The translations under genes and the position numbers were made by a program. This document shows positions 1 to 64,000 of a stretch of DNA of 64,000 nucleotides, piece by piece. Below the pieces are notes generated by a model. It saw only the letters and a list, made by a program, of their open reading frames with translations. It searched no databases and was not told the origin of the DNA. Within the stretch, counting starts at the first letter, position 1. Each line of letters opens with the position of its first letter. Source of the stretch: Bdellovibrionales bacterium CG10_big_fil_rev_8_21_14_0_10_45_34 (lineage in GTDB: Bacteria > Bdellovibrionota > Bdellovibrionia > Bdellovibrionales > 1-14-0-10-45-34); contig PEZS01000011.1 of NCBI GenBank assembly GCA_002778785.1, positions 186,001-250,000 on the forward strand, read 5' to 3'.

Positions 1-47
1 ATTAACTTACTCCAGTGGGACTATAATCCGAAACAATGAACACAGCG

Positions 48-959
48 TTATCTAGACTCTAAGGAAACAGGCTCAAGTCCCCATGCCTTAGACTCGTCGG
101 CCCACAAATCCAAGACTTTCTTTTTGACTTCAAGATTGATCGCTTCATTCAAACTGCGATCAACTTTTTTGAAATCTGACGACTCGTCAGAGATGCTGAG
201 TTTATTCGCCATCTCTTGAGTCCAGACGCAGGCACCCAAAGAAGATGTGTTCCATGCTAAATGTTTCACAAATTCCAACGAAAGCCACCAAACAGATGAA
301 CCAAGCGTTGTGGTCAAATTAGAAACGAAGCCTTCAAACAATTCAAAGTTTAGCTCATGATAAGCAGACTCGGCCTGCGTTGACGGATAATCTATCCTCC
401 AAATAGGAGGCCCTCTAAGCACTCGAAACGTTTTTGCTCCTGGAACCTCCAGCGCAACTTCAATGAAACCTGCACGACAATTCGCTCCGCAATAGCCCAC
501 GAGGAGCTTCTGATAAAAACCACGGGAGCCAGATCCTGTGAGTTTAAAGTTGCGGTTAAAAGACTTATCAAATCTCGACTTCAACTTACTTTCAATTTCG
601 TGAATGCTGATTATCCTAGGCTTATCAATATTTTGGCTGATCTCTGACCAATAAAACCAATTTGAATTTTTCTGTGATTCTGAAAGCGTTAACATTTCTT
701 TCTTGGCAAGTTCATAAGCGACTGCTGATTTTCGAATCAACTGTTCATAAAGAAAATCATCTTTCGACTGTTTCAAACGGTAAGGAACAAAGCCTTTTAT
801 ATGCGCCCTCCAAGTCTCATCATTCTCGGGCTTAACCAAGAACTGAACAGCCTTTTCAAAACGTGATAAGCAGCCACTAGTTTGTGAGTCGGCAAATGAA
901 GACTGAGAGACCAACATGCTCAGAGTAAGAATCATGTTTATGCAAAATGCTTTTTTCAT
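48..959 (-). CDS. Secreted protein of unknown function
   Basis: I do not recognise this gene. From the ATG at 959 it encodes about 303 residues with a clear signal peptide (MKKAFCINMILTLSMLVSQS, then SFADS), so the product is probably periplasmic or secreted. A further ATG at 977 overlaps the stop of the upstream gene, but the 959 start has an AAGG about 5 nt ahead and puts the signal peptide at the very N-terminus. The central part has a Cys pair (GYCGANC) suited to a disulfide. It lies 10 nt downstream of the L,D-transpeptidase gene on the same strand, so the two are probably one operon. A cell-wall role is only guilt by association. Confidence 0.7.
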   Translation of the reverse strand: MKKAFCINMILTLSMLVSQSSFADSQTSGCLSRFEKAVQFLVKPENDETWRAHIKGFVPYRLKQSKDDFLYEQLIRKSAVAYELAKKEMLTLSESQKNSNWFYWSEISQNIDKPRIISIHEIESKLKSRFDKSFNRNFKLTGSGSRGFYQKLLVGYCGANCRAGFIEVALEVPGAKTFRVLRGPPIWRIDYPSTQAESAYHELNFELFEGFVSNLTTTLGSSVWWLSLEFVKHLAWNTSSLGACVWTQEMANKLSISDESSDFKKVDRSLNEAINLEVKKKVLDLWADESKAWGLEPVSLESR

Positions 960-969
960 CTGCCTTCGT

Positions 970-2079
970 TTAATCATCTTGATTCACGATAATCAACAAC
1001 ACCTGCACACCCAGTTCCATAATGGGATTACCTGCGCCGTCGACATCCACTTGACCAACGACATTTGTTGCGCCGTTTTTAAAAGAAGAAAACTTTGGTA
1101 CCATCTTGCCCTTATAATTCTCAGTAATATTTTTGAAGAGTTCCTTCACATTTTCGAGCCCGATCCTAATACAGCCGTGGCTAGCCTGTCTCCCTAACTT
1201 GCCTTCGGCGACAACACCCTTCGGAACTCGATGCAGTGCCACTCCGGTACCCAAAACCCCACCGCCGCTTGTTTCGTAGAAGTATTTTAAGAACATCGCG
1301 TAGGGCATCTCGGCTTCATACTTTTTTGAAGTGTAATCCTTATACATTCTTTTTTGATCCAACTGAAAAACACCGCTTGGAGTATCGTACTGTTTTGCTA
1401 TTCCGGTTGAAACAAAAAACGAGTGCTCACGAACCCAAAAGTCGTTAGAACTTCCTTCGAGTGCGTTTAGGCCAGATCCCAGTTCGTCGATTGAAAGTCG
1501 TCTATAGATCCTCATTACCTGGGCCGTTTGACCTTCTTTAGCTTTGTTCACCCACATCACAACTGGGAAATAACTGATCGTTTCGGCTAGGCTCTCGGTC
1601 GAAACACGTAGATCTATTTGTTCATCAAGAATTATGTCTCCACCTGTGTACCAGGGCACCCGACTTTCTGCAATTTGGGTTCTTCGAGGATCATTGTATT
1701 TGAGAGTAGACTCACTCAAGATATTAGAACCGCCGCCAACATTTGCTGCGCCAGTAGCCGCTGCGCTTTCGCCCGCGTCAAGCTCATCACCCGCAGGCGA
1801 ACCAACTGTATCTTCATTAGCAAACTCTCTTTCAAAATATTCGCCGATTTCATCTTTGCCGAATTCTTCAAGGGCTGATGCATGACCTGCTGAAGTGAAC
1901 AAGTAAGCAAAGCAAACCACAAGAGCTGTAGCTAGCAAGCCACGAGCAACCAAAGGACAGATAAACTCGGTGGTCTGCTTTTGTAGATGAAGAAGAGTTT
2001 TTTTCTTTTCTAAACTCTCAGATGCAAAAAAGCGCATGCCCACTTTGTTCGGATTATTCTTCATTGAAAATGGATTCAT
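970..2079 (-). CDS. L,D-transpeptidase (YkuD domain), membrane-anchored or exported
   Basis: The product of about 369 residues carries the YkuD catalytic signature: a conserved His (ALHRVP, near 283) and S-H-G-C at about 300-303 followed by IRIG, with Cys303 the predicted nucleophile. The family forms 3-3 peptidoglycan cross-links or attaches proteins to the wall in the periplasm. A hydrophobic segment at about 45-66 would anchor or export it. It is followed by a low-complexity linker rich in Glu, Gly and Ala. I chose the ATG at 2079 because a GGGGAG ribosome-binding site stands 6 nt upstream; an in-frame ATG at 2151 would add 24 polar residues with no such site. It is first of a two-gene operon with the secreted protein ending at 48. 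Confidence 0.88.
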   Translation of the reverse strand: MNPFSMKNNPNKVGMRFFASESLEKKKTLLHLQKQTTEFICPLVARGLLATALVVCFAYLFTSAGHASALEEFGKDEIGEYFEREFANEDTVGSPAGDELDAGESAAATGAANVGGGSNILSESTLKYNDPRRTQIAESRVPWYTGGDIILDEQIDLRVSTESLAETISYFPVVMWVNKAKEGQTAQVMRIYRRLSIDELGSGLNALEGSSNDFWVREHSFFVSTGIAKQYDTPSGVFQLDQKRMYKDYTSKKYEAEMPYAMFLKYFYETSGGGVLGTGVALHRVPKGVVAEGKLGRQASHGCIRIGLENVKELFKNITENYKGKMVPKFSSFKNGATNVVGQVDVDGAGNPIMELGVQVLLIIVNQDD

Positions 2080-2176
2080 TGTTACTCCCCTAGGTTTCAT
2101 TAAAATATTGGTTTGTTTGTCTTTGTGATTTGTTTGACTAGGTCCCATCAATTCATTCGATGGATTTATTTGATCG

Positions 2177-2199
2177 CTCCATCAAATTCTTTGATGGAG
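2177..2199. terminator. Perfect 10-bp hairpin, possible terminator
   Basis: CTCCATCAAA and TTTGATGGAG are perfect inverted repeats around a 3-nt loop. The stem lies between the 3' end of the 565-aa gene (stop at 2257) and the start of the transpeptidase gene, both on the minus strand. Neither flank has a real U-tract; the plus side reads GTTTTATTTG. An imperfect direct copy of the GATGGA-TTTATTTGAT motif lies just before it. It could be a weak terminator or an operator. Confidence 0.4.
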
Positions 2200-2256
2200 G
2201 TTTTATTTGATAACTGTGTAAATTCCATTTTACCCAAGGCTCCTGTGCTATTTTTT

Positions 2257-3954
2257 TCATTTCCTGTAAAGGTAGAAAGCATCTTTGTAGTCTGGCACTA
2301 CAAGATATCGCGGCACCGTCTTTCCGTTCAATTTTGGATTAGCCGCTGCCATCTCTTTGACCAAAGGCTCAACAAGATAGCTCGTCGATTCACCGTTGCT
2401 GACCAATTTCGAGAGGGCAAAGTAGGCTTGTCCCGCTGAATTCATATCAAGGTGAATAGAACGATCACAACCGTAGGCCTGAAACACTCTCGCCATCACA
2501 TTTGGTGTGGCCGAAGAAAAGTAGGCAAAAACCAAAAATCTATCCGTTTCTGTCTCGATGATACAGGCCGCCGATCGCGGAGTTTCTTGTTTACTTTCCG
2601 CATTGCCGGACCAGTTACCAGGGCCCCATTGGGCAACGTATTTAGTCGGAGCTCCGATTGAATCTCTGCCGCCACCATCAACAAGAGCCACTCCATTTTG
2701 TCTTACGTAGAGGAGTTGCGAGTTTCTAACACTGTCCTCAACTGCCCACGTTTTTATATCCACCGCCCCGTCTCTTGTTACAAAGAACGTCGCCAAGTTG
2801 GGCTTGAGTGTGCTCATTAATAAACCAGACTCCATAAACCCATATTGATGACCGCTGTTAGACTTTGCTAAGTCACCATAAAGAAAAGCGGAATGTGCTG
2901 CTTGAAATCCTCCAGAAAAAGTCGCTTCAATTTTAGGTAATTTATCAAGTGGCGGCATTCCAGATGGGCGAAGGGGAAACAGCTTGTCAAAACCGTCGGG
3001 CCCTCCCTTACCATTTTTCACCTCATTGTGCGCGCGCTTTGACCACTCAACTCCGGGATGGTGAGTGCCATGAAACCAGCCCGCACTGAATGACTTCAAG
3101 TCTGCCGCCACCAAATGCACCATGCTGCCGCTTTCTGTCGAAGTTAGTTTTTTAACCTTGTCGGGATATGAACCCAAAATACTGGGGTCAATTAATTCTG
3201 GTACAACAACGCTTGCATAGAATCCTGAAAAGTTCTGAGCCTCATACCAGCGACCCGCTAACAAGTTCTTTTGTCGAACCTGAACGCCTAGGTGATGATT
3301 CTTAACTATGCTCCCTCTAAACTCCGAAGATACTGCCGCATCCGGTAGCGGAGCGTCTCCGTGCTGAACAGAATGCGATGACTTCTCGAGAACAGCTTCT
3401 TCTTCACTCCACTTTCGCATTGCGCTCAAAGAAGATTTTCCTAAGGCCAACAGCCCTTCGGCATAGTCAGAAGGCAGAACGCTTCGAATTTTTGTAGCAA
3501 CTAACTCAACCGTTGTGTTGTAACCATTCGTGGTTCTGCGTACATATACTCCGGCGTCACACGCTGGCTCGTAGGCCAAGTTAGTTTTCTCGGAATAGTT
3601 CTTCGCAAAACCTATGACGTCGGCAATGCAAGTCAAGGGCTGAGAATTTTCCTTTGCCAGCAAGAGACGATTGCCCTCAAGGATGAGTTCATCAGCTCCA
3701 AAAAGAGACTCCAAATGGATCGCAACCTTAGCCACGCCACCGTCAATCGCAAGAATATGGTTTTTGGGAAGAGAAGCCTCAAACGTCATTAACGTAATCT
3801 GATGACTACTCACTTCTACCTGTTGTGACTTTATATTTGACTGTAAACCAACTACAGAATCGACAGGCTTTTGTTGGGAAAAACAGATCGGCGCCACTAA
3901 AGTGGTAATCAGAAAATTTATTGCGTGTACAAATGGGTTTGTATGCTTCTTCAT
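2257..3954 (-). CDS. Secreted protein, possibly phosphodiester-glycosidase-like
   Basis: A 565-residue protein with an N-terminal signal peptide (hydrophobic run ending at about residue 26, ICFSQ). The C-terminal half has features that recall NAGPA/DUF2233-type phosphodiester glycosidases: FSGGFQAAHSAF, a later NGVALVDGG, and a terminal IHLDMNSAGQAYFAL resembling the family's conserved acidic/Asn segment. This likeness is by eye and weak. The N-terminal ~200 residues look like a separate domain with two or three Cys. The start ATG at 3954 is the only one that places the signal peptide at the N-terminus. Otherwise the function is unknown. Confidence 0.6.
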   Translation of the reverse strand: MKKHTNPFVHAINFLITTLVAPICFSQQKPVDSVVGLQSNIKSQQVEVSSHQITLMTFEASLPKNHILAIDGGVAKVAIHLESLFGADELILEGNRLLLAKENSQPLTCIADVIGFAKNYSEKTNLAYEPACDAGVYVRRTTNGYNTTVELVATKIRSVLPSDYAEGLLALGKSSLSAMRKWSEEEAVLEKSSHSVQHGDAPLPDAAVSSEFRGSIVKNHHLGVQVRQKNLLAGRWYEAQNFSGFYASVVVPELIDPSILGSYPDKVKKLTSTESGSMVHLVAADLKSFSAGWFHGTHHPGVEWSKRAHNEVKNGKGGPDGFDKLFPLRPSGMPPLDKLPKIEATFSGGFQAAHSAFLYGDLAKSNSGHQYGFMESGLLMSTLKPNLATFFVTRDGAVDIKTWAVEDSVRNSQLLYVRQNGVALVDGGGRDSIGAPTKYVAQWGPGNWSGNAESKQETPRSAACIIETETDRFLVFAYFSSATPNVMARVFQAYGCDRSIHLDMNSAGQAYFALSKLVSNGESTSYLVEPLVKEMAAANPKLNGKTVPRYLVVPDYKDAFYLYRK

Positions 3955-4383
3955 TACAGGTCCTTTTTCGAGCTATTTTCTGTTATTAAAATACGTTGTT
4001 CATTTTGTTAGCGGATAAGTTTTTCTTGAATTTACTTTTAAACATCAAAAAAGAGAGGTTCGACGCGTTCGAATGGGATGCAATTAATAGCAGGACTAAG
4101 AATGACGTTTTCACTGGAAACACCTCGCGAGGCGCATCACAAACCCAAGTAATTTTGCCTGGGAATTGCGGAGGCCAAACTGTATTAGGATTCATTGCGA
4201 ATATAAGGCACTTAGAGGTATTTAACAATGCGCGTTGTCAAAATTTGTCGGCGCCATGAACTTTGTACAAGGGAGGTCAGCGGAAATTTAAGGCTTCATC
4301 CTGAAAAAGTACCCGCGCTGTTCTTATCTCTTTTTGTTTATTCTCTTGCTATCGTTGAAATTATAGCAGCAGGGGCAGTCGCC
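3955..4383. other. Intergenic region without a supported gene
   Basis: About 430 bases between two minus-strand genes. Both strands have open stretches of about 80 codons, but they lack a convincing ribosome-binding site or any recognisable motif. No tRNA, repeat or strong terminator is evident. It presumably holds the promoter of the 565-aa gene. Confidence 0.5.
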
Positions 4384-5295
4384 TCAGCCGTGGCCCATGG
4401 TTTTTGAGCGGTTCACTTTGGCGTCTTTGTTTTTTTCGATAAATTCGACAATGAGGCCGGCAACGTCTTTTCCGGTAGTTCTTTCAATCCCCTCGAGACC
4501 CGGCGAAGAATTTACCTCGAGCACGAGCGGCCCATGATTTGATCTAATAATATCAACACCACAGACGTTAAGTCCCATCGCCTTAGCTGCTCTCACTGCC
4601 GTACTTCTTTCTTCAGGCGTTAGCTTTACCGTTTGAGCACTTCCGCCTCGGTGCAGGTTCGATCGAAACTCACCTTCTTTTGCCGTTCTCATCATCGCAG
4701 CAACAACCTTCTCACCAATCACAAAACAGCGGATATCGCTACCTCTCGACTCTTTAATAAACTCTTGAACCAGAAAGTGAGCATCTAACCCGCGAAAAGC
4801 TTCTATCACACTCTCAGCGGCTTTGTTGTTCTCAGCCAAGATAACACCCTTACCCTGCGTGCCTTCTAAAAGTTTAATCACAAGAGGAGCTCCCCCTACC
4901 AACTGAATCAGACTGTCCGTGTGCCGAGTTGAGTGGGCAAACCCTGTTACGGGCAAACCAATACCTTTTTTTGAAAGCAGCTGAAGGGCGCGAAGCTTAT
5001 CGCGAGACCGGGTAATCGCTACTGACTCGTTGAGTGGGAACACATGCATCATTTCGAACTGCCTCAAAACAGCTGTGCCGTAAAAAGTGACGGAGGCTCC
5101 AATGCGAGGGATAACTGCATCCATATCATCAAGAATGATGTCTTTAAACAAAACCGTCGGTCGATGTGAGGTGATATTCATGTAACACCTCAACGGGTCG
5201 ACGACCTCTACTTGGTGGTCCCGCCTCAAACACGCCTCCACCAATCGTTTTGTTGAGTAAAGCTCTTGATTGCGCGACATTATACAAATTTTCAT
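4384..5295 (-). CDS. rimK: RimK-family ATP-grasp ligase
   Basis: About 303 residues, matching the usual RimK length. RimK uses ATP to add glutamate residues to the C-terminus of ribosomal protein S6; homologues include LysX-type ligases. The N-terminus ([18 protein letters not shown]) is typical of RimK. The ATP-grasp core follows, with [17 protein letters not shown] near the middle and the Mg-binding segment [13 protein letters not shown] near the C-terminus. I chose the ATG at 5295 because it matches this conserved N-terminus; an in-frame TTG at 5322 only adds Lys-rich residues. It lies about 150 nt downstream of a retropepsin-like partner gene on the same strand, a pairing seen in other genomes with RimK. 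Confidence 0.9.
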
Positions 5296-5443
5296 CTTTA
5301 GGTTTCTCTTAGGTTTCTTCAAAATTCTCAGAACATGTTGTTTAATGAGACTTTTATCAGTTTAAAATATTTCGGTCGCACTTTTTCACGTAGCGCTCGG
5401 GAATCACCTTTTCCAAAAGGTAGCGCCCAAACGATATACGCAC

Positions 5444-5905
5444 TTACAAAGATTTCATCAAATAAGATCTAGCTGTATTGACGAGAAACCGCTTACGTAG
5501 AGCTTGGCGCCCAAGCAGCATTCGAAAACCCATGAGATCCCTATTGACAAGTGTCACTTCAGATTCAAATAACACAGGTCCTATCTGAATGGGAATTCTA
5601 ATCACTGGTCTCATAGTTTCATGACCGGAGGAACTTTTAATCTTTCGCACGTCGATCACTTTTGCCCGGACTTTCTTCTCTCCTTTTCGCGAATGCTGGG
5701 TTGGCAATATCTTAAATTCCACTTCGCGGCTCCGACCTTTGCCAATCCATTTGATTTCGCTGGCATGAAGAGCCGATGTTCTGGCCCCAGTATCTACTTT
5801 AGCCTTTATCGGCAGCCCAATAAGTGTGGGCAGGTAGACCCACTCGCGCCAACCACAAACTAACTCAGAAACTAATATTTCAGGGCGAGCGGAACGTTGC
5901 CTCAT
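5444..5905 (-). CDS. Retropepsin-like (Zn_protease/RimB-type) protein
   Basis: 153 residues of the family often annotated as ATP-dependent zinc protease (PF05618, COG4067). The signature KVDTGARTSALHA at about 36-48 contains the D-T-G triad of retropepsin-like aspartic proteases, and the C-terminal MGFRMLLGRQAL is also characteristic. Relatives are encoded beside rimK and are thought to act in the same ribosomal-modification pathway (RimB of the Pseudomonas rimABK system). The ATG at 5905 is preceded by GGAGCAAG, a good ribosome-binding site. It is the first gene of a likely two-gene operon with rimK. Confidence 0.85.
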   Translation of the reverse strand: MRQRSARPEILVSELVCGWREWVYLPTLIGLPIKAKVDTGARTSALHASEIKWIGKGRSREVEFKILPTQHSRKGEKKVRAKVIDVRKIKSSSGHETMRPVIRIPIQIGPVLFESEVTLVNRDLMGFRMLLGRQALRKRFLVNTARSYLMKSL

Positions 5906-6007
5906 CTTGCTCCTTTTGCCAAGATTAATAGAGGGTTAAGGAAAAATCACCCTGTCATGAAGGCGGGGTCCTGACCGAGGGCGCAAGTTGGCCTTAAGGA
6001 GTATCTG

Positions 6008-6067
6008 ATGAAAAAAAAATTCGTGGCTGTGGCTATTTCGTCAAACCTAGCAAGAAAAGGCAAATAA
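6008..6067 (+). CDS. 19-codon leader ORF coupled to the downstream gene
   Basis: A short ORF encoding MKKKFVAVAISSNLARKGK. It begins after an ideal AAGGAG sited 7 nt upstream of its ATG and ends in TAA a single base before the ATG of the acyltransferase-like gene at 6069. The main gene has no ribosome-binding site of its own other than sequence inside this ORF. It looks like a translational-coupling leader or a coupled micropeptide; a relic start of the main gene is an alternative. Confidence 0.55.
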   Translation: MKKKFVAVAISSNLARKGK

Positions 6068-6068
6068 T

Positions 6069-7784
6069 ATGAATTGGCAACAGCTCCTCATCTCATACTT
6101 TTTCTTAGTGACCCTGTCTCCAGCGGTGTGGGCTGAGGAATGCACGACCTTAGTCGAAAACGAAGTCGCGCGCGTGTATCAATGTGACCGACTAAAAATC
6201 GTTAAGATTGCCGGCTCACCATCTACCCGAGCTTCTCAGTTTGGTGCCCTCTTGCAAAAAGGGATCGTCTCATCAGTGCCGCTCACATTTTTTTCAGAAG
6301 CTCAGACTCGGGGACTTTCTCGGTTGAATCCCCTCAAGCGCTGGCTACTTACTGGCTACCTCACTTTTTGGAAGCATTTTCGGCTTTCTGAGGATCCAGA
6401 CGGTCTCACGGATGAGATGAAAATTCTCTCCGGCGCGTCGGGACTTGGGTGGGATCGCTTTAACTCTGCGATTAAAGCACCCGACGTCGGTGCCTTTGCA
6501 GCCGGCAACAACCCTCAGCATCAAACAGAAGAGCTGGGCTGCACGAGCATTTCGAAGCTAGGAGACGACGGCAGCTTCACCTTTGCACGCAATTTTGATT
6601 ACGACGGAATTGGTGTTTGGGACAAATCGCCATCCCTGTTTGTAAGTGTCCCTGAAGAAGGCTCAGCAGACCTTAAGGCACTCTCTATCGGAACAGACGG
6701 AGTCAATTTTTCCTCGATTAGCGGAATTAACGAAAGAGGAATCGGTCTTGTCGTCCACCAAGCCTACGCGAAGGTGGCAGAAGGAAAAGGCATTCCGCTT
6801 TATCTCATAGGTGAAGGCCTTCTACGAAAATCCGGCACCCTTGAAGAGGCTATCGAGTACTTGCGGCACCATCGCCCTCTACCAATTTGGTATTTCGTTT
6901 TATTTGATATTAATAGTAAAAAGTCCGTGGTTGTTGAGGCCGGCTCGCAGCACTTTGATGTTATCGAATCGAATACTGACTTTGCAAAGAGCAATCATAT
7001 GGGCGAGCTTGGACGCTCCCAATGGGAGACGGCTCGGCAATCAACTCTTTACAATTCGAATCTTCGAAGAGATTACGCATTGAACTCGCTTGCAGAGTTA
7101 AATTCTTTGAGCCCAGAGGGTGCGGCAGCCATACTCAGCCATCGAGCCTCTAAAGGGACCGGTGTCGAAATTCAAGATGATCTTATGAAGGGTGACACAC
7201 TTCAAACTCTCATTGTTCATGTGCCATCTAGCGGAGGCAATGCCGAGCTGTATGTATCTGCAGGTGAAGCCCCCGCCGCTAGCAGCAATTACCTCAAGTT
7301 TTCACTTGAAGGCTTATTTGAATTGCAGTCGAGCAGCACTTTTGACAAGGTCGATCTTGTTAAGAGAAGCCCTTATGAAAGAGATTTTGAAGTTCAACTT
7401 TCAAAGGCTATTGAAGAATGGCAGAGAGACCCAGATTCGCTACTCTCTGCTCCCAACTATTGGGGCGGCACCTCAATTGGCCGAGCCGTAGGAGCCTACG
7501 TTTATAGCAAAATGGGTCCGCGAGCTTACCTGGATTGGCTATCGGCTAAAGAAGTCTTGGGACTTGCCGACTCTAACGACGGCAGTTTGATTTTTATGAA
7601 AGTTATTTCGCTCTATCGATCAAGGATGCGTTCCGAATTTGAAGAGCTTGCTCACAAGTACTTGGCAAATGAAGATTCCAATAAAGAGTACAAAGAGATC
7701 GTTCAAAATCTTTTGAATAATAGCGAAGAACTGTTGCCAGAAGAAATTGGCTTCAGCTTTTCATCGGGTGATTTAAGATACTAG
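6069..7784 (+). CDS. Secreted C45-type Ntn-hydrolase (acyltransferase/amidohydrolase)
   Basis: 571 residues with a signal peptide (LLISYFFLVTLSPAVWA, cleaved near 22). The family (acyl-CoA:6-aminopenicillanate acyltransferase, peptidase family C45) self-cleaves to expose an N-terminal nucleophile Cys. The expected site is here: EELGCTSISK with Cys158, followed by FARNFDYDGIG and NERGIGLVVHQAY, both typical of the fold. The C-terminal ~170 residues after the Ntn domain are not recognised. The substrate is unknown; related enzymes cleave or form amide bonds of acylated amino acids, beta-lactams or lipids. Translation probably couples to the 19-codon ORF just upstream. It converges on the minus-strand gene ending at 7845. 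Confidence 0.78.
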   Translation: MNWQQLLISYFFLVTLSPAVWAEECTTLVENEVARVYQCDRLKIVKIAGSPSTRASQFGALLQKGIVSSVPLTFFSEAQTRGLSRLNPLKRWLLTGYLTFWKHFRLSEDPDGLTDEMKILSGASGLGWDRFNSAIKAPDVGAFAAGNNPQHQTEELGCTSISKLGDDGSFTFARNFDYDGIGVWDKSPSLFVSVPEEGSADLKALSIGTDGVNFSSISGINERGIGLVVHQAYAKVAEGKGIPLYLIGEGLLRKSGTLEEAIEYLRHHRPLPIWYFVLFDINSKKSVVVEAGSQHFDVIESNTDFAKSNHMGELGRSQWETARQSTLYNSNLRRDYALNSLAELNSLSPEGAAAILSHRASKGTGVEIQDDLMKGDTLQTLIVHVPSSGGNAELYVSAGEAPAASSNYLKFSLEGLFELQSSSTFDKVDLVKRSPYERDFEVQLSKAIEEWQRDPDSLLSAPNYWGGTSIGRAVGAYVYSKMGPRAYLDWLSAKEVLGLADSNDGSLIFMKVISLYRSRMRSEFEELAHKYLANEDSNKEYKEIVQNLLNNSEELLPEEIGFSFSSGDLRY

Positions 7785-7844
7785 AGGAATTTCTTTCACA
7801 CTATTTCCTGCCTTAGTCGCACTCCTGAGATACTAACGAGATGC

Positions 7845-8903
7845 TCAGTTTGCGCCACTTGATTCGCGGCGAGGGCTTGATGCCTTCTCTATCGAAAAAT
7901 GCACCGCTTGAAATTGAGGAGACTCTGAAGAGCTTTGCATATACTTGCAGGAACTTTTAATGCGTTCGGAGTTTTCGGAGTTCAATTTTTGTGATTCGAT
8001 AGTTTCTAATAAACCAATGCAACTGGATTTTGCTATCACAATGACGGTCTCTACTGGGTGCTTGGTGCCCGCCGACCAGTTACCCCTAATCTTTGCCTCA
8101 ACATTGGAGCGGTTGTGAGTTGCAGATATTTTGAGCAGTCTCTGAGCCTCATCATAACCCTCTTTTCCTGGCTTTATACAGCTCATTCTATTGAGTTGAT
8201 CGACAATAGTGTCAGCGGTTGAATCATAAATTGCATGCGCACAGCGAGAACCCTTCATCGCGCTACAAGTTGCAAGCAGCACATCACCATACTCATGTAT
8301 GGTGCTCGAACCTTCTTTTAGCATTTTGAGAATCCTGGTATGTGGCTTGGGACACGAGGAAGGAATTTGCTCCCAAGCCCACTCAGCAATCCCACCAATG
8401 AATGCTATAATGCCCCACTCATCGTCAGCCGCATGCGCCGATGGTAAAAGCATCTCAAACAACCTGACGGCTCGGCGTGATTTCAAAGCTGCCTCGATGG
8501 CAACGAGATGGCGCTCTAAGTCTCCGTTGTATTTAGCAATCAATCGGCCATTTATAAAAATCCGCTGAGCTTCACGCAGAAGCATAATCTTCGAATCTGC
8601 AAGCTGAAGCGAGACTTCTTCGCTTTTATTTTTGAGTTGCTTCGTCGTCACACTTGACAGAGCGAGCTCAAATTTCTGGTTGCCAAACCTCTTTTGAAAC
8701 TTTGGACTCATCCGTTCATAAGCCTCATCACCATAAGCAGAGGTGAGAATCTCTTTGAGAGTCTGTCCGTGAATCTCCGCGTAGTACTCCTTTATCAGCA
8801 CCTGCGTTGACTTTGTGCTCACAGTTTTGGCCATGGCGGGCACAAGAAGGAGAGCGAAAATAATTTGCACAGACAGTTTTATCGAAGATGTCGAGACTAG
8901 CAC
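7845..8903 (-). CDS. Secreted cysteine-containing protein of unknown function
   Basis: 352 residues with an N-terminal signal peptide (VQIIFALLLVPAMA, cleaved near 25). The first half is polar and probably helical. The second half has several Cys (SSCPK, ATCSAM, RCAHA, MSCIK, SSCIG, SSCKY) that may form disulfides in the periplasm. A hydrophobic stretch (GIIAFIGGIAEWAWEQI) precedes it. I do not recognise a family. It is a single gene in its direction, converging with the acyltransferase-like gene and divergent from the gene at 9176. Confidence 0.65.
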   Translation of the reverse strand: MLVSTSSIKLSVQIIFALLLVPAMAKTVSTKSTQVLIKEYYAEIHGQTLKEILTSAYGDEAYERMSPKFQKRFGNQKFELALSSVTTKQLKNKSEEVSLQLADSKIMLLREAQRIFINGRLIAKYNGDLERHLVAIEAALKSRRAVRLFEMLLPSAHAADDEWGIIAFIGGIAEWAWEQIPSSCPKPHTRILKMLKEGSSTIHEYGDVLLATCSAMKGSRCAHAIYDSTADTIVDQLNRMSCIKPGKEGYDEAQRLLKISATHNRSNVEAKIRGNWSAGTKHPVETVIVIAKSSCIGLLETIESQKLNSENSERIKSSCKYMQSSSESPQFQAVHFSIEKASSPRRESSGAN

Positions 8904-9175
8904 GAGTGCCTCCTTCTCAATATTTTCCTACTGTACTCCTGGGCAACCAACTCAAGAATCCGTATGTGGTTCAATCCAGCCCAAAGTCGATGGCACCACG
9001 TTTGCTGACTTGGTGCGGCCCAGTAGGTGATATGTAAAAATATTTCAACAGGGGCAATATTGTTTTCGTCCTCCATCAGAATTATGAGAAAACCCTGGCC
9101 CTCTATCCGACCTGTAGAGGCCGAAGGGGGAAGGTCGACGCAGAATACTAATTATCGCTCGAATCAAGGAACCAT

Positions 9176-10450
9176 TTGAAGCCACTCAAACTATTTTTTG
9201 ACAAAATGGAGTTCAGTCCCGCAACAGGTGTTAATTGCCGTGTAAGCAGATTCATTCTTTGCCTAAGCAAGCATAAATCCAGCCACGGTTTGATTTTGAC
9301 TTGTTTCTTAACTCTATTTCTCTGCCAAGTCTCAAATGTTTCTGCCAATGAGAATCGTCTCATTGCCTGCGAAGTCTTACTTGGAAACCCCCTCAAAAAT
9401 ACTTTTACTGGCGGCTTGCGACTTCTCGACAAGTCGGCGATATCGAACATGAAAGTTGACGAAAAGGAGCGCATTTTTCTTCACTCTCAGAAAAGAGTCT
9501 ACGCTGCAACCTTGGAAAGCCCACAATTAATAGAGAATTACTTGAATGAAGTCTTAGCTGTAGCTAAGACCACACGCCCACTTACTTTTGGTGAAAAGTA
9601 CCTACGAGACGTTGTAGAAAGTGTCTCCGCCTTAACGGGCCTCGCCCATCTTGCGTTTACACCCAAGCTTCTTTTGAAAATTTTGAAGTGGCGAGATTCA
9701 GTGAACCTCAAAGACCCCAGAGCTAGTGATTCTTCGCCGTCACAAAAAACACCTCTCGAACCCGATTTTAAAAACCCATTGGCAAAAGAAAAGATGATGA
9801 CGTTTATCTCAAATAGCAAAAACTTAGAATTGATAACTCCAGCAGCACTTCTCGCCTGGGGTCTCGCGGAGTTTTTTTTCGACCCCTCTCTAGGTGCCTC
9901 TAAGATGATAGCGGGCACACTGCTATGGGCCAGCTCACTTTATGAACGACATTACAAGCCCAATCGCTCAGCAGAGAGTCCACTAATGAGATCATTGACC
10001 GAGTCATTTGCTGGGCTCTCGTTATTTTTAGGTGCCGGCATTTCGCAAGGACTCGTAAATATTGGCCTTGTTGGTTTTTCGACAGGCGGAGCAGACAGTC
10101 AGTGGGATTCTGCTAGTCAGTTGGCCGTCATTAACCAATCACTTGCCGGATTAATTATGCTTCACTCCGGACCAAGTAGATTGATTTCTCACTTCTTTGA
10201 AACGAAGACTTCAGAGCAAGTTCTTTCGAGTGAGCTAGCTAAACTAACACAGCAAGACCAATACAATTTGCAAATGGAATTTGCTACAACGAAAGCAAAA
10301 AGCAACAGGCTACTCGTTTCACTGGGCTTAGAAAGGCTGTTTGACGAACCCTTCGGCTATGAGGAAGATCTCGACCCAGTAAACTTTCAGCTTCGTTTGT
10401 TTGGCAATCAAGACAATTTAGAAATTCTGTTCATGGTGAGAGACTACTAA
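9176..10450 (+). CDS. Membrane-associated protein of unknown function
   Basis: 424 residues from a TTG start at 9176. That start is favoured because AAGGA sits 5-6 nt upstream; the next in-frame ATG at 9206 has no such site. A hydrophobic signal or anchor (GLILTCFLTLFLCQVSNVSA) lies at about 38-58. Later hydrophobic segments (ALTGLAHLAF, SMIAGTLLWASSLY region, LSLFLGAGISQGLVNIGLVGF, AVINQSLAGLIML) suggest several membrane helices. No domain is recognised. A gene for a beta-strand-repeat membrane protein follows after 89 nt on the same strand, so the two may be co-transcribed. Confidence 0.65.
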   Translation: MKPLKLFFDKMEFSPATGVNCRVSRFILCLSKHKSSHGLILTCFLTLFLCQVSNVSANENRLIACEVLLGNPLKNTFTGGLRLLDKSAISNMKVDEKERIFLHSQKRVYAATLESPQLIENYLNEVLAVAKTTRPLTFGEKYLRDVVESVSALTGLAHLAFTPKLLLKILKWRDSVNLKDPRASDSSPSQKTPLEPDFKNPLAKEKMMTFISNSKNLELITPAALLAWGLAEFFFDPSLGASKMIAGTLLWASSLYERHYKPNRSAESPLMRSLTESFAGLSLFLGAGISQGLVNIGLVGFSTGGADSQWDSASQLAVINQSLAGLIMLHSGPSRLISHFFETKTSEQVLSSELAKLTQQDQYNLQMEFATTKAKSNRLLVSLGLERLFDEPFGYEEDLDPVNFQLRLFGNQDNLEILFMVRDY

Positions 10451-10539
10451 GGCTTTCCCTTGTTTCTTAGCCGAGCACAGTTGACAAGGCGCAGAGAATG
10501 CGAGAGTTGTTCTAGCGAACTAAAGGAGACTGAAAGCCT

Positions 10540-11286
10540 ATGACAACAGATCAAATCGAAAAAGCCCTTGAGCCTGCTAAAGCCTCAAAAAACCTCATCA
10601 TAAAATGGTTGGTGATGGGATTTCTGGGAACAGTAGCAATGGTTCTCGTCACGTTTCTCATTTTGATTTTCGGCTTCTCACCATTAATGTCAGTAGATGA
10701 AAGTAACGACAAAGTCTCTTTTTTGGGAGGCGCCATTGAGATCAATTCCTCTGACGGTAAGTTCAAAATCGGTGACTTTAGTTTTAATGACGATTCAAGC
10801 TCCTTTGACTACTCCGGGGACAGAATGTTCAAAGGCAATCAGCCCAAGCAAATCCTCATCCATTTTACAAATGGCAAAGCCGATTTCTACACTTCTAGCT
10901 CAACCGAGCTTAGGTGGCAGTGCAAAGTAAAGTCAGCAAGCCAGAGAGACTTCCTCATCGAAAGCGAAGATTCCTTTGAACTTAATTTTTCTAAGTCTTC
11001 AGGCATTAAGTGCTCCTTTCACTTGCCTGAGGGCATTCCTGTGAACGTTTCTGGCAACAACGGAAAGATTGAGATTGATGAGCCACTAAGCCCGTTTACG
11101 GTAAACCTTAACAATGGAAAGGTCGAAGTTGAACCCAGTCGTTCTGCCGAATATAAGTACGACCTGAACGTAGGTAATGGCTTGGTAAATGAGTTCAAGT
11201 CTTCATCAAATCCTACAGCTATACCCATTACAATCAGCGTTGGTAACGGCTACATAAAAAATGGCCGGGATCATGACGACGACTAA
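10540..11286 (+). CDS. Membrane-anchored DUF4097-like beta-repeat protein
   Basis: 248 residues: a cytoplasmic N-terminus, one strong transmembrane helix at about 22-48 (IIKWLVMGFLGTVAMVLVTF) and an extracytoplasmic region of short repeated strands of the form NNGKIEID, NNGKVEVE, GNGLVNEF, GNGYIKNG. This spacing is typical of DUF4097/toast-rack type beta-helical folds, often found in envelope-stress or anti-sigma associated proteins. GGAG lies about 11 nt before the ATG. There is no linked sigma factor. Function unknown. Confidence 0.65.
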   Translation: MTTDQIEKALEPAKASKNLIIKWLVMGFLGTVAMVLVTFLILIFGFSPLMSVDESNDKVSFLGGAIEINSSDGKFKIGDFSFNDDSSSFDYSGDRMFKGNQPKQILIHFTNGKADFYTSSSTELRWQCKVKSASQRDFLIESEDSFELNFSKSSGIKCSFHLPEGIPVNVSGNNGKIEIDEPLSPFTVNLNNGKVEVEPSRSAEYKYDLNVGNGLVNEFKSSSNPTAIPITISVGNGYIKNGRDHDDD

Positions 11287-11355
11287 ATACGAGCCCTTTC
11301 GAGTTCATCTAAAATCTCATGGAGGCAGTATTTGCGAATATCACCAATCACTAAA

Positions 11356-11463
11356 AACGAGAAAACACTTTCAACAACCTTAACTTCCATCGAGCATAGG
11401 GCGGATGCTAACGAGAAAACACTTTCAACAACCTTAACTTCCATCGAGCATAGGGCGGATGCT
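11356..11463. repeat. Exact tandem 54-bp duplication at the end of the aldehyde dehydrogenase gene
   Basis: Positions 11356-11409 and 11410-11463 are identical 54-mers in direct tandem. The copy nearer the gene body codes for the last residues of the aldehyde dehydrogenase. The unit is 18 codons long, so the frame is preserved, but the junction changes an AAG codon into the stop TAG. Reading past that stop, the outer copy still encodes the same tail and ends at a natural TAG with one extra Phe. Confidence 0.95.
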
Positions 11464-12835
11464 TCAGAGTAGGTTCAAACCAAAATCTTCTCTTAAGTAC
11501 GCTCTTTTGATGAGTAAACGCTCGAAACCCGAACTCTCCGTGATAGCTGCCCATTCCGCTTGAACCCACGCCTCCGAAAGGCAAGTTAGCGCAGCTAACA
11601 TGCATGAGAACATCATTAACGCAGCCACCGCCAAAAGGAATTCTGCGCAGAATCTTTTGGGCGAGATTTTTGTTAGAAGTGAACACGTAGAGAGCGAGAG
11701 GCTTTGAAAGCTTTAACACTTCACTCATAGCTGCTTCTTCATCATCGAACGCAATAACGGGCAGAATTGGTCCAAAAATCTCTTCGCTCATAAGTTCGTC
11801 ATGAAAAGTGCAATCCCGAACAAGTGTTGGCGACATGTATCTCTTTTCAGCGTCTACGTTACCACCAGCAACAATACTCGTACCTGCTCCTATTCTTCCT
11901 TCAAGGATCGCCCCCTTTAACTTCTTTGAATGAGCAATGCCGTCGATCAGATTTTTCAGCCTTAAAAGATACGCCCCTGAAAGTATTTTTGTGTAACTAG
12001 CGCTCTCCTCGGGGTTTGTGCCAACTGCCCTCGGAATTTGTTGTTTTAAAAGCTCTACGAATTCTTCGTAAATCTTTTTTTCTACTAGTAGATAATCAGG
12101 GGCGATGCAGGTCTGACCCGCATTTAAAAACTTCCCCCAAACTATTCTTTGAGCTGACATTTTGAGGTCTGCATCGGCAAATACAAAACAAGGGCTCTTT
12201 CCGCCAAGTTCAAGTGTTACTGGCGTCAGGTTCTTCGCTGCAGCCAGTGCGACAATTTTGCCCACTCTTTCGCTTCCTGTAAAAAAAATCTTGTCAAATC
12301 TCAGATCTAAAAGCTGCTGGGTGGTGTGGGCGCCGCCCTCGATGACGCACAAAAATCTTTTTTCAAAATTTTCGTTGATCAGGCGGGCAATGCACCGGCT
12401 GGAGTGAGGGGTGATTTCACTTGGCTTTAAGATCGTCACATTACCCGCCGCTATTGAAGAAACAACTGGGCTAAGACTGAGCTGAAACGGATAGTTGGCC
12501 GCTCCTATCACAAGGGCCGCACCCAAAGGTTCAGGACATATGTAGGTTCGCGACGGAAAATTAAATAGCCCTGCTGAAACCCGCTTTACGCGAGCCCACC
12601 GCTTCACATTTTTGATAGCAAGATTCAGTTCGTTGTATACAAGTAGCAGCTCTGTCGAAAACGTTTCAAATTCTGATTTGCCAAAATCGTGTTCAATGGC
12701 TTTAAAAATTTCATTTTCATTTAAACGCAGAATATCGCGTAAACGCTTGAGCTGCGCGATGCGAAAAGCTATGTCTTTTGTTTTTTGAGATTCAAAGAAC
12801 TGTTTCTGCCTCATGTGGATTTCTGTTAGTTCCAT
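11408..12835 (-). CDS. Aldehyde dehydrogenase (class 3-like)
   Basis: 475 residues, the size of class 3 and coniferyl-aldehyde-type dehydrogenases, which oxidise aldehydes to acids with NAD(P). The catalytic elements are present: TLELGGKSPCFVF with the general-base Glu, GQTCIAPDYLL with the nucleophile Cys, and EEIFGPILPV near the C-terminus. The C-terminal hydrophobic/basic tail (WKLRLLKVFSR) could associate with membranes, as in some class 3 enzymes. The stop codon comes from the junction of a 54-bp tandem duplication, so the protein lost only a terminal Phe. It is a lone gene in its direction. Confidence 0.92.
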   Translation of the reverse strand: MELTEIHMRQKQFFESQKTKDIAFRIAQLKRLRDILRLNENEIFKAIEHDFGKSEFETFSTELLLVYNELNLAIKNVKRWARVKRVSAGLFNFPSRTYICPEPLGAALVIGAANYPFQLSLSPVVSSIAAGNVTILKPSEITPHSSRCIARLINENFEKRFLCVIEGGAHTTQQLLDLRFDKIFFTGSERVGKIVALAAAKNLTPVTLELGGKSPCFVFADADLKMSAQRIVWGKFLNAGQTCIAPDYLLVEKKIYEEFVELLKQQIPRAVGTNPEESASYTKILSGAYLLRLKNLIDGIAHSKKLKGAILEGRIGAGTSIVAGGNVDAEKRYMSPTLVRDCTFHDELMSEEIFGPILPVIAFDDEEAAMSEVLKLSKPLALYVFTSNKNLAQKILRRIPFGGGCVNDVLMHVSCANLPFGGVGSSGMGSYHGEFGFRAFTHQKSVLKRRFWFEPTLKHPPYARWKLRLLKVFSR

Positions 12836-13232
12836 GAACGACCAGTCTAAGTACCGACCTGGCGCAAATCAAGCCTCCGGATACAGTAATTTTGAGGCGC
12901 CATCGTGTAAGTTATGACAGGGCCATTTGCGTCAAAAAGGCGACCACACAAGTAGAGCCGGCCTCAACTCTTGGACGTGAGCATTTTTTAACCCACAAGC
13001 CCTCCGATAAAGGTAAAGGTTGTAAAAATATGGAAAATTGCATAAGCCTCAGAATCTATGTTTTAGGATCAAACTAGTAGATAGGTGCCGCGCGTGAGAG
13101 ACCAGTTTTCGCACTTTTCTTTAAAAAGCAAAACTTCGCGCTTTTCTTTAAGAAGGGAAACGTTGCACTTTTCCTTAAAACAACTAGAAATATCTACTTA
13201 GGTCTTCTGGGGCTTAAAAAGGGTTTACACAT
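12836..13232. other. Gene-free intergenic region with a 27-bp repeat array
   Basis: Nearly 400 bases between the divergent aldehyde dehydrogenase and DUF2799 lipoprotein genes. The left part has no recognisable element. The right part contains the imperfect 27-bp repeats listed separately. The promoters of both flanking genes must lie here. Confidence 0.5.
13108..13184. repeat. Three imperfect 27-bp tandem repeats
   Basis: Units start at 13108, 13135 and 13162. Each has the core TTCGCACTTTTCTTTAA or a close variant, followed by a purine-rich AAGGGAAAC-like stretch. The third unit is shorter and more diverged. There are no unique spacers, so it is not a CRISPR array. The position, about 50-125 bp upstream of a lipoprotein start, fits iterated regulator sites or slippage. 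Confidence 0.7.
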
Positions 13233-13895
13233 ATGACTCATTTACGAACAAAGCAAATTATCGCATTTTTGTTTTTGGCCTCCGCAGTGTTGTTTTTGTT
13301 CTCATCTTGCACGACGCTTTCGCAAAAAGACTGTGAAAGTATGGATTGGTACAGCAAAGGCAAAAGTGATGGGGTGGCTGGCGATAGCGCCAACAAGTTT
13401 GCAAAATACTCCTCGCGATGCGACGAACATGGCATTCAACCAGACAAACCGAAATACCAAGAGGGTTACGCTGCCGGGCTAGCAATTTTTTGCACTTTTG
13501 ATAGCGGAGAAAATTTCGGTTTATCGGGATCCTCGTACCAAGGCGTGTGCTCCGGCGATTCGGAAAAGGATTTTTTGAAAGGCTTTCACATAGGGCAAAA
13601 AGAGTTCAGATTGCAAACAAAAGAGGCTGAACTTGCTAATAGAGAAAAGGAACTCCGAAAGCAAAGTGCGGACCTTGATCGGAAGCAAGAATTTCTTAAA
13701 AAAATGCCCGAGAACAAATGCACTTTTGATTCCGACTGCGTCAGAGATGATGATTGTTCGTTTGGCAAATGTAGACTCACAGCTTCAAAGTGTTCGTTTG
13801 ATTCCGACTGCAAGGTACGCGGCGAATGCAATGGCGAAAAATACTGCATAGGCTCTGACTGCCAAGAAATTCGCCAATGCCGCTACGACGACTGA
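13233..13895 (+). CDS. DUF2799-like lipoprotein with Cys-rich C-terminus
   Basis: 220 residues beginning with a lipoprotein signal peptide; the lipobox is LFSSC with the lipidated Cys near residue 26. The region after it (CESMDWYSKGKSDGVAG, then YQEGYAAGLAIFC) has the W-x2-G-x2-D-G and Y-x2-G-x3-G-L pattern of DUF2799 lipoproteins. A charged coiled-coil segment (about 125-160) follows. The C-terminal ~60 residues contain repeated CTFDSDC, CSFGKC, CSFDSDC and CNGEKYC motifs that probably form disulfides. Function unknown. It converges on the copper ATPase gene, but membership of the copper system is not shown. Confidence 0.75.
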   Translation: MTHLRTKQIIAFLFLASAVLFLFSSCTTLSQKDCESMDWYSKGKSDGVAGDSANKFAKYSSRCDEHGIQPDKPKYQEGYAAGLAIFCTFDSGENFGLSGSSYQGVCSGDSEKDFLKGFHIGQKEFRLQTKEAELANREKELRKQSADLDRKQEFLKKMPENKCTFDSDCVRDDDCSFGKCRLTASKCSFDSDCKVRGECNGEKYCIGSDCQEIRQCRYDD

Positions 13896-13988
13896 GGCGT
13901 ATATTCAAAATTCGCTTCATCTCAAATACATCCTCTTCCGTCCTCGACGTTGCTCACGCCGAAGGAACGCTAAAGGTTAAAAAGGTTT

Positions 13989-16217
13989 TCAGAGTTTGAT
14001 CGCCCTAAGTCTCAATGCGTTTGCCACGACAGAAACTGAACTAAAGCTCATGGCAACGCTTGCAATCATCGGACTCAACAAGACTCCGTAGAATGGGTAG
14101 AGAAGGCCCGCTGCAATCGGAACTCCGGCAATATTATAGATAAACGCGAAAAAGAGGTTCTGCCTTATGTTTTTCATTGTGTGATGACTTAACCGATGGG
14201 CTTTAACAATTCCCAGTAAATCGCCCTTAACAAGAGTCACACCCGCACTTTCAATCGCAACGTCTGTTCCTGTACCCATTGCAATTCCTACATCGGCGTG
14301 AGCAAGAGCGGGAGCATCATTGATACCATCACCTGCCATTACAACGCGCTCGCCCTCTTTTTGAAATTGCTGGATTATCTGCCCCTTTCGCTCCGGTAGT
14401 ACTTCTGCTTCAAAGCTTTCAATATCTACCTCTCGAGCTACAGCCGCTGCGGTTAAGCGATTGTCGCCAGTCAGCATCACCACTTTGATTCCCTTAGATT
14501 TAAAGTATTTAATCGCTTCCTTTGTTGTTTCCTTAATAGGGTCCTTCACAGCTAAAACACCTGCTGGAATCTTATCAATCGCAACAAGCATGACACCCTG
14601 ACCCTCTTGCCGAAGGTCGTCCGCAATCGGCATCAGATCTGATGGGTCAACTTTGTGATTCCTAAGGAGTCGCTCATTGCCAACTATTACCTCTCTGCCC
14701 GCAACGGTGGCCCGAATACCGTGGCCAACAATAGATTCAAAATTTGTTGCTGTAGCTAAAGATAGGCCTTTCTTTTTAGCCCCATTTAACACAGCTTCAG
14801 CAAGCGGATGTTCGCTGGCCATCTCTACTGAAGCCGCCGAAGAAAGAACCTCGCTTTCAGTGAATCCGCCAATAACTTTGACTGCCATGAGCTTTGGCGC
14901 GCCGACAGTGAGCGTTCCGGTTTTGTCGACAACTAAGGTGGTTATCTTTTCGAGCCGTTCTAATGCCTCTGCGTTCTTAATTAGTATACCTTGCGTAGCA
15001 CCCTTGCCAACACCGACCATTATCGACATAGGCGTAGCAAGACCAAGTGCGCAGGGGCACGCTATAATTAGCACGGCCACAGAGTTTACAATAGCATACG
15101 TCAGTGCGGGCTCTGGCCCAAACACAAACCAGGTAATCGCTGTCAAAATGGCCGCAATAACTACCATTGGTACGAAATATCCAGATACAGTGTCCGCCAT
15201 TTTTTGAATCGGCGCGCGACTCCTTTGTGCTTGCGAAACCATTTTTACAATTTGAGACAAGAGAGTGTCTTTTCCTACTCGCGTAGCCGCCATAACAAAA
15301 CTACCAGATTTATTTAACGTGCCACCAATTACTTTGCTGCCTTTGAATTTTTCTAATGCAATAGGCTCTCCCGAAACCATGCTTTCATCGACCAAGCTTT
15401 TGCCCTCGAGAACATGACCATCAACAGGAACTTTCTCTCCGGGGCGAACGCGCAGCTTGTCGCCTGTTTGCACCTGTTCAATAAGTACATCGATTTCTTG
15501 GCCATCGCTGCTCAACCTTCTAGCGGTTTTTGGAGCAAGGCCAATAAGAGATCGGATGGCATTTCCAGTTTGGCTACGAGCGCGAAGCTCCAATACCTGT
15601 CCTAATAAAACAAGTGTTGTGATTACAGCAGCTGATTCAAAGTAAAGGGGTATAACATTTCCGTGACCTCGAAAAGCATCCGGAAATAGGTGCGGGAAAA
15701 AGGTCACAACAGTACTGTAAAGATACGCCACGCCTGTTCCCAGTGCTATTAAGGTGAACATATTAAGCTTGCGAGTTACTATCGAAATCCAACCGCGCTC
15801 AAAAAAGGGCCATCCAGCCCAAATGACCACTGGTGTAGCAAGAATCATCTGAATTCCCGAATACAGCCACCAGCTCATATTCCTCTGCACAGGTTGCCCG
15901 GGAATTAAATCAGACATAGCTAGAACCAGTAGAGGAACCGACAACAATATGCTTATTTTAAGACGCTTCGAGAAATCTATAAGTTCTGGATTCTCAATAT
16001 TCTCGACCGAGAGTTCTACTGGCTCAAGTGCCATGCCGCAGATGGGGCAGCTCCCCGGCCCCTTTTGCGTAACTTCAGGATGCATTGGGCAAGTGTATTG
16101 ACTTTCACTGTCTCCACTCAAATCAGGTTTACGCGTGTCGCTCTTGTGCTTTTCGTGGCAGGAGCTGTGGTCGTGGTCTTTAAAATTGTCGTTTTTATCG
16201 TTATTATTTGGAATCAT
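13989..16217 (-). CDS. copA: P1B-type copper-transporting ATPase
   Basis: 742 residues. It exports Cu(I) from the cytoplasm across the inner membrane. In order: a His-rich N-terminus, a heavy-metal-binding domain of the YTCPMHPEV...CPICGM type (about 41-66) instead of the classical GMTCxxC domain, the membrane helices, the transport motif CPC at 387-389, the phosphorylated Asp in DKTGTLT at 431, the HP motif (SEHPLAEA) and the hinge [10 protein letters not shown]. The CPC motif identifies a Cu/Ag class pump. AGGAG lies upstream of the ATG at 16217. Its promoter carries a CueR-type operator (16256-16278), and the divergent cueR-like gene supports copper-induced expression. Confidence 0.95.
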
Positions 16218-16249
16218 GTACGTTTCTCCTCAAATCCGCTTACTTGCCC

Positions 16250-16280
16250 ATCATCGACCTTCCAGCAGTTGGAAGGTCAA
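16250..16280 (-). promoter_or_regulatory. copA promoter with CueR-type operator
   Basis: Positions 16256-16278 form a 23-bp dyad, GACCTTCCA and TGGAAGGTC around 5 central bases, a close match to the CueR box. On the minus strand TTGACC (16280-16275) acts as -35 and GATGAT (16255-16250) as -10, with a 19-bp spacer. Such an over-long spacer is the hallmark of promoters that MerR-family activators switch on by DNA distortion. The predicted transcript starts about 25 nt before the copA ATG. Confidence 0.85.
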
Positions 16281-16297
16281 GGGTTTCTAACAAATTG

Positions 16298-16334
16298 ATT
16301 CAACTTGATCCAATTCAGCTTGATCCAATTCACC
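16298..16334. repeat. 15-bp tandem repeat between the copper promoters
   Basis: ATTCAACTTGATCCA (16298-16312) and ATTCAGCTTGATCCA (16313-16327) lie in tandem, followed by a partial third copy ATTCACC. They sit between the two CueR-type promoters. They may be extra binding sites or simple slippage. Confidence 0.7.
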
Positions 16335-16360
16335 TAGTCTAATTGCGTAAGTATAAAACA

Positions 16361-16391
16361 TTGACCTTCCAATGGTTGGAGGGTTTAGACT
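16361..16391 (+). promoter_or_regulatory. cueR promoter with second CueR-type operator
   Basis: TTGACC at 16361 and TAGACT at 16386 are spaced by 19 bp, and the spacer holds the imperfect dyad GACCTTCCA/TGGAGGGTT (16363-16385). This is the same architecture as the copA promoter, facing the other way, and suggests autoregulation. Transcription would start near 16398, practically at the ATG at 16399, implying a leaderless mRNA. Confidence 0.7.
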
Positions 16392-16398
16392 GTGCCGT

Positions 16399-16791
16399 AT
16401 GACAATAGGACAAGCTGCTAAAACTTCAGGCGTGAATGCCAAACTCATTCGTCACTATGAATCAATTGGTATTGTTCCAAGAGCCGCAAGGACTGCGTCT
16501 GGCTACAGGATATACTCTGAAAGTGATGTTCATATTTTGACTTTTGTTAAACGCGCCAGAGGCCTAGGGTTTTCAATGAAGGAAATCAAAAAACTTGTTA
16601 GTCTTTGGCGCAATAGAACTCGTGCAAGCTCGGACGTAAAAGCAATGACACTTGCGCACATACACACACTTGAAGAAAAGATAAGAGATTTACAGCAAAT
16701 GCGGTCTACCCTAGTTGAGCTGACAAAAAACTGTCACGGAGATATCAGACCAAGCTGTCCAATCTTAGAAGATCTTTCTAGAAGGGATTAG
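16399..16791 (+). CDS. cueR: CueR-like copper-responsive MerR-family regulator
   Basis: About 130 residues. The N-terminal winged helix (MTIGQAAKTSGVNAKLIRHYE, then GYRIYSESDVHIL) is typical of MerR activators. A dimerisation helix and a C-terminal metal loop CHGDIRPSC follow; this C-x7-C spacing is that of Cu(I)-sensing CueR. The ATG at 16399 is chosen because it begins the conserved MTIGQAA and because an in-frame ATG at 16372 lies inside the operator and promoter. There is no ribosome-binding site ahead of it, consistent with a leaderless transcript. It should activate copA and itself; the multicopper oxidase gene downstream may be co-transcribed. Confidence 0.9.
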   Translation: MTIGQAAKTSGVNAKLIRHYESIGIVPRAARTASGYRIYSESDVHILTFVKRARGLGFSMKEIKKLVSLWRNRTRASSDVKAMTLAHIHTLEEKIRDLQQMRSTLVELTKNCHGDIRPSCPILEDLSRRD

Positions 16792-16892
16792 TGCGCAGTT
16801 TGTACCTATCAAAAGCAAACTGAGTCTTCTTCTTTGGGACAACATAAACTGCTGAGTCGTTGAAACTGCACCCAGCGCAAGGAGGATACTAA

Positions 16893-19115
16893 ATGAAGCT
16901 AACACTGCTCTCTGTTTTACTTTTACTTCCTTGGATCTCCTTTGCCAAAACAGTTCACTATGAAATCACTATTAGAAATGAATCTGTAAATATGAGTGGC
17001 AAAAAGGAGGCTGATTTTGCACTCACTGTAAACGGGGGAATTCCGGCGCCAACTCTTGAATTTACCGAAGGCGACGATGCTGAGATCTTGGTAAACAATG
17101 AGCTTACCAAAGAGGAAGTTTCAATTCATTGGCATGGCTTACTACTGCCCCCCGAAGAAGATGGAGTGGCTTATGTGAATACTCCTCCTATCTATCCCGG
17201 AAGCTCAAGACTATTTAAGTTCAAAATCCGGCAAAGCGGTACATTTTGGTATCATTCACATACGTCTGTTCAAGAGCAAAAAGGGGTTTATGGCGCCTTT
17301 ATAGTTCACCCCAAGAAAAAAATGTTTGTTTACGATAGGGATGCAGTTGTCGTTATCAGCGATTGGTCCGATGAAAACGCCGATATGATCATTCGTAATC
17401 TTCGAAAGGATGGCGACTATTACCTTTACAAAAAAGATTCCGTTCGTTCCTATTTTGGAGCGATTCAAGATGGTGGGTTAAGGAGTCATCTTTACAATGA
17501 ATGGACTCGAATGGGAGGGATGGATTTGTCTGACGTAGGCTATGATGCCTTTCTCATTAACGGTAAAATCGACTCACAACTTCTGACGGCTCGACCTGGT
17601 GAAAAGTTGAGAATTCGCATAATCAATGCCGGCGCTTCCAGTTACTTTTATGTTTCGCTCGCTGATCAAGCAATGACAGTTATTTCTGCAGATGGTGTCG
17701 ACATCAAACCTTTGCAAACGAAAGAACTTCTCATCGGCATGGCCGAAACCTACGACATTCTCTTCACAGTTCCTGAAGCCAAGAACTACGAACTGCGCGC
17801 TACAGTTCAGGATGTTACGGGATTTGCTTCAACATGGATTGGCAGCGGTCCAAAAGTTTCTGCATCTCTAAAGGAGAAGCCTAATCTATATGCAGCAATG
17901 GAGCATAGCTCCCACGCAGGCTCCACAGACCATTCGAAGCACGAAGAAATGAGTAATCACCAAGGTCACGCCCACAATGCCCACCGCGCCCACCACCCGC
18001 ACAATACGCACGGCAAACACAAAGCGTCCGCAGAAGAGCCGAGAGATGACGACAACACTGATTGGTCAAACCAATCTAGCGCAATGCTTAGTCAAAACAC
18101 AGCTCCAAGAAAATTGGAACCTGATGAGCCTGTGATTCAATCGTTGACCGTGGATTCAATCAAGTCGCTACGGCCTACGACTTTGCCAAAAAAAGCGAAA
18201 GTTCATGATGTGAAGCTATCACTCGGCGGAGATATGGAGCGCTACATTTGGCATATCAACGGCAAAGCGATCCATGAAGATCGTCTTTTGCTAATAAATG
18301 AAGGTGAGGTGGTTAGGTTCACTTTTGTAAATGAGACCATGATGCATCACCCAATGCACTTTCATGGTCACTTCTTTCGAGTCATTAATGATGCCGGCGA
18401 TCACTCCCCCCTAAAACACACGGTGGACGTGCCGCCACACTCCTCCCGAACCATTGAGTTCTACGCAAATGAACCGGGTCAATGGATGCTCCATTGTCAC
18501 AATCTCTACCATATGAAAACCGGTATGGCGCGAGTCGTGCGCTACAACGACTATAAGCTAACACCGCAAATGCAAAAATATGACCGGCAAGACCCGCACC
18601 TTCACGATCATATCTACTATTACTCGATGCTCGAAGCCGCGACTAATCATGCGCAAGCAAACATAAAGTTGATGAGAACCTGGGATGAGCTTGATATACG
18701 AATGGAAACAGCAGATATCGAAGGGAAACATTTTAACTTTGGAAACGATTGGGAAACCGAAGGTGATTTGCATTACCGCCGATGGTTTTCGAGATTCGTC
18801 AACGTCTTCGCGGGCCCATCACTTTATCACGAGCAAGGATATGCGGTTGTCGGAGTCGGGTATATTCTACCAATGTTGATTGAAAGCGCTGTGTCTGTGA
18901 ATCACAAAGGACGGTTCCGGTTTGACTTAGAAAAGCGCTTTCAATGGACGAAAAGTATTTTTACCGATGCCGATTTTTCGTGGCGACCAGGGTGGGGCGG
19001 TGAACGCGACTCTGAGTTCGAGGTTAGTTTGATGTACTCGCCTAGCTGGTCGTGGGCAGCAGGCCTTATGCTCACAGAAAAAAGCCTCGGTGCCGGATTG
19101 CAAATGCAGTTCTAG
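16893..19115 (+). CDS. Periplasmic multicopper oxidase fused to a CopB-like barrel
   Basis: 740 residues. A signal peptide (to about 18) is followed by a CopA/PcoA-type multicopper oxidase: copper ligands HWHG at 79-82, HSH at 121-123, a His/Met-rich insert at about 336-376, MHHPMHFHGH at 484-493 and the T1/trinuclear centre HCHNLYHMKTGM with Cys535. Such enzymes oxidise Cu(I) to Cu(II) in the periplasm. About 200 further residues follow. They contain HDHIYYYSMLEAATNHA, then alternating amphipathic strands ending in GLQMQF, with a terminal Phe as in outer-membrane barrels. This resembles the separate CopB/PcoB protein, so the gene looks like a CopA-CopB fusion. GGAGG precedes the ATG. It lies 100 nt after cueR, in the copper island. 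Confidence 0.88.
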   Translation: MKLTLLSVLLLLPWISFAKTVHYEITIRNESVNMSGKKEADFALTVNGGIPAPTLEFTEGDDAEILVNNELTKEEVSIHWHGLLLPPEEDGVAYVNTPPIYPGSSRLFKFKIRQSGTFWYHSHTSVQEQKGVYGAFIVHPKKKMFVYDRDAVVVISDWSDENADMIIRNLRKDGDYYLYKKDSVRSYFGAIQDGGLRSHLYNEWTRMGGMDLSDVGYDAFLINGKIDSQLLTARPGEKLRIRIINAGASSYFYVSLADQAMTVISADGVDIKPLQTKELLIGMAETYDILFTVPEAKNYELRATVQDVTGFASTWIGSGPKVSASLKEKPNLYAAMEHSSHAGSTDHSKHEEMSNHQGHAHNAHRAHHPHNTHGKHKASAEEPRDDDNTDWSNQSSAMLSQNTAPRKLEPDEPVIQSLTVDSIKSLRPTTLPKKAKVHDVKLSLGGDMERYIWHINGKAIHEDRLLLINEGEVVRFTFVNETMMHHPMHFHGHFFRVINDAGDHSPLKHTVDVPPHSSRTIEFYANEPGQWMLHCHNLYHMKTGMARVVRYNDYKLTPQMQKYDRQDPHLHDHIYYYSMLEAATNHAQANIKLMRTWDELDIRMETADIEGKHFNFGNDWETEGDLHYRRWFSRFVNVFAGPSLYHEQGYAVVGVGYILPMLIESAVSVNHKGRFRFDLEKRFQWTKSIFTDADFSWRPGWGGERDSEFEVSLMYSPSWSWAAGLMLTEKSLGAGLQMQF

Positions 19116-19275
19116 CAACTGGTTAGCGCCGACCCCATAACTCGTCAGTGCAGTCTTCCTAGACAGACAGCTTTTTAGTCCGCATGCTTTTTCTACCCTG
19201 TGGCCCATTTACATTTTGGGAATGAGCGACCAACTGTTCATTTACTTCTGACTCAGTCAGGGTTAACCTCGCGTT

Positions 19276-19767
19276 ATGAAAGCCGCTCTACTGATAATCG
19301 ATATGCAGAAGACTTTTCTCTCTCATGCTGAGGCACTGACGCCATCTCTCCGACATGTTTGTGAACATATAAATCACGTGGCTCAGCATTTCCGCAAACG
19401 ATCTTTGCCAGTTTTTATTGTGCAAGACCAAGAGAGTTGCAAGCCAGGGCATCCTGAGTTTGAATTTGTCGACCTAATCGAGACGCACGAAACCGATGAA
19501 AAAATTCACAAATTACACGGCAATAGTTTTCGCGAAACATCTTTAGAAGCACGCCTCAAAGAGCTCAACGTCGACTTTATTCTCCTGACAGGATTTAAGG
19601 CCGAGGGTTGTGTGCTTGCCACAATTCATGGAGCTCTTGATCGGGATATTCCGTTCGCAGTATTGCGAGACGGAATCTTGAGTACTACAGAGGATGGCGC
19701 AAAATTTGTAGAAAAGACCTATCCTCTGATGAGCTATTCTGTCGCTGAAGCCCTACTAGAGGACTAA
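19276..19767 (+). CDS. Isochorismatase-family cysteine hydrolase
   Basis: 163 residues with the family's expected triad: Asp9 in LLIIDMQ, Lys79 (KLHGNSF) and Cys112 in GFKAEGCVLAT. The fold covers nicotinamidases, N-carbamoyl amidases and isochorismatases. The C-terminal DRDIPFAVLRDGILST segment is also typical. The specific substrate cannot be told. It is a single gene followed by a GC-rich hairpin. Confidence 0.87.
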   Translation: MKAALLIIDMQKTFLSHAEALTPSLRHVCEHINHVAQHFRKRSLPVFIVQDQESCKPGHPEFEFVDLIETHETDEKIHKLHGNSFRETSLEARLKELNVDFILLTGFKAEGCVLATIHGALDRDIPFAVLRDGILSTTEDGAKFVEKTYPLMSYSVAEALLED

Positions 19768-19782
19768 CATGATTAACGAGAC

Positions 19783-19809
19783 GACTCCCCAGAAGCAATC
19801 CGGGGAGTC
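19783..19809 (+). terminator. Hairpin after the isochorismatase-family gene
   Basis: GACTCCCC (19783-19790) and GGGGAGTC (19802-19809) form a perfect 8-bp GC-rich stem with an 11-nt loop, 15 nt after the stop. It is followed by AGTTGGTTGTTT, a diffuse T-rich run rather than a clean U-tract. It probably terminates this gene. Confidence 0.55.
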
Positions 19810-19912
19810 AGTTGGTTGTTTAAATTTTGTTCGAACTAACCAATTTAAACTTTGTCGCTTAGCGAATCGCGGCCTTTTTGCCGAACATGCTTCACCGAGC
19901 GAATCACTTTGC

Positions 19913-20515
19913 CTAGTATCTTTCGCTGAGCGAAGAATCCTTTCGGAGCGACGTTTGATTGGCAGAGGTTTGTTGAGCTGCGGAGCTCCTATCGGCTTTC
20001 ACTTCTCCCGTAGAAGAAATGTCTTTTGCGCCAGTTTCTTTAAGACATTTCTTTGCCTTATCCACTTCATCAGAGTTAGTCGCGTGCACTGACATTAAAA
20101 TTCCGCCGTCCTTTACAAAGCCTTCATATCGTTTTGCTTCATACTCAGGAATGCCAAGTCCTATTAGGGCACCGCCGATACCGCCAATCGCTCCGCCTAC
20201 ACCCGCACCAGCCAACGCGGCCATAATTGGGCCGGCTGCGATGAATGGGCCAATGCCTGGAATGGCTAAGGCACCAATGCCGGCAAGCAATCCTAGTGTT
20301 CCGCCTATAGCCGCGCCTGTACTCGCTCCGGTTGCAGCACCTTCGGGTGCTTTAGTTCCTTTGGTATGTGCGAAATCTTGAGAACCTGCTTTATCTTGCA
20401 TCAACACCGAAATGTCACTGGTTGAAAATCCATCGGTCTTTAGAACCTCGACTGCTCGCTCCACTTCGCTCCGTGATTGATAAATTCCTAGAACCACTTT
20501 GTTTTTGTCACTCAT
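19913..20515 (-). CDS. YflT-like stress protein with glycine-zipper core
   Basis: 200 residues. The N-terminal KVVLGIYQSRSEVERAVEVLKTDGFSTSDISVLM is like the YflT/general-stress domain. A long Gly/Ala-rich hydrophobic core (about 65-120; GAAIGGTLGLLAGIGALAIPGIGPF and GAGVGGAIGGIGGALIGLGI) has the spacing of glycine-zipper membrane segments. A second ferredoxin-like half (GILMSVHATNSDEVDKAKKCL) and a polar tail follow. Proteins of this kind are induced by general stress; the biochemical role is not established. A BON-domain gene lies 30 nt upstream on the same strand, so they probably form an operon. Confidence 0.8.
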   Translation of the reverse strand: MSDKNKVVLGIYQSRSEVERAVEVLKTDGFSTSDISVLMQDKAGSQDFAHTKGTKAPEGAATGASTGAAIGGTLGLLAGIGALAIPGIGPFIAAGPIMAALAGAGVGGAIGGIGGALIGLGIPEYEAKRYEGFVKDGGILMSVHATNSDEVDKAKKCLKETGAKDISSTGEVKADRSSAAQQTSANQTSLRKDSSLSERY

Positions 20516-20545
20516 AAAAATCTCCTTTAAGTTTTAAGTAAGGGT

Positions 20546-20944
20546 TTACTTCCTATCTGTTACTACCGACATTTCATTAGACACGTTTGATACGCCAGCG
20601 ACTATTCGAGCATTGTTCATTATGGCATTTAGTTCTTGCTCCGATCGCACCGGCCCTTTCAGAGTCACTTTACCGTTGACGGTAATGATCTTCACATTCT
20701 TTGCATACGTCGATAGGTTTTTCTCTTTCATTATATCTTGACGAATACGCCGTGTAATATTCATGTCACTTGAATTCGAAGGTTGCTCGTCAGCAGTTAG
20801 CTCTTGAGGAGCACTGTCACGCTGATTAATTTTGGTATTGTCGGTCCGGGTATTATCCGTGGCATTATTTGCATTTGTGAAAGATTGTACACTCGAAATA
20901 AGCGTGCCCAACATCACTATTTTCGCTATCATTTTCTGTTTCAT
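20546..20944 (-). CDS. Periplasmic BON-domain protein
   Basis: 132 residues: a signal peptide (IAKIVMLGTLISSVQSF), an N/T/D-rich linker, then one BON domain at about 63-130 (ITRRIRQDIMKE, VKIITVNGKVTLKGPV and GVSNVSNEM are its landmarks). BON domains bind phospholipid membranes and occur in envelope-stress proteins such as OsmY. The gene precedes the YflT-like stress gene in a probable operon. Confidence 0.85.
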   Translation of the reverse strand: MKQKMIAKIVMLGTLISSVQSFTNANNATDNTRTDNTKINQRDSAPQELTADEQPSNSSDMNITRRIRQDIMKEKNLSTYAKNVKIITVNGKVTLKGPVRSEQELNAIMNNARIVAGVSNVSNEMSVVTDRK

Positions 20945-20973
20945 AAACTTTCTCTAACTTTCTTTTTTTCAAT

Positions 20974-21009
20974 GGTTTCATACTTCACTTAGGTTTCATA
21001 CTTCACTTA
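20974..21009. repeat. Perfect 18-bp tandem repeat upstream of the BON gene
   Basis: GGTTTCATACTTCACTTA occurs twice without a gap (20974-20991 and 20992-21009), followed by a partial third copy CTTCACTTT. It lies 30-65 bp upstream of the start codon of the minus-strand BON gene, where a promoter or operator is expected. Confidence 0.85.
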
Positions 21010-21233
21010 CTTCACTTTCTATTGTGTTCCACTTTGGCATGATTTTTTTCATACGATTTCCCAGATTCATTTCCTTCGGAAAAACCTCAAAATTCGGAAA
21101 AGAACTACTTGCTATAGTTGAAAAGTCCAAAAATTCTTCTCCATCTCTGCTTCATCTTCTAGGCCCATTCGGCAAAAGTGCTATCGTTGAGTAAAGGGGC
21201 TGCCACAAATGCAGCCAGCCCATTCAACAAAAA

Positions 21234-21653
21234 CTAGATGCGCTCGGATTTGTCGCTGTATTTTTTCTCATCTCTGTTGAATTCCTTTGGCCTTGCGACT
21301 TCCTGGCCGGGGCTACGTTCGGCATCTCTTCTATCTTCGTTGGTACGACTCCTGTCAGACTTCGGTTGGTTCACACCGGTGCCATGCTTTGTCTGATCTG
21401 ACTTAGAATCATGCTTCGAATCATAAGGTTTATTCTGGGTGGTTCTATTTTGGTTTTGTTGTCCTTGACTGTAACCACCATTTTTGTGAGCCGAATTCGA
21501 GCGCTCATCTTGCTGGCTCTGACCACCGCTGTACTTAGTTGACGATCTAGTGGTGTCTTGCTGACTTTGACCACCATAGCCGCCATATTGCGGCGAAGAC
21601 TTCGACTCATCGTTATAATTATTGCTCATAGTTTTTTCTCTTTCGGGACTCAT
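21234..21653 (-). CDS. Q/N/S/G-rich hydrophilic protein
   Basis: 139 residues without hydrophobic segments. The first half repeats YGG/GGQSQQDxRS-like blocks; the second half is charged (K, D, E, R). It should be intrinsically disordered, resembling hydrophilin-type stress proteins, though no family is recognised. GGAG sits 5 nt ahead of the ATG at 21653, which fixes the start. It is on the same strand as the YflT-like and BON genes, but 289 nt upstream of them. Confidence 0.65.
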   Translation of the reverse strand: MSPEREKTMSNNYNDESKSSPQYGGYGGQSQQDTTRSSTKYSGGQSQQDERSNSAHKNGGYSQGQQNQNRTTQNKPYDSKHDSKSDQTKHGTGVNQPKSDRSRTNEDRRDAERSPGQEVARPKEFNRDEKKYSDKSERI

Positions 21654-21989
21654 AAAAACTCCTTGTATTTGGTTGTGTGAATTTGCACTTCCAAAGTACT
21701 ACACTGCAATAGCGAGACCACGGCGTAAACGGTGCTCCAAAGAATTGAAATGCAAGGGCGGGTCATTATGGGGAGTAATCAGGCATCTTGACACGTATTT
21801 TTTAATATTTTCGCCCATCTGTGAACTCTGCCTCAGCTGTACTTGAGCGAGGACAATCTGATTTTGGCGCAGGCATTGCATTTAATTTAGATGTGTTAGT
21901 TTGAGGAAGTTCCAGTAGAAGTTCTAATATTTTTTTAATGCTTCAATGAAGTGCTAAAACCCGATAGCCACGTGGCAAGGAGTCCCGAA
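21654..21989. other. Divergent intergenic region
   Basis: About 336 bases between the minus-strand disordered-protein gene and the plus-strand hemerythrin gene. I see no gene, strong repeat or terminator. The part close to 21930 is AT-rich and probably holds the hemerythrin promoter. Confidence 0.45.
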
Positions 21990-22598
21990 GTGAGAAAAGA
22001 ATCATCCAAATCAAAAAATGGTACTAAATCAACAAAGCGAAGTGTTTCTAAAAAAAAAGCGAAGGATAACCACGAGAGTACGTCCAGTTTTGAGTCTGAG
22101 TCCGGCGACATCGCTACTTTGATCCTTAGAGATCATAAACCAATCAAAGAGTTGATTTCTATTTTAAAAGACTCTGATACCAGTTTTAAGAAAAAATATC
22201 CTGCATTTGCCGAATTTGAAGGCACGCTTACAAGCCACGCAAAGGCAGAAGAAGAGAGCCTCTATGTGCATCTCAAAGAAGTGGACGATTTACGTATCAA
22301 CGCACTTGAGGGCGACACTGAGCACGCAATTGCGGAGCAACTTATTAAAGAAGTTAACGAAAGCGAGGGTGACGAAGACAGTTGGATGGCTAAAGTAAAG
22401 GTTCTAGCTGAAGTTGTTGAACACCATGTTAAAGAAGAAGAAAAAGAGTTGTTGAAACAGGTCCGAAATACTTTTGACTCAGAAGAGCGCCAAGAAATCG
22501 GCGAACTGTATTCTCAATTGCTAAACCAGTACCGAGAAGATGAGCGCAAACCGAAACAGTCTGCAGGAAAATACGACGTAGGGGCTGAATATGTATAA
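21990..22598 (+). CDS. Hemerythrin HHE-domain protein
   Basis: About 202 residues from a GTG at 21990, chosen because AAGGAG lies 8 nt upstream; a GTG at 21951 in frame has no such site. A Lys/Ser-rich N-terminal tail of about 40 residues precedes a hemerythrin four-helix domain with the di-iron ligands in order: RDHKPIK, TSHAKAEEESLY, DTEHAIAEQL and EHHVKEEEKELL. Such domains bind O2 or NO or act in iron and oxidative-stress sensing. The stop overlaps the start of a micro-membrane protein by 8 nt, so the two are translationally coupled. Confidence 0.85.
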   Translation: MRKESSKSKNGTKSTKRSVSKKKAKDNHESTSSFESESGDIATLILRDHKPIKELISILKDSDTSFKKKYPAFAEFEGTLTSHAKAEEESLYVHLKEVDDLRINALEGDTEHAIAEQLIKEVNESEGDEDSWMAKVKVLAEVVEHHVKEEEKELLKQVRNTFDSEERQEIGELYSQLLNQYREDERKPKQSAGKYDVGAEYV

Positions 22599-22785
22599 TC
22601 AGTTTAGGTACCAACAAAACGATCACAAAAATGGTTTCGAATGGTTTCTAATGCGGTTTAAAAATGCTTTAGTAGCCCAACGCGAGAATGCGAAAGGAGC
22701 GATCGCAATACCAATATTGTTATATGTTGTAGGCGTCCCAGGCATTCTCGTCTTATTGCTTTGGCTTTTGTTTTTTAGAGGCTAG
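22591..22785 (+). CDS. 64-residue single-helix membrane protein
   Basis: The ATG overlaps the last 8 nt of the hemerythrin gene, which argues for real, coupled translation. The N-terminal 40 residues are polar and amphipathic (NGFEWFLMRFKNALVAQRENAKG); the C-terminus is one or two close membrane helices (AIAIPILLYVVGVPGILVLLLWLLFF). No family is recognised. It may tether or partner the hemerythrin at the membrane. Confidence 0.65.
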   Translation: MYNQFRYQQNDHKNGFEWFLMRFKNALVAQRENAKGAIAIPILLYVVGVPGILVLLLWLLFFRG

Positions 22786-23056
22786 CAGTTTTCTCTCATG
22801 CTTCTCTCTATAGGCATAGACCTGCTTACATTTTTGAGAACGGTCTTCGCACTTGAAACTTGAAATTCGAAGATTTTGCGATGGTTTATAAGATATAAGA
22901 GAGGTTCCAGTGATTATCTGAGTGATTCTCTTGATGTTCAGCTGTTTTTGACAGCATGCATCTGAAAAGGTATTGGGCCTAGTATTGTGCACTGGGTGTT
23001 AACTTTTCAGTGGTGAGATCCTACAATCTATACAAACTCTAAAGGGGGAGACCAAA

Positions 23057-23359
23057 ATGAAAACTATTCTGTTGTTTGTTGCACTATCGTCACTTCTATT
23101 TTCGGCGAGTTGTTCACATGGACATGGACACAAAAAGGGAGAGCACAAGGGTCAGCATTGGGTAGAGATGGACGCCGATAAAGACGGCGCAATTTCTAAA
23201 GAGGAATTTGATAAATTTCATGTAGAGAAGTTTAAAGCCATGGATACCAACAACGATGGCAAGATCAGTGAAGACGAAAGAAACGCCTTTAAGTCGGAAG
23301 GTAAAATGTGCAGCAAAAAAAGCTGTAAGAAATGCGGTAACAAGAAATCCGCTGAATAG
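23057..23359 (+). CDS. EF-hand lipoprotein
   Basis: 100 residues. The signal peptide ends in the lipobox FSASC (Cys19). A His/Lys-rich stretch is followed by two canonical EF-hand loops, DADKDGAISKEE and DTNNDGKISEDE, each with acidic residues at positions 1, 3, 5 and 12, so it should bind Ca2+ in the periplasm. The C-terminus has a CSKKSCKKC cluster. AAAGGGGGAG gives a strong ribosome-binding site. A small Cys-rich secreted protein gene follows after 15 nt. Confidence 0.85.
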   Translation: MKTILLFVALSSLLFSASCSHGHGHKKGEHKGQHWVEMDADKDGAISKEEFDKFHVEKFKAMDTNNDGKISEDERNAFKSEGKMCSKKSCKKCGNKKSAE

Positions 23360-23374
23360 TGTGATCTCTAAAAC

Positions 23375-23668
23375 ATGTTGATTGCGAATTCGATACTAAT
23401 TGGCCTGGCTTTGTTCTGCTCTTTACCCGCGCTTGGTGCCGACCAAACGGGTAATCCAAGCGTTTCAAGCCTTGCCAAGGATACGCCCCCGAAGTTTGAT
23501 TGTGAGACAGAGCAAGACTGCATCTTACGAAGTTGTTCGGGGTGCTTATCTGCGGAATACATACGAATTTATAATCCTCCGGAACCTCCCTGTTTTCAGT
23601 ATCCCAGCACAGGTTTCAAATGCGTTTGTAAGTCTAATAAATGCGTAGCCCAATCAACACGACTATAA
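23375..23668 (+). CDS. Small secreted cysteine-rich protein
   Basis: 97 residues with a signal peptide (ILIGLALFCSLPALGA) and a mature part of about 75 residues holding eight Cys in the order CETEQDC, CSGC, C, CVC and C, so it is probably disulfide-rich. The start is 15 nt after the EF-hand gene, so they are likely co-transcribed. No family is recognised, though the spacing is like small Cys-rich exported proteins of other predators and soil bacteria. Confidence 0.65.
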   Translation: MLIANSILIGLALFCSLPALGADQTGNPSVSSLAKDTPPKFDCETEQDCILRSCSGCLSAEYIRIYNPPEPPCFQYPSTGFKCVCKSNKCVAQSTRL

Positions 23669-23700
23669 CTACGACATCTTTCCGAAGATGCCTGTCGTAG
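23669..23700 (+). terminator. Stem-loop just after the Cys-rich protein gene
   Basis: CTACGACA (23669-23676) pairs with TGTCGTAG (23693-23700), with an inner TCTT/AAGA pair. It starts at the end of the reading frame. There is no U-tract after it, so it may stabilise the transcript end or work with Rho. Confidence 0.45.
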
Positions 23701-23820
23701 AATATGAAACCATCGAGTTTAAACTAAATGCAGCCTAACTGTGCTTTAATCGCACCCCTAATTTCTAATGTTAGACTTGGAGCTAGTGGTGCACAAGCTG
23801 GGACCTGGGTTTTGCGAGAA

Positions 23821-25389
23821 TTACTTTAGTTCAAATTCGATGAGGGCTACTGATCGCTGCTGAATACCCAAAAGAGCCAAAGCAATGTGGGTAGCTGATT
23901 TCGGGCTCCTACTCTGCGGGCGACCATCTTCACTATACGGAACTTGTACCCATGGTATTGTCTCTGTAGCATTGCTTGGGTTAAAGGGGGCAAATGTCGG
24001 CTCCCCTGCAATCTGCTGAGTGGCCTTATTGTCTACCGGCAGAAATATGACTTCGCCGTTGTCATAACCTGGAAGAATCACGACTGATTTTTCACCAAAA
24101 TTAACCACCTGTAGATTTTGAGGGTGGTTGTCATAAGCAGTTTGATTCAAAATCTCATTCCATTGGCCATCTTGATTTTGATAAACAAGAAGGTGGCCCG
24201 CCATATCAATAAAAGGAGTGGCATCTGTTACATAAATACGTCGGTAGGCCTCACCATCAACCTTAGGTCCAATAGCTATGGTACGGTTGGTGACACCCAC
24301 GATTCCTGTATCAGTGACGTGAAGAGTATGCCCCTGCGGACCATTAATAAACTTGATGATTTGTATATTGTCGAGCCTCACAATAAGCTCTTCTGTTCCA
24401 TCGTTGTCCACATCTGAAAACTGCATGGCTTGAAATGAAGGGTATTCTCCTTGGTTACTTAGGACCACGCCTTTTCCCAAAACCGCTCCCGTCGAGTCCA
24501 GATGAATCACTCGCAATTGACCATTAGCTGAATGCACATATGTAAAAACTGATACGACTCCTTCGCCAAACTTGTCTCTCACGACAGCTATAGATGTAAC
24601 ACTCTCCCCAAATCTGTCTTCAACCCCAGGAATTGTCGTTGCAACACCTTCGGAGGATCCCGTTTCAGTCGTGGTGCCGGTATTGCTTTGAGCGGAGAGC
24701 TCAGTCGGCACGTGCTGAGCGAGCCCCATCTTTCCATTTTTGATTGGTATAAAAAAAAGTCGATTATAGTGATTCACCAAGACAGCCGCTTCGTTGTCCT
24801 GCGATTTAAACCCTATATATTCAATGTTCTCAAAGAGATGATAGTGAGCATGACCACTTGTATCCGTCGGCAACTGCACTTCAGAAATGAAACTGATTTT
24901 TTTCAAATTGTTCTTATAAGTTCTGAACTGTTTCAAAACCAACTCAGAGACATGATAATTGTCACTGGGATTTACCCTATAGCTACGGCTACCACCAACA
25001 AAAATGTCATACCAGGACCCACGGTCAATAATCTTCACATTGCGAGCGGCCCATCCCGGTTCAAAAAGCGGATCGTATTTAATGACTCTTTTTACAGAAA
25101 CGGTCGGTTCTTTTGATGTTGCTTTCTTAGATCGACTTGATTTGGTTGCCGGTTTTTTAGCCTTTTTGGCTTTGGCGTCTGCAATGGGTTCAGAGGGAGA
25201 AGAAAAAAAGGACCAACAGTTTAGTTCTTTAGAGGAAGTACCAGAGTTTTTTTCTCCGCCGGCAAAGCCTTTAAAGCCATACAATGCGATAAGAAGGATA
25301 GTGCTCGTCTGAATCACAAAGCGATTTAGGGATTGAAGTCTTTGAACTTGAAAAATCTGTAACTCAAATCTCCTATGTGTTTTTACCAT
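23821..25389 (-). CDS. Exported repeat protein with a VCBS/FG-GAP-like segment
   Basis: 522 residues. A hydrophobic segment at about 25-45 acts as signal or anchor, followed by a Lys/Ser/Ala-rich linker (AKAKKAKKPATKSSRSKKATSK). The rest is beta-rich. FSDVDNDGTEELIVRLDN has the D-x-D-x-D-G calcium loop of FG-GAP/VCBS repeats, and other parts have the repeated strand pattern of a propeller (VVVNFGEKSVVILPGYDNGEV region). No enzyme motif is seen. It may bind ligands at the cell surface or in the periplasm. It is a lone gene. Confidence 0.65.
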   Translation of the reverse strand: MVKTHRRFELQIFQVQRLQSLNRFVIQTSTILLIALYGFKGFAGGEKNSGTSSKELNCWSFFSSPSEPIADAKAKKAKKPATKSSRSKKATSKEPTVSVKRVIKYDPLFEPGWAARNVKIIDRGSWYDIFVGGSRSYRVNPSDNYHVSELVLKQFRTYKNNLKKISFISEVQLPTDTSGHAHYHLFENIEYIGFKSQDNEAAVLVNHYNRLFFIPIKNGKMGLAQHVPTELSAQSNTGTTTETGSSEGVATTIPGVEDRFGESVTSIAVVRDKFGEGVVSVFTYVHSANGQLRVIHLDSTGAVLGKGVVLSNQGEYPSFQAMQFSDVDNDGTEELIVRLDNIQIIKFINGPQGHTLHVTDTGIVGVTNRTIAIGPKVDGEAYRRIYVTDATPFIDMAGHLLVYQNQDGQWNEILNQTAYDNHPQNLQVVNFGEKSVVILPGYDNGEVIFLPVDNKATQQIAGEPTFAPFNPSNATETIPWVQVPYSEDGRPQSRSPKSATHIALALLGIQQRSVALIEFELK

Positions 25390-25824
25390 ACATCATCCCT
25401 TCGTATTTACCTTTTTGCCTCTAAGAGGCCGTGTGAAGATAGTAGAACAAGTAACACTCGGATATTTGAAGTGCTAGTATAACGTGAACTTGAGGACATT
25501 CATAAATACAAACACCTTAAGTGTAAAGACTACCTAGCTGCCCCCTCAGTCACAGTCGAGAGTGCCTTGGCCTCGTGCCTTCGACCACTGGAGTTTACCG
25601 AAACACGCTTGCCTTTCGAGACGCCGCCCACGCAGGCAAAAGAATTTCGAAGAATACCCCAGCTGGGGGCTTCTCTAAGACTTCCTTGGCAACTCGAGAA
25701 TTGGAATGAAGAAGTTCATAACATTGTACCTTGGGCTAACAGGTTAAGGATACGTAAGCGCTCTGACTGTCCTTTTTAAACAGGATGCTAAGCTGAGCAA
25801 ACTAAGAAATTGTCAAAGGCAGAA
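25390..25824. other. Intergenic region without a supported gene
   Basis: About 435 bases between two minus-strand genes. One open frame of about 70 codons on the plus strand lacks a ribosome-binding site and a recognisable sequence. I see no RNA gene here. Confidence 0.45.
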
Positions 25825-25852
25825 TGAACCTTCTAAATAAACAGAAGGTTCA
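25825..25852 (-). terminator. Hairpin after the DUF1275 gene
   Basis: TGAACCTTCT and AGAAGGTTCA form a perfect 10-bp stem with an 8-nt AT-rich loop, 8 nt beyond the DUF1275 stop. The sequence after it on the minus strand is not U-rich (ATTCTGCCTTTG), so termination may be inefficient. Confidence 0.55.
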
Positions 25853-25859
25853 GATCAAG

Positions 25860-26654
25860 CTAACTCCTAAGCTGTATCATGTTTGGAGAAGCATCAACGC
25901 CGTCAAGGTTTGGAGAAAATCGGTGGTCCAAAACTTTGCTAATCAACCTCACAGCAAGGAAAACAACAACAGATGTCGCCAGCGGAATTGCAAGCGACGA
26001 ATAGCCCCATCGCCCACTGAAATGAACGGATACGATCGAACCCATCGCGAAGAAAACAAAAGTTGCGATTCGAGAAAAGTTGGTTCGCTGAGTGACACCT
26101 CGCTCTTTATTGTCTAGATTTCCAAACCATAGCCGAGCCAAATCTGTTCCGATGTCTGTGCTAATACCCGTGAGGTGAGTGGTTCGAATCTGCCCCTTCG
26201 TCATGACGGCAAAGCAACCATTCTGAGTTCCACAGATAAACGAGAGTAAGAAGAGAAGAAAAAAATCTCGTGCAAGCAAAAGCTCCTCGCCAAAGGCCCC
26301 AAACCAACCCAAAAAACCAAAAACGTAAAGGCAAAGAAGCAGCAATGGAATCGAAGCGGTCACAAAACCAAACCAAGGCTTCAAACCCCTCTCAATGCGG
26401 GCCGCGGTAACAATAGCTCCGCAAAATGATCCAAGAATAAAAAAGATTGGAAACCCTAAAAGTTCAATTGCAAAGGTAATACTCCTTGTGCCAAGCGCAA
26501 TGCCAATCTGGGTTCCAAAACCAGTCACATGAGAGACGTATCTTCCGCATGCCAGAAATCCGAAGGCGTTAATGTAGCCCGCTTGGAAGCCAAGCAAAGA
26601 CCATAGCGCAATGTAAGGAGATTTAACGAACTCCTCTCTTTCAAGACGATACAT
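25860..26654 (-). CDS. DUF1275 (YoaK-family) membrane protein
   Basis: 264 residues with about six membrane helices. The family landmarks are present: GFQAGYINAFGFLACGRYVSHVTG near the N-terminus, and FICGTQNGCFAVMTKGQIRTTHLTG with GTDLARLW in the middle. DUF1275 proteins are inner-membrane proteins of unknown transport role. It lies 9 nt downstream of the beta-carbonic anhydrase gene on the same strand, so the pair is an operon and may share a substrate theme such as bicarbonate or pH. Confidence 0.88.
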   Translation of the reverse strand: MYRLEREEFVKSPYIALWSLLGFQAGYINAFGFLACGRYVSHVTGFGTQIGIALGTRSITFAIELLGFPIFFILGSFCGAIVTAARIERGLKPWFGFVTASIPLLLLCLYVFGFLGWFGAFGEELLLARDFFLLFLLSFICGTQNGCFAVMTKGQIRTTHLTGISTDIGTDLARLWFGNLDNKERGVTQRTNFSRIATFVFFAMGSIVSVHFSGRWGYSSLAIPLATSVVVFLAVRLISKVLDHRFSPNLDGVDASPNMIQLRS

Positions 26655-26663
26655 TTCTTCTCC

Positions 26664-27290
26664 TTAGTGGACTTCTAAAAATCTGACAGAACCTGTTGAG
26701 ATATCCAGAATCGCGGGCTCAACCGAGAGTTTTCCTTCCGAAACTAACGAGCTGACAATCTTGCTCTGCTCCAAAATTAATTCTCGACTCCTGAGGATAT
26801 TTGCCACGATAGCCGCGTCCATGAGGTTCGGTGCCGAGGCGCCCTTTTTATGGACCACAGAGTCAACCGCCGGTCGAATTCTAGAGATTAACTCTTCCAG
26901 ATGCGCTGATGGAAGAGGCGTCTCAGGATGCCTGAACTGCTGAAGAGCTGCATTCACAGCACCGCACTGCGTATGCCCCAGGACGACTACTGTTGCAGAG
27001 CCGAAGTTTGCAGCAGCAAATTCGATGCTTGCAAGCAAACTGGGCGCAACAACGTTGCCCGCGACACGAACGACAAAGATATCCCCTAGACCTTGGTCAA
27101 AGATCATCTCAACTGGGCTCCTTGAGTCAGAGCAAGTCAGTACGATCGCAAAGGGGCGTTGCCCTTTCTGTGCAAGCTCAGACATTTTTGACTTCGATAA
27201 AAGGGTTTCGACGGATACCAAGCCCGTGGTAAAACGACGATTTCCTTCAACCAGCTTCTCTATTGCTTCTTTAGGTGTTGTGTTTTTCAT
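26664..27290 (-). CDS. Beta-class carbonic anhydrase
   Basis: About 208 residues from the ATG at 27290. It interconverts CO2 and bicarbonate in the cytoplasm. The zinc ligands and catalytic dyad are visible: Cys53, Asp55 and Arg57 in CSDSR, then His106 and Cys109 in GHTQCGAV. A VVRVAGN motif lies between. It is transcribed divergently from a LysR-family gene whose start is only 74 bp away, so this regulator probably controls it and the DUF1275 gene. Confidence 0.93.
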   Translation of the reverse strand: MKNTTPKEAIEKLVEGNRRFTTGLVSVETLLSKSKMSELAQKGQRPFAIVLTCSDSRSPVEMIFDQGLGDIFVVRVAGNVVAPSLLASIEFAAANFGSATVVVLGHTQCGAVNAALQQFRHPETPLPSAHLEELISRIRPAVDSVVHKKGASAPNLMDAAIVANILRSRELILEQSKIVSSLVSEGKLSVEPAILDISTGSVRFLEVH

Positions 27291-27352
27291 GAACAAATAT
27301 TCGGTTAAAAAAAAATATTAATAAATTTCATAAAATAGTTCGTTTACTTTGA

Positions 27353-27358
27353 TATAAT
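27353..27358 (+). promoter_or_regulatory. Perfect -10 element for the LysR gene
   Basis: TATAAT stands 6 nt before the ATG at 27365. Transcription would then begin at about the A of the start codon, so the mRNA may be leaderless. No good -35 at 17 bp is seen. The whole divergent gap is very AT-rich, with an AATATT...AATATT-like pair that could be a LysR site. Confidence 0.5.
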
Positions 27359-27364
27359 CAAACC

Positions 27365-28300
27365 ATGAAAATTGTGATCGACGGAAAAGCGACCTGGATT
27401 AACTATCACCATTTATATTGCTTTCACACGATTGTGCTGCAAGGAGGTCTCACCAAGGCCTCAGAATTTCTGGGCATCGGGCAATCTGCGCTTTCAATAC
27501 AGATGAAACAATTTGAAGCCCAACTCGGATTTTCTCTCTTCGAACGCAGCCACCGGAAAATGAAAGTCAATGAGCGTGGCCAGGTGGTTCTTTCATATGC
27601 AAAAGAGATTTTTCGTCTTGGAGACGAAATGGTGCAAACACTGAACGATCGGCCCGCGTCCGATCGAGTTCACGTTCAAATCGGAGCACTGGATACGATC
27701 CCAAAACATCTCACGGTGGAATTAGTTAGCCAGGCCCTGAGCCGAAAGAGCTCTGTCACCGTCATGGAAGGAAAGCCACTCGAGCTACTTAACGATCTGA
27801 TGGATCATCGGATCGACCTCTTACTGACCAACGCCCTTCCACAAGTTCGTCCCGGACAAATATTTGCAAAGAGAATTGCTCGACTTCCCCTTTGGGTCGT
27901 TGGATCTAAGGCCTTTTTAAAACTAAAAGACAATTTTCCTGAGTCGATAAAATCGCAGCCCTTTATCTTACCCACGGCCGACAGCAACGTCAGGCATGAG
28001 TTTGAAAACTTCCGCCAGCTTCATCAACTCCCATTGGATTTCTTGGTAGAGACACAAGACATCATGGTTCAGAAGCTTCTCGCAATCAAAGGCCTTGGAC
28101 TATCGATCATGCCAGAGTTTGCTGTGAAAGAGTTCCTCATTAAGAGAGAATTGTTTCTTATCGGAAAAATTCCGAGGGCATTTGAAGAAATATTTCTTAT
28201 ATCGGCCGCACGAAAAATCGAAAATCCCAGCGCGGCGGCAATTATGCGAACCTTCAAAATTCAGTCTCATTCGACTCAGACGAGAGATGCCCCTTCTTGA
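27365..28300 (+). CDS. LysR-family regulator, NhaR-like
   Basis: 311 residues. The N-terminus (WINYHHLYCFHTIVLQGGLTKASEFLGIGQSALSIQMKQFE) is a LysR-type helix-turn-helix and looks like NhaR, which begins with the same NYHHLYYF pattern. The effector domain follows. NhaR responds to Na+ and pH in enteric bacteria, but no antiporter gene is near; the divergent beta-carbonic anhydrase/DUF1275 operon is the likely target. There is no ribosome-binding site, consistent with the adjacent -10 and a leaderless message. Confidence 0.88.
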   Translation: MKIVIDGKATWINYHHLYCFHTIVLQGGLTKASEFLGIGQSALSIQMKQFEAQLGFSLFERSHRKMKVNERGQVVLSYAKEIFRLGDEMVQTLNDRPASDRVHVQIGALDTIPKHLTVELVSQALSRKSSVTVMEGKPLELLNDLMDHRIDLLLTNALPQVRPGQIFAKRIARLPLWVVGSKAFLKLKDNFPESIKSQPFILPTADSNVRHEFENFRQLHQLPLDFLVETQDIMVQKLLAIKGLGLSIMPEFAVKEFLIKRELFLIGKIPRAFEEIFLISAARKIENPSAAAIMRTFKIQSHSTQTRDAPS

Positions 28301-28377
28301 ATCAAACGAAGCATAGCAACAAAAGCCGAGGCGAAAGCACTTCCCGAATCGCTTCTGGCGTCAACGACATGGAGGGT

Positions 28378-29024
28378 CTAACTTATGCGAGAGATCCTAA
28401 AAATTTTTCTATCTTTATTAAGACTTCCATAGAGAGCTAATCTTTCTGCAATTAATTTATGTGCATCCGCTGGCTGTAGTACAGGCTTCCCAGGTCGCGA
28501 TTTTGTCAAATACGCAAAGGCATCAGCATAAGCCAAGAGATGTGCCTCATGCGGAATCCGGTTAGCTAAAAGTTGCGCGGGAAACCCGCTTCCATTAGAT
28601 CTTTCGTGGTGCTTTTCAATAATGTCAGCAATAGTCTGGGTTACTGTAACTCTCTTTTCTTTCAATAAGTTTAAAGAGCGACGAGGATGTTGTTTGTACT
28701 GCTCCTGCTCGTCGGCGCTCAGTATGTCGAGATCAAAAATAGATATGTCATCACGGCTACCGTAAACCCCGATGTCGTGAAAAAGACCTGCAATAGCAAG
28801 ATCCTCTGGCTGTCCGATTTCCGTTGCCATGCTAAGGAGACACGCAATTGTTGAAACAACTTGAGCGTGGGAGTACGAGTCTCCGACCTCGCCAGTGATT
28901 TCTTTAAGTTTATGGCCTTTGACAACTCTTTCGATCTCAATGAACCTAGCATCGGCTTGATAATATCCATATAAGCTTTATCAAACCCTACCAATCGAAC
29001 GTCAAAGGTCGAGATATCGCTCAT
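28378..29024 (-). pseudogene. Frameshifted HD-GYP phosphodiesterase remnant
   Basis: The long frame ends at 28378 and contains an HD-GYP core: GLFHDIGVYG (HD), then HHERSNGSGFP (GYP-like) and YADAFAYLTKSRP. HD-GYP enzymes degrade cyclic di-GMP. This frame stays open upstream of its first ATG (28830) to a TAA at 28980 and there encodes ADARFIEIERVVKGHKLKEI and DSYSHAQVVSTIACLL, clearly part of the domain. The N-terminal residues (MSDISTFDVRLVGFDKAYMD, from ATG 29024) are in another frame. A one-base indel near 28960-28980 would join them into about 215 residues. Even so, it lacks a usual N-terminal sensor domain. A sequencing error is possible. Confidence 0.7.
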
Positions 29025-29100
29025 CGTCTGCAACTTTAAGCCGCGCGCTGCTTTTGAGGATCGTATGTACAAACATAAAGCTACGACATAGTCTAAACTG

Positions 29101-29640
29101 ATGAAGAATCATTTTTGGGCTACGTTCATTGTTGCACTTGCAGTGGTCATCGTGGTTCACGGTTTTAATTTTAAAGGGAGTGTTCCACACTTCCTAGAGA
29201 ACACGGGCAACCAAGTTTTGTTAGATATAAAGCCCTCGTTTAACCTTGATGATACCTATAAGCGTTTGGAAGATTTTGGTGTCGAGGGCCGTGACCTTTA
29301 TAAGTATCGCATTCTTACTGTCGATGTTATTTTACCATTGAGTGTATTTTGGTTTCTAATAATTTTTATGTCTAAGGCGATTGAAAAGATCACGCTTCGA
29401 AGGCAACTCAGATGGACGCTGCTTGCCCTGCCCTTCGGCTTCTTGATATTTGATTTTGCTGAAAATATCGCGCTTTACGTAATGATCTCTCACTATCCCG
29501 AAAGAATGCCTTTACTAGCAACTATCCTACCCTACTTTACTGTTGTTAAACGCGCGTCCTCACTTGTGGCAATCTTCTTACCTTTAGTGTTAATCATTTA
29601 TTTTAGGTTTATACAAAGAGGTCGCGGTGAATTGATTTGA
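29101..29640 (+). CDS. Four-helix membrane protein of unknown function
   Basis: 179 residues. Predicted membrane helices: WATFIVALAVVIVVHGF (7-23), ILTVDVILPLSVFWFLIIFM (about 71-90), LLALPFGFLIFDFAENIALYVMI (about 107-130) and RASSLVAIFLPLVLIIYF (about 152-170). The first loop is extracytoplasmic and about 45 residues long. No family is recognised. It is transcribed away from the HD-GYP remnant; the two starts are 77 bp apart. Confidence 0.65.
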   Translation: MKNHFWATFIVALAVVIVVHGFNFKGSVPHFLENTGNQVLLDIKPSFNLDDTYKRLEDFGVEGRDLYKYRILTVDVILPLSVFWFLIIFMSKAIEKITLRRQLRWTLLALPFGFLIFDFAENIALYVMISHYPERMPLLATILPYFTVVKRASSLVAIFLPLVLIIYFRFIQRGRGELI

Positions 29641-29751
29641 TATTGGTTGAGAGAAGTCGCCGAATGCATGGTCTGGGCTTCATGAATTTAAGCATTTAGT
29701 CTATGGGCATGGTGTGAACAATGATCAACCAGCTCTTTTTAGAGTGACAGT

Positions 29752-30372
29752 TTAGTCAGTCTGAATTTGGAAGTTGCGGTATGAGTTTCTGATTTCACCC
29801 CGCGCCTTGGGCTCTCCCCACAATGGAATCCATTTAGATAAATAATGAGACTTAACTTTCTTTCTAAAGTACAATTCATGATCCCACTCAATCTCAGCGA
29901 AATGTAAAAGCTCATCAATGATACTTAGCTCTCCAGAAAAAAAAGCTAATCGAGCCGCAACTTCATACTCACCTATGTTTGCCCTCTCAAGCCGCCCAGC
30001 GCCGTACATTGGTATAAGCCAAGTTCCAAAAAAACTAAGTACCGCAACGAATGCTCCAACCAACCACATCTGAATTTCACGTGTCATTCTTGGTTTTGAG
30101 TTTAGTTGATGCAAAAACTCTCTTAACCTATCTCGGTGATGCAATTCATCTTTATATATTTTTAAAATTTCGAGCATTTCACTTTCGTCTCTCACGAAAA
30201 GGGAGTGCGCATGGCCAAAAAATGCATTTGCGGCGGCTTTTTCGCCAGCATGGGCGTCCTGTAGAAGCTTTATCAACGCCGCTTTTGCATCCGAACCTTT
30301 TCCGAATTTATGAAAACTGAACTTATCCACTTCCACTTTTGCGAAGCTATCAGTGTAAAACGAGTCGATCAA
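29752..30372 (-). CDS. COQ7-like ferritin-fold di-iron protein
   Basis: 206 residues. Ferritin-like helices carry the di-iron ligand pattern of the demethoxyubiquinone hydroxylase family: DAHAGEKAAANAFF, KDELHHRDRLREF, GEYEVAARLA and EIEWDHELYF. A hydrophobic pair of helices (MWLVGAFVAVLSFFGTWLIPMYG) in the middle could give membrane association, as in COQ7. COQ7 hydroxylates a ubiquinone precursor, but no quinone genes are near, so a different di-iron role is possible. It is a single gene. Confidence 0.72.
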   Translation of the reverse strand: MIDSFYTDSFAKVEVDKFSFHKFGKGSDAKAALIKLLQDAHAGEKAAANAFFGHAHSLFVRDESEMLEILKIYKDELHHRDRLREFLHQLNSKPRMTREIQMWLVGAFVAVLSFFGTWLIPMYGAGRLERANIGEYEVAARLAFFSGELSIIDELLHFAEIEWDHELYFRKKVKSHYLSKWIPLWGEPKARGEIRNSYRNFQIQTD

Positions 30373-30513
30373 CGTCTATTCGCTTTGTCAGACTCTCTTA
30401 CCGCTCACCTGCTTGAGCCGCATCTATTAACGGGCCCCAAAGGTCCGGGTTGGTAAATTCATGACATGTATACTTCGAAAGTCGAAATCGCTATAATCTT
30501 TCTTGAGGGGCCA

Positions 30514-30791
30514 ATGTCTGTTGAAACTGAATCGCAATTTGAAGGAATGAAGGCAATTGGTGCAATTGTCGCATAGACAAGAGGCTATTTAAGAAGAATA
30601 GCGTTGTTGCTATTGAACCAATAATCTCGACCGGCGCTGATATCCTTATAGATAAGGGGGACGGCTGGACCCTTCATCATCCCGGTTTCTTCACTGCTCA
30701 GTTTGAACATACCGTGATGGTAACCAATCATCAGCCTTATATATTTACTAGGCCAACGCACTATCAAAGTGGCAAAGCATATTGGCGCTAG
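30514..30791 (+). pseudogene. Methionine aminopeptidase (map) remnant with internal deletion
   Basis: An ATG at 30514, 17 nt after a perfect TATAAT, starts 20 codons (MSVETESQFEGMKAIGAIVA) that match the N-terminus of type I methionine aminopeptidases, then meets TAG at 30574. From about 30606, in another frame, the sequence encodes VAIEPIISTGADILI, DGWTLHHPG and TAQFEHTVMVT, the well-known C-terminal end of the same enzyme including a metal-ligand Glu, up to TAG at 30789. The central ~180 residues are missing. It is therefore a decayed second map copy, not a functional gene. Confidence 0.85.
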
Positions 30792-30837
30792 CCAGGCCTT
30801 TGTTTGGTCGAAGCTCCAAAAATGAAAGGCCTGCTGC

Positions 30838-31056
30838 CTAAGCGCGTTTGCGCTTAGGCTTTTTATGATCAATCCAATCTGCTAATATGTCGCGAATAAG
30901 GACCTGATACTTCCCTCCATGCTGCTCGGTCAGGCTAAGTCTTTTGAGATCCTTGACCATATTCAGAGGCAGCATCATCGAAACGCGAATAAGTGCATTA
31001 GCGTCATCGAATGATTCATCCGACAATTCAACTTTACCGTACTTAATCTTCTTCAT
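30838..31056 (-). CDS. BrnA/CopG-like small DNA-binding antitoxin candidate
   Basis: About 72 residues from ATG 31056. MKKIKYGKVELSDESFDDANALIRVSMMLP and the following helix LNMVKDLKRLSLTEQHGGKYQVLIRDILADWI resemble BrnA- or CopG-type ribbon-helix-helix antitoxins, with a basic tail (KKPKRKR). The start overlaps the end of the DUF4160 gene by 14 nt, so the two are translationally coupled. The order toxin then antitoxin is uncommon but known. Confidence 0.7.
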   Translation of the reverse strand: MKKIKYGKVELSDESFDDANALIRVSMMLPLNMVKDLKRLSLTEQHGGKYQVLIRDILADWIDHKKPKRKRA

Positions 31057-31300
31057 GATATTCAACCCACTTTTCTAAAAGTTCTTCTTTGTGTTCCGCA
31101 ATGTAGGTCACAATTTTTCCGACCGTAGTTTTCGAGAAATCCGTGCTGTCGTCCATTATTTCCAAAGTCAGTAGATTCACTCTCACCGTCGCTCCGCCAC
31201 CTTCGACGTGAACGTGAGGGGGATTATGATCCCTCTTATTCACTTTGGATTTTAACTGCCCAACCCTCAATACTGTAACTACCAATATAGTATATATCAT
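31043..31300 (-). CDS. DUF4160-family protein, putative toxin
   Basis: The core HNPPHVHVEGGGATVRVNLLTLEIMDD, then HKEELLEKWVEYHEE, is the DUF4160 signature, found in small toxin-antitoxin-like operons. The start is uncertain. I use the ATG at 31300, which yields about 85 residues starting MIYTILVVTVLRVGQ, near the expected family N-terminus; an ORF extends further upstream to 31396. No ribosome-binding site is clear, and the upstream DNA is an AT-rich near-palindrome. A small antitoxin-like gene overlaps its 3' end. Confidence 0.72.
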   Translation of the reverse strand: MIYTILVVTVLRVGQLKSKVNKRDHNPPHVHVEGGGATVRVNLLTLEIMDDSTDFSKTTVGKIVTYIAEHKEELLEKWVEYHEED

Positions 31301-31468
31301 ATATATGCGGTTCACAAGATTGAATTGTGCATTGAGCAGTTCGTGTACTATCAAACCCGATGCTGACCTAAGATACTGAAAAGATTCTGTTTTCAAACCT
31401 GGCGGTTGGTCGGCAGTTGTGTGATTTCATGGGGTTAAGTCAGATCCCAGGCAAAAACCAGGGAGTTG

Positions 31469-32365
31469 CTACGGCAAAACCTCTCGCTTAAATCTTTCTT
31501 CGAGGTACTGTTCGTCACAGGATTCATGCCACAGTCCGTTCGTTTGACCTTTATCTTTAGCAATTTCACCAATTCGTCCTGGATTAAAAGGGAAGAACGC
31601 TTGTGTTTCATAGTTGGCGATTTCATCAGTATACGCATTTTCTGTAGAAATTATCTGCCATCCGTTTTTGCGTAAAGCCTCAATGAGGTCGCCTATAAAC
31701 AATGCTGAAATGTCCATTTCATGAAGTAGTAATACGTGCTTGGGTGAGCGTCCAAGATGCTCAACAGCCATTTTATCATAGTATTCAACGCTTTCGACTA
31801 AGACGTTTACGTAAAAATCTCTCATTTTATCAAAATTGAAATTGGGACTTTTGACTGCACGTTGAAATATGGTTTCGATATACCAGTCATAATTATTGAG
31901 CGTAATGTAAGCATTTCGATAGCTCATGTCGCGGAGAGCACTTCTCATACCATCGCGCTTTTCTTTGGTGTTGCCTTCTCTCAAGTATGGAAATCGAAAC
32001 CACTTTTTGAATGTGCTGAACTCCTTCAACACATTATGGGCTTTTTCAAAGTTGTCTTTATATTCCGACGGAGCAGTTTCGTTGAAGTTAGGATGAGTCG
32101 CGGTGTGATTGGCAATAGTGTGCCCAGCATCCGCATATTTTTGAAGTCTTTCTCTGCCTTCCTTATCGATTTGCCCAGATACAGAGAAAAATACCACATC
32201 GCCAGCATTATGTTTTTTCAAATTTTTGATAAGTTTTTTTGCTCTTGTTCGACCGTCAAAATGACCTTTCGCATGCCTAGGAGAGTCGTCGAAAGTAATG
32301 GCCAATTTTTTTGCAAAAGCGGAATGACTAATTAGCAATATAACAATCAAGATCGAACGAAACAC
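31469..32365 (-). CDS. Secreted polysaccharide deacetylase (NodB fold)
   Basis: 298 residues with a signal peptide (ILIVILLISHSAFA, cleaved near 18). The NodB motifs are all visible: TFDDSP with Asp26-Asp27, HTATH with His87 and His91 as metal ligands, RFPYLREG, and LLLHEMD near the C-terminus. These metal-dependent enzymes remove acetyl groups from chitin, peptidoglycan or other polysaccharides. In Bdellovibrio, two such deacetylases mark prey peptidoglycan; whether this one does so is inference. It is a single gene. Confidence 0.9.
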   Translation of the reverse strand: MFRSILIVILLISHSAFAKKLAITFDDSPRHAKGHFDGRTRAKKLIKNLKKHNAGDVVFFSVSGQIDKEGRERLQKYADAGHTIANHTATHPNFNETAPSEYKDNFEKAHNVLKEFSTFKKWFRFPYLREGNTKEKRDGMRSALRDMSYRNAYITLNNYDWYIETIFQRAVKSPNFNFDKMRDFYVNVLVESVEYYDKMAVEHLGRSPKHVLLLHEMDISALFIGDLIEALRKNGWQIISTENAYTDEIANYETQAFFPFNPGRIGEIAKDKGQTNGLWHESCDEQYLEERFKREVLP

Positions 32366-32421
32366 TGGGCCCCCAGAGCATTTTCAAAAACCAATTAGAA
32401 GATAGAAGTTAAGCCGAAAAT

Positions 32422-32511
32422 TGGCGGAGAGGGCGAGATTCGAACTCGCGAGACCCTTACGAGCCTACTTGCGTTCCAGGCAAGCGGATTCAACCACTCT
32501 CCCACCTCTCC
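32422..32511 (-). tRNA. tRNA-Ser(GGA)
   Basis: A 90-nt gene on the minus strand folds as a class II tRNA. The acceptor stem is GGAGAGG/CCTCTCC with discriminator G and an encoded CCA. The anticodon arm is CTTGC-CTGGAAC-GCAAG with anticodon GGA. The T arm contains GTTCGAATC, and the long variable arm is typical of Ser. Confidence 0.95.
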
Positions 32512-32721
32512 AAAAAGGCCTTCCTAACACAAACTGAAATGACCAAACTAACCGGATATCATTCAGTCAGCCGAGTCGCAAGCCTCGAGAGCCGTAAACC
32601 ACAAATTTGTACTTCGATGCACAAGGCCAAATGAAATCTTAACCAAAACCCAATTTACTTCGAGGTGATAAGTCCGTTTTAATTGTATCTGAGAGAAGAA
32701 AGCATTTTTGGGGGGTTAGAA

Positions 32722-33207
32722 ATGTATTTTATCTCAGTTCGGGCATCTTTGTATTTACTGTCGGCATTCATGATTTTCGTCAGTGCCATCGGGCATGCGC
32801 ACGTTGTTCCCAGGCGCCCAGATCCAAGTCTAACAACCGGTAGTCTATGTGATGAGGCCAATCCTGATTACATCGGACGCCACTACCCTGGCCGTGTCGC
32901 CAAATGCAATCGCAATGTGACTTATGAGCTAAAGACTCAAATATACAATGCGTACAACATACCCCAGAAATGCCGGCGCAGTTACACGATCGATCATCTG
33001 ATTCCACTTTCAATAGGTGGCACCAATCATATCGACAATCTTTGGCCCGAACATGTTGATATTAAAAAAACCAGATTCGAACTTGAGTTTGAAGTTTATA
33101 AAGAGTTAAGGGACGGACAAATCAACCAACGAAGTGCCGTTTTCGAAATTCTAGACGCAAAAAAGAACCCAGATTTATCTGGCGTCCAATTTAAGCCCTG
33201 TGAATAA
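32722..33207 (+). CDS. Secreted HNH endonuclease
   Basis: About 161 residues from the ATG at 32722, chosen because a signal peptide (VRASLYLLSAFMIFVSAIGHAH) follows directly; an upstream TTG-type start at 32683 would bury it. The mature part has the HNH/beta-beta-alpha metal core YTIDHLIPLSIGGTNHIDNLWPEH and two Cys (LCDE, KCNR, QKCRR) for disulfides. Such exported nucleases cut DNA outside the cytoplasm; in a predator one role would be digesting prey DNA. It is a single gene converging on the nitronate monooxygenase gene. Confidence 0.82.
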   Translation: MYFISVRASLYLLSAFMIFVSAIGHAHVVPRRPDPSLTTGSLCDEANPDYIGRHYPGRVAKCNRNVTYELKTQIYNAYNIPQKCRRSYTIDHLIPLSIGGTNHIDNLWPEHVDIKKTRFELEFEVYKELRDGQINQRSAVFEILDAKKNPDLSGVQFKPCE

Positions 33208-33224
33208 TCAGGTTTATTAGCTTT

Positions 33225-34202
33225 TCAATGCTCTGAAGGACTTGCCAGAGCTCTTCTGAGCTCCTGAAATTCACTCATTGTGCGATTGATAAGCTCTTCG
33301 ATGTTCGGTAGGTCCTTAATGGCGCCCACTCCATGACCTGCCGAAAAAAACTTACTGTAAGAACCCTTCTCCCCAGTCCCAAACAGCGCTTTGGCCGCCC
33401 GATAAAGGGCCAATCCGCGCGCAAACCTGTCACTCTGTTTTAGCACAGTCTCCACTGCTCCGGACTCCACTCCAAACTTCTTAAGTTCTGGCGTTAAGAT
33501 AAAATTACCAGCAAAACCGTCCACTCGATCGGTACTAACTATATCTTCTGGTTTACCACTTAAAATTGCCTGCTTATAATCTTGCGTAGCAGGCGATTCT
33601 TTGGTGGCGATCATCCTTGTTCCCATATACACGGCATCTGCGCCCAGAACCATAGCGGCCAACATCGTTCGACCATCTACAATACTACCAGCAGCAATGA
33701 GCGGTAAGCCCACTTCTTTCTTTAAGTAAGGAATCAACGCAAACGGAGATATCGTTCCGGCGTGCCCACCCGCTCCGCCTGCAACAGCAATAAGGCCATC
33801 TGCACCTAGGTCGGCTACTTTCTTCGCATGATCCTTGCCTATGACGTCGCAAAACACTTTCGTATTTGTACCTTTCACCCTTGATAAAACATTCTTAGGG
33901 CTTCCAAGAGAGGTAATAATCAAATCAATTTCATATTTTAGGGCGAGTTCAATGTGAGCATCTTGATGACGATTGCTTTTCTGAACGATGATGTTCATGC
34001 CAATCGGCTTTCGAGTGCGCGATCGCATTCTTTTGATGGCTGCTTCTAGATTTTCTGTCGGACGGTAGTTCAACGCCGGGAAAGTGCCAATTCCGCCAGC
34101 TTCAGAAGTGGCCACAACCATTTCTTCGTTTGAAACTAAAAACATAGGCGCGGCCACAATTGGGTATTTTACAGCAAACAGTTCAGTGATTTGGGTCTTC
34201 AT
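33225..34202 (-). CDS. Nitronate monooxygenase family flavoprotein
   Basis: 325 residues, a TIM-barrel FMN enzyme. Landmarks: PIVAAPMFLVSN at the N-terminus, GGIGTFPALN, GMNIIVQKSN, GAGGHAGTISPFALIP (the FMN and nitronate loop) and PLIAAGSIVDGRTMLAAMVLGADAVYMGTRM. Related enzymes oxidise toxic nitronates; FabK-type enoyl reductases are close relatives but the IPYL...GAGGHAG pattern favours the monooxygenase group. Single gene. Confidence 0.88.
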   Translation of the reverse strand: MKTQITELFAVKYPIVAAPMFLVSNEEMVVATSEAGGIGTFPALNYRPTENLEAAIKRMRSRTRKPIGMNIIVQKSNRHQDAHIELALKYEIDLIITSLGSPKNVLSRVKGTNTKVFCDVIGKDHAKKVADLGADGLIAVAGGAGGHAGTISPFALIPYLKKEVGLPLIAAGSIVDGRTMLAAMVLGADAVYMGTRMIATKESPATQDYKQAILSGKPEDIVSTDRVDGFAGNFILTPELKKFGVESGAVETVLKQSDRFARGLALYRAAKALFGTGEKGSYSKFFSAGHGVGAIKDLPNIEELINRTMSEFQELRRALASPSEH

Positions 34203-34393
34203 ATATATAACTAGGCTAACTCAAAAGAAAAAGAGCTCCTATGAAAATCTCCTTTACTGCAAACCACTCTCAAAAGTAAAAAATGAAGCTTCCTCGACCA
34301 GTATAAAGGGCAGACAGATAACTTGACCCCTTCTTGCTCACGGACGAGCATCAATAGAGAAAAGATTTCGTTTAAGTTTTATTGAGGCAAATC

Positions 34394-34894
34394 ATGAAAC
34401 TTCCGTTTCCTTTAAACCCAGATTTTGAACAAATCAAACAAACGCTAAGACTGAATGCCTTCTCTATTTGGAAGATTCCGCTGATCTTTATCACCCAACC
34501 AAGAGTAATTGAACTGAGCGAGTCCGCTTGCAAACTAAAAATGCCTCTTAACTATTGGACAAAAAATCACTTAGGAAGCATGTACTTTGGAGCACTTTCG
34601 ATTGGGGCCGACTGTGCCGCTGGGCTGTTCGCTCTTCATATTGCTGAAAAAAGGAAGATTAAAATTTCTTTCGTATTCGCAAGCTTCATGGCCACATTTC
34701 ATAAAAGGCCCGAAGGACCCGTCGTTTTTGTATGCGAAGACTCAATTGCTATTAATAGGCTTTTCGATAAAGCAGTGCAAACCAAAGAGCGGCAAACTGA
34801 GCTCATCGAAATCAGGGCCTATTTGGAAGGCCAAGAGAATAAAGAACCAGTTGCTTCATTTAGTTTAGGATTATCAATCAAGGTTAAAAATTAA
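34394..34894 (+). CDS. DUF4442 hot-dog fold thioesterase-like protein
   Basis: About 166 residues. The ATG at 34394 is preferred over the in-frame TTG at 34382 because GAGG lies 7 nt upstream of it. The NHLGSMYFGALSIGADCAAGLFAL stretch is the hot-dog helix of DUF4442/PaaI-like proteins, which act as acyl-CoA thioesterases. The catalytic residue is not obvious. Divergent from the nitronate monooxygenase gene, converging on the gene ending at 34965. Confidence 0.82.
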   Translation: MKLPFPLNPDFEQIKQTLRLNAFSIWKIPLIFITQPRVIELSESACKLKMPLNYWTKNHLGSMYFGALSIGADCAAGLFALHIAEKRKIKISFVFASFMATFHKRPEGPVVFVCEDSIAINRLFDKAVQTKERQTELIEIRAYLEGQENKEPVASFSLGLSIKVKN

Positions 34895-34964
34895 GGTTTC
34901 ACCTAAAAACATTAAATCGACCGATCTAACTGGCGATCGCTTTGCATTTTTTCAAATACAGCGC

Positions 34965-35882
34965 TCATCGTAAGAAAAAGGTCATTCGTCCCAGAATTGA
35001 AGACTCTCTTACGGCTTCGCAATCAAGTTGTAACTTCTCGTCACGAAAATTATTGTCGACTCCTAGGTCTTTGTACCACTTACCGCGGCAGTTCATCTTA
35101 AATCGAATAGCAAGCTTGGGAAGACTGTTATGTTCGAAAAATCCAAGTAGCTCCGATGAGTTGTTGTTATAGTCTTTTTTGAAAATAGCTAACTCTGTGG
35201 GCACATAATTTTCGTAAAAAAGTTGATCCGCACCTTTTCGTTGAATGTTCGAATCCGCACCGTCGTCTATGTTTCTCAAGATTGCTACTCGCATGTGTGC
35301 CACATAATCAGAGACTTCTGCGCAGTGACCGCTCAGTCTTAACCCTTCCCAGTGTTTTCGAATTGGGTTTTTAAAGTAGACAGCACCTAACTCTGTGTTT
35401 TGGGTGACAATCAAAGAGGTATCGCTTAACAACCTTCCTGTAGGAACATCTTCTTTAAATGCTACGCTCAACCAGTTCTGCCTATCGCCGGATAACTTAA
35501 TCTCGTCGGGCGACATAGTTACGGGATTTTCACCCCCTAGTGTCTCATTTGTTGAACCCAAATATGCTCTCATATCTCGCCAGTTGTGACAGGCAAGTTT
35601 ATTATTAGCTCCACTAAGCCCCATCTTATACAACTCATCGCTCTTCAAATGGCTTAAGTCGAAGTCCATCGACTCTGGAACAAATTTTCGTTTTGTAATA
35701 TCCACCCAAATAGAATTCGAACCATGAATCGAATATCCATTTGCGACCCTTCCTTGTCTTGTCTGCTGAGCTTCTATCGGATGGAACTTAAGATAAAGCT
35801 CACTTGCGAGCGAGATCTGCGCGGCGAACACGGTACAGAATAAGGCAATCATCGTTTTAAAAGTTTTCGCAAATAATGCCAT
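34965..35882 (-). CDS. Secreted protein of unknown function
   Basis: 305 residues with a signal peptide (MIALFCTVFAAQISLA, cleaved near 26). The mature part is polar with a few Cys (LACHNW, SGHCAEV, MNCRGKW, LDCEAV). No family is recognised. It is a lone gene; the terminal residues end LGRMTFFLR. Confidence 0.65.
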   Translation of the reverse strand: MALFAKTFKTMIALFCTVFAAQISLASELYLKFHPIEAQQTRQGRVANGYSIHGSNSIWVDITKRKFVPESMDFDLSHLKSDELYKMGLSGANNKLACHNWRDMRAYLGSTNETLGGENPVTMSPDEIKLSGDRQNWLSVAFKEDVPTGRLLSDTSLIVTQNTELGAVYFKNPIRKHWEGLRLSGHCAEVSDYVAHMRVAILRNIDDGADSNIQRKGADQLFYENYVPTELAIFKKDYNNNSSELLGFFEHNSLPKLAIRFKMNCRGKWYKDLGVDNNFRDEKLQLDCEAVRESSILGRMTFFLR

Positions 35883-36048
35883 TTTTTTACCTATCCTCTG
35901 GTTTATATGTAGTATCTAATTCGTCCGCCGAAACTTCGCGAGCCACAAAACCACCTCGCACGGTTCCTTTGAAGCCCTGACAAATATTGAAGTTGAGTAA
36001 GGATTATACTCCGAATTCACCAACATGAGTGACTGAAAAGATTGCATT

Positions 36049-36134
36049 TTCGAGGGCCCAAATTTGACTCCGAGCTATCGTGTGCCCGCTGCAAGTCGCC
36101 ACCTGATCGACTTGCATGTGTGACGACCCTCGAA
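36049..36134. other. Nested inverted repeats, possible structured RNA
   Basis: In a 299-bp gap between two minus-strand genes, TTCGAGGG (36049-36056) can pair with CCCTCGAA (36127-36134). Inside this, TGCAAGTCG (36090-36098) can pair with CGACTTGCA (36108-36116) over a 9-nt loop. The two-level symmetry suggests a structured transcript or a large operator. No coding frame crosses it convincingly. Confidence 0.4.
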
Positions 36135-36181
36135 GGTTCGGAGAGCCTCGCATTTAAACTAACTCGTAATTTAGAAAAAGC

Positions 36182-37162
36182 TTATTCCAGTTTGGGGGCG
36201 AAGTATTTTTCGTAAACGTCATGATCGAGCTCGCGCAGCTCTTGAAGTGAGGGTTTCTCGGGCTTCTCAGGGGCCTTATCGAGCAGATTTGCGACCACAG
36301 CAGATTGAATTTCATCTAGAGTTTTGGCACCTTTGGCCTTCTCTGCCAACTTCGGATCGTAGCGTTTGATGTCGGCAATGGTGACCGCCTTGGCCTTAGC
36401 ATCGAGTTGCTCAATTTCCTTTTTCACTTCTGGTGAGACTTTTTGACTCTTCTGAGCCTCTAGCCCTAAAATAAAGGTTTCTAGTTGAATCTTGAGAAGC
36501 TCCTGCTTAGAACTTTTATCAATTTTTAGCGTCGGCTCCTTATGGATTCCTGGTTTGATGGCAGCTTTATAAGAAGACTCCACGATGATTGGGGGAGCTG
36601 AGTCGCTAGAGCTTAGTGGTTTTACTTCCACTTGCCCCCTCATCACGGCCACGTCGGTTTCATCAGCATTGGGTCTATAATGTATAAAGAAATCTGTCCC
36701 TCTCACACCCGAAACAACGCTTTTGGTTTTAACCTTTAGACCCTTCATCGGACCCTGAGGATTTACGACACTTCGTATCTGACCGTAGATAAGATTCATA
36801 ATCATTGTCTTAGCATCCTTTGAACCACTGCTACTTTCCCAGTTGATAGAAAAGGCCGAATTGGTGCCGACGGTCATTTGATCTCCAGTCGGGAAAATAA
36901 TTCTGACATGGCCGTCTGTGCCGGTGCTCACAACATCGCCCAAGAAAACTTTCAGCCCTGCTTTTGCCTTTTTCATTTGGTAAAACTGTTCTTCGAACTT
37001 CACGTGGGGCCCAGACCCAACCTTCGTCTGGCTTGGGTTTGAGTAAATTTCTACACGCCCTCTCGATGCGACTACGACCCCGTTGCCGGCGGCAAAGGCA
37101 AATAACGGAAGTATCAACACTCCTGACAACATCAGAAACATATGCTTAAGCGTAGACAACAT
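36182..37162 (-). CDS. Secreted FecR-domain protein
   Basis: 326 residues: a signal peptide (MFLMLSGVLILPLFAFAA), a FecR domain at about 27-175 (GRVEIY, FLGDVVSTGTDGHVRIIFPTGDQMTVG, IMNLIYGQIRSVV, VKTKSVVSGVRGTDFFI) and a charged helical C-terminus. This domain occurs in periplasmic beta-sandwich proteins and adhesins. The C-terminal EKPEKPSLQELREL region may be disordered. It is the first of a divergent pair with the gene at 37233; the two starts are 70 bp apart. Confidence 0.85.
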   Translation of the reverse strand: MLSTLKHMFLMLSGVLILPLFAFAAGNGVVVASRGRVEIYSNPSQTKVGSGPHVKFEEQFYQMKKAKAGLKVFLGDVVSTGTDGHVRIIFPTGDQMTVGTNSAFSINWESSSGSKDAKTMIMNLIYGQIRSVVNPQGPMKGLKVKTKSVVSGVRGTDFFIHYRPNADETDVAVMRGQVEVKPLSSSDSAPPIIVESSYKAAIKPGIHKEPTLKIDKSSKQELLKIQLETFILGLEAQKSQKVSPEVKKEIEQLDAKAKAVTIADIKRYDPKLAEKAKGAKTLDEIQSAVVANLLDKAPEKPEKPSLQELRELDHDVYEKYFAPKLE

Positions 37163-37232
37163 AGTACAGATCTCCCTATTCTGTTTTTGATAGATTTTCT
37201 TATTGCAACACTAAACGGAGCGCGAACCAAAC

Positions 37233-38021
37233 ATGTATTTGAAGAATATTTTTATCAAAAATATCTTATCAGCATTGATCGCTCTACTGCTTATTATAGT
37301 TGGAGATCCTGCTGAAGCACTTGCTCAGGCCGCAAGCGAGAAACCTACAGAGCCCAAAGACGCTTTATTGTACCCAGAGCTGAATGTAAACCCATCGGCC
37401 AGCGATCGCTTGCTACGAGCCGCAAAAGACGAGCAATCGAATCGATGGATCACTCACTGGCCCATCCAGGTTTCTGCATTGGCTACGCTGTATTCTGGAT
37501 TAACCATAGGTCAGCACCCGAAGAAGGCCACCGAAACAGACAGAGAAACGAGCGAGTGGGCAAAGAATGTCGCCTACGGTGTTGGAGGGGGCTGGATTTT
37601 AGCAACGATCGTTCTCAGTGCTGCACATCAGCCCTATCTCGAAGGCTATAACGAAGTGAAGAGGCTTTCTGAAAAGACAATGTCAGAAAAATTAACCAAG
37701 GAGCGAATTGCTGAAGAACACTTACGAAAACCAGCTGAGCTTGGCCATAAAATTATGTACATCAGTATCGCTACTAACCTCGGAGCTTCACTCTTTGCCG
37801 CGTCCGCCGGGGAGCGTCCAGCAGAGATTATGGGCATTGTTTCTGCTGTTCTATCTTTGACTCCATTGATTTTTCGGTCGAACTGGATCGAGGAATACGA
37901 CACGCATTTAGATTATAAAAAGAAGATTTACGGCCCCGTAGCTTACTTCGGATTTATTCCTTCTTTTGATTCGCAGGGAGTCGATTTGGCACCTTCGACA
38001 AATCTTTCTTGGCGCTTTTAG
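37233..38021 (+). CDS. Membrane protein of unknown function
   Basis: 262 residues. The N-terminal segment (ILSALIALLLIIVG) is a signal or anchor. Further hydrophobic segments are near 80-95 (IQVSALATLYSGLTIG), 112-130 (VAYGVGGGWILATIVLSAA), 170-187 (IMYISIATNLGASLFAA) and 195-210. The C-terminus ends WRF. No family is recognised. The last 68 nt overlap the end of the convergent gene on the minus strand. Confidence 0.65.
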   Translation: MYLKNIFIKNILSALIALLLIIVGDPAEALAQAASEKPTEPKDALLYPELNVNPSASDRLLRAAKDEQSNRWITHWPIQVSALATLYSGLTIGQHPKKATETDRETSEWAKNVAYGVGGGWILATIVLSAAHQPYLEGYNEVKRLSEKTMSEKLTKERIAEEHLRKPAELGHKIMYISIATNLGASLFAASAGERPAEIMGIVSAVLSLTPLIFRSNWIEEYDTHLDYKKKIYGPVAYFGFIPSFDSQGVDLAPSTNLSWRF

Positions 38022-39066
38022 TAGTTTGCCTCGGAGTTTTTTGGGCTAAACTATTAGTCCCTTCGACTTTTGGATTCTTCAGTCTCATTTCAGAATCTTG
38101 CGCGGCTTGGGTCGTGCCGCCTACAGACGCATCATCATTCTTAGCAGGGTTTTTTAAAGCGGTTTTAATTTTAGATTGAATTGACTTAGCAGATTCGTCA
38201 GCTCGTTTTGCTAAACTAATCTGTTCAGGGTTTGTAAGTCCTGCCAGTTTTAGCCCCATGTTTACGGCTGTTTCTTTAGTTCCAGCAAGCCCATCTTGCT
38301 TGAGAGCATAGACATAGGCGGTGCGAAAATTCTCCTCGGCATCTGGGTGATAGCTAAGAACCTCGTGAGTTAAAGTAAGAGATTTAGCGAGTGTAAAACC
38401 AGCTTCTTGGTGATCGATAAGAAAGTGAAATAGTCTTTCAAATGAGCCAAAAACATCCCGCTGGAACTTTTCAGCCACGGCCAACCACTTGGACGACCAT
38501 TCAGCACACTGGGGCTTCGAATATTCGACCTCGCCAGAATCTAAGCAAAAAGCAACGAACTGGTTGTAAGTGGCAGAAATGACTTCCGGTGGCGCTGCGG
38601 TATCAAGGCTCCACCTTTGCGCAAGCCTGAGAGATGTCCACAAATCCAAATCGAGTCTTTCTTTTGAATAGGCATTTTCAAACAAAGTCACAAACGAGTG
38701 TAAGTAGCCATCACTCTTTTGACTCAATTTCACCGCGAGCGGAATGGAATTAGCTGGAGTGACTCCGACTTTAGCCATCATTTCAAAAGCGCGTACAAAG
38801 CGAGCCGCTGCACCTGTGCACCCCTCAGCAACCTGCAAGGCTATATTTTGCGATGAGGCATCTAAGAGTGGAGTTTGATCCCAAGAGCGCAAGAACTCGA
38901 GCGTTGTGACGAACTCTTTGCTAGAGCTGCACCCTTGCCCGCTTAAGACTTTCCAATCTGGATTTTTTTGAGGTGCAGGGTCGGTTACGTTCACCTCTGA
39001 ATGTGCACAAAATGGTAACAAGACAGCGAGCAGCAAAAAATACGGTAAACTTTTGTTTTGAATCAT
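37954..39066 (-). CDS. Secreted helical protein of unknown function
   Basis: 370 residues with a signal peptide (YFLLLAVLLPFCAHSEV). The central part is helical with alternating hydrophobic patches and a few Cys; the C-terminal 80 residues are Lys/Gln/Ala-rich and probably disordered. No family recognised. It overlaps the 3' end of the plus-strand gene by 68 nt, so the two ends are mutually antisense. Confidence 0.65.
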   Translation of the reverse strand: MIQNKSLPYFLLLAVLLPFCAHSEVNVTDPAPQKNPDWKVLSGQGCSSSKEFVTTLEFLRSWDQTPLLDASSQNIALQVAEGCTGAAARFVRAFEMMAKVGVTPANSIPLAVKLSQKSDGYLHSFVTLFENAYSKERLDLDLWTSLRLAQRWSLDTAAPPEVISATYNQFVAFCLDSGEVEYSKPQCAEWSSKWLAVAEKFQRDVFGSFERLFHFLIDHQEAGFTLAKSLTLTHEVLSYHPDAEENFRTAYVYALKQDGLAGTKETAVNMGLKLAGLTNPEQISLAKRADESAKSIQSKIKTALKNPAKNDDASVGGTTQAAQDSEMRLKNPKVEGTNSLAQKTPRQTTKSAKKDLSKVPNRLPANQKKE

Positions 39067-39134
39067 TATGAGATTTATCGGAGATTTAGTGTCGGCAGAT
39101 AAGCCTTCTTTCAGTCAAAAGTTGGGGCACCGTA

Positions 39135-42100
39135 ATGAATCCTGTAATTGATCCTGTTGATGATCCTATTAATGGTCCTGTTGCTGATACAGCAATCGAC
39201 TTTTTTGTTGAACCAGCAATCGACCTTGTTGTTGATTTAGTAATTGATCCCGTTGACGAGCCAGTTACCCGTCCACTGTTAAAAAGTCCTTGCTTGGTCT
39301 CGTTACGCCGTCACGTCCCCGTTTATTTAGCTCGCTCTGTGAAGTGCTTTCGCAAATCTGCCAACCTGCTCTTGTGTATTACGCTTCTGGTCTGTTTTTA
39401 CTCGCTCAGGGCTCGAACCCAGGTTTCCCTGACAGACCAAAGTCCGGCTTCAATAGACTGGAAGTTTATCGAGACGGATTCGGTAAAGATTGTGTATCCA
39501 TCACGTTTAAGAAAAAAGGCTGCGCAGATTGCCGAACTTATCGGTCATTATTCTCAGTATGTGGGCCGATCTTACGATCAGCAGAAACCACGCAAGTTCA
39601 CACTTATATTGCGACCCGAGATGGCCTCGCCAAACGGATTCGTCACGCGGTCGCCGTTTAGGTCGGAGTGGTATTCATCTACCACTATAAACCCATTTAT
39701 CGGAGGCTTAGACTGGTACCAGGCGCTATCTATTCATGAGTATCGCCATGTTGTTCAGCTCGATTATTTTGATCAAGGCCTCGCCTCTACATTGAACTAT
39801 CTATTTGGTGATACTGGTCTCGATCTTGCGCAAGTCTTCGCACTTCAGCCCTGGTTCCACGAAGGAGACGCCGTTTGGGCGGAGACCAAGTACAGCGATG
39901 CAGGTCGTGGCCGATCGCCGCGTTTTTTGGCAAGGCTGAAAGCATTGATGCTGGCCGGAGAGACTCCCTCTTACGATCAGTTTATCAGTGGTACCTATAG
40001 CAATGAACTCGTTAATCACTATGTTTTTGGCTACATTCTAGTTTCTCAGGGATACAAAAAGTTTGGTGCCGATTTTTGGAAGAGTGTACTCGAGAGAAGC
40101 GCAGACTTTCCGTACCCTACCCGCATCACGCAGGCTTTTGAGCGGGTTTCTGGCCAAGACTTTTTTGATTTCTACGAAGAAACGTTTAACGATCTCAAAC
40201 AAGTATGGTCAAAAGATCGCTTTAGCAATCTTGAGCCAACTGAATTCTCTGAAAAAATGAACCCTCAGTACGCTGGGGGGAGTTTGTATTTTGTAGAAAA
40301 AGATCTAAATTCATTTTCTGCTATCTTTCGCATGACGAAAAAAGGCAAAGAAAAAATTCGTGATATTCCCTACTCCGATATGTTTTCACGTTTAGACTTT
40401 CGGGGCAGCCACGCCATCTTCGTGGAGCAGCTTCCACATTGGAGATACGGGTTTAAGAGTTTTTCTGATCTCGTGCTTGTCGACTTAAAAGAGAGATCTC
40501 TCAAATATATCACATCGGGCGAACGACTTTACAATCCTCACTTCAACATATCGGGCGATAGGATTGTCGCGAGCGAATTTTTTGACGAGGCTCATTCGAA
40601 AATTCAGGAGTTTGAAATTTCTGGCGAGCGCGCAAGAGCGCTTGCCATACCTGGGCTCGATCTTATTGAAGCTGTTCCCACTTCAGAAAACAGAGTTGTT
40701 GTGATTGCTGTCGACCGCTGGGGTTTCAAATCGATCATTCTTGCTGAGTTTGGGAATCAAAACTTTCGCACGCTTATACCAAAGACGAGGAACAATATTT
40801 TTTGGCTCCAACATAGTGCCGGTGCGGTTCTTTTTGAAGCTCAGTACAAGGGATACAGCGAGGTATTTAAACTCGACATAAAATCGAATACGGTTTTTAG
40901 ATGCACCCACAGTAAAATTGCCTCATATGCGCCGGCCTTTGCGAACAATTCTTTTGTTTTCTCGGAGCAAACACCCTATGGCTCTCGGCTAAAAAAACGC
41001 CCTCTTGCCGATTGCAAAAAAATCGAGCTTGGTGATCTTACAGACTACAATTACCTTAGCGATCAACCTAGCGACAATTATAACAATTTTGAAACCAACC
41101 GAAGCTATGACCTTGTCAATTTTTCGCAAAATACGCTAGAGACCCAGAACAAAGAAAACAGTAAGAATTCTGATTTCGAAAAATCTGCCGATACCACAAC
41201 CCAGTTTAACGAGGGAGACTACGGTAGCTTTGACTCAAGAGCCTTCATCCCGCATTCATGGGGATTTTTTGTTGGCAATGGCTTTGGCCTTAGCTTACTG
41301 ACTGACAATTACCTAGGTGATTTTGGCTCTGAGATTGCCCTTGGATCAAGCGCCGAAGAAAATCAGCCTTTTGCTTCAGCTAAGTTTAACTTCAAGAAGT
41401 ATTGGCCCATATTCTCTCTCGTCGGCGAAGCACGTAAGCGCTCAACCGATGAGATGAGATCTGAGGCCGAGGTCTCATGGCGCGAATTCTACTATGGTTT
41501 AGATATAACTTTGCCCTATGTTTTTCAAAATCATCTCTATAGCGGCGAGTTTGAGCTGAACTACTCTATCGGAGAAACATTAACTGACGAGTTGAGTTTA
41601 AGTGGCTTATCTTTAGGCAGTCGATCTGATACCAAGTATTTACGCCAAACCATAGGTGGCGCATTTTCTTATGCAAAGTCACTCACACCGAGGTCTTTGA
41701 TTTCTCCTCTGAGTCTTGAAGCCTCAATGACTTATGAAGATGTACAAGCTCAACAACTCGAGCTGGGGAGGCCCGGCAGTTACAGAATTTTCGGTAAAAA
41801 AACGATCACATTGCCTGGCCCTTTTCTGAACGACGGATTTAAAATGGAATTCTCGGGGCAAAAGACAAGAGAGGGCGCGGGCAACTACCAGTTCTTGCCT
41901 CCGCAATTAAATCCTTTGAGCTACGTTCTGTCGCGGGGATACACTTATCAAGAAAACGAACAGTTCGTTAAAGCTAGCGGTAACTACGTCTTTTCGCTCT
42001 GGTATCCTGACATCAACTTAGGAGCCTGGTTTTACACGAACCGGATTTTTATGAATTTGTATTACGATCACACACAACTGAAGGCACTTCTTAAAAATTC

Positions 42101-42251
42101 TACGTTAAACAGCGCCGGCGGCGAACTCGAGTTTGAATCAAAAATCCTGCGTTTTCTGCCCATTAATCTGGGAATCCGCTATATTCATCGCTTCGAAGAC
42201 TCCGCAGAAGGTGGCGAGATGTATTTGGCCACGCAAATCGACCTCGACTAA
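39135..42251 (+). CDS. HEYRH metalloprotease with beta-propeller and C-terminal barrel
   Basis: 1038 residues as read from ATG 39135. The first ~50 residues repeat VIDP/VDDP/INGP/VADT tetrapeptides; the membrane signal comes only at about 74-92 (NLLLCITLLVCFYSL). The real start may therefore be the GTG at 39339 (Val69). A gluzincin-like domain follows with HEYRH at 201-205 and the third ligand in WFHEGDAVWAE (Glu243). Residues about 360-640 have propeller-like repeats, and the C-terminal ~350 residues have alternating strands like an outer-membrane barrel. The combined architecture suggests a surface-anchored protease. No close family name is known to me, and no neighbours explain it. Confidence 0.7.
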   Translation: MNPVIDPVDDPINGPVADTAIDFFVEPAIDLVVDLVIDPVDEPVTRPLLKSPCLVSLRRHVPVYLARSVKCFRKSANLLLCITLLVCFYSLRARTQVSLTDQSPASIDWKFIETDSVKIVYPSRLRKKAAQIAELIGHYSQYVGRSYDQQKPRKFTLILRPEMASPNGFVTRSPFRSEWYSSTTINPFIGGLDWYQALSIHEYRHVVQLDYFDQGLASTLNYLFGDTGLDLAQVFALQPWFHEGDAVWAETKYSDAGRGRSPRFLARLKALMLAGETPSYDQFISGTYSNELVNHYVFGYILVSQGYKKFGADFWKSVLERSADFPYPTRITQAFERVSGQDFFDFYEETFNDLKQVWSKDRFSNLEPTEFSEKMNPQYAGGSLYFVEKDLNSFSAIFRMTKKGKEKIRDIPYSDMFSRLDFRGSHAIFVEQLPHWRYGFKSFSDLVLVDLKERSLKYITSGERLYNPHFNISGDRIVASEFFDEAHSKIQEFEISGERARALAIPGLDLIEAVPTSENRVVVIAVDRWGFKSIILAEFGNQNFRTLIPKTRNNIFWLQHSAGAVLFEAQYKGYSEVFKLDIKSNTVFRCTHSKIASYAPAFANNSFVFSEQTPYGSRLKKRPLADCKKIELGDLTDYNYLSDQPSDNYNNFETNRSYDLVNFSQNTLETQNKENSKNSDFEKSADTTTQFNEGDYGSFDSRAFIPHSWGFFVGNGFGLSLLTDNYLGDFGSEIALGSSAEENQPFASAKFNFKKYWPIFSLVGEARKRSTDEMRSEAEVSWREFYYGLDITLPYVFQNHLYSGEFELNYSIGETLTDELSLSGLSLGSRSDTKYLRQTIGGAFSYAKSLTPRSLISPLSLEASMTYEDVQAQQLELGRPGSYRIFGKKTITLPGPFLNDGFKMEFSGQKTREGAGNYQFLPPQLNPLSYVLSRGYTYQENEQFVKASGNYVFSLWYPDINLGAWFYTNRIFMNLYYDHTQLKALLKNSTLNSAGGELEFESKILRFLPINLGIRYIHRFEDSAEGGEMYLATQIDLD
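39144..39191. repeat. 12-bp imperfect tandem repeat encoding a tetrapeptide repeat
   Basis: Four units of 12 bp start at 39144, 39156, 39168 and 39180 (GTAATTGATCCT, GTTGATGATCCT, ATTAATGGTCCT, GTTGCTGATACA). They encode V-I-D-P, V-D-D-P, I-N-G-P and V-A-D-T. Related peptides continue more loosely until 39270. Slippage-prone low-complexity DNA at the start of a long ORF. Confidence 0.75.
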
Positions 42252-42304
42252 ACGTGCCTAGCTACTGAATTTCTCTCACTTAAACACACAATTGTTGGAA
42301 CTCG

Positions 42305-42339
42305 CCGAGATCTCGGCCAGCTGGCCACTTTAGCGCTAA
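42305..42339. repeat. Three adjacent perfect palindromes
   Basis: CCGAGATCTCGG (42305-42316), GGCCAGCTGGCC (42315-42326, sharing GG with the first) and TTAGCGCTAA (42330-42339) lie side by side in the gap between the convergent protease and tadA genes. They have no loops, so they are poor terminators. They may be protein-binding sites or chance. Confidence 0.6.
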
Positions 42340-42345
42340 GAATTT

Positions 42346-42825
42346 CTACTTAGAGGCTCGAGTTCTTAGCTTTTTGAAGAACTCACTCAGCAGTTGCGCC
42401 GCCTCACTGGCAAGCAATCCTTCGTGAATAAGTACACGGTGATTTGTGCGAGGATCTGTAAGGGTTTCGTAAAGGCTCACGACCGCGCCAAATTTAGCGT
42501 CCCGTGTTCCAAAAAAGACTCTCGGGATTCGAGCTTGCAGTATTGCGCCGCAGCACATCAGGCAGGGCTCCAGGGTCACATACAATGTTGTGTCAAGGAG
42601 TCTCCAAGCCCCAAGAGTTTTTGTGGCCTCTAAAATTGCCAAACACTCGGCGTGAGCAAGCGGTGATTTGTCTGCCTCTTTACGATTAAATCCCTCAGAA
42701 ACGACCTGGCCGTTTTTTACCAAAACAGCACCAACGGGTACTTCGCCCAACCTAGATGCTTCTGCTGCCATTTCTAAGGCTCTTTTCATAAATCGAGTAT
42801 CTTCTAGATTGAATTCGGCTGACAC
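42346..42825 (-). CDS. tadA: tRNA-specific adenosine deaminase
   Basis: 159 residues, the normal length for TadA, which deaminates A34 of tRNA-Arg(ACG) to inosine. The zinc site is present: HAE at 58-60 with the catalytic Glu60, and PCLMC at 87-91 with Cys88 and Cys91. The terminal SEFFKKLR is also characteristic. The ATG at 42825 is the natural start. It is convergent with the large protease gene and divergent from rpsU. Confidence 0.93.
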   Translation of the reverse strand: MSAEFNLEDTRFMKRALEMAAEASRLGEVPVGAVLVKNGQVVSEGFNRKEADKSPLAHAECLAILEATKTLGAWRLLDTTLYVTLEPCLMCCGAILQARIPRVFFGTRDAKFGAVVSLYETLTDPRTNHRVLIHEGLLASEAAQLLSEFFKKLRTRASK

Positions 42826-42995
42826 GGGTACCTTCTCGCTTGGGCGCGCTCTTTCGAAGGCGATTCTAGTTAGCGCAAGTCATGCCCGTCTACCTTTTGT
42901 GCAATCAAAATGAGTTTTTCATGGGTTTGGGGTGTCTTGCAATTTTCCCTTCAGGCTCTTTGGTTAAATCCCTCTATTCGCCGGAGCCAATCCCT

Positions 42996-43024
42996 TTGAC
43001 TCGGTGATTCCAGGCTGATAGACC
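42996..43024 (+). promoter_or_regulatory. Candidate rpsU promoter
   Basis: TTGACT at 42996 and TAGACC at 43019 are separated by 17 bp. This is a plausible though imperfect sigma-70 promoter 34 nt upstream of the rpsU start. It would drive the rpsU-yqeY-dnaG-rpoD operon. Confidence 0.45.
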
Positions 43025-43057
43025 TTGCGGATTGTATCTTGGAAGGTGGTGAATGTT

Positions 43058-43255
43058 TTGGCTCTGGTAAAAATACGTGACAATGAAAGCTTTGAGCAAG
43101 CTTTGAGACGCTTTAAAAAACAGTGTGAAAAAGCTGGCATCCTTTCTGAAGTCAAAAAGCGAGAGCACTACGAAAAAAAGAGCGTCAGGCTTAAGAAGAA
43201 GTCTATCGCCGCTCGTAAGCGTCTATTGAAAAAGCTAAAAAAGAGCTACGAGTAA
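43058..43255 (+). CDS. rpsU: 30S ribosomal protein S21
   Basis: 65 residues, highly basic. From the TTG at 43058 it reads [27 protein letters not shown], the canonical S21 N-terminus, and ends in a Lys/Arg-rich tail. The longer ORF from 43025 has no counterpart in the family. AAGGTGGTGA ahead of the TTG is close to the ideal ribosome-binding site. S21 is needed for translation initiation complexes. It opens the rpsU-yqeY-dnaG-rpoD operon. Confidence 0.9.
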
Positions 43256-43314
43256 ACCAGTAAATTATTTTTAGGCTCACCGAAACGACGCTAAATCTTT
43301 CGGTCGAAAAATCG

Positions 43315-43347
43315 GGCCACCATTGATTTCTCTTGGTGGCCTTTTTT
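43315..43347 (+). terminator. Intrinsic terminator/attenuator between rpsU and yqeY
   Basis: GGCCACC (43315-43321) and GGTGGCC (43335-43341) form a perfect stem with a 13-nt loop, directly followed by TTTTTT (43342-43347). It lies between rpsU and the yqeY ribosome-binding site. It should uncouple high S21 synthesis from low primase and sigma synthesis, as terminator T1 does in the E. coli operon. Confidence 0.92.
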
Positions 43348-43359
43348 CTTGGAGAAACT

Positions 43360-43809
43360 ATGAATCTAAAAGCACTCCTTACAGAAGATATGAAAACGGC
43401 TATGAAAGAGAAGAATTCGCTTCGTTTAGGCGCAATTCGCTTTTTGCAGTCTGCACTTAAAAACCGCGAAATTGAGCTCCGCCCAGAGCCGATGTCTGAC
43501 GACGAAGCCTTTATCGTACTCAAAAAACTCGCAAAGCAACGAAAAGAATCCATCGACCAATATCAGCAAGCTGGACGTCAGGACCTCGTAGAAAAAGAGC
43601 AGGCGGAACTTGCGGTGCTCGAAGAGTATCTTCCGAAAATGCTGTCGGAAGAAGAAACCCAAAAGCTTGTAGCTTCTGTGGTTTCAGAGACTGGCGCTAC
43701 TTCGGTAAAAGAGATGGGCCGAGTTATGAAAGAAGTGCTCGCTCAAGCTGGCGGTCGCGCTGATAACAAACTCGTCAGCGATCTCGTAAAGAAACAACTT
43801 GGCCAGTAG
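43360..43809 (+). CDS. yqeY: GatB/YqeY-domain protein
   Basis: 149 residues. LKALLTEDMKTAMKEKNSLRLGAIRFLQSALKNREIE and the C-terminal GRVMKEVLAQAGGRADNKLVSDLVKKQL are the YqeY hallmarks; the C-terminal part matches the tRNA-binding tail domain of GatB. YqeY may stimulate tRNA-dependent amidation, but this is not firmly established. The ATG at 43360 has GGAG 5 nt upstream, right after the terminator U-tract. dnaG follows after 14 nt. Confidence 0.92.
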   Translation: MNLKALLTEDMKTAMKEKNSLRLGAIRFLQSALKNREIELRPEPMSDDEAFIVLKKLAKQRKESIDQYQQAGRQDLVEKEQAELAVLEEYLPKMLSEEETQKLVASVVSETGATSVKEMGRVMKEVLAQAGGRADNKLVSDLVKKQLGQ

Positions 43810-43823
43810 GCGACTAAAATTCT

Positions 43824-45698
43824 ATGCGTTTTAGTGACGACTTCATTGAAAGAGCGCGAAGCAGCGCCGATCTTGTGGATATTATCAGCAAGACCACTCA
43901 GCTCAAGAAGTCAGGTGCCGAATGGACAGGCCTTTGTCCGTTTCCGGATCATAAAGAAAAAACACCTAGTTTTAGAGTTAATGAAGTCAAACAGGCTTTC
44001 TATTGTTTTGGCTGTGGAAAGTCTGGCAACGTGTTTTCGTTTTATCAAAAGTACTACGGCCTTGGGTTTGTTGAAACCGTGGAGCTTTTAGCAAAAAAAG
44101 CCGGAATAGAACTTCCGAAGGCTACATCGCGTAGCATTGAAAACCGCTCAGAAAATCAAGATAGCATCAACTCACTCAAGGAGATCAACAGAGTTGCGGC
44201 CACTTGGTTTCACAATAATCTTATGGCACTTCCGAAGACCTCTTTCATCTGGAAGTACCTTCAGGGCCGAGGAATTTCTGAAGAAACCATAACGGCTTTT
44301 CAGTTGGGTTATGCGCCCGAAGGCTGGGATGGTCTAACCAATGAACTCACTAAGCGTCGCCTTTCTTTAAATTTCGCCTCTCAGCTCGGACTTGTTCGGG
44401 CCAGAAAATCTGGAAGTGGATACTTTGATATGTTTCGGCACAGGCTCATGTTCCCCATTACAAGCCCCACACAAGATGTCGTCGGCTTTGGTGGTCGAAC
44501 CTTGGGGGATGACAAGCCCAAATACATCAACAGTCCCGAAAGCCCCCTTTTTCACAAGGGGCAAATTCTCTACGGATTGCATGAAGCCGCCAAACATATT
44601 CGAGTCTCTGGCAGCGCCATTGTTGTTGAAGGGTATATGGATACTATCGCTCTGGCGAAAGAGGGCATTGGCAATGTTGTCGCAGTTCTGGGCACAGCCC
44701 TTTCGGGCCATCATGTAAAAACACTCAAGAGACAGGCCTCGCAAATCATCGTGCTCTTCGATGGAGACCAAGCCGGGCAACGAGCGTCAGACCACGCACT
44801 GCAAATTTTTTTACAAGAAGGCGTACCGGCGAAGTCACTCACTCTCCCCGACAAGCTTGATCCTGATGATTACGTTAAGGCCTTTGGCGCCGATACCTTG
44901 AGACAGCAGATTACTGGCGCGAGCGACTTGTTTATTGAGTTTCTATCGAGGCAAATGACAGGCTTTCATCCGGTACCGGCAGATCAAATTCGCGTGATGA
45001 AAACACTCAAACCGTTGTTGGCTTCGATATCAGACGGAGCGTTGCTCTCTCTTTACATCGATGAAGTGACTGGCAGATTGAATGTCACAAGGTCATGGGT
45101 GGAGGGATTTTTAAAATCACCCGCCAACGACTCGCATAGCACGGTCAATAAGTATGCCAAGGAACCTCGGGACCATCGCGTTTCAGAAACTTTATCTCAA
45201 TCATTGACCGAAAAACCCGTTGGCTGGGTCGAAAGTGGTATGTCGGACACTTCGCAAGTATTAAAAGCAGACATCTCAAAATCAAAAAAACTAGAACTGA
45301 TGGCACTCGCACTTTGCGTCTCTTCACAAGATTTGTTGGAGCAGTTTTTGCAGTCAGATGGTGTGAATGAAATTGTTGACCCAGCAATCAGTTTTTTATT
45401 TGAAAAATTGATAACTCGTTATAGACATGCTCCTACCCAGTTTGATAGTTTGGAGGCTTACCTCACAACCTATGTTGTAGAGGCAGAACCATTATTTAGG
45501 ATGCTTCGAATGAATCGATATGAATCCGTCGAAGCAGGTAATCAGTTAATGGCCGACTGCATATCGAGATTAAAGGAGAGGCGATTGAAGGTTCAATCCG
45601 ATCGGATGACCCGCGAGCTCAGATCCAGCAGCGACCCTCTTCAGTTGGAACAATTCATGAATATTCAAAGGGCGAAGCAAAGGCTTAAAGATAGCTAA
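43824..45698 (+). CDS. dnaG: DNA primase
   Basis: 624 residues. It makes RNA primers for replication. The CHC2 zinc finger has Cys38, His43, Cys61 and Cys64 (CPFPDH...FYCFGCGKSG). The catalytic TOPRIM domain lies at about 262-330, with IVVEGYMD and LFDGDQAG as metal-binding motifs. The C-terminal ~150 residues are the variable helicase-binding domain. The start lies 14 nt after yqeY, and rpoD follows after 34 nt, so the three are co-transcribed. Confidence 0.97.
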   Translation: MRFSDDFIERARSSADLVDIISKTTQLKKSGAEWTGLCPFPDHKEKTPSFRVNEVKQAFYCFGCGKSGNVFSFYQKYYGLGFVETVELLAKKAGIELPKATSRSIENRSENQDSINSLKEINRVAATWFHNNLMALPKTSFIWKYLQGRGISEETITAFQLGYAPEGWDGLTNELTKRRLSLNFASQLGLVRARKSGSGYFDMFRHRLMFPITSPTQDVVGFGGRTLGDDKPKYINSPESPLFHKGQILYGLHEAAKHIRVSGSAIVVEGYMDTIALAKEGIGNVVAVLGTALSGHHVKTLKRQASQIIVLFDGDQAGQRASDHALQIFLQEGVPAKSLTLPDKLDPDDYVKAFGADTLRQQITGASDLFIEFLSRQMTGFHPVPADQIRVMKTLKPLLASISDGALLSLYIDEVTGRLNVTRSWVEGFLKSPANDSHSTVNKYAKEPRDHRVSETLSQSLTEKPVGWVESGMSDTSQVLKADISKSKKLELMALALCVSSQDLLEQFLQSDGVNEIVDPAISFLFEKLITRYRHAPTQFDSLEAYLTTYVVEAEPLFRMLRMNRYESVEAGNQLMADCISRLKERRLKVQSDRMTRELRSSSDPLQLEQFMNIQRAKQRLKDS

Positions 45699-45732
45699 CC
45701 CATTGAAAAGACTTATTTTGGGAGCACGTTAA

Positions 45733-47547
45733 ATGGCAAAGAAAGAGACAAAAATGGACACAGTGACCAGCGTTAAAGTGATTTCCTTAGAAGACCAACG
45801 AAAAATGGTCTTAGACGAAATACAGCGGTTTACAGCCGTTGCCCTTCAAAAGGGAGCCCTCTCAATTGAAGAGATCAATGAACAGCTGCCTGGCGAGATC
45901 TTAGCCGCCGAGGCTTTAGATGCTCTGATGCAAGGGCTTGATCGTAACAATGTCAAAATTATCGACAATGAAGAAGAGCCAGAAGAAGCAGAAGGCTCAG
46001 ATCAGTTCCTTGCAAGCGCCGAAGAAGAGGAAGAAGAGGAAGCTGCTGAAGCTGAAGATCTAAAAGGCACTGACCCTGTAAGACTCTATTTAAGAAAGAT
46101 GGGAAGCGTTTCTCTTTTAACCCGAGAGGGAGAGGTAGAGATTGCCCGTAAGATCGAACACGGAGAAAGACAGATTGTCCGAGCGATGTTGCTTTCGCCA
46201 GTGGGAACAAACGAGATCGTGCAGCTAGGCCAAAGGCTGGATGCTGGGCGCATTAAGGTAAAAGCTATTTTTAGGGGTCTTGAAGATGAAGAGACCAAAT
46301 ACGATGAAAAAGAATATGTCGAAAAGATTCACACTCTCATTGATGAAGTAAAAAGATATCAGAAAAAGGCAGAGAAAAACTTTAAAGTACTTCGCGACGA
46401 GAATGCGAGCGAGGAGCAGATTCAAGAGGCTCAGGCTGCTTTAGATACAGTCATGAACGACCTTATGATTTCTTTTGAAGATATTAACTTCAACCGAAAG
46501 ACTATTGATCGCATTGTGATCAAGTTCAGAAATCTTGTTGGTCGTATAAATGACCTCAGAGGCCGCATAAAGGTTGGAGTAGAGCGAACCTTCTCCAAAA
46601 ATGTTGAAGTTCTCCATGACAGATTTGAAGTCATTAAGAACGACGACAAAGAACTCGCCAAAATGACCCGAGAGACAGGCCTTTCTTACGAAGTCTTTAA
46701 AAACTATGCAGTTCGAGCGACCGCTGCCCAAGTACGATTGGGCCGAATTGCCAAAGAAACACAGATGAATTTTAGATGGATTCGCGACACCCACACTTCT
46801 ATTTGGAAGGGTGAGAAAGCCGCTGATGCGGCTAAGGCTGAGCTCGTTGAAGCCAACCTTAGGCTTGTGGTTTCTATTGCAAAAAAATACACAAACCGTG
46901 GGCTTCAGTTCTTGGATTTAATTCAAGAAGGAAACATTGGATTGATGAAGGCTGTTGATAAATTTGAATACCGACGTGGTTACAAGTTTTCAACTTATGC
47001 CACTTGGTGGATCAGACAGGCCATTACACGCGCTATTGCAGATCAAGCACGAACAATTCGTATTCCTGTACATATGATCGAAACCATTAACAAGCTTGTT
47101 AGAACGTCTCGTTATTTGGTTCAGGAGTTGGGCAGAGAACCCACTCCAGAAGAAATCGCTGAGAAAATGGAAATGCCAGTTGATAAGGTCAGAAAGGTTC
47201 TTAAGATTGCTAAAGAGCCGATCAGCCTTGAGACTCCCGTGGGTGAAGAAGAAGACTCACATCTGGGTGATTTTATTGAAGACAAAAAGGTCATTAATCC
47301 TTCAGAGGCCATTACAAATATGCACTTAGCCGAGCAGACAAGACGCGTGCTTGCGACTCTGACCCAACGAGAAGAAAAAGTGCTACGCATGCGCTTCGGA
47401 ATTGGTGAAGAGAGTGATCACACTCTTGAAGAGGTTGGTCAGGACTTCAACGTCACTCGTGAGCGTATTCGGCAGATTGAGGCGAAAGCTCTTAGAAAGC
47501 TTCGTCACCCTAGCCGTTCAAAAAAGCTGAAGCTCTTTATCGAGTAG
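45733..47547 (+). CDS. rpoD: Primary sigma factor (RpoD)
   Basis: 604 residues. Region 1.1-like N-terminus, then a very acidic linker ([13 protein letters not shown]), region 1.2 ([26 protein letters not shown]), a non-conserved insert, region 2 with [21 protein letters not shown] and the -10 recognition helix [19 protein letters not shown], region 3, and region 4 ([44 protein letters not shown]) for the -35. The -35/-10 elements seen elsewhere in the window (TTGACx, TATAAT) agree with a normal sigma-70. Last gene of the rpsU operon. Confidence 0.98.
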
Positions 47548-47677
47548 ACACCAATGCTCTGGTGGGTACGAAGCCCCTGAGTAATGCGTGGTGGCGGAAG
47601 AGCTTTTAGACAAAGCCGCCCACTCCGAATTATAAGTAGATCTCTCAGCTAGATCTGTGAAATTGTAATTTCTCAAC

Positions 47678-47754
47678 GGGCCGTTAGCTTAGTTGGTTAA
47701 AGCATCCGGCTCATAACCGGAGGATCCGGGGTTCGAGTCCCTGACGGCCTACCA
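47678..47754 (+). tRNA. tRNA with CAU anticodon, probably elongator Met
   Basis: A 77-nt class I tRNA with encoded CCA. The acceptor stem is GGGCCGT/ACGGCCT (G1-U72 wobble), the anticodon arm is TCCGG-CTCATAA-CCGGA with CAT, and the T arm contains GGTTCGAGTCC. It lacks the C1-A72 mismatch and the three stacked G-C pairs of initiator tRNA. A lysidine-modified Ile2 tRNA cannot be excluded. It lies 130 nt after rpoD. Confidence 0.93.
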
Positions 47755-47757
47755 CTC

Positions 47758-48090
47758 TTATTTTGCACAAACCCCAGAGAAATAAACGGCTCCTAGTGCT
47801 GACCCCAAATTAATCAGTATGAGTGCGATGAACAAATAGATCTGCCTTCGTGAGCGGAAGTTGATGGTCCAGCCAAAACCGTAGGTCTTAGGCACCCAAC
47901 CACGAGGGTCGCTTGGGTTACTGTAAAACGACTTCCAGACCAAGAATTTCTTCATTTGCTCTTTGTCGGGGATGATCTCACCCCTATTTGGCCGTTTTGA
48001 GGTTCGCCCAACAACCATAGTAAAAAGCACCAGAACGAACGTGCTTAATATCGTAAGACTAATAAACACAACAAAGGAAGGTTCTAACAT
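47758..48090 (-). CDS. Small DUF5808-like membrane protein
   Basis: 110 residues with two membrane helices (VVFISLTILSTFVLVLFTMVV and IYLFIALILINLGSALGAVYF). Between them, FYSNPSDPRGWVPKTYGFGWTINF is the pattern of the DUF5808 domain (Y-N-P-x-D-P-R-x-x-V-P...G-x-G-x-T-x-N-F). The stop is 3 nt after the end of the convergent tRNA. Function unknown. Confidence 0.72.
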   Translation of the reverse strand: MLEPSFVVFISLTILSTFVLVLFTMVVGRTSKRPNRGEIIPDKEQMKKFLVWKSFYSNPSDPRGWVPKTYGFGWTINFRSRRQIYLFIALILINLGSALGAVYFSGVCAK

Positions 48091-48194
48091 ATCGCCCCAG
48101 TCTGACTATTAAACATCAAATGATAATCTCCAAAAAAGAGGTAACTATTCAACAATGTTATATTATGGTCGAGACTTATACTCGGAGGAAAAGC

Positions 48195-48623
48195 ATGAAC
48201 AATGAAGAGATTATAGTAGCGCTTAACGAAATTTTGGAGCACGAACTTGCAGGTGTTGTAAGATACAGCCACTACGCATTAATGGTCTTTGGTCATAATC
48301 GAATACCTATATGCGGTTGGCTAAGAGGTCATGCATCTGAGTCTCTTACCCATGCAAATGAAGTTGGCGAATTGATTACGCGCTTTGGCGGGCACCCCTC
48401 ACTAAAAATAGGAAAGCTGCTGGAGACTCACAAACACTCAATCAACGATATTCTCAATGAAAGCCTAGATCACGAAAAGCATCAAGTGCGCACTTATGAG
48501 AAGCTACTGAAACTGACAGAGGGCAAATCAGTAAGTCTTGAAGAGTATGCGAGAAAAATGATTGCCGAGGAAGAGCTTCATATATCTGAAGTCGAAAAAA
48601 TGCTCCGTACTTCAAATTCCTAA
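48195..48623 (+). CDS. Bacterioferritin-like ferritin-fold protein
   Basis: 142 residues from ATG 48195, chosen for the GGAGG 6 nt upstream. The four-helix ferritin fold carries di-iron ligands: EHELAGVVRYSHY in helix 1, ASESLTHANEVGELITRFGGHP in helix 2, and AEEELHISEVEKML in helix 4. It resembles bacterioferritin without the usual C-terminal helix length and would store iron or protect DNA. The RFGGHP motif recurs in bacterioferritins. Single gene, converging on the 298-aa gene. Confidence 0.8.
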   Translation: MNNEEIIVALNEILEHELAGVVRYSHYALMVFGHNRIPICGWLRGHASESLTHANEVGELITRFGGHPSLKIGKLLETHKHSINDILNESLDHEKHQVRTYEKLLKLTEGKSVSLEEYARKMIAEEELHISEVEKMLRTSNS

Positions 48624-48696
48624 AAAGTGCACGTGCGATGACCACAAACTAGGTAGGGCAACGATGAGTTAGTAGCCACGACTGGCTAACGGGTAA

Positions 48697-48761
48697 ACGG
48701 CAACTTAACGTTGCCGTAATGTTACTACTCGTCGGGCCAACGATAACTTAATGTTGTTATT
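48697..48761. repeat. Two related stem-loops between convergent genes
   Basis: ACGGCAAC-TTAAC-GTTGCCGT (48697-48717) is a perfect 8-bp hairpin. AACGATAAC-TTAAT-GTTGTTATT (48739-48761) is an imperfect related hairpin. The two share the core AAC-TTAA-GTTG, so the second looks like a diverged copy. They lie between convergent genes and may terminate both. Confidence 0.7.
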
Positions 48762-48769
48762 ATGTATTC

Positions 48770-49666
48770 CTAATCGTCAAGCCATTGGTAAACAATCACG
48801 CCAACACCGGCGCCGATAGCTGCAATAAAAATTCCTGGGGCGATTTTGTGTATGACAGTATCGCCAATTTCAGAATGCCTTGTCCATTCGGCAATTCTAT
48901 TGCCGTTTCTGCCAACTAAGCTATGTTCCGGGAAGCGACTTTTCACCTGCGCTTTAATGTAGTCCCAATGTCTCTGACTCATTTGTGATAAAGCCGCCCC
49001 GGTGGCGATCGAGGCGACACCAGCTAGCGACAATGCCGCTGATGCCGCTGTGAAGTCACCTCCGAGCACTCCGTTGTATGGTCCCGTGCCGCTGAGAAAA
49101 AGAAAGCACGCTCCAGCGGCCAATCCACCGCGGACGGCTCCTTGCGCTGTCGCCTTTGAAGCCTTCTCCAGAGTTTGCCAGAATCTGTGGCCTGACTTTG
49201 TTTCGATCGGTCTTCCGAATAGCCAAGAACCTGACCCGCGAATCACTAAGCCAAGCACCGCTCCACCAATTATCGACATACCAAGAGCCTCAAATTCGTT
49301 GGTGTCTGGCCCATCGATGAAACTGGATTTGAATCCGTGGATACTACCGTCCGGTATTCCTACCCAGCTGAGCGATTTCCAGAAGTAACCCTCTTTGTCG
49401 TAATCGACGGGCGCGAAAACTCCCCGCCTTGGTGCCGATTCCACATTCATCACGGCAAGATTCTCTTCCTTTGCGGAGCCACGCGAATTTGTATCTGCTG
49501 CAGGAGTCGCAGGTACAGTTGGTGGTAGGGGCTGTTCAATAGCGGGTGGAGCTGGAGAGGCCTTGTCTTCATGCGGGACGGGTTCTCCATAATCTTGAGT
49601 TCCGCAGCGAACAGAAATCACCAAAATGACAAAACTAAAAAGCACAAGAGCACTACGCGAGGTCAT
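48770..49666 (-). CDS. Proline-rich membrane protein at the end of the VirB-like operon
   Basis: 298 residues. A signal-like segment (ALVLFSFVILVISVRC) is followed by a Pro/Ala-rich linker (about 35-65), then three to four Gly/Ala-rich membrane segments (SIIGGAVLGLVIRG, VRGGLAAGACFLFLSG, SLAGVASIATGAAL, GIFIAAIGAGVGVIVYQWL). A Cys follows the signal, but the preceding Arg is unusual for a lipobox. No family is recognised. It lies 112 nt downstream of the lipoprotein gene on the same strand, so it may be the last gene of the secretion operon. Confidence 0.6.
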   Translation of the reverse strand: MTSRSALVLFSFVILVISVRCGTQDYGEPVPHEDKASPAPPAIEQPLPPTVPATPAADTNSRGSAKEENLAVMNVESAPRRGVFAPVDYDKEGYFWKSLSWVGIPDGSIHGFKSSFIDGPDTNEFEALGMSIIGGAVLGLVIRGSGSWLFGRPIETKSGHRFWQTLEKASKATAQGAVRGGLAAGACFLFLSGTGPYNGVLGGDFTAASAALSLAGVASIATGAALSQMSQRHWDYIKAQVKSRFPEHSLVGRNGNRIAEWTRHSEIGDTVIHKIAPGIFIAAIGAGVGVIVYQWLDD

Positions 49667-49778
49667 AAAATCCTCCTGAAAAAGAGATTCGGGACAAAAA
49701 ACTGCACGACTCTATCCAGATGTCTACTGGTGAATGTTCCCCTGAGGGGATGCCTGCTTTCTTACGTTGTTTCATACT

Positions 49779-50405
49779 TTATTGCCCATTCGGGGTTTCT
49801 TCTCTGCCGGTACTTCTTGGAGGTAAATTTTCGTCTTTCTGCGTTTCTATAAAATACCGAGGGTTTCTGGACCGCGTGACAAAACTGCCCGGCCTTATGA
49901 TTTGCCAAATATATCGAGAAGAAGTGACTTCATTGTCATTCTGATCCGGGAGCAAGTAGCGTTTTCGAAAGACTGGATATACCCACTTTGTGCTGTCATC
50001 GAGTGAGATTGCGGAGCTTCCGATCTCTTTCCCAGAGATTTTACAGGTAGTCCCGGTTTCGGTATCGCCAAGATTTAACCTCCTGGCCAAATCTGGATCC
50101 ATATCCTTAGGATCACACAACCTGTATCTTGCATACCTGCCAGAGATTTCAGTTTGTTGATACTCCAACTGGCGGTAGTGCCATGCAAGTACTCCGCCTG
50201 TAGCTACCGAGAAAATCGCAGCCGTTATGATAGTGTTTTGGGTTTCAAATTGCTTCTGCTGCCCGTGATGAACAAACTGATTGCCTACGGCAGCTCCTAC
50301 CACCGCGCCCGCTAGCATTCCTAGAGCAATGTTTTTACCAGAAGTTGCACATCCAGCAAAAGACAAACCCATTAGCAGAACAAATAGAAACTTTAAGTTA
50401 TTCAT
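49779..50405 (-). CDS. Lipoprotein in VirB7/TraV position
   Basis: About 208 residues from ATG 50405, which has AAGGAG upstream. The signal peptide ends in the lipobox FAGC (Cys18). A glycine-zipper segment (IALGMLAGAVVGAAVGNQF) follows, then a polar domain with two Cys (LCDPKD, TTCKIS). The start overlaps the VirB10-like stop by 8 nt. In F-like systems a TraV lipoprotein lies after the VirB10 homologue, so it could serve as outer-membrane anchor; sequence similarity is not evident. Confidence 0.68.
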   Translation of the reverse strand: MNNLKFLFVLLMGLSFAGCATSGKNIALGMLAGAVVGAAVGNQFVHHGQQKQFETQNTIITAAIFSVATGGVLAWHYRQLEYQQTEISGRYARYRLCDPKDMDPDLARRLNLGDTETGTTCKISGKEIGSSAISLDDSTKWVYPVFRKRYLLPDQNDNEVTSSRYIWQIIRPGSFVTRSRNPRYFIETQKDENLPPRSTGREETPNGQ

Positions 50406-51384
50406 CGCTTTCTCCTTGGGAAATTTCATATCGCCGAGTCAATGCAACAAAAATGGCTTCACCAGCTGGCACAACAACGTACTCGACGGCGCTGTTGCGG
50501 ATATCTCGAAGAATATCCTCTGCCACTTGAAACGAAGCTGTGCTTAGGCCGGCCAAAACTTGATTTTCAAGACTCACTTCCGGAACTGATCCAAAGGCAC
50601 TCCCCGTTCTCTGCTGAGCCGCACCAGCAAATCCACTCAAAAAACCAAAGGCAAGAGCCGTTCCATACGTTTCTAGTTTGTTTGAGAAAAAGAGACCATC
50701 AATCTCTGGCAAGGCGTTTCTTGAAAGCGCAAGACTGCTAATACGAGTTTCTTTTCCATTAGGCAATACAAGCGTATCAAACTCTACGATGACTCCCTTG
50801 AGGACTGGATTCAGTCTTGACCTGCCGATAAGGCGAGAGCCTTTGGGTATTTTCCTCACCGTATCCATTCGAAATTCATTTGTCGTTTCCGCCATTGTGA
50901 AGGATCGCTGCACAGATGTTTTAATTGGCGTGATCAACTGCGCCTGAAAAACCGCTCCCGTCGGAACGTAAGCGTCAGAATCTGTAAAGGACGTTTCCGA
51001 AAAGCCACCCTGGGAGCTATCGTTGAGAATTATTTGGGTTGACGACGAATCTGCTAAAAATACCTTTCTCGTCTTCGGCTGGACGCTGGCTACGGTCCTT
51101 CGCCGGCTCACCTTCTGCTTTCTCAATAGTTTAACTTCTCTATGAAGCGCCTTGGTTTCCTGCTGGAGTTCCATGAGTTCCGCGACAGCCCTCACGTCAG
51201 CGTCTTGGTCTGCGGTGGCGGCAGCTACTTGTTCTTTCTTCGCCGGATTCAAAAATAGGATCACTGCGACTCCAAGGCTAACTAATACAATGACTGCGCC
51301 AACGAGAAAGCGGATCAACTTGCGCTTTTGATTTCTCCATGCGGCGGTGTCTTCTTTGTCTTTGATCAATTCGTCAATTCTCAC
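50398..51384 (-). CDS. VirB10/TrbI/TraB-like T4SS core protein
   Basis: 328 residues. Short cytoplasmic N-terminus, one membrane helix at about 25-46 (LIRFLVGAVIVLVSLGVAVILF), a coiled coil (ELMELQQETKALHREVKLLRKQK), then a periplasmic beta-domain: VPTGAVFQAQLITPIKTS, VRKIPKGSRLIGRSRLNP and RISSLALSRNALPEIDG are typical VirB10 landmarks, as is the C-terminal VPAGEAIFVALTRRYE. It spans the periplasm to link inner-membrane energy to the outer-membrane pore. It overlaps its neighbours at both ends. Confidence 0.85.
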   Translation of the reverse strand: MRIDELIKDKEDTAAWRNQKRKLIRFLVGAVIVLVSLGVAVILFLNPAKKEQVAAATADQDADVRAVAELMELQQETKALHREVKLLRKQKVSRRRTVASVQPKTRKVFLADSSSTQIILNDSSQGGFSETSFTDSDAYVPTGAVFQAQLITPIKTSVQRSFTMAETTNEFRMDTVRKIPKGSRLIGRSRLNPVLKGVIVEFDTLVLPNGKETRISSLALSRNALPEIDGLFFSNKLETYGTALAFGFLSGFAGAAQQRTGSAFGSVPEVSLENQVLAGLSTASFQVAEDILRDIRNSAVEYVVVPAGEAIFVALTRRYEISQGESDE

Positions 51385-51833
51385 AACACACAGTCCTCAT
51401 TAAAAACTTGGGTTATCTTTACGATGTAGTCTGCCTTCTCCTTTTCTACGAAACGCAAATCGAACATCAATTGAGCGTTTCCTTCAAAAAAAACGAAAAG
51501 ATTCGTATGAAAACTTTTATCCAATCCTTGAGCAAAATGCCCTTTAGTAGTGGATCTCAGAGATTCGATTTCTCTCATTTTTATATCTGGAATGATTGCT
51601 AAACTTCGCTTCGACACTTTGTTTGTACTAATTTTAAAATGAATTTTGTCGGCGTAGAGAGTCAGTTTTGGTGTCTGATCAAATACCAACTGCGTCGTCA
51701 TACCCAGCGCCAAGTTTACTTTAATTGGCTTACATGACGTCTCCGATACGATACGCATTCTATCCAAAGACCAGACACTTTGGGCAACCGTAAGGGCGAG
51801 TAGTAATTTTATTGCTTGCTTGAACATCAGCAT
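51381..51833 (-). CDS. TraK/VirB9-like periplasmic protein (short)
   Basis: 150 residues with a signal peptide (AIKLLLALTVAQSVWS). The mature N-terminal part (ETSCKPIKVNLALGMTTQLVFDQTPKLTLYADKIHFKISTN) recalls the beta-domain of VirB9/TraK proteins, which line the outer-membrane pore. It is much shorter than VirB9 (about 290) and lacks the C-terminal pore-forming domain. The identification rests on that segment and on its position between VirB6-like and VirB10-like genes, with overlaps of 4-7 nt. Confidence 0.58.
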   Translation of the reverse strand: MLMFKQAIKLLLALTVAQSVWSLDRMRIVSETSCKPIKVNLALGMTTQLVFDQTPKLTLYADKIHFKISTNKVSKRSLAIIPDIKMREIESLRSTTKGHFAQGLDKSFHTNLFVFFEGNAQLMFDLRFVEKEKADYIVKITQVFNEDCVL

Positions 51834-52978
51834 TCCCTTCTCAAAATTTCACTCTTAGCCCTTCGAGAAAGAGCTACGAGCCCGTCTTTCTTGTTCGAAG
51901 ACCTGTTAGTGACGCTACGCCACCCACTTCTCACCGATCGATCGGCAGATAGGCTCTCGCTTTCAATGGTGTCATGCTCCTCTGTGCCATGACTTGCCTC
52001 TTTCGCCCGCACAGATTGCTTACGCATTCTTCTTTCTGCTTCTGCTTTTTTATCGTGAAGGTCTTCTACTTGATGGGTCAGCTCGTGAGTTCTTTTGAAC
52101 TCTCGACCCGAAAGAAAATCATGCTTTATGATTTGAAATCTCTGACCAATGCTAGCGCGTGTCACTCCCGCCGCCCATAACCCTCCTCCGGCAACCTTGC
52201 CGAGCGCTGTGAGACCTAAAAATGCCATGCCCCAACCTGCCTCAGATGGAAATATACTGCTACCCAAGTGATTGCCGAATTTCCTGGTTATTGGCGGCAC
52301 GAAGAGCATTGAAATTCCTAGGACTAAAGACAAAAAATAATAATTTGAATCGGGGTGGTTCGGAAAGGGCTCTCCACTCACAATCGCTGGAAGAATAAAG
52401 GCCACTAATACAATAATTGTCGTCTGCCAGAGAAAAAGTATAACAAGCTCTCGAGTGACCTCAAATAGCGCCTCTACTTCGTTGAAGAGTATGCCCTTCG
52501 TGAGGACAAATGGTCCTAGAACCGCAAGTAGGAAAAACTGAACCATAAAGAATGCGTAGAGTACCCAGTAGGCTAAGTTTGGTATGAATCTCGCCACCGT
52601 CTCGGCAGACCATCCAAATATTCTTGATGGACTATCAAGACTTGGAAATCCGAAACCCCTCCAGGAAATTCCAAAAACATCTACAACAAGATATGTGTTG
52701 AACGTATCTATGAGGTTTTTCAAGGAAAGTACAAACACTGGCCAAAAGATGATTGCGATGACAATGACCGCAAAATTCCAAACTTTTTCTTCCATTCTTG
52801 CGTCTTCAAACCTTCTCAGAGCAAGTATTCCGATCGAAGCAATAAGAGTGAGGGTTATTAACAGGGAGGCCGGTTCCGAAAATTGAACAACAACCCTTTC
52901 AAACCAACCCGGTGGAAGCGAAAAAGCGGTTGCACGAACCGGAAACACATTGACCTGAGGGTATCCAAAATCATTCAC
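51827..52978 (-). CDS. VirB6/TrbL-like polytopic membrane protein
   Basis: 383 residues. The first 280 contain about six membrane helices (LLITLTLIASIGILAL, WNFAVIVIAIIFWPVFVLSL, YWVLYAFFMVQFFLLAVLGPFVL, LVILFLWQTTIIVLVAFILP, YYFLSLVLGISMLFVPP and the GLTALGKVAGG segment), then a charged cytoplasmic tail of about 100 residues with a coiled coil. This matches the VirB6/TrbL inner-membrane channel subunit. The ATG overlaps the stop of the VirB5-like gene as ATGA. Confidence 0.75.
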   Translation of the reverse strand: MNDFGYPQVNVFPVRATAFSLPPGWFERVVVQFSEPASLLITLTLIASIGILALRRFEDARMEEKVWNFAVIVIAIIFWPVFVLSLKNLIDTFNTYLVVDVFGISWRGFGFPSLDSPSRIFGWSAETVARFIPNLAYWVLYAFFMVQFFLLAVLGPFVLTKGILFNEVEALFEVTRELVILFLWQTTIIVLVAFILPAIVSGEPFPNHPDSNYYFLSLVLGISMLFVPPITRKFGNHLGSSIFPSEAGWGMAFLGLTALGKVAGGGLWAAGVTRASIGQRFQIIKHDFLSGREFKRTHELTHQVEDLHDKKAEAERRMRKQSVRAKEASHGTEEHDTIESESLSADRSVRSGWRSVTNRSSNKKDGLVALSRRAKSEILRREC

Positions 52979-53676
52979 TTTTCTCGCCTCTCCTTCTGCA
53001 GTTCATTTTGCCGAGAGGCCCCCTCAAAAATGGCCGATCCGCCTGACCGAGCGCTTTGAGTTCTGAGAAGCCTTAGCTCTTCTCGAATAGCTTGCATCGT
53101 CGCGAGCATCTGAATGAGTTGACTTGATACTCGAACATTTGCTCGCCAGTTTCCTATTTGTGACTCTGCAATTACTTTGGGTACGAAGCCCGGTTCCGCC
53201 GAATTCAGTGCCTGCTCAAGCATTTTCTGCCTTGCAAGATCGTCCTGATTGGCTAGTACTCCGCTTTTCTGAAAGTTTATAAAGTCACCAGTTTTCATCT
53301 GTGCCTCGTCATCTCTTCCACGAGGATCCGCATCAATTACCTCTTTAAGTTGTTTGGCTTCAGTGAAGGTATTCTTGAAGCTATTGTTGGATTGAACCTC
53401 CAACATCGCCTTTTCATAGAGGGCGGTGCCTTGAACTTTCTCTAAAGACCTATCGACTCCGCTAGATAAGCGACCCAGTGATCGGTCGATACCATCCAAC
53501 TGACTACTTGATAACTTTGAAGTTTCTAGCGACTGCTTCAGGAGTTCAATTTGTTCCCTTGTTTGGAGCACTAGTTGCCTCAGTTGCATTGAATCTGCAG
53601 ATAATAGATTTGAAGATGCACGATTCGAAACAAAGCACAAACCCAACACAAAAAGAGCCACCTTAAGTTGATTCAT
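52975..53676 (-). CDS. VirB5/TrbJ-like secreted helical protein
   Basis: 233 residues with a signal peptide (KVALFVLGLCFVSNRAS) and long amphipathic helices (LRQLVLQTREQIELLKQSLE, AKQLKEVIDAD, MLATMQAIREELRLL). VirB5/TrbJ proteins are helical bundles at the pilus tip. Its place between VirB4 and VirB6 supports this. Overlap of 4 nt with both neighbours. Confidence 0.68.
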   Translation of the reverse strand: MNQLKVALFVLGLCFVSNRASSNLLSADSMQLRQLVLQTREQIELLKQSLETSKLSSSQLDGIDRSLGRLSSGVDRSLEKVQGTALYEKAMLEVQSNNSFKNTFTEAKQLKEVIDADPRGRDDEAQMKTGDFINFQKSGVLANQDDLARQKMLEQALNSAEPGFVPKVIAESQIGNWRANVRVSSQLIQMLATMQAIREELRLLRTQSARSGGSAIFEGASRQNELQKERREK

Positions 53677-55976
53677 CTCACTTCGCTCCTTTGCTCTTTT
53701 GAAAACTGCAGCAACTTTCTTTGAAAGCTTCCGCTATTTTTACTAAGGGCACTCTCAAGATAAGAAATATCTTCAGGGGAAGTGGTCGAAAGCCAATATT
53801 CCAGTTTGTTTGGTTCATATCGCAAAATCGTTCTATCATGATCTCGCATAAGGTAGATTTCTGAAAAAGACCCTTTTTCTCTTTGAAGTGAATCAATTGC
53901 CATTTGGTCAACTTCAGTAAGAGACAAGATTTGTGAGTAGTTCCTTGGGTCACCCCTTTGTTGAAGGATCGCCTTAGAATGAGTGTTTTGTAGAATGCTA
54001 GAGCCTGCGAGGTTAGAGGTAACCTTTTCTAGATCTTGAACGATGATGATCACTCCGCTGTAGTACTTTCGTAGCGTTGAAACAAGTTCATCAACAAACA
54101 TGGATTGAGTTTTCAGTAGCGAGAAAGCAACTTCATCGAGTACTAACCATGAAAATCTTTGCCTTTTAGTATCTCGGACCCTGGCCCAAACCGTCGCGCA
54201 CACGATGAGCTGGACGACTCTTGCAAGGTCCTCAAACTCAGTAAGTCCCTTAAGATCAAATGTCATAATGTCTTGATCGAGGGGGATGCTAGCATCGGTA
54301 TCTAGGAACTGTGCAAAGAAACTTCCTTTACCCCATGGCTCGAGCAGCATGGCCAACTTCTTCTCTTCTTCGCTTCGAGGACCTGATAACTCGTCAATGA
54401 GGTAGCTGATTGGTCTACGCGGCAACTCCTTCATTTCAAACAGGTCCGTTAGTTTTTCCCACAACAAATGCCGAATCTCTACAGATGACGACTTTCCGTC
54501 GAATCTAATCATCTCCAAGAAAATCTGAAAAATGTGCTGACGCCTTATGGTCTCTTCTTTGGAGTTATCAGATTTAGCCAAGAAGAATGGCCCCATTTGA
54601 AAGCCTGTATCTATATCAAAGCCCATAACCTTTCCGCCCAAGAACTTTGTTAACTTGTTATAGGACCCTCCAATATCGACGATAAAAATATTCGGATTCA
54701 AACTCATGCTTTGAGCAATGAGTGAATTGACAAAGAAACTCTTTCCAGCTCCGCTGGTTCCGCTAACTAGCCAGTTGTAATTTGCGACGGCTGGATCGAT
54801 GGGATCAATTGAGTATATGCTACCGCTTCTGGTGTGAAAGGTTACAACCGGCCTCGCATCTCCTTTAGACGGTCTGAAGAAGGGCAAAAAATGTATCGCG
54901 TTAGAACTTAAGACTGTATGCAGTTTTTGGTTTTTTCCTCTGAAAGTAGGGATGCACTCCAAATAAGAATCGAATGTACCGATTGCACTCTCTTCGAATT
55001 CACAAAAATTCATTTTGGCGGCAGCTTGCACGATATGCCCGAGAGCTCGACTCTGAAAGACGCCCAAAGACTCCGGCATTCTTAAGCCGACATTTGCCTG
55101 GATGGCTACGATGTTCTCAGAGTTCTCTGCTAAAATTCTGAGTATTTCATCGATTTGGCGAATCTGACTTTCGATCTTTTGAAGATCTTTGTTCCCTCTT
55201 TTTGACGCCAGCAAATTTCTCTTCTTTTCAAGACTCTTACTGACCGGCTGTGTTTGTTTAATCTTTAACCTTATTGATAAATCTATGGGATATGGCAGCG
55301 ACGTAATCGCCTCTATCATACCCAAATGAGTTTCCGCTTCTGGCAGCTTAGTGAGTTCTACCGAGCGAAAGACGTCTCCATCTATTTTGAGATGGCCGGG
55401 GCGGATTTCGATGTGGGGCCACTCATTCTGAAGATCTTCGGACTTTTGCAGCGACTGAGCGCTCGAGTTAATCTCTTTTAGAACTTCCTCTTTACCAAGA
55501 ACTCTGGCGTTAAGACCCATGGCCCTAAGGGCCGACAACATCAGAAGCCGTTTTTCATTGCCCCCTTGCCGGCCCGAATTACCCGGACTCCAGTAACAAA
55601 CAATTATCTTCTGAGAGGAGACTTGAGGCAAATCTTCACTCATCTCACTTAGCTCACTCGCTAGCTTTGAAAGCAAAAGCTGGCGTCCGTATTTGTTCTC
55701 CGACAAGAGAGAGTTTTCTAGCTGAGACTCCACCCAATCAGAAAAATGCACTCTCTTTCTGTAGATTATTTGAATCTCTTCGCCAGCTTCAAAATGAAAA
55801 GCTGTTCTCCAAAGGTTGTGAAGCTGATTTATCTTTTGATCAGTGAAAAATGACGTATCTATACCGTCTACGGAGTATAGCCATCCGCTACATTTTTTTG
55901 CCCCAAGTGTTCCGTCTTCTGCTACTTCATTAACGGGCCAAAAATCTTTCAATGAAAAGGCCTTAGGCTCGAGCAT
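53673..55976 (-). CDS. VirB4/TraC-family T4SS ATPase
   Basis: 767 residues. Hallmarks: Walker A SGTSGAGKSFFVNSL at about 403-418 and Walker B FSWLVLDEVAF near 610; MGFDIDTGFQMGPF lies between. The N-terminal half is the VirB4-type membrane-associated domain (FHTRSGSIYSIDP, NYNWLVSGT just before Walker A). VirB4 powers assembly of pili or translocation. It overlaps the VirB3-like gene by 14 nt and the VirB5-like gene by 4. It is the strongest marker of the operon. Confidence 0.93.
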   Translation of the reverse strand: MLEPKAFSLKDFWPVNEVAEDGTLGAKKCSGWLYSVDGIDTSFFTDQKINQLHNLWRTAFHFEAGEEIQIIYRKRVHFSDWVESQLENSLLSENKYGRQLLLSKLASELSEMSEDLPQVSSQKIIVCYWSPGNSGRQGGNEKRLLMLSALRAMGLNARVLGKEEVLKEINSSAQSLQKSEDLQNEWPHIEIRPGHLKIDGDVFRSVELTKLPEAETHLGMIEAITSLPYPIDLSIRLKIKQTQPVSKSLEKKRNLLASKRGNKDLQKIESQIRQIDEILRILAENSENIVAIQANVGLRMPESLGVFQSRALGHIVQAAAKMNFCEFEESAIGTFDSYLECIPTFRGKNQKLHTVLSSNAIHFLPFFRPSKGDARPVVTFHTRSGSIYSIDPIDPAVANYNWLVSGTSGAGKSFFVNSLIAQSMSLNPNIFIVDIGGSYNKLTKFLGGKVMGFDIDTGFQMGPFFLAKSDNSKEETIRRQHIFQIFLEMIRFDGKSSSVEIRHLLWEKLTDLFEMKELPRRPISYLIDELSGPRSEEEKKLAMLLEPWGKGSFFAQFLDTDASIPLDQDIMTFDLKGLTEFEDLARVVQLIVCATVWARVRDTKRQRFSWLVLDEVAFSLLKTQSMFVDELVSTLRKYYSGVIIIVQDLEKVTSNLAGSSILQNTHSKAILQQRGDPRNYSQILSLTEVDQMAIDSLQREKGSFSEIYLMRDHDRTILRYEPNKLEYWLSTTSPEDISYLESALSKNSGSFQRKLLQFSKEQRSEVR

Positions 55977-56256
55977 CTGTACTCCCTTCAGAAATCAAAT
56001 GGCAAGCCAACCTTTTTGGTAAACTGAGGAATCTCAGTAGCCTGAGAAAAAGCAATCCGCCCAATGAGGCTCGGACTAACACTGCAAATAGTCCCACTAA
56101 AGCCGCAAGCAGAAATGCCCATGCACGCGGGATATGAAGGAACTGCGCCAGCTCACCACCAAAAACGACAAGAACACAAAGAACTACGAGCTCGCGAACG
56201 CTCACGCCAAATATGTAAAAGTTTGAATCGAGATTTCGGTAAACAGGGGTACTCAT
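55963..56256 (-). CDS. VirB3-like small membrane protein
   Basis: About 97 residues from the ATG at 56256 (MSTPVYRNLDSNFYIFGV). Family members begin much the same way, so this start is preferred to an ATG at 56337 that would add 27 residues. Two membrane segments (LVVLCVLVVFGGELAQFL and AWAFLLAALVGLFAVLVRASLGG) are close together, as in VirB3/TraL/TrbD. The order VirB2-VirB3-VirB4 is the canonical one. Confidence 0.78.
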   Translation of the reverse strand: MSTPVYRNLDSNFYIFGVSVRELVVLCVLVVFGGELAQFLHIPRAWAFLLAALVGLFAVLVRASLGGLLFLRLLRFLSLPKRLACHLISEGSTDARA

Positions 56257-56333
56257 GCTAGGCCTTCTTTCATTCTTACGAAAGAGACGCCAACCACTTA
56301 AAAGGAGCCAAGAGATCTTTTCTTGGCTGATGA

Positions 56334-56630
56334 TCACATAAAATAATCTATGATCATCTGGGCTGCATTAACCACTACTAATCCGATGACCCCATAAACC
56401 AGACGAGTAAGACCCGATGATTCGCCTTTAGCGATCAAAAGGCCAGCCCAAGCAATAAATCCAATGATTACAACGTTCATTAATCTTACCAAATCTGCGA
56501 TCAACTCACCGATTCGACCTTCTAGCCCGCTCTGCGCAATCAAAAGTTGCGGCAAAAACGCCACCACTATCAAAGGCAAAACAAACGAACGCAATTTCAA
56601 GGGTTTATGTTTATGTCGACTGTCTCTCAT
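56334..56630 (-). CDS. VirB2/TrbC-type pilin
   Basis: 98 residues: a signal peptide (LKLRSFVLPLIVVAFLPQLLIAQS), then two membrane helices (LMNVVIIGFIAWAGLLIAKG and LVYGVIGLVVVNAAQMIIDYF), the standard VirB2 pilin form. It is the first gene of the operon. A possible promoter TTGACT (56664-56659) and TAAAAA (56642-56637) on the minus strand stands right before the ATG. Confidence 0.82.
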   Translation of the reverse strand: MRDSRHKHKPLKLRSFVLPLIVVAFLPQLLIAQSGLEGRIGELIADLVRLMNVVIIGFIAWAGLLIAKGESSGLTRLVYGVIGLVVVNAAQMIIDYFM

Positions 56631-56948
56631 TAGTGTTTTTTAAACCCCAGAATATTTAAGTCAAAGAGACAACGAATTTGAGTGAAAGCAGGTCATTCCT
56701 ACAATTCTCGAGAGAGTGAAACAAATACATCGCCATTTTTAAATTCATATAAGTCAAACTTGCGGGGCTTTATTGGATGCTATGTTGCCATTTTAAAAGT
56801 GAAGTCTTTACAAGCCTTTGCGGCAAGATCCTACAGGAAAGAACTTATAAACTGCCAGAAAAGCGCACGAAATTAACGAAGAACATCCATTAAGAAGAAC
56901 GTCAGCTAAGTTGAAACAGTTAAAGCAGCTAACCCTTAAAAGACTAAC
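56631..56948. other. Intergenic region upstream of the VirB-like operon
   Basis: About 318 bases, AT-rich in parts, between divIVA's stop and virB2's start, both minus-strand. Apart from the possible virB2 promoter I see no gene or terminator. Confidence 0.45.
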
Positions 56949-57425
56949 TTATAAAATTTCTTCGGAAACCTGAGGTAAAAACTTGTTTTGTTGCTCTAAC
57001 AAGTCAAGGTGAGCGCCTACCAGTGCCTTTAGATTCACCTCGAAGTTTGTTTTTGTTCTGTTGAGATCTGAAATCTCTCTATAGACTCTCTTAAGAGAAT
57101 CACGAGCTTCTCGCACAATAACGTCGGATTTATGTTGAGCATCACTGAGAATTAATTTTGCTTCTTTCTCTGCTTCCTCTTTGATTTTCTCAGACATTCG
57201 TTGAGCAGTAGTGATGGTGTCTTTAAGAACTTTGTCTCTTTCGCGGTACTCCATAATGCTGAGCTCTTTTTCGCGAAGAGCCTCTTTGAGTGCATTGCGC
57301 TCTTGAATTACTGATTCAAGTTCGTCCGCTACCATCTTTAAAAAATCTTCCACTTGCTCGGGGCTTAGGCCCACCACTTTTCGATCAAATGTTTTGTGCA
57401 CGATCTCAATCGGAGTAATTTTCAC
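56949..57425 (-). CDS. divIVA: DivIVA-domain protein
   Basis: 158 residues. MKITPIEIVHKTFDRKVVGLSPEQVEDFLKMVADELESVI is the DivIVA N-terminal lipid-binding region, followed by a long coiled coil (NALKEALREKELSIMEY ... EEAEKEAKLILSDAQ). DivIVA targets curved membrane and poles. In a Bdellovibrio-like organism it shapes the cell during septation; there the gene also neighbours proC and yggS. It is on the same strand as proC-yggS-maf but 178 nt downstream. Confidence 0.9.
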   Translation of the reverse strand: MKITPIEIVHKTFDRKVVGLSPEQVEDFLKMVADELESVIQERNALKEALREKELSIMEYRERDKVLKDTITTAQRMSEKIKEEAEKEAKLILSDAQHKSDVIVREARDSLKRVYREISDLNRTKTNFEVNLKALVGAHLDLLEQQNKFLPQVSEEIL

Positions 57426-57546
57426 GCTCGCTGCCTCCCTGCCTTGCTTTCAGGTTAAAGTGCTTCGTCCGTTTTGTTCAAGCAAAGTTTGTCAATTCGG
57501 CCATAAGATTAAGAAAGCAGGATTCAGCCATAATTCTTTAGGTCCT

Positions 57547-57566
57547 ATCGTACTGTCTCGTACGAT
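57547..57566. repeat. Small hairpin between proC and divIVA
   Basis: ATCGTAC-TGTCTC-GTACGAT is a perfect 7-bp stem with a 6-nt loop, about 38 nt beyond the proC stop on the minus strand. There is no U-tract. It may be a weak terminator or an operator for divIVA. Confidence 0.4.
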
Positions 57567-57603
57567 CGCCCATCAGCGACTAAAAGCATTGCGATCTAGA
57601 TAA

Positions 57604-58428
57604 CTATTCTAACTTCCCAAGTTCGGTTGCTTTTAACATGGCCTTCTCAAAACCTATTCTCAAAATTCTTTCCATTTGATTTTCTCGAATAGACCAAAGG
57701 CCAGCTGCCGTCATGCCCTTCTTAGATGCGACCTGATTTTGTAGTTCTTCGAACGTCAAACTAGATTTCTTTGCTAGCTCCGCAGCTCCAGCTGTCGTTT
57801 CGATGATCATATCTCGTGCCTGCTCCGCCTCGAATCCATAGTCCTCCAGCCAATCTTGCATATAGCTCATTATCTCAAAAAGAAAGCCCACTCCACTCGA
57901 CGTTGCGACCGTAAGCGAGTTGAGCTCATCACCTTCTTGAACTTTTATGACTTTGCCCAAAGGACTAAGAAGATCTTCAACAAACTGCTCTTGGCCGAAA
58001 TCCACTCTGTCCACACAGTAGCCCACAACGCCAGTGCCAAAACGCACAGTCAAATTGGGAGCCAGCCGCACAATCGATTGCGCCGAAGGTATCAAATTGC
58101 GCAGGGTTTGCAGATTCACGCCAGCGAGCAAACTGAAAACTCGGTGATACGCCTCAAATGAAAGACCTATAGGTTCAATTGCCGCGACAAGATCCTGTGG
58201 CTTCATGCAAAGAAACACCACATCCACCTTGTCAATGAGCTCTTCGTTAGACCTACAAGGCTGAACTCCCAAGTCGGCCACGATCCGGTCTTGCTTGCCA
58301 GCAGATCTGTTAGAGACAAAAATTTTCTTTGGGTCCCACTTACCTACATCTATCAAACCATGAATAATAGATTGGGACATATTGCCCGTACCAATGAATC
58401 CAAATTTGAGTGCCCTCGTAAGATTCAT
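57604..58428 (-). CDS. proC: Pyrroline-5-carboxylate reductase
   Basis: About 274 residues from ATG 58428. The last step of proline synthesis, reducing pyrroline-5-carboxylate with NAD(P)H. The Rossmann start FGFIGTGNMSQSIIHGL and the C-terminal GMTAAGLWSIRENQM loop (family GGTTxAGL) are visible. GAGG lies 8 nt before this ATG; an ORF extension to 58560 has no homologous N-terminus and overlaps yggS heavily. yggS ends 10 nt upstream, so they form an operon. Confidence 0.92.
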   Translation of the reverse strand: MNLTRALKFGFIGTGNMSQSIIHGLIDVGKWDPKKIFVSNRSAGKQDRIVADLGVQPCRSNEELIDKVDVVFLCMKPQDLVAAIEPIGLSFEAYHRVFSLLAGVNLQTLRNLIPSAQSIVRLAPNLTVRFGTGVVGYCVDRVDFGQEQFVEDLLSPLGKVIKVQEGDELNSLTVATSSGVGFLFEIMSYMQDWLEDYGFEAEQARDMIIETTAGAAELAKKSSLTFEELQNQVASKKGMTAAGLWSIRENQMERILRIGFEKAMLKATELGKLE

Positions 58429-58438
58429 GCTCCGTACC

Positions 58439-59137
58439 TCATAATGATGACTTTCTCTCTCCGAGAATTTGAGCCCCAACCCTAACCATAGTCGCACCTT
58501 CTTCGATAGCAACTTGAAAGTCTTGACTTGTACCCATAGAAAGCTCGAATGCGCTTTCAAAGAATCCGCAGCTCACAATTTCGTCGCCTATTTCGCGCAA
58601 TCGGCGAAAAAAGGGTCTAGAGTTTTCAGGGTTATCAGAAAATGGCGGCATGGTCATAAGACCACTGAGTCGAACATTCCTGAAAGTTTTAAAACGGAGG
58701 AAAAGCGACTTAACCTCTTCCGGCGAGCATCCCGCTTTGGAAAGCTCTCCAGAAAGATTCACTTGAATAAGCACTCTTTGTACGACGTCTTTCTTAGAGG
58801 CCTGAGCATTGACTGCTTCTAACTCTTCAACTGTGCTTATCGAATGAATTAGATCAACTTCACCAACTATGTATTTGAGGTTTTTCTTTTGTATTCGTCC
58901 AATAAAGTGCCAGCTTATATCTGGGGGCAAACAAGACTTTTTCTCTCTTAGCTCTTGCGGGTAGTTTTCTGCGAAGACTCTTAAACCCAGATCGTAGGCC
59001 TGTTGAATTTTCTCGGCGGGTTGTAACTTGCTCACCGCGATTAAAATCGGCGTCTTGCTTCTCAGTGAATTTTCAGAGGCAAATCTCAGTTGATTCTCTA
59101 CCCATAGAATGCGCTCTTTAATTGAATTTCCATCCAT
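58439..59137 (-). CDS. yggS: YggS-family PLP homeostasis protein
   Basis: About 232 residues. An alanine-racemase-N fold protein that carries PLP and balances free PLP. The PLP-Lys motif LIAVSKLQP, then FAENYPQEL, WHFIGRIQKKN, LIHSISTVEEL, SGLMTMPPFS, ELSMGTSQDF and ATMVRVGAQILG are typical. The start may be ATG 59137 or a TTG at 59146 with AAGG ahead of it; both overlap the end of maf. Commonly next to proC, as here. Confidence 0.93.
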   Translation of the reverse strand: MDGNSIKERILWVENQLRFASENSLRSKTPILIAVSKLQPAEKIQQAYDLGLRVFAENYPQELREKKSCLPPDISWHFIGRIQKKNLKYIVGEVDLIHSISTVEELEAVNAQASKKDVVQRVLIQVNLSGELSKAGCSPEEVKSLFLRFKTFRNVRLSGLMTMPPFSDNPENSRPFFRRLREIGDEIVSCGFFESAFELSMGTSQDFQVAIEEGATMVRVGAQILGERKSSL

Positions 59138-59708
59138 TTTCGTCAAATACCTTTAAAATCTTGTAAACCGGGAGGCCCATCACATTGTCGACGGCACCTT
59201 CAACGCTCGAAATGAAGTTACCTCCAGCGTCCTGAATTCCGTAGGCGCCAGCCTTATCCATTGGACTTCCGGTCGCCACATAGGCTTCTATCTCGCACTT
59301 TGTAAGCGGACAAAACTTAACCTTCGAAGTATCACTCGACTCCACCCAACTGTTCGTCACAGAATCAAAAATGGCGAATCCTGTAACAACTCTGTGTACC
59401 CTGCCCGAAAGTCGAGCGAGGTAATCTATTGCTTCTTCTTTAGACTTTGGTTTACCCAAGATGCTCCCGTCCAATTCGACAACGGTATCGGCACCGACCA
59501 CGGTAGCTGCGCTGGCTTTCTGAGCTCGACTTGTAGCTAGCACTGCCTCGATCTTTTGCCTAGCCAGAGCTGTCACAGCTTTCTCAAGAGTCAGGTTTTT
59601 ATCAATAATTTCCGATACTTTAAGTGTGATTACAGAAAACTTGAGTCCAGCTTTTTTAAGTAACTCAAGTCGACGCGGAGACTGTGATGCCAAGATGAGG
59701 CTTCGCAT
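59118..59708 (-). CDS. maf: Maf-family nucleotide pyrophosphatase
   Basis: 196 residues. Landmarks ILASQSPRRLELLKKAGL, GADTVVELDGSILGKPKSKEEA and the C-terminal DKAGAYGIQDAGGNFI with GLPVYKI. Maf proteins hydrolyse dTTP, UTP or modified nucleotides, removing noncanonical nucleotides; some inhibit septum formation. It starts the minus-strand maf-yggS-proC operon and overlaps yggS by about 20 nt. It is divergent from tadC, 29 nt away. Confidence 0.93.
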   Translation of the reverse strand: MRSLILASQSPRRLELLKKAGLKFSVITLKVSEIIDKNLTLEKAVTALARQKIEAVLATSRAQKASAATVVGADTVVELDGSILGKPKSKEEAIDYLARLSGRVHRVVTGFAIFDSVTNSWVESSDTSKVKFCPLTKCEIEAYVATGSPMDKAGAYGIQDAGGNFISSVEGAVDNVMGLPVYKILKVFDENGWKFN

Positions 59709-59737
59709 AATTCGATGAAACCACGGAAAGGACCGAA

Positions 59738-60634
59738 ATGGGAGAGTTATTGCTAGTCATCGCGCTGCTCATGCTCGGTCTATCTGTGTTTCTATTTGTC
59801 AATTCGCTCATTTCAAAAAACATCAACGACCAAGCGCTTTCGTGGGCTTCCGGAGAAGAGCCGACTAAATCGAAAAGTCCGTTCCTAGAATTATCAAGAC
59901 CCCTTGTTCACCGCTTTGCCATTGGACTTGCGCAAAAGGTGAAATCTACTAACTACCGTAAATCCATTGAACTCAAAATCAACAACTCCGGCCTGATGGC
60001 TGAGCTCAACGTGGATGAGTTTATTGGCCTGCAAATTCTTTGGGGCGTACTCTTTCCGTTTTTGGTTCTTTTTCTCAATGTCACGCTGGAACTGGGCTAC
60101 CCGCCCTTGGCTGTTGTCACATTCGGCGCCTTCGGCTTGTACTTTCCCAATCTTCACACGAATACTCAGAGAGCCCAAAGAGTCTCTTCGATTCAGGCAG
60201 ACTTACCTTTTTTCATTGATCTTCTGGCTTTGTCGACAGAGGCAGGACTCGACTTCATTGGAGCCATCCAGCGTGTGGTTGAAAAAGCGGAAGGTTCTGT
60301 GCTTGGTCAAGAGCTTCAAACAACATTGAATGATATTAAACTGGGAGCTTCGCGCGCTGAGGCTCTTAAAAGATTTGCCGAGAGAGTTGATCTAAAAGAA
60401 GTTACAAGTTTTGTAACAGTGCTTGTGGATGCAGACCAAACCGGCGCAAGTATCGGCAAGGTCCTTAAGGATCAAGCCATCCAAATGCGTCTGGAGCGCT
60501 TTGCTCGCGCCGAAAAAGCGGGAGCCAGGGCCAATCAACTCATTTTGCTGCCGCTACTAATTTTCATTTTGCCAGCCGTCTTCATTATAGTTTTTGGTCC
60601 AATTGCACTTCAATTTACCGGTCAAGGGGGATAG
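59738..60634 (+). CDS. tadC: TadC-like inner-membrane platform protein
   Basis: 298 residues of the type II secretion F family. It has an N-terminal helix (LLLVIALLMLGLSVFLFVNSL), membrane helices near 100-130, the GspF core ADLPFFIDLLALSTEAGLDFIGAIQRV and a repeat-like ITDQTGASIGKVLKDQA, then a C-terminal hydrophobic end (LILLPLLIFILPAVFIIVFGPIAL). In Tad/Flp systems TadB and TadC form the platform for pilus assembly. TadA and TadB would be upstream but the divergent maf gene is there, so tadC leads this operon. Confidence 0.85.
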   Translation: MGELLLVIALLMLGLSVFLFVNSLISKNINDQALSWASGEEPTKSKSPFLELSRPLVHRFAIGLAQKVKSTNYRKSIELKINNSGLMAELNVDEFIGLQILWGVLFPFLVLFLNVTLELGYPPLAVVTFGAFGLYFPNLHTNTQRAQRVSSIQADLPFFIDLLALSTEAGLDFIGAIQRVVEKAEGSVLGQELQTTLNDIKLGASRAEALKRFAERVDLKEVTSFVTVLVDADQTGASIGKVLKDQAIQMRLERFARAEKAGARANQLILLPLLIFILPAVFIIVFGPIALQFTGQGG

Positions 60635-60635
60635 G

Positions 60636-61004
60636 TTGTCTTATAGAGATCTTCCCCACATTCAGATACTCAAACGGGCTTCTCAAAAGCCCCCTTTTGA
60701 GACTGTTTACGAAGCCCGTGGAACACTCGCTCGACTGCGCGGCCTACTTTTTGAGTCACAAATTCCAGATGGACACGCTCTTTGGATTTCAAACTGTAAC
60801 AGCGTGCATACATTTGGCATGACGTATCCGATATACGTCGCATTTCTCAACAGAGACCTGCGAATCATCAAACTGTTTGAGGGTCTCAAGCCTAACCGAA
60901 TCTCACCGGTAGTTTGGGGAGCCAAAAGTGTATTAGAGTTCATTCGGCCAAAGAGCGGAGTTCTCCCGATACAAGAAGGGGAGGAGCTTTATGTGGTCAG
61001 CTAA
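60636..61004 (+). CDS. DUF192 family protein
   Basis: About 122 residues. The TTG at 60636 is preferred because AAGGGGGA lies just upstream and because it begins directly after the tadC stop. The domain reads ARGTLARLRGLLF, then GHALWISNCNSVHTFGMTYPIYVAFLNRDLRII and the C-terminal AKSVLEFIRPKSG, typical of DUF192. Family function is unknown, but DUF192 genes recur in Tad loci. Its 3' end overlaps the first FHA gene by 14 nt. Confidence 0.88.
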   Translation: MSYRDLPHIQILKRASQKPPFETVYEARGTLARLRGLLFESQIPDGHALWISNCNSVHTFGMTYPIYVAFLNRDLRIIKLFEGLKPNRISPVVWGAKSVLEFIRPKSGVLPIQEGEELYVVS

Positions 61005-62574
61005 AGTTCTTCTCGGTCCAGATCAAGGAAAGGCCTTTGCCTTAACAGAGGGCGTACATACTTTCGGACGAGGTTCAGATTGCAGTGTTGTCATCAACAG
61101 CAAAGGAATCTCAAAGCGACATTTCCAAATAAAAGTAAGCGGATCATCACTTGCTATTCAAGATCTTGGCTCGTCAAACGGCACATTCGTAAATGGAGTA
61201 AAGATAAAATCCGCTCGGTTAAAACTAGGAGATCAGATTCAAATCTTCGACACGATTCTGGGAATCTCAGCTCTCCTCCATGCCGTGGAGCAACCGAAAC
61301 GCACTCATCAGATTGGCTCAAGCACAATTCCATTTGGCGCCCCTCCTAACCTGGAGCCAAATACTCAGGAAGCGGGGAGCTCGCAATTGAATTGGGATGC
61401 GTCAAGCTTTTCTACGAAAGTAAACAACTGGATAGAGCATTACATTATGCCAGCTGTTTACGAAATCTCTCAAAAAAATGATTTCAAATGGGTGCTTGCC
61501 GGTTTTATCGGAAGCTTGGCACTTCTCATCACTGTCTTCTCTTTAGCCCCGATGATACAAATTACTAAAGAGAGCGTCGACAAGGAAAGTGGAAGAAGGG
61601 CTCTATCGATTGCACAAATGCTTGCCGAAAGATACGAGATTGCAAATCGGCAAGGAGTTGCAAATCAGTTTGACACCAGACGTGCGGAAGTAGAAGAAGG
61701 TGTTGAGGCTGCTTATATTATCAAGGCCATTGACGGCTCCACGTTGGCGCCGGCGAGACTGGCAGGAGAACACATCAACCTACCCTTCGTGCACACTGCT
61801 CGAAGAAGCGACCAAAAAATGATGGAGCTTATAGACTCCGATCGTATTGGCGCCAGTGTCCCCATTATGGCTTACAGCTCAGAAATGGGCGCCTATGCAC
61901 CTGTAGCTTACTCGGTAATTATATATAACAAAGGATCTTTAGCTGTTGATAACGGTAGAGTTCTGGCTTTGTTTGTAAAAGTGCTTATGCTTTCGTTCAT
62001 TCTAGGCGCAATCTGTTTTGTTCTTCTATACAGAGTTATTAAGAAGCCTATTAAGGCACTCAAAGATCAAGTACATCAATCTCTCTCAGAAAAGATAGAT
62101 ATGGTAAACGAGGAGTTTGCGCTAGACGAATTTAGCGATCTGGTAATCAATATTAAAGCAGCCATTCAAAAAGCAAACCTCCTTACAGATTCCAGCGACT
62201 CATTGGCTTCTGCGACGGTTGATCACTCTCTTGAGGCCGAAAATCTATCTCGTTTGATTGCACAGCCGTGTATGGCAATATCGTCTGACAAAAAGATTTT
62301 GGCAATCAATCAGGCATTTGAAGACATCTCTGGCCTACGATCATTGCAGCTCAACCAATGCGAGATATCTCAGATACCAGATCAATCGTTACTCCTGTCG
62401 CTTGAAGAGCTTCTGGGTAACGCCACCCAAAATCCTACGCAAGTACAAAGTCAAACTTTGGACTTCAATGGAATTCCCTATAGCCTAGATGTTCAAGCCA
62501 TTCAATCGAACCGAGGGGTCGAATACTATCTTGTAGTCGCCACCGACTCAACAGGAGCCCAAAATGTCATCTAA
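60991..62574 (+). CDS. FHA-domain membrane protein with PAS-like region
   Basis: 527 residues. An N-terminal FHA domain (about 1-95; FGRGSDCSVVINSKGISKRHFQI, then LGSSNGTFVNG) binds phosphothreonine peptides. A transmembrane helix at about 166-186 (WVLAGFIGSLALLITVFSLAP), an extracytoplasmic region, and a second helix at 325-350 (VLMLSFILGAICFVLLYRVIK) followed by a HAMP-like and PAS-like C-terminus (ISQIPDQSLLLSLEELLG). It looks like a sensor or scaffold coupled to the Tad machine. Overlaps its neighbours by 14 and 11 nt. Confidence 0.82.
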   Translation: MWSAKVLLGPDQGKAFALTEGVHTFGRGSDCSVVINSKGISKRHFQIKVSGSSLAIQDLGSSNGTFVNGVKIKSARLKLGDQIQIFDTILGISALLHAVEQPKRTHQIGSSTIPFGAPPNLEPNTQEAGSSQLNWDASSFSTKVNNWIEHYIMPAVYEISQKNDFKWVLAGFIGSLALLITVFSLAPMIQITKESVDKESGRRALSIAQMLAERYEIANRQGVANQFDTRRAEVEEGVEAAYIIKAIDGSTLAPARLAGEHINLPFVHTARRSDQKMMELIDSDRIGASVPIMAYSSEMGAYAPVAYSVIIYNKGSLAVDNGRVLALFVKVLMLSFILGAICFVLLYRVIKKPIKALKDQVHQSLSEKIDMVNEEFALDEFSDLVINIKAAIQKANLLTDSSDSLASATVDHSLEAENLSRLIAQPCMAISSDKKILAINQAFEDISGLRSLQLNQCEISQIPDQSLLLSLEELLGNATQNPTQVQSQTLDFNGIPYSLDVQAIQSNRGVEYYLVVATDSTGAQNVI

Positions 62575-63511
62575 GGCTCTTGCTCCCAAGGATGTGTCGA
62601 ACCAAGCCGTAATATTAATTGGGGTTGATCAGGGTAAAGTTTTCGATCTGAAAGAAGGGTTGAACTTTGCGGGGCGTTCTCTTGACAACGACATTGTTAT
62701 CAATGATCCAAAAACGAGTCGCAAGCACTTTGTATTGAATGTCAGCGTCGGACAAGTTCACTTCAAGAATCTCAGTCCACAAAATGAAATCCTCATCAAT
62801 GGGAAGTTTCTCCTTGAAGGGCGTCTCGAACCAGGCACCTTGATCCTTCTCGGCGATACGCAAATTAAAATTCAAACCTCTAACCTGATGAAGGCAATCC
62901 CTTTTGGCGGACTCCCGGTAGAGAAGCCAAAAAACCAACGAGTATCTCTTTCGACTCCTCCCAAGCAGGTATCAAAGCAATCGCCCGCAAACCCAATCAA
63001 GTACGCAATATACGCGGCAATACTTATCGGAGTTGGCTATCTTGTTTTGAATTCACCCAGTACGATTCCGCAGACTTCCAATCCTGGGGCAGAAACCGAA
63101 GCAATTTCTCCTTCAGAAGATGCCTCGTCGACACTTCTTCGAGAACTGTCGGCATCCGGAAAAGACACACAGAACTACACAGAGGCGCAGGCCGCTTTTA
63201 TAAGAGGATTTAGGGATTATCGCGAGGGCAATTACAGAAGAGCCGCAGATTCTTTTGGCGCAGCTTTAAGTTTGTATCCCACCCATCAACTTGCTCAGAA
63301 ATACCTGGCGCTAGCGCAAAGAAAACACGACGAGTTGATTCAAAATACGATGGTCGAGGCCAGAAGACTTTTTGAGCAGGGTTCGCTGCGAAAGTCACAA
63401 GCTAAATATAAGCTTGTTGTGATTTTATTGCAGGACCCAAATCATTCGCTCTACAAAGAGGCGCATGATAAGTTTAACGAAATCGAACTTTTGTTGAAGA
63501 GTGAATTTTAA
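62564..63511 (+). CDS. FHA-domain protein with TM helix and TPR-like C-terminus
   Basis: 315 residues. The FHA domain (GVDQGKVFDLKEGLNFAGRSLDNDIVINDPKTSRKHFVL, then LINGK) lies at about 17-100. A membrane helix (KYAIYAAILIGVGYLVL) is near 147-163. The C-terminus has TPR-like repeats (AAFIRGFRDYREGNYRRAADSFGAALSLYP and MVEARRLFEQGSLRKSQAKYKLVV). The ATG overlaps the stop of the preceding FHA gene. Confidence 0.83.
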   Translation: MSSKALAPKDVSNQAVILIGVDQGKVFDLKEGLNFAGRSLDNDIVINDPKTSRKHFVLNVSVGQVHFKNLSPQNEILINGKFLLEGRLEPGTLILLGDTQIKIQTSNLMKAIPFGGLPVEKPKNQRVSLSTPPKQVSKQSPANPIKYAIYAAILIGVGYLVLNSPSTIPQTSNPGAETEAISPSEDASSTLLRELSASGKDTQNYTEAQAAFIRGFRDYREGNYRRAADSFGAALSLYPTHQLAQKYLALAQRKHDELIQNTMVEARRLFEQGSLRKSQAKYKLVVILLQDPNHSLYKEAHDKFNEIELLLKSEF

Positions 63512-63513
63512 AA

Positions 63514-64000
63514 ATGTTGGTGATTCGCATACTTCTTGATTCAAATGAATTTAAGATTCTACCGCTCGATGGGGATCGGCAGTTTACTATAGGAAGAGAT
63601 GCTTCGGTAGATGTGATTCTACCCGATCCGACAGTCTCTAGAAAACATGTTGTCGTCAAGAAGGTCGACACTGAATGGGTTATTCAGAAAACCTCCCGAT
63701 TTGGAACTCTCACGCAGTCTGGTCGACCCGTCGAATCTGCAAAGATAAAAGCAGGCGATGTATTTGAGATCCCACCATTTACGTTTATGGTAGAGGAACT
63801 TGACGAAGAGAAAAGCAAGGTCCTTGCAGAAACGCGACTATTAAAGCAAGAGGCTACAAGCTCTCTAGTTTGGCAGGACCCACTAGAGTCTGAATTGTTG
63901 GGCTCCCAACCCGAAATTCAGAACTCCAATGGCAGTCTCGCTACATCTGATGAGGAAGAGGGCGCCAGCACTTTTGTTGGCGACAATCCCCTAGGCCTTC
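63514..64000 (+). CDS. Third FHA-domain protein (cut by the window end)
   Basis: The reading frame opens at the ATG at 63514, 2 nt after the previous stop, and stays open to 64000. The visible 162 residues start with MLVIRILLDSNEFKILPLDG and an FHA core with IGRDASVDVILPDPTVSRKHVVV (GR, SRKH). A spacer rich in Glu and Ser follows. It completes a run of three successive FHA proteins after tadC. The 3' part is outside the window. Confidence 0.85.
   Translation, partial: MLVIRILLDSNEFKILPLDGDRQFTIGRDASVDVILPDPTVSRKHVVVKKVDTEWVIQKTSRFGTLTQSGRPVESAKIKAGDVFEIPPFTFMVEELDEEKSKVLAETRLLKQEATSSLVWQDPLESELLGSQPEIQNSNGSLATSDEEEGASTFVGDNPLGL

What the first reader, a model, noticed from the sequence alone, without database searches (positions are those of the whole stretch)
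48770..56630. Reduced VirB-like secretion operon without VirB8, VirB11, VirD4 or relaxase
Nine minus-strand genes with 4-14 nt overlaps encode a VirB2 pilin, VirB3, VirB4, VirB5, VirB6, a short TraK/VirB9-like protein, VirB10, a lipoprotein and a membrane protein. The core is recognisable, but no inner-membrane scaffold VirB8, no VirB11 or VirD4 ATPase, and no relaxase gene lies in or next to it. The VirB9-like protein lacks the pore domain. The flanks are housekeeping genes (rpoD operon, divIVA/proC), so it looks like a resident chromosomal machine rather than a mobile element. It could be a pilus or DNA-uptake/adhesion device that needs only the VirB4 motor, or a protein exporter for prey interaction.
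Basis: partly seen in the sequence, partly recalled or inferred. Interest (0 to 1): 0.7.

Follow-up and report, generated by a model that had tools for sequence, protein, structure and literature searches.

The report
Stripped-down type IV secretion/pilus machine
Nine genes in this Bdellovibrio-like bacterium encode a conserved machine, derived from bacterial mating apparatus, that has lost its DNA-handling genes and a supposedly essential scaffold protein, so it is probably a pilus or surface device that shows how small such machines can become.

Summary
Nine intact minus-strand genes (48770-56630) encode VirB2, B3, B4, B5-like, B6, a VirB9 reduced to its N-terminal domain, B10, a glycine-zipper lipoprotein and a second lipoprotein. 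VirB8, VirB11, coupling protein (VirD4) and relaxase are absent. The same gene order occurs in four other Bdellovibrionales genomes (two across contig pairs), partly in a fifth, and more divergently in another family; flanks differ and carry no recombinase. Two genomes (97-99% complete) have only this VirB4 and no VirB8 or coupling protein anywhere, so nothing is borrowed. All 30 other VirB4 loci examined carry VirB8, and 28 show coupling protein and a conserved winged-helix protein too. Two loci of the operon's own clade lack VirB8 but keep the coupling protein. The operon is thus a conjugation system reduced in steps. Best reading: a VirB4-driven pilus or surface device, nearest in logic to Bartonella Trw and H. 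pylori ComB but more reduced. Function is inferred, not shown. New variant of a known kind.

The parts
56334..56630 (-). g1: VirB2/TrbC-type pilin (98 aa)
   Evidence: Pfam PF04956 9.5e-8; 52-58% identical in relatives
55963..56256 (-). g2: VirB3 (start per homologues at 56256; the listed ORF runs to 56337), two TM-like segments
   Evidence: hhalign vs phylum VirB3 profile 95%, 3.6e-8; homologue starts
53673..55976 (-). g3: VirB4 ATPase (767 aa, TraC/F-like)
   Evidence: PF19044 1.2e-31, TIGR02746 1.1e-58; Walker A/B intact
52975..53676 (-). g4: VirB5-like protein (233 aa)
   Evidence: position between VirB4 and VirB6, and a weak profile match (54%, 1.3e-4) over about 60 N-terminal residues
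51827..52978 (-). g5: VirB6 polytopic inner-membrane protein (383 aa)
   Evidence: hhalign 64%, 6.4e-5 vs loci of which 6 of 9 members hit TrbL/VirB6 PF04610; five TM-like segments
51381..51833 (-). g6: VirB9 N-terminal domain only (150 aa), C-terminal domain absent
   Evidence: hhalign 97.7%, 2e-12, cols 24-129 of 268; fold matches TrwF/CagX/DotH/TraK
50398..51384 (-). g7: VirB10 (328 aa)
   Evidence: PF03743 4.5e-16; 53-58% identical in relatives
49779..50429 (-). g8: glycine-zipper lipoprotein, enlarged homologue of the lipoprotein of the conjugative loci
   Evidence: lipobox; hhalign 97.6%, 2.7e-12; full-length form in exactly the same 9 of 368 genomes as this VirB10 clade
48770..49666 (-). 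g9: system-specific predicted lipoprotein with glycine-rich hydrophobic segments
   Evidence: last gene of the operon in six genomes, shorter form in L066; no family hit

Best explanation
The operon encodes a functional type IV secretion machine that descends from a conjugative element of Bdellovibrionota. It has lost the relaxase-like gene, the coupling protein, VirB8 and the C-terminal half of VirB9, while keeping pilin (B2), a tip-like protein (B5-like), pilus platform (B6), motor (B3/B4) and an envelope ring (VirB9 N-terminal domain, B10, lipoproteins g8 and g9). Without a coupling protein it is unlikely to recruit cytoplasmic substrates in the usual way. The most likely mechanism is that VirB4/VirB3 feeds VirB2 pilin onto VirB6/VirB5 and pushes a conjugation-type pilus or pseudopilus through the VirB10-lipoprotein channel, for attachment to surfaces or other cells, possibly with retraction. 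Shown: gene content, conservation, independence from VirB8/VirD4 in trans in two near-complete genomes, common descent with conjugative loci. Inferred: pilus formation, adhesion, and a simpler VirB4 ring without VirB8.
For: Nine genes conserved in order in divergent genomes with different flanks. In G031 and G065 the operon's VirB4 is the only one, and no VirB8, winged-helix protein or coupling protein is found (only a large FtsK-like frame matches the coupling-protein profile, weakly). All 30 other VirB4 loci mapped carry VirB8, and 28 carry coupling protein and winged-helix protein, including a Myxococcus plasmid. VirB8 relatives show the NPxG hallmark in 8 of 9 cases; none of the nine window proteins does. 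The operon clade is one group at 100/100, and its members L067/L068 keep the coupling protein in the ancestral position. Pilin, tip-like and platform genes are all kept, whereas ComB and Ptl lack VirB5; the review PMC12857230 states that VirD4 is not needed for conjugative pili and that the VirD4-less Bartonella Trw is proposed to make adhesive pili.
Against: VirB8 is described as an essential assembly factor (PMC5494299), and I know of no diderm pilus made without it. VirB11 is stated to be needed for pili in VirB-type systems (PMC12857230), though F-like systems lack it (own knowledge). The VirB5 assignment is weak. There are no expression, imaging or mutant data.
Confidence: 0.5

Rival explanations
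1. Two-step protein exporter: periplasmic, Sec-exported proteins are loaded without a coupling protein and pushed out, as in the Bordetella Ptl system.
For: No coupling protein but an envelope channel set; Ptl and Brucella VirB work without VirD4 (PMC12857230); the extra lipoprotein g9 could be a specific component.
Against: No cargo-like gene family recurs beside the operon across genomes. A VirB5-like protein is retained, whereas Ptl lacks VirB5.
Confidence: 0.2
2. DNA-uptake device like H. pylori ComB, pulling DNA into the periplasm for ComEC.
For: VirB4 as sole ATPase, no VirB11 or VirD4, as in ComB; a ComEC core in 8 of 9 carriers.
Against: ComEC is widespread (10 of 14 control genomes), so its presence does not discriminate. 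ComB keeps VirB8 and lacks VirB5, the reverse of the state here.
Confidence: 0.15
3. The operon borrows VirB8 and coupling protein from other T4SS loci in its genome.
For: The window's genome has two further T4SS loci with VirB8 and FtsK-type coupling proteins.
Against: G031 and G065 carry the operon with no second VirB4, no VirB8 and no coupling protein.
Confidence: 0.05
4. Decaying remnant of a conjugative element.
For: Loss of relaxase-like, coupling and scaffold genes; slightly atypical codon usage.
Against: The frames stay open and ordered across genomes whose proteins are only 31-59% identical, and the full-length lipoprotein tracks VirB10 in the same nine genomes. A decaying locus in the same genome looks different: L031 has a shortened VirB4 and no detectable B2/B3.
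Confidence: 0.05
5. Still a mating channel, used by unlinked DNA with an unrecognised coupling ATPase.
For: Clade members L067/L068 keep a coupling protein and L068 an integrase.
Against: No coupling protein other than a large FtsK-like frame in G031 and G065.
Confidence: 0.05

Closest known systems
Bartonella Trw T4SS
   Same: Derived from a conjugation system; no VirD4 coupling protein; keeps VirB2 and VirB5; proposed to make adhesive pili (PMC12857230)
   Different: Trw has multiple variable VirB2 and VirB5 copies; the window operon has one of each, lacks VirB8 and the VirB9 C-terminal domain, and has two lipoproteins. (That Trw keeps VirB8 and VirB11 is my own knowledge.)
Helicobacter pylori ComB DNA-uptake system
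   Same: VirB4 is the only ATPase; no VirB11, no VirD4
   Different: ComB has VirB6-VirB10 including VirB8 and lacks VirB5; the operon lacks VirB8 and has a VirB5-like gene
Bordetella Ptl
   Same: No VirD4
   Different: Ptl lacks VirB5, has a VirB8 homologue (PtlE, PMC2653234) and exports a toxin assembled in the periplasm; no linked cargo here
Conjugative-type T4SS loci of Bdellovibrionota (e.g. L075, L039, L032)
   Same: Same order B2-B3-B4-B5-B6-B9-B10-lipoprotein; clear common descent
   Different: They also have VirB8, a full VirB9, coupling protein and winged-helix protein, and mostly a recombinase nearby
Mycoplasma ICE conjugation module
   Same: Also lacks a VirB8-like component (PMC12857230)
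   Different: Wall-less single-membrane cell and a mobile element, not a diderm envelope machine
Rickettsia VirB9b
   Same: A VirB9 that lost its C-terminal domain (PMC2653234)
   Different: Rickettsia also has a second VirB9 (VirB9a); here the short form is the only VirB9 of the operon

Membership tests
Type IV secretion system superfamily | VirB4 signature ATPase | tested here: met
Type IV secretion system superfamily | VirB9/VirB10 envelope core | tested here: met
   VirB10; VirB9 N-terminal domain (C-terminal domain missing)
Canonical diderm T4SS | VirB8-type inner-membrane scaffold | tested here: not met
   absent from the operon and from whole genomes G031, G065, G084, G258, G359, G363
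Conjugative system | Coupling protein (T4CP) | tested here: not met
Conjugative system | Relaxase | tested here: inconclusive
   no relaxase hit among the nine genes; the winged-helix protein found in conjugative relatives is absent but is not proven to be a relaxase; named relaxase families were not searched genome-wide
VirB/T-type T4SS (Trw-like) | VirB11 ATPase | tested here: not met
   no VirB11 above the curated cut-off in 12 genomes
F-type T4SS (MPF_F) | TraC-like VirB4 | tested here: inconclusive
   best NCBIfam match TIGR02746 at 1.1e-58, but 198.9 bits against a curated cut-off of 567
F-type T4SS (MPF_F) | F-specific TraN/U/W/H/G/F set | tested here: not met
   none among the nine genes
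H. pylori ComB-type uptake system | VirB4 sole ATPase, no VirB11/VirD4 | tested here: met
H. pylori ComB-type uptake system | VirB8 present | tested here: not met
H. pylori ComB-type uptake system | Required for natural transformation | not testable with these tools
   needs a mutant
Bartonella Trw-type adhesive pilus | VirB2 and VirB5 kept, VirD4 lost | tested here: met
   the VirB5 call is weak
Bartonella Trw-type adhesive pilus | Pilus on the cell surface that binds target cells | not testable with these tools
   needs imaging and mutants

The most novel reading that the evidence does not exclude
A double-membrane bacterium uses a T4SS that assembles and works with no VirB8 scaffold and with a VirB9 lacking its C-terminal domain, having evolved stepwise from a conjugative element (VirB8 and VirB9 C-terminal domain lost first, coupling protein and relaxase-like gene later). 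It would be among the smallest diderm T4SSs and would imply a VirB4 ring without the outer subunits that hold VirB8 in R388.
Probability: 0.55. Interest if true: 0.7.

Novelty: new variant of a known kind. Interest (0 to 1): 0.57.

Why it matters
VirB8 is treated as an essential scaffold of diderm T4SSs, and in the R388 structure its N-terminal tails are what the outer VirB4 subunits hold (PMC12857230). A conserved machine that lacks it, in genomes where no other VirB8 is found, makes the question of what VirB8 is for directly testable. The surviving intermediates (L067, L068, L066) give a view of a conjugation machine being converted in steps. It also adds a candidate surface appendage to a phylum rich in predators, where type IV pili have been the main appendage studied.

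Tried and rejected
VirB8 hidden in g8, g9 or the VirB5-like protein: no profile match and no NPxG motif. Fold of g8: unusable (mean pLDDT 46). PDB sequence searches with VirB2, VirB6 and g6 profiles: nothing useful. IMG/VR search with the system's VirB10 and plasmid search with its lipoprotein: nothing. Integration at the nearby tRNA-Met (47678-47754): a different tRNA from the one beside L068 (42 of 77 identical) and no att-like repeat; treated as coincidence. Shared cargo genes in flanks: none convincing, only response-regulator-type matches and one or two scattered pairs. Defence system: only generic ATPase similarity of VirB4 to HerA/Mad8. Sigma-70 promoter scan: at chance level. The winged-helix protein of the conjugative loci looks like a PD-(D/E)XK-type (MOBC-like) relaxase (conserved D, ExE, K), but no Pfam model confirms it, so it is called relaxase-like only. 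The early Pfam VirB8 search of the own genome found nothing even though two VirB8 genes exist there, so it was discarded as too insensitive.
Full report
Observation. The window lies in a 3.06 Mb, 16-contig genome estimated 100% complete. The nine minus-strand ORFs are all there. Pfam and NCBIfam directly identify VirB2, VirB4 and VirB10. The other genes have no useful family hit alone, so I compared profiles of the operon's proteins with profiles built from full T4SS loci of the same phylum: VirB3 95%, VirB9 97.7%, lipoprotein 97.6%, VirB6 64%, VirB5 54% over a short stretch. The first three are solid, VirB6 is likely, and VirB5 rests mostly on position. Start-codon evidence trims the tight-overlap claim: VirB3 probably starts at 56256, and a 112-nt gap precedes the last gene.

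Conservation. VirB4 orthologues at 53-56% identity occur in four of the 98 genomes searched; the next VirB4s are 33% identical or less. In L033 (G015) and L035 (G084), and across contig pairs L036+L037 (G065) and L034+L072 (G031), the same nine genes stand in the same order with unrelated flanks. L071 (G258) holds the second half of the operon. L066 (G361, another family of the phylum) has all nine, with a shorter g9. The named records are Bdellovibrionales and Bdellovibrio metagenome assemblies. A VirB10 profile over 368 genomes of the phylum finds this clade in nine genomes, and an independent profile of the lipoprotein finds its full-length form in exactly the same nine. IMG/VR and plasmids gave none. 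The genome-contig scan used two short peptide patterns only and missed members known, so occurrence outside the phylum is not excluded.

What is missing, and whether it is elsewhere. Profiles of the phylum's VirB8 (NPxG hallmark in 8 of 9 members), coupling protein and winged-helix protein were searched through whole genomes. G031 (99% complete) and G065 (97%) have the operon as their only VirB4 (G065's is split over two contigs). They have no VirB8, no winged-helix protein, and no coupling protein apart from a weak match to a large FtsK-like frame. G258 (82% complete) agrees. In the window's genome the VirB8, coupling and winged-helix genes lie inside two other T4SS loci (C1 about 68-76 kb, C11 about 375-384 kb). 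The VirB6 and VirB9 genes overlap by 7 nt, so there is no room for a VirB8 gene at its usual place. No genome has a VirB11 over the curated cut-off. Since the VirB4 is nearest to TraC of F-type systems, which lack VirB11 (own knowledge), that absence is unremarkable.

VirB9. The 150-residue protein matches only the N-terminal half of full VirB9. Its AlphaFold model (mean pLDDT 70, pTM 0.63) has as its eight best structural matches TrwF, CagX, DotH, the Xanthomonas VirB9-type subunit and outer-ring subunits of F-type and other conjugative core complexes, Z 5.9-6.8 against 3.9 for the next, unrelated fold. Z values in this range can be fortuitous in general; here the family agreement and the sequence profile match carry the case. 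In full-length TrwF the match covers residues 28-128, the N-terminal domain.

Origin. Thirty other VirB4-bearing loci were mapped. All thirty carry VirB8; 28 also carry coupling protein and winged-helix protein, while L091 and L092 do not show these within the stretch read. Twenty-one have a recombinase within the stretch. None of the operon loci has one. L067 and L068, which group with the operon at 100/100, lack VirB8 and the VirB9 C-terminal domain but keep the coupling protein between VirB10 and the lipoprotein, and the winged-helix protein after it. L068 also has a tyrosine integrase beside the 3' end of a tRNA-fMet. L066 lacks the coupling protein. The simplest history is loss of VirB8 and the VirB9 C-terminal domain first, then of the coupling and winged-helix genes. 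The branching order of L066, L067/L068 and the window group is unresolved and the clade sits on a long stem (the tree program also warns of long branches), so later independent losses are possible. GC content is host-like and codon usage only mildly atypical, unlike the AT-rich locus at C11 375-384 kb, so the operon is not a recent import.

Mechanism. The system keeps the parts thought to build a conjugative pilus except VirB8 and VirB11: pilin, tip-like protein, platform, VirB3/VirB4. In R388 the pilus is modelled to grow on VirB6 with VirB5 at the tip, central VirB4 subunits work as motor with VirB3, and outer VirB4 subunits support VirB8 (PMC12857230). A VirB8-free version is therefore predicted to have a plain VirB4 hexamer. 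Without a coupling protein, cytoplasmic substrates are unlikely. Among known VirD4-less systems, Bartonella Trw (proposed adhesive pili) fits best because VirB2 and a VirB5-like protein are kept; ComB and Ptl lack VirB5. I put the pilus or surface-device reading at 0.5, two-step export at 0.2 and DNA uptake at 0.15. VirB8 is described as essential elsewhere (PMC5494299), which is the main argument against easy assembly and the reason the case is interesting. In mycoplasma ICEs VirB8 is also missing (PMC12857230), but those cells have one membrane.

Literature. Searches for Bdellovibrio or Bdellovibrionota T4SS papers found none describing this operon. The library holds open-licence papers only, so this is not proof of novelty.

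Limits. Function is not tested. VirB5 is weakly supported. g9 has no known relatives outside the system. Most carriers are metagenome assemblies, so gaps or contamination could affect single genomes, but the same absences repeat in several.

Noticed in passing
L068 (G359:C14) 16053-17535: A VirB8-less T4SS locus with coupling protein carries a tyrosine integrase beside the 3' end of a tRNA-fMet gene: apparently a mobile element without VirB8.
   Followed up: partly
L067 5208-6700 and L068 7820-9345: VirB6 is split into two frames in both loci, suggesting gene fission.
   Followed up: partly
L031 (own genome C1 about 68-77 kb): Second T4SS locus of the window's genome has a shortened VirB4 (628 aa), no detectable VirB2/VirB3 and a 123-aa VirB9; it looks truncated or decayed.
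   Followed up: no
L032 (own genome C11:372000-391999): Third T4SS locus, apparently complete, GC 0.37 against about 0.45 in the window, with a serine recombinase nearby: probably a recently acquired conjugative element.
   Followed up: partly
A15 family, e.g. L032:3738-4547, L067:10004-10777: Conserved winged-helix protein with invariant H, D, ExE and K close to the coupling protein in nearly all Bdellovibrionota T4SS loci and in a Myxococcus plasmid: candidate unrecognised relaxase with no Pfam family.
   Followed up: partly
L068 14390-15895: 501-aa predicted lipoprotein shares the CG[ST]QDYG start of g9 but not its glycine-rich body.
   Followed up: no
window 47678-47754: tRNA-Met (CAT) about 1 kb from the operon end; no att-like repeat found on the far side.
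   Followed up: yes
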